Assembly: GCA_947453015.1 (NCBI GenBank)
Contig: CANGFL010000109.1
Span: forward strand, 1-5,587
From: Oxalobacteraceae bacterium
GTDB lineage: Bacteria > Pseudomonadota > Gammaproteobacteria > Burkholderiales > Burkholderiaceae_D
Reading direction: 5' to 3'
DNA length: 5,587 nucleotides
Shown: one piece after another, positions 1 through 5,587 of the stretch
Layout: every line of letters starts with the position of its first letter
Numbering within the stretch: position 1 is the stretch's first letter
Translations under genes and position numbers: made by a program
The notes under the pieces: generated by a model
What the model saw: the letters and a program-made list of their open reading frames with translations, nothing else
Told to the model about the DNA's origin: nothing
Databases searched by the model: none

Positions 1-48
1 AGTTTTTTCTCACTTTCGGCTAAAAGCCAACTTTTCCTGTCACAACGA

Positions 49-75
49 ATATCGGTTCGGGCTGATAGAACTTTA
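49..75 (-). promoter_or_regulatory. Candidate sigma-28 (FliA) promoter facing left, probably for off-window flgM
   Basis: On the minus strand the sequence reads TAAAG, then 14 bases, then ACCGATAT. The FliA consensus is TAAA-N15-GCCGATAA, so the -35 element and spacing fit exactly and the -10 element matches at 6 of 8 positions. It lies downstream of flgA and points away from it. In Vibrio and Pseudomonas flgM follows flgA and is FliA-dependent, so the promoter probably serves a flgM gene beyond the left edge. The target gene is inferred, not seen. The hairpin at 59-79 occupies the spacer of this promoter. Confidence 0.5.
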
Positions 76-85
76 GCCCTTTTTT
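59..85 (+). terminator. Possible rho-independent terminator, plus orientation
   Basis: GGGCT (59-63) pairs with AGCCC (75-79), with a further G-U and A-T pair inside, and is followed directly by six T (80-85). In the plus direction this has the form of an intrinsic terminator for a gene entering from the left. It overlaps the leftward sigma-28-like promoter, and the two readings imply different neighbours, so one may be accidental. On the minus strand the stem is not followed by T, so it is not an obvious terminator for flgA. Confidence 0.3.
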
Positions 86-140
86 GAATTTTTTTTATCA
101 ACAAAAAGATAATTATCATAAATAGAATAAATCATCTGTC

Positions 141-162
141 TTTAAACACCTTTTAAACACCT
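141..162. repeat. Perfect 11-bp tandem duplication over the flgA stop codon
   Basis: TTTAAACACCT occurs twice head to tail (141-151 and 152-162). The flgA stop codon (TTA on the plus strand, 153-155) lies in the second copy. It looks like a small slippage duplication at the gene end. No function is evident. Confidence 0.6.
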
Positions 163-1247
163 TTGGCCGCACCTTTGCCGGTGATAACACCGGAGAAGGT
201 ATGGCCAGATTCTGGATTGCGCAACTTAATTTGTTCGTTCAGGCGCCCATCCTGCAGTGCCTCAACCTTTACTGTAATCATAAATTCTGTGGGTCGGCCA
301 ATGACAAAGGTCACTAGATCGCCTTTTTTTACCATCAGCGCAGGACGCAAATCGCTGGTTCGTATAGCTTCGCCGGCACGGATAGGGCGCATCAGCTCCG
401 ATCCCTCTAAACCAGAAAGATCGAACAAGTGGGTACGATTTATCTTTTCGGCATCTAATCGTTCCAGCTTGAGTAATTCGGGTTTTAACACTTGGCCCAC
501 GTTCAGATTACTTGAAGCGACCACCACTTGTCGGTTTTCCGCGAGGTCCGTGGTTTGAATAATCTGGCCAGCCGCTACATTTTTACCTAAGCGGGTGCCG
601 GGCGTGATTTCAGTTGGAATCCAGACTGGCGAACTACCGCCCGCACCGGGCGCAAGATCTATCCGCTCGATCGCCGATTCCGTCATCAAATCGCCAGCTT
701 TTAAAGCAAACTTTGCGCGGACGGCTTTTTGTCCCTTTTCAAGATCGTGCGCCATTACCGGCTGGCCCTTAGCCAGTGGTCGTTTCAATTGGCGCCCGAC
801 TAAGGCTGATTTTTCGTTAAAACTTCCTGCGGCGGGCACAGCCACCGTTTTGATATCTAAATCCGTATCTTTCAGTGCCTGACCGGGAGCGATATCCCGA
901 TTCGCCACCACCATCTCTTGCAGCTGCTGCTGAGTCAGGCCAACTTTTACAAAAATTTGCCATGCCGGTTTGTTACAGCGGGCACGAACACTCTCTTTAT
1001 TAACAAATGGATAATCAAAGCTAAGGCTGCCGCCGCAGGGTTGAACCTGCACGCGGGGATCGAGTGGTGCCATTTTGACTTGATCGGCTGTGACACCTGA
1101 CTGACCCGCAACCCAATTGCCCAACGCAGTCTCCAATGCCTCTTGCGGAGTCGCAGCCAAAACCGCCTGCGAGCTTGCGAATAGCAGGATCGCCAGCAAT
1201 CTCAACACAACTCTATATAGGAGTGGCTGGAGTCGTTGAATAATCAT
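153..1247 (-). CDS. flgA: Flagellar basal body P-ring formation protein FlgA, long form with three SAF-like repeats
   Basis: FlgA is a periplasmic chaperone that assists FlgI assembly into the P ring. The 364-residue product begins with a Sec signal peptide: arginines at 5, 12 and 16, a hydrophobic stretch from about 13 to 24, and probable cleavage after AVLA (residue 31). Residues 32-110 form the N-terminal domain, with a likely disulfide pair at Cys71 and Cys91. Three SAF-like units follow at about 112-170, 175-236 and 240-300; each opens with a beta strand and a glycine-containing turn and ends in an [A/P]-G-[Q/E]-x-[I/V]...DL pattern. The C-terminal beta domain (301-364; VKKGDLVTFVIGR, then a GxLNExIKLRNPESG segment) is typical of FlgA. 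E. coli FlgA is about 219 residues with one SAF unit, so the excess matches two more. ATG at 1247 is the first possible in-frame ATG, since TAG precedes it at 1287-1289, but no clear Shine-Dalgarno is visible. A leftward sigma-54-like promoter lies at 1345-1360. Confidence 0.93.
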   Translation of the reverse strand: MIIQRLQPLLYRVVLRLLAILLFASSQAVLAATPQEALETALGNWVAGQSGVTADQVKMAPLDPRVQVQPCGGSLSFDYPFVNKESVRARCNKPAWQIFVKVGLTQQQLQEMVVANRDIAPGQALKDTDLDIKTVAVPAAGSFNEKSALVGRQLKRPLAKGQPVMAHDLEKGQKAVRAKFALKAGDLMTESAIERIDLAPGAGGSSPVWIPTEITPGTRLGKNVAAGQIIQTTDLAENRQVVVASSNLNVGQVLKPELLKLERLDAEKINRTHLFDLSGLEGSELMRPIRAGEAIRTSDLRPALMVKKGDLVTFVIGRPTEFMITVKVEALQDGRLNEQIKLRNPESGHTFSGVITGKGAAKGV

Positions 1248-1272
1248 CGCGTTTTGGTTGTCAATTTGTTCA

Positions 1273-1288
1273 TGGTACGGGCTTTGCT
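1273..1288 (+). promoter_or_regulatory. Candidate sigma-54 promoter of the LysM-transglycosylase gene
   Basis: TGGTACG-GGCT-TTGCT matches the RpoN consensus TGGCACG-N4-TTGCW with one mismatch, and the GG and GC dinucleotides have the required 12-bp offset. The predicted start is near 1299, giving a leader of about 83 bases to the ATG at 1382. That is close to the leader length predicted for flgB (about 73). This would put the gene under the same sigma factor as the flgB operon. Confidence 0.65.
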
Positions 1289-1296
1289 AAATCCTC

Positions 1297-1321
1297 TTCA
1301 ACACAGTGTCAGGCTGTTGAA
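1297..1321. repeat. Inverted repeat TTCAACA-N11-TGTTGAA between the facing promoters
   Basis: Perfect 7-bp arms at 1297-1303 and 1315-1321 are separated by 11 bases. The element lies just downstream of the predicted start of the rightward promoter and just past that of the leftward one. It could be an operator or a leader hairpin, but I recognise no known site. Confidence 0.4.
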
Positions 1322-1344
1322 CTTCCGACAGTCCCGACAAACAG

Positions 1345-1360
1345 AGCAAGAATGATTCCA
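1345..1360 (-). promoter_or_regulatory. Candidate sigma-54 promoter of flgA
   Basis: The minus strand reads TGGAATC-ATTC-TTGCT. The -24 GG, the -12 TTGCT and the spacing fit RpoN, but three positions of the -24 element (A for C, T for C, C for G) deviate, so it is weaker than the other two. The predicted start is near 1334, leaving a leader of about 87 bases before flgA, similar to the other two promoters here. Confidence 0.42.
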
Positions 1361-1381
1361 GACCCAAATAGATGAGAGATC

Positions 1382-2341
1382 ATGGAAATACGATCGAGAG
1401 TTAATGACCAGATAGGCGATATTGCCAAAGAGAGAGCGCGTCACCGCGAGGCCGCGCCATCGACGTCTTTCCGTCAGGTGGTGGAAGAGGCTAACCGTGA
1501 AGCGACTTCAACCGTAAAGGTTCAGCGTGGCGATACCTTAGTTAGTCTGACACGCAATTTCTTGGGTGAGTCGGCGTCCCAACTAAACAAAGGGCAGATT
1601 TACGATCTGGCTAAAACGCTGGCCAAAGAAAATGGCATTGCTAATCCAGACCGCATCATGCCGGGGCAGCAGATCAATATGACCCCTATGTCTACCTTAG
1701 CAGCACTGAAGCTCAGGCAGGGCACGGTTGAAGGCGTTCAGCTGAACACGGAATCGCCGCAGGTGAGTGCGCCGGTGTTGGATAAAACCTTGGCGCGAGC
1801 AGTCACTAAAGGATATATGCAGGCCGAAGACCAGCGCGCGGTACGCGATAAGATTTTGCAGCTCGCTACAACCCATGGTTTTTCGCCGGATGATTTTGCC
1901 CGCACCACCTTAATGGAGTCGGATGGTATGAATCCGCGTGCATCGAATGGTAGCTGCCACGGCATCATTCAATTTTGCTCAGGCGGTAATCGGGGTGCTG
2001 CGAGTGCCGGCTATGCCGACAATCCTAAAGAGATACTTTCATTGTCTGTGATGGATCAGCTGGATTTAGTTGATAAATATTTTACGGATACCAAGCTCAA
2101 AGATTTTGGTCCGGCTTCTTTGGATAATCTCTATTTGACCGTGTTAACACCGAACGCACGTAATGAGCCGCGAGCTAACGTGCCATTAAATATTGTCGGT
2201 CGCCAGGCCGCCGCTTTATATGAGGGGCGTGATCAGGCGGGGGTGATTACGCGTAATTCGCTGATTGCAGGGCTCAAGCAAAATGCACGTGAACGTCTGG
2301 GTGAATTCTCAGTCGCTAAAGTAGAGCGCAAAATGATGTGA
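1382..2341 (+). CDS. LysM and lytic-transglycosylase/lysozyme-like domain protein, putative flagellum-associated murein hydrolase
   Basis: I know no gene name for this 319-residue protein. Residues 1-43 are charged and polar, with no signal peptide or membrane segment. Residues 44-103 are a LysM peptidoglycan-binding domain (VQRGDTLVSLTRNFLG at the start, IMPGQQINM at the end). A helical linker follows. Residues 155-310 look like a lysozyme-fold transglycosylase domain: Glu179 in LMESDGMNPRAS is the likely catalytic acid, HGIIQF (193-198) resembles the SLT GxxQ motif, and YLTVLTPNA (251-259) resembles the later conserved SLT segment. Cys192 and Cys199 flank the GIIQF motif. A TGA in frame at 1373-1375 rules out an upstream extension with a signal peptide, so Sec export is unlikely. 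Only a weak, close GAGAG (1374-1378) precedes the ATG. Its own sigma-54-like promoter and place between flgA and flgB suggest it opens murein for the rod, as the FlgJ muramidase domain or SltF do elsewhere. Enzymatic activity and flagellar role are inferred; LysM is sure, the catalytic fold fairly sure. Confidence 0.85.
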   Translation: MEIRSRVNDQIGDIAKERARHREAAPSTSFRQVVEEANREATSTVKVQRGDTLVSLTRNFLGESASQLNKGQIYDLAKTLAKENGIANPDRIMPGQQINMTPMSTLAALKLRQGTVEGVQLNTESPQVSAPVLDKTLARAVTKGYMQAEDQRAVRDKILQLATTHGFSPDDFARTTLMESDGMNPRASNGSCHGIIQFCSGGNRGAASAGYADNPKEILSLSVMDQLDLVDKYFTDTKLKDFGPASLDNLYLTVLTPNARNEPRANVPLNIVGRQAAALYEGRDQAGVITRNSLIAGLKQNARERLGEFSVAKVERKMM

Positions 2342-2432
2342 TGGTAAAAAAAGTAAACGTGAACGAAATGATTTTTTTGCGTTTGCCTTTTACTTAGAAA
2401 GATCAGCGCGTCAATTTAATGGCGGTTGACTC

Positions 2433-2456
2433 AAGGCGGCAAGCTCTTGCCGCCTT
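2433..2456. promoter_or_regulatory. Palindrome 1, candidate enhancer-binding-protein site upstream of flgB
   Basis: AAGGCGGCAAG (2433-2443) and CTTGCCGCCTT (2446-2456) are perfect 11-bp arms around a CT centre. No T-run follows, so it is not a normal terminator. Its centre is about 128 bp before the predicted flgB start, a usual distance for sigma-54 activator sites. It is a near copy of the palindrome at 2486-2505, and its GGCAA-N4-TTGCC core is plausible for a FlrC/FleR/FlbD-type flagellar activator. The identity of the protein is inferred. Confidence 0.55.
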
Positions 2457-2485
2457 CACCATGGAGTCGGGTAGTGACTTCATCC

Positions 2486-2509
2486 GGTGGCAAATTCTTG
2501 CCGCTTTTT
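2486..2509 (+). promoter_or_regulatory. Palindrome 2 with T-run: candidate activator site and/or terminator of the upstream gene
   Basis: GTGGCAA (2487-2493) pairs with TTGCCGC (2498-2504), with one G-U pair and a four-base loop, and five T follow (2505-2509). As RNA this is a moderate intrinsic terminator for the gene ending at 2341. As DNA, positions 2486-2505 match 16 of 20 positions of palindrome 1 (2435-2454), and the centre lies about 77 bp before the predicted flgB start. It may serve both purposes. There is no stronger terminator between the two genes. Confidence 0.5.
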
Positions 2510-2546
2510 CCCTCTGAAATGGTCGTATTTCCGCCAAAAAACGAAC

Positions 2547-2562
2547 TGGCACGGCGCTTGCA
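2547..2562 (+). promoter_or_regulatory. Sigma-54 promoter of the flgBCDE operon
   Basis: TGGCACG-GCGC-TTGCA is a perfect match to the RpoN -24/-12 consensus with correct spacing. Transcription should begin near 2573, giving a leader of about 73 bases before flgB. RpoN control of the flgB operon is standard in bacteria with polar-flagellum hierarchies such as Vibrio and Pseudomonas, where a two-component activator (FlrC or FleR) drives it. Confidence 0.9.
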
Positions 2563-2634
2563 ATGGTCGGATCGACAGCTGGAAACTTGAACGTTCTGTC
2601 GGTATTCCGGCGCAACACCATCTAGCAGCATGTA

Positions 2635-2639
2635 GGGAG
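2635..2639 (+). promoter_or_regulatory. Ribosome binding site that fixes the flgB start
   Basis: GGGAG lies six bases before the ATG at 2646. The reading frame stays open upstream as far as an ATG at 2487, but that stretch contains the sigma-54 promoter and part of palindrome 2 and encodes nothing like FlgB. The downstream ATG is therefore the real start. Confidence 0.85.
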
Positions 2640-2645
2640 TACAAA

Positions 2646-3035
2646 ATGGATTTACTCAATTCGGCTTTAGGCATACACGACAAAGCGCTGCGCGTGCGAA
2701 ATCAGCGCATGGAGCTGCTCGCTCGAAATATCGCCAATGAAGACACGCCGCATTTCAAGTCGCGTGAATTGGATTTTAAAACCGTGATGGCGAAATTCGA
2801 ACCTGCGGAACCCATGGCGGCGACCAACCAAACGCATTTTGATTATGGCGATGACAAGTTAGATGACGATGGCATGCGTTATCGCGTTCCATTCAACGCA
2901 TCAGCCGATGGAAACACAGTAGAGATCACCGTGGAACAGGCCAAGTACGGTAAAGCAGCCGCTGATTATCAAGCGACGCTGACCTTTCTTGAAAATCGCG
3001 TCAGCAGTATTCGCAAAGCATTGAGAGGGGATTAA
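2646..3035 (+). CDS. flgB: Flagellar basal body proximal rod protein FlgB
   Basis: FlgB is a proximal rod subunit next to the MS ring, exported by the flagellar type III apparatus. The 129-residue product (E. coli 138) starts MDLLNSALGIHDKALRVR, followed by the rod/hook signature ARNIANEDTPHFKSRELDF (residues 26 onward). The C-terminal helix (about 93-129; VEQAKYGKAAADYQATLTFLENRVSSIRKAL) is the D0 coiled-coil segment. The central part is short and acidic. The start is set by GGGAG at 2635-2639 and by family length. It is first in the operon under the sigma-54 promoter at 2547-2562, and flgC follows after 6 bp. Confidence 0.97.
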   Translation: MDLLNSALGIHDKALRVRNQRMELLARNIANEDTPHFKSRELDFKTVMAKFEPAEPMAATNQTHFDYGDDKLDDDGMRYRVPFNASADGNTVEITVEQAKYGKAAADYQATLTFLENRVSSIRKALRGD

Positions 3036-3041
3036 TAAATC

Positions 3042-3473
3042 ATGCCTATGTCCATAGATAACATCTTCGGTATTGGCGGTACTGCGCTAAATGCACAGAT
3101 GATCCGTATGAATACCACCGCATCGAATTTGGCGAATGCGGGTACGACATCAGCTACCGAGAAGGAAGCGTATCGCGGTAAGCGCACCATCTTTAAATCG
3201 CTGATGGATGATCAGATGACCAATGCTGGCTCACCCTACGTTGGTGGTGTGAAGGTCGACAAAATTGTCGATGACACCAAGCCTGTACCTCGTGTCTATG
3301 ACCCGGGCAATCCACTTGCCGATGGCGATGGCTTTGTATTTCAGTCTAATGTGAATGAAGTTACTGAGATGGTCGACATGATGGCCGCCTCGCGTTCGTA
3401 TCAGAACAACGTCGAAGTTGTAAACACTGCACGCGAGCTGATGATGCGCTCGCTTGAAATTATTAAAGCATAA
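3042..3473 (+). CDS. flgC: Flagellar basal body rod protein FlgC
   Basis: FlgC is a proximal rod subunit that assembles with FlgB and FlgF. The 143-residue product (E. coli 134) has the N-terminal IDNIFGIGGTALNAQMIRMNTTASNLANA signature, the central YDPGNPLADGDGFVFQSNVNEV segment (86-107), and the C-terminal EMVDMMAASRSYQNNVEVVNTARELMMRSLEII helix. The central segment departs from the usual form with N90 where His, F98 where Tyr and S102 where Pro are common. Two starts are possible: ATG at 3042, better spaced from GAGAGGGG (3023-3030), and ATG at 3048 (MSIDNIF), which agrees better with known FlgC N termini. It sits 6 bp after flgB and 11 bp before flgD. Confidence 0.96.
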   Translation: MPMSIDNIFGIGGTALNAQMIRMNTTASNLANAGTTSATEKEAYRGKRTIFKSLMDDQMTNAGSPYVGGVKVDKIVDDTKPVPRVYDPGNPLADGDGFVFQSNVNEVTEMVDMMAASRSYQNNVEVVNTARELMMRSLEIIKA

Positions 3474-3484
3474 GGATTATTGAC

Positions 3485-4207
3485 ATGGCATCGACCGTTA
3501 CTGGCGCAGCACAAAACACCTCGACATACACGCTGCCGTCGAGCATTAAGACGACTGATCAAGCAAAAGCTGATGCAGCCCAAGCATCGATTAGCGGTGA
3601 TGGTGGCGCTATGGGTCAGGGGGCATTTTTAACGCTATTCACTACCCAGCTTAAGAATCAAAATCCATTAGACCCCATGAATAACGATGCCTTTGTGGCT
3701 CAGTTAGCGCAGTTCTCGCAGTTGGAAGCGACTACTAAGATGTCTGACAATCTTCAAAATATGGTGTCGTCCATGTCCAGTGAACGCATGAGTACAGCGA
3801 GTGGATTGATTGGGAAAAAAGTCGCGATCCCAGATGGCAAAGCCATACTTACTAACGCACAGCCAGTCGATGGCACGGTCACGCTGGATAAAGATGTGGA
3901 TTCGATTTCACTCAAAGTTTTTGCTTCGGATGGTTCCGTGGTTCGCACAGGCGACATTGGTCCGCAGAAAAAAGGGGATTTCAATTTTAGTTGGGACGGA
4001 AAAGATAGTAATGGCGCTGCAGTTGCTGATGGTGTGTATCGCATCGAGGCGACAGTTAGTTCACTCGGCGTTTCTAGTAAACCACCAGTGTCAACCATGG
4101 CGCCAGTCCGATCAGTCACCACCGATGCAACTACCGGTGATATGCAAGTCGAATTTGATGATGGAACAACCCAAAGCCTGTCGCAAGTTAAGCGCGTTGG
4201 CCTGTAA
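3485..4207 (+). CDS. flgD: Flagellar hook assembly (capping) protein FlgD
   Basis: FlgD is the scaffold cap at the tip of the growing hook, needed for FlgE polymerisation and absent from the finished flagellum. The 240-residue product (E. coli about 231) has a flexible polar N terminus with FLTLF at 48-52, fitting the FxxxPhi gate-recognition motif of rod/hook export substrates. The diagnostic QLKNQNPLDPMNNDAFVAQLAQFSQLEAT block follows (55-83). The C-terminal half has the tudor-like region beginning GLIGKKV (107-113), an inserted fibronectin-III-like domain (about 139-190, with FSWDGKDSNG at 168-177 and ADGVYRIEA after it), and the return strand ending in SQVKRVGL. AAGGA at 3472-3476, eight bases before the ATG, supports this start. 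Confidence 0.97.
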   Translation: MASTVTGAAQNTSTYTLPSSIKTTDQAKADAAQASISGDGGAMGQGAFLTLFTTQLKNQNPLDPMNNDAFVAQLAQFSQLEATTKMSDNLQNMVSSMSSERMSTASGLIGKKVAIPDGKAILTNAQPVDGTVTLDKDVDSISLKVFASDGSVVRTGDIGPQKKGDFNFSWDGKDSNGAAVADGVYRIEATVSSLGVSSKPPVSTMAPVRSVTTDATTGDMQVEFDDGTTQSLSQVKRVGL

Positions 4208-4245
4208 ATAAACACTAGCTCACCAGTAATTCAGGAGAAATACAC

Positions 4246-5587
4246 ATGTCCTTTTATACCGCTCTGACAGGTCTGCAAGCCGCTACTGCGCAGTTGTCTG
4301 TGACCAGTAATAACATCGCCAACGTGGGCACCACCGGTTTCAAGCGTTCACGCGCTGACTTCGGTGACATCTTTGCGACATCGCCTCTGCAAAAAGCATC
4401 GGCTACCGTCGGTCAGGGTGTGGCGATTAAACAGATCACGCAGGAATTCAGTCAGGGGAATATTCAATTCTCTGCAAACTCACTTGATATCGCGATTACG
4501 GGTGACGGTTTTTTCCCGTTGAAATCAGCTGATGGCCTGCAAGACATTTACACGCGTAACGGTACCTTCTTGTTGGACAATTCGTTCAACGTAGTCAATG
4601 CAGCAGGGCAGTCCTTGATTGCAGCAGGCGTTGACTCCTCCGGTAAAGCGGATTTGGAAAATCTTTCTAAATTAAATATCCCTCGTAAGACGACGGGTGA
4701 TGCAGTCGAAACATCGGCGATTACGCTGGGTTTGAATTTCCCTGCGGATGCGGCGGTGATTACTAAGCCATTCGACAAGACCGATCCGACGACTTATAAC
4801 AAAACGACCGCCGTTACTGTGTATGACGCCGGTGGTAATGATTATTTGGCGACCGTTTACTACGCAAAAACTCAAGTAGCAGGTGCGAACGACCCCACTA
4901 GTAAATGGCAAACCTATGTGTATATTGGTGATACACGCTTACAAGAAAATCTGATTCAAGCCAACGACAGAGGCGACAAACTTTACGTTAATAAATATGG
5001 CCAGACGCTGCCTGAAAGTAAAATTCCTCCTGAAAATATTGCGCGTGGAGTGACGCAATTAATTCATTTGGACGATTTGAAAAATCCTATTGATTCAACG
5101 CCAGCAGCACTCGCTGGCCAGCAAATTGATACCAGTATCAATACTAATTTCAAAAGCGGTTTGAATGTATACAGCACCTTGTTGTCGCAAGTGCCAGCTA
5201 ATGTGGGTGGGCAAACTCAAGTTATCGACGCCTCCACATTGACAGGTACGGCCGGCACCATACAACTCACCTTACCTCCATTGGCAGGTGCTAATGCGCA
5301 AACGCCTATTACCGTCACGCTCTCTCCGATAACCTTAACTGGTACAGAAACAAAATTAGAAGTGGCTAGTTTGATTGCTAGTTCGATTGCAGCTGATCCA
5401 ACGTTTAAATCTAGCGGCGGTTTTCCAGGTCGCAGTGTGGTCGATAATGGTGATGGCACAGTTTCAGTCACGTTTTCTAAAGCGGATGATGTGAATGATG
5501 TCGTCAATCCTACAACTGGGGTGTCAGCAATTCCTTTAATTACCGCGACCTCCGGCACGGGTACACAATCAGCAGTTGAGCTATATC
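4246..5587 (+). CDS. flgE: Flagellar hook protein FlgE, 5' part (runs off the right edge)
   Basis: FlgE is the hook subunit, polymerised under the FlgD cap after type III export. The frame is open for 447 codons to the window end. The N terminus MSFYTALTGLQAATAQLSV, then NNIANVGTTGFKRSR (22-36), is the D0/D1 signature. GDGFFPL (86-92) and YTRNGTFLLD (102-111) follow, then the D2-type VYDAGGNDYLATVYYAKT segment (from 192) with W221. After GLNVYSTLL (from 305) comes a Thr-rich beta/alpha module (about 326-430) that seems extra to the short enteric form. No C-terminal D0 helix has been reached, although E. coli FlgE is only about 402 residues, so this is an enlarged hook subunit. AGGAG at 4233-4237, eight bases upstream, supports the start. 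It is the fourth gene of the operon, 38 bp after flgD. Confidence 0.96.
   Translation, partial: MSFYTALTGLQAATAQLSVTSNNIANVGTTGFKRSRADFGDIFATSPLQKASATVGQGVAIKQITQEFSQGNIQFSANSLDIAITGDGFFPLKSADGLQDIYTRNGTFLLDNSFNVVNAAGQSLIAAGVDSSGKADLENLSKLNIPRKTTGDAVETSAITLGLNFPADAAVITKPFDKTDPTTYNKTTAVTVYDAGGNDYLATVYYAKTQVAGANDPTSKWQTYVYIGDTRLQENLIQANDRGDKLYVNKYGQTLPESKIPPENIARGVTQLIHLDDLKNPIDSTPAALAGQQIDTSINTNFKSGLNVYSTLLSQVPANVGGQTQVIDASTLTGTAGTIQLTLPPLAGANAQTPITVTLSPITLTGTETKLEVASLIASSIAADPTFKSSGGFPGRSVVDNGDGTVSVTFSKADDVNDVVNPTTGVSAIPLITATSGTGTQSAVELY

Follow-up and report, generated by a model that had tools for sequence, protein, structure and literature searches.

The locus between flgA and flgB

The window, by which we mean the whole stretch of DNA analyzed (5587 bases, one contig, C109), comes from a genome of 1.84 Mb in 331 contigs that is estimated to be 75% complete. 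It carries flgA on the minus strand, followed on the plus strand by a 319-residue open reading frame (1382..2341), flgB, flgC, flgD and the beginning of flgE, inside which the contig ends. The open reading frame encodes a LysM and lytic transglycosylase (LT)-like protein, hereafter LysM-LT, a predicted flagellar murein enzyme. Its divergent neighbor flgA (153..1247) encodes the P-ring chaperone, a 364-residue protein matching Pfam ChapFlgA (E 6.5e-36) and SAF (E 1.6e-24) as well as TIGR03170 (E 2.1e-43); two SAF/FlgA C-terminal-type stretches in this protein suggest a repeated domain. The downstream neighbor flgB (2646..3035, plus strand) heads the flgBCDE series. The first-pass annotation had placed the gene between flgA and flgB with an in-frame stop close upstream, and both points hold: the frame is open only from 1376, directly after a stop, which fixes the start near 1382 and excludes a signal peptide hidden further upstream. 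A terminator-like hairpin with a T tail lies 3' of the gene (2486..2515, plus strand), a weak assignment with two such hairpins found against 1.5 expected in shuffles.

The only strict sigma-54-like matches within the window, both recognized by sequence pattern and on the plus strand, are TGGTACGGGCTTTGCT (1273..1288), upstream of the LysM-LT gene as first noted, and TGGCACGGCGCTTGCA (2547..2562), upstream of flgB. Both recur in related loci well above shuffled expectation. A strict site precedes the enzyme gene in 25 of 78 loci (0.18 expected) and, with the first base left free, in 64 of 78 (0.72 expected), the remaining 14 having none even by the relaxed pattern; between the enzyme gene and flgB, a strict site is found in 69 of 74 loci (0.04 expected).

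Relatives were collected by a protein search (1925 matches, of which 120 were listed) and by a scan of genome contigs, which yielded 189 relatives, 80 of them kept for locus counts. The 80 loci come from records of Burkholderiales and other betaproteobacteria (Oxalobacteraceae, Comamonadaceae, Limnohabitans, Polaromonas, Rhodoferax and others), and many of the record titles bear lake or pond isolate names. The neighborhood survey ties the homologues to the same two genes, with flgA on the minus strand upstream in 78 of the 80 loci, flgB on the plus strand downstream in 74 and both in 72, every missing neighbor, including the six absent flgB genes, lying beyond a contig end. The enzyme is nonetheless uncommon, being present in 3 of 200 genomes of an order sample (E<1e-100), 1 of 369 of a class sample (the window's own) and 2 of 299 of a phylum sample (E<=1e-10). 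In the closest relative, locus L002, whose enzyme is 97% identical to that of the window, positions 3730-7593, ahead of flgN, encode a lipoprotein of the LPP20 family, two proteins unmatched in Pfam and one that resembles the FliK C-terminus below cut-off; in many loci with the enzyme, relatives of these genes follow one another in the order seen here. The hook protein FlgE of L002 (12865-16140) is 1091 residues long.

Domain architecture and predicted active site

The LysM domain proposed at first pass occupies residues 46-99 (1517..1678, plus strand; PF01476, E 5.7e-5, 23.4 bits against a curated cut-off of 20.9) and is matched in all 63 rows of alignment A2, the window protein included (E<=0.1). 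LysM is the sole Pfam match of the window protein at E<=1; no SLT family (PF01464 and kin), rod-binding domain (PF10135) or GH73 domain (PF01832) is matched, and SLT families are likewise absent among the eight families matched by any of the 63 A2 rows (E<=0.1). Structure prediction assigns to residues 131-306 (1772..2299, plus strand) a lysozyme-superfamily, LT-like catalytic domain, as had been suggested, whose predicted fold matches the phage LTs 9udh and phiKZ gp144, with 22% identity to 9udh over 142 aligned residues. The predicted catalytic acid, Glu179 (codon 1916..1918, plus strand), lies at the end of a predicted helix (169-180), aligns with a Glu of 9udh and is invariant in all 80 loci, as are Ser180, Gly194, Gln197, Phe198 and Tyr251, while His193 is kept in 77. 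Both hallmarks of lysozyme-superfamily LTs, the fold and a conserved Glu at a helix end, are therefore found in the predicted domain, and Glu179 and the HGIIQF motif (193-198) stand at the positions first claimed for them.

The window protein has just two cysteines, Cys192 and Cys199, which bracket the motif (CHGIIQFC, 192-199; 1955..1978, plus strand) and are conserved as a pair in 80 of 80 loci; FlgB through FlgG and FlgJ of L002 contain no cysteine. Since the two residues fall on predicted strands (192-193 and 198-199), a Cys192-Cys199 disulfide is possible in the model. A Microcoleus phage protein shares the C..GLIQFC block including the Cys pair, which makes the pair a trait of this enzyme branch. 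The protein in question (Microcoleus phage My-WqHQDG, L165, 2001-2456) is annotated as an LD-endopeptidase and contains an LT-like block with the same Cys pair, so that its annotation may be incomplete.

FlgJ proteins and lineage of the cluster

The first-pass annotation had asked whether FlgJ in such genomes lacks its murein-cutting domain, a complete GH73 FlgJ counting against a need for a separate enzyme. FlgJ is seen in 28 of the 80 loci, as 23 complete reading frames of 154-223 residues and five cut by the locus end, and the enzyme domain is absent from all 23 complete proteins. Rod-binding alone was matched in all eight FlgJs of enzyme-bearing clusters tested against Pfam, including the 154-residue FlgJ of L002 and that of a further enzyme-bearing genome (G820). 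A search for PF10135 and PF01832 covering 50 of the 80 enzyme-bearing genomes found PF10135 in 41, in each case with at least one copy within an open frame of 160-238 residues, and PF01832 in five. Four of these five (G576, G592, G598 and G613) carry PF01832 in a second, dual-domain FlgJ beside the single-domain one, an indication of a further flagellar system; the fifth (G591) carries it in a separate frame of 167 residues. No FlgJ was found in the window's own genome, which is 75% complete and whose contig stops in flgE. The expectation of an enzyme-less FlgJ is thus borne out in the relatives, only 4 of 41 having a dual-domain FlgJ and each of these a single-domain one as well.

In most relatives of these bacteria, cutting the hole for the rod would be done by part of FlgJ itself. 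By hand tally, FlgJ is present in 132 of the 200 genomes of the order sample, of which 114 have GH73 (110 in the same frame, four elsewhere) and 18 have none. In four genomes (G003, G008, G057 and G129) the FlgJ frame is short and GH73 lies elsewhere, in a short ORF of its own, which may be FlgJ split in another way. Of the 18 without GH73, only G104 and G147 possess the LysM enzyme, with enzyme-side FlgJs of 169 and 183 residues counted from the first start codon; the other 16, among them G001, G012, G029 and G128, show that a GH73-less FlgJ does not by itself require the enzyme. Inspection of the stretches around FlgJ in all 18 genomes and in G141, which do not always cover the flgA-flgB gap, likewise found the enzyme gene only in G104 and G147.

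A tree of FlgG, FlgI and FlgC places 33 enzyme-bearing clusters and 17 others, the latter picked for absence of GH73 except for G141, on opposite sides of one branch (100/100). G104 possesses two flg clusters (L112 and L113), of which only one includes the LysM enzyme, and they fall one on each side; G141, which belongs to the same genus as the window, carries an ordinary cluster and a dual-domain FlgJ. The enzyme-type FlgI matches gammaproteobacterial FlgI at up to 56% identity (E 1.4e-119), and more weakly, among the matches listed, that of three other genomes of the order (E 3.9e-85 to 2.8e-87). Among 13 gammaproteobacterial loci with such FlgI matches, the FlgJs tested, from 11 of them (all but L154 and L159), match both Rod-binding and Glucosaminidase in 11 of 11 cases (Pfam). 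In a second tree, made by a quick method from chosen rows, the enzyme clade is whole, on a stem of 0.82, with two gammaproteobacterial rows next to it and the ordinary Burkholderiales set apart. From this distribution of genes we infer that the stem of the enzyme clade saw both the loss of the enzyme domain from FlgJ and the arrival of the LysM enzyme, with no order of the two events implied. Within Burkholderiales, the enzyme is the mark of a separate flagellar cluster of gammaproteobacterial-like type, with Limnohabitans strains among its holders. Because the pairing has in large part been passed down as a block within a single lineage, the counts that pair single-domain FlgJ with the enzyme are not independent.

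Proposed export route and function

As an approximate measure of a Sec-type signal core, we took the highest 11-residue hydropathy within the first 45 residues, with a threshold of 1.9; the measure is crude, and for the relatives it depends on start codons assigned by a rule. The window protein reaches 0.26 and its relatives at most 1.73, so that by this measure none of the 78 LysM-LT N-termini (two of the 80 loci were too short) has a Sec-like core, in keeping with the absence of a signal peptide first noted. In contrast, Sec-type controls from the same loci mostly lie at or above the threshold (FlgH 32/32, LPP20 protein 25/25, FlgI 30/31, FlgA only 9/13), and type III proteins do not (among others FlgB 0/72, FlgD 0/51, FlgJ 0/28).

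A candidate FxxxPhi gate-recognition motif, FRQVV, had been pointed out at residues 30-34 (1469..1483, plus strand), and its Phe proves to be invariant in all 79 loci with an N-terminus. The residue four positions after Phe30 is Leu in 51, Met in 15, Phe in 7, Val in 4, Ile in 1 and Trp in 1, hence hydrophobic in all 79, counting the one Trp. This short, loose motif would be expected by chance in about 22 of the 79 N-termini. Across the N-terminal 44 residues, Phe30 is the only position conserved throughout (4.32 bits over 63 rows, 59/59 ungapped). The first 41 residues were modeled at pLDDT below 50. FxxxPhi also occurs in the rod and hook proteins of the window, at position 44 in FlgB, 51 in FlgC, 48 in FlgD and 39 in FlgE. 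Early rod/hook substrates have been described as carrying FxxxPhi no fewer than 30 residues from the N-terminus and, some 24 residues or more before it, hydrophobic residues, the motif and the hydrophobic signal being residues 36-40 and 2-5 in Salmonella FlgD (PMC8983047). The window protein fits this rule, with hydrophobic Ile3 and the Phe30 motif separated by 26 residues. FlgB and FlgC are reported to have no sequence-conserved signal in common, though Phe45 of FlgB was critical, and Phe49 of FlgC counted for assembly more than for secretion (PMC9307174). Backed by the invariant Phe and by the lack of a Sec core in 78 members, export of the LysM-LT protein through the flagellar type III apparatus appears likely from its sequence.

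The predicted fold, the flgA-flgB linkage and the single-domain FlgJ of the relatives together support the original reading of a dedicated flagellar murein hydrolase, and we predict that LysM-LT is an LT dedicated to the flagellum. We consider it probable that it leaves through the type III apparatus and opens murein for the rod, replacing the missing enzyme domain of FlgJ. Sigma-54 would switch the enzyme gene on together with the rod genes, and the N-terminal ~40 residues, with Phe30 as docking motif and a hydrophobic residue 3, would bring the product to FlhB as an early substrate. Outside the membrane, LysM would hold the enzyme on glycan beside the rod tip capped by single-domain FlgJ, where Glu179 would cleave glycan strands and let the distal rod pass.

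A dedicated murein enzyme might instead take another signal-less route or exit bound to a partner, in which case Phe30 could be a partner-binding residue that docks a protein such as FlgJ. The short helix predicted with low confidence at 29-39, containing the invariant Phe, is compatible with a protein-binding motif, and the known stand-alone flagellar LTs are described as reaching the periplasm via Sec (PMC7277832, PMC8517470). We nevertheless hold such a route to be unlikely, since none of the 78 members measured shows a Sec-like core, the early-substrate rule is matched in motif, spacing from the N-terminus and hydrophobic residue 3, and the neighbors FlgB, FlgC, FlgD and FlgE, all rod/hook proteins, have FxxxPhi. 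Murein might also be trimmed for another step of the same flagellum, such as P-ring/outer-disc seating or stator anchoring, a suggestion in line with divergence from the gene of the P-ring chaperone, with the LPP20-family lipoprotein in L002 and with the lasting hold on the wall implied by LysM; it seems improbable because the enzyme occurs where FlgJ lacks a murein-cutting domain, which points to rod passage. A degenerate, non-catalytic scaffold or ruler, as might be imagined from the low identity to known LTs and the unmatched SLT profile, is very doubtful, the six residues invariant in 80 of 80 loci being the pattern of a kept active site.

How species with an enzyme-less FlgJ confine a wall-cutting enzyme to the site of flagellar assembly is the question that type III export through the rod would address. 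SltF of Rhodobacter (Cereibacter) sphaeroides is described as a stand-alone LT of a flagellar operon, with a signal sequence for the Sec route and a partner FlgJ without an enzyme domain (PMC7277832). LysM-LT resembles it in being a stand-alone, predicted LT with such a FlgJ and, going by that description, differs in its lack of a Sec core, its LysM, its phage-type catalytic domain and its flgA-flgB position. BB0259 (LTase-Bb) of Borrelia burgdorferi is reported as a stand-alone LT needed with a single-domain FlgJ, having a long N-terminal part and an essential Sec signal (PMC8517470); it resembles LysM-LT in occurring with such a FlgJ, but it is Sec-dependent, and the term LysM is absent from the main text of that paper. 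Both enzymes are released into the periplasm by Sec and so could not be confined by export alone, whereas delivery through the rod would restrict a dangerous enzyme to the assembly site. With dual-domain FlgJ (rod cap plus GH73 glucosaminidase), LysM-LT would share murein opening for the rod and probably the type III route, FlgJ-Bla fusions having been reported as flagellar type III secretion substrates (PMC9307174); it has neither rod-binding nor GH73 domain and is a separate protein of another family, which would let rod capping and cutting be switched off independently. A broader reading, on which we are evenly divided, is that a phage-type LT joined to LysM became an early type III substrate and displaced the enzyme domain of FlgJ, a third way through the wall; if true, the murein cutter travels to the wall through the very structure that needs it while forming no part of the rod cap. 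On the same reading, folding may be completed only outside, where the invariant Cys192-Cys199 pair next to the active site could close. The idea is open to testing, Limnohabitans strains being among the cluster holders.

The phage LTs 9udh and phiKZ gp144 share the predicted fold, and 9udh the aligned Glu, while LysM-LT differs from them in being encoded by a host gene at a flagellar locus and in carrying both LysM and the N-terminal motif. CwlQ of Bacillus subtilis is an LT-type enzyme and is reportedly needed for swarming and not for flagellar assembly; it and LysM-LT, whose LT type is predicted, are both tied to the flagellum or motility.
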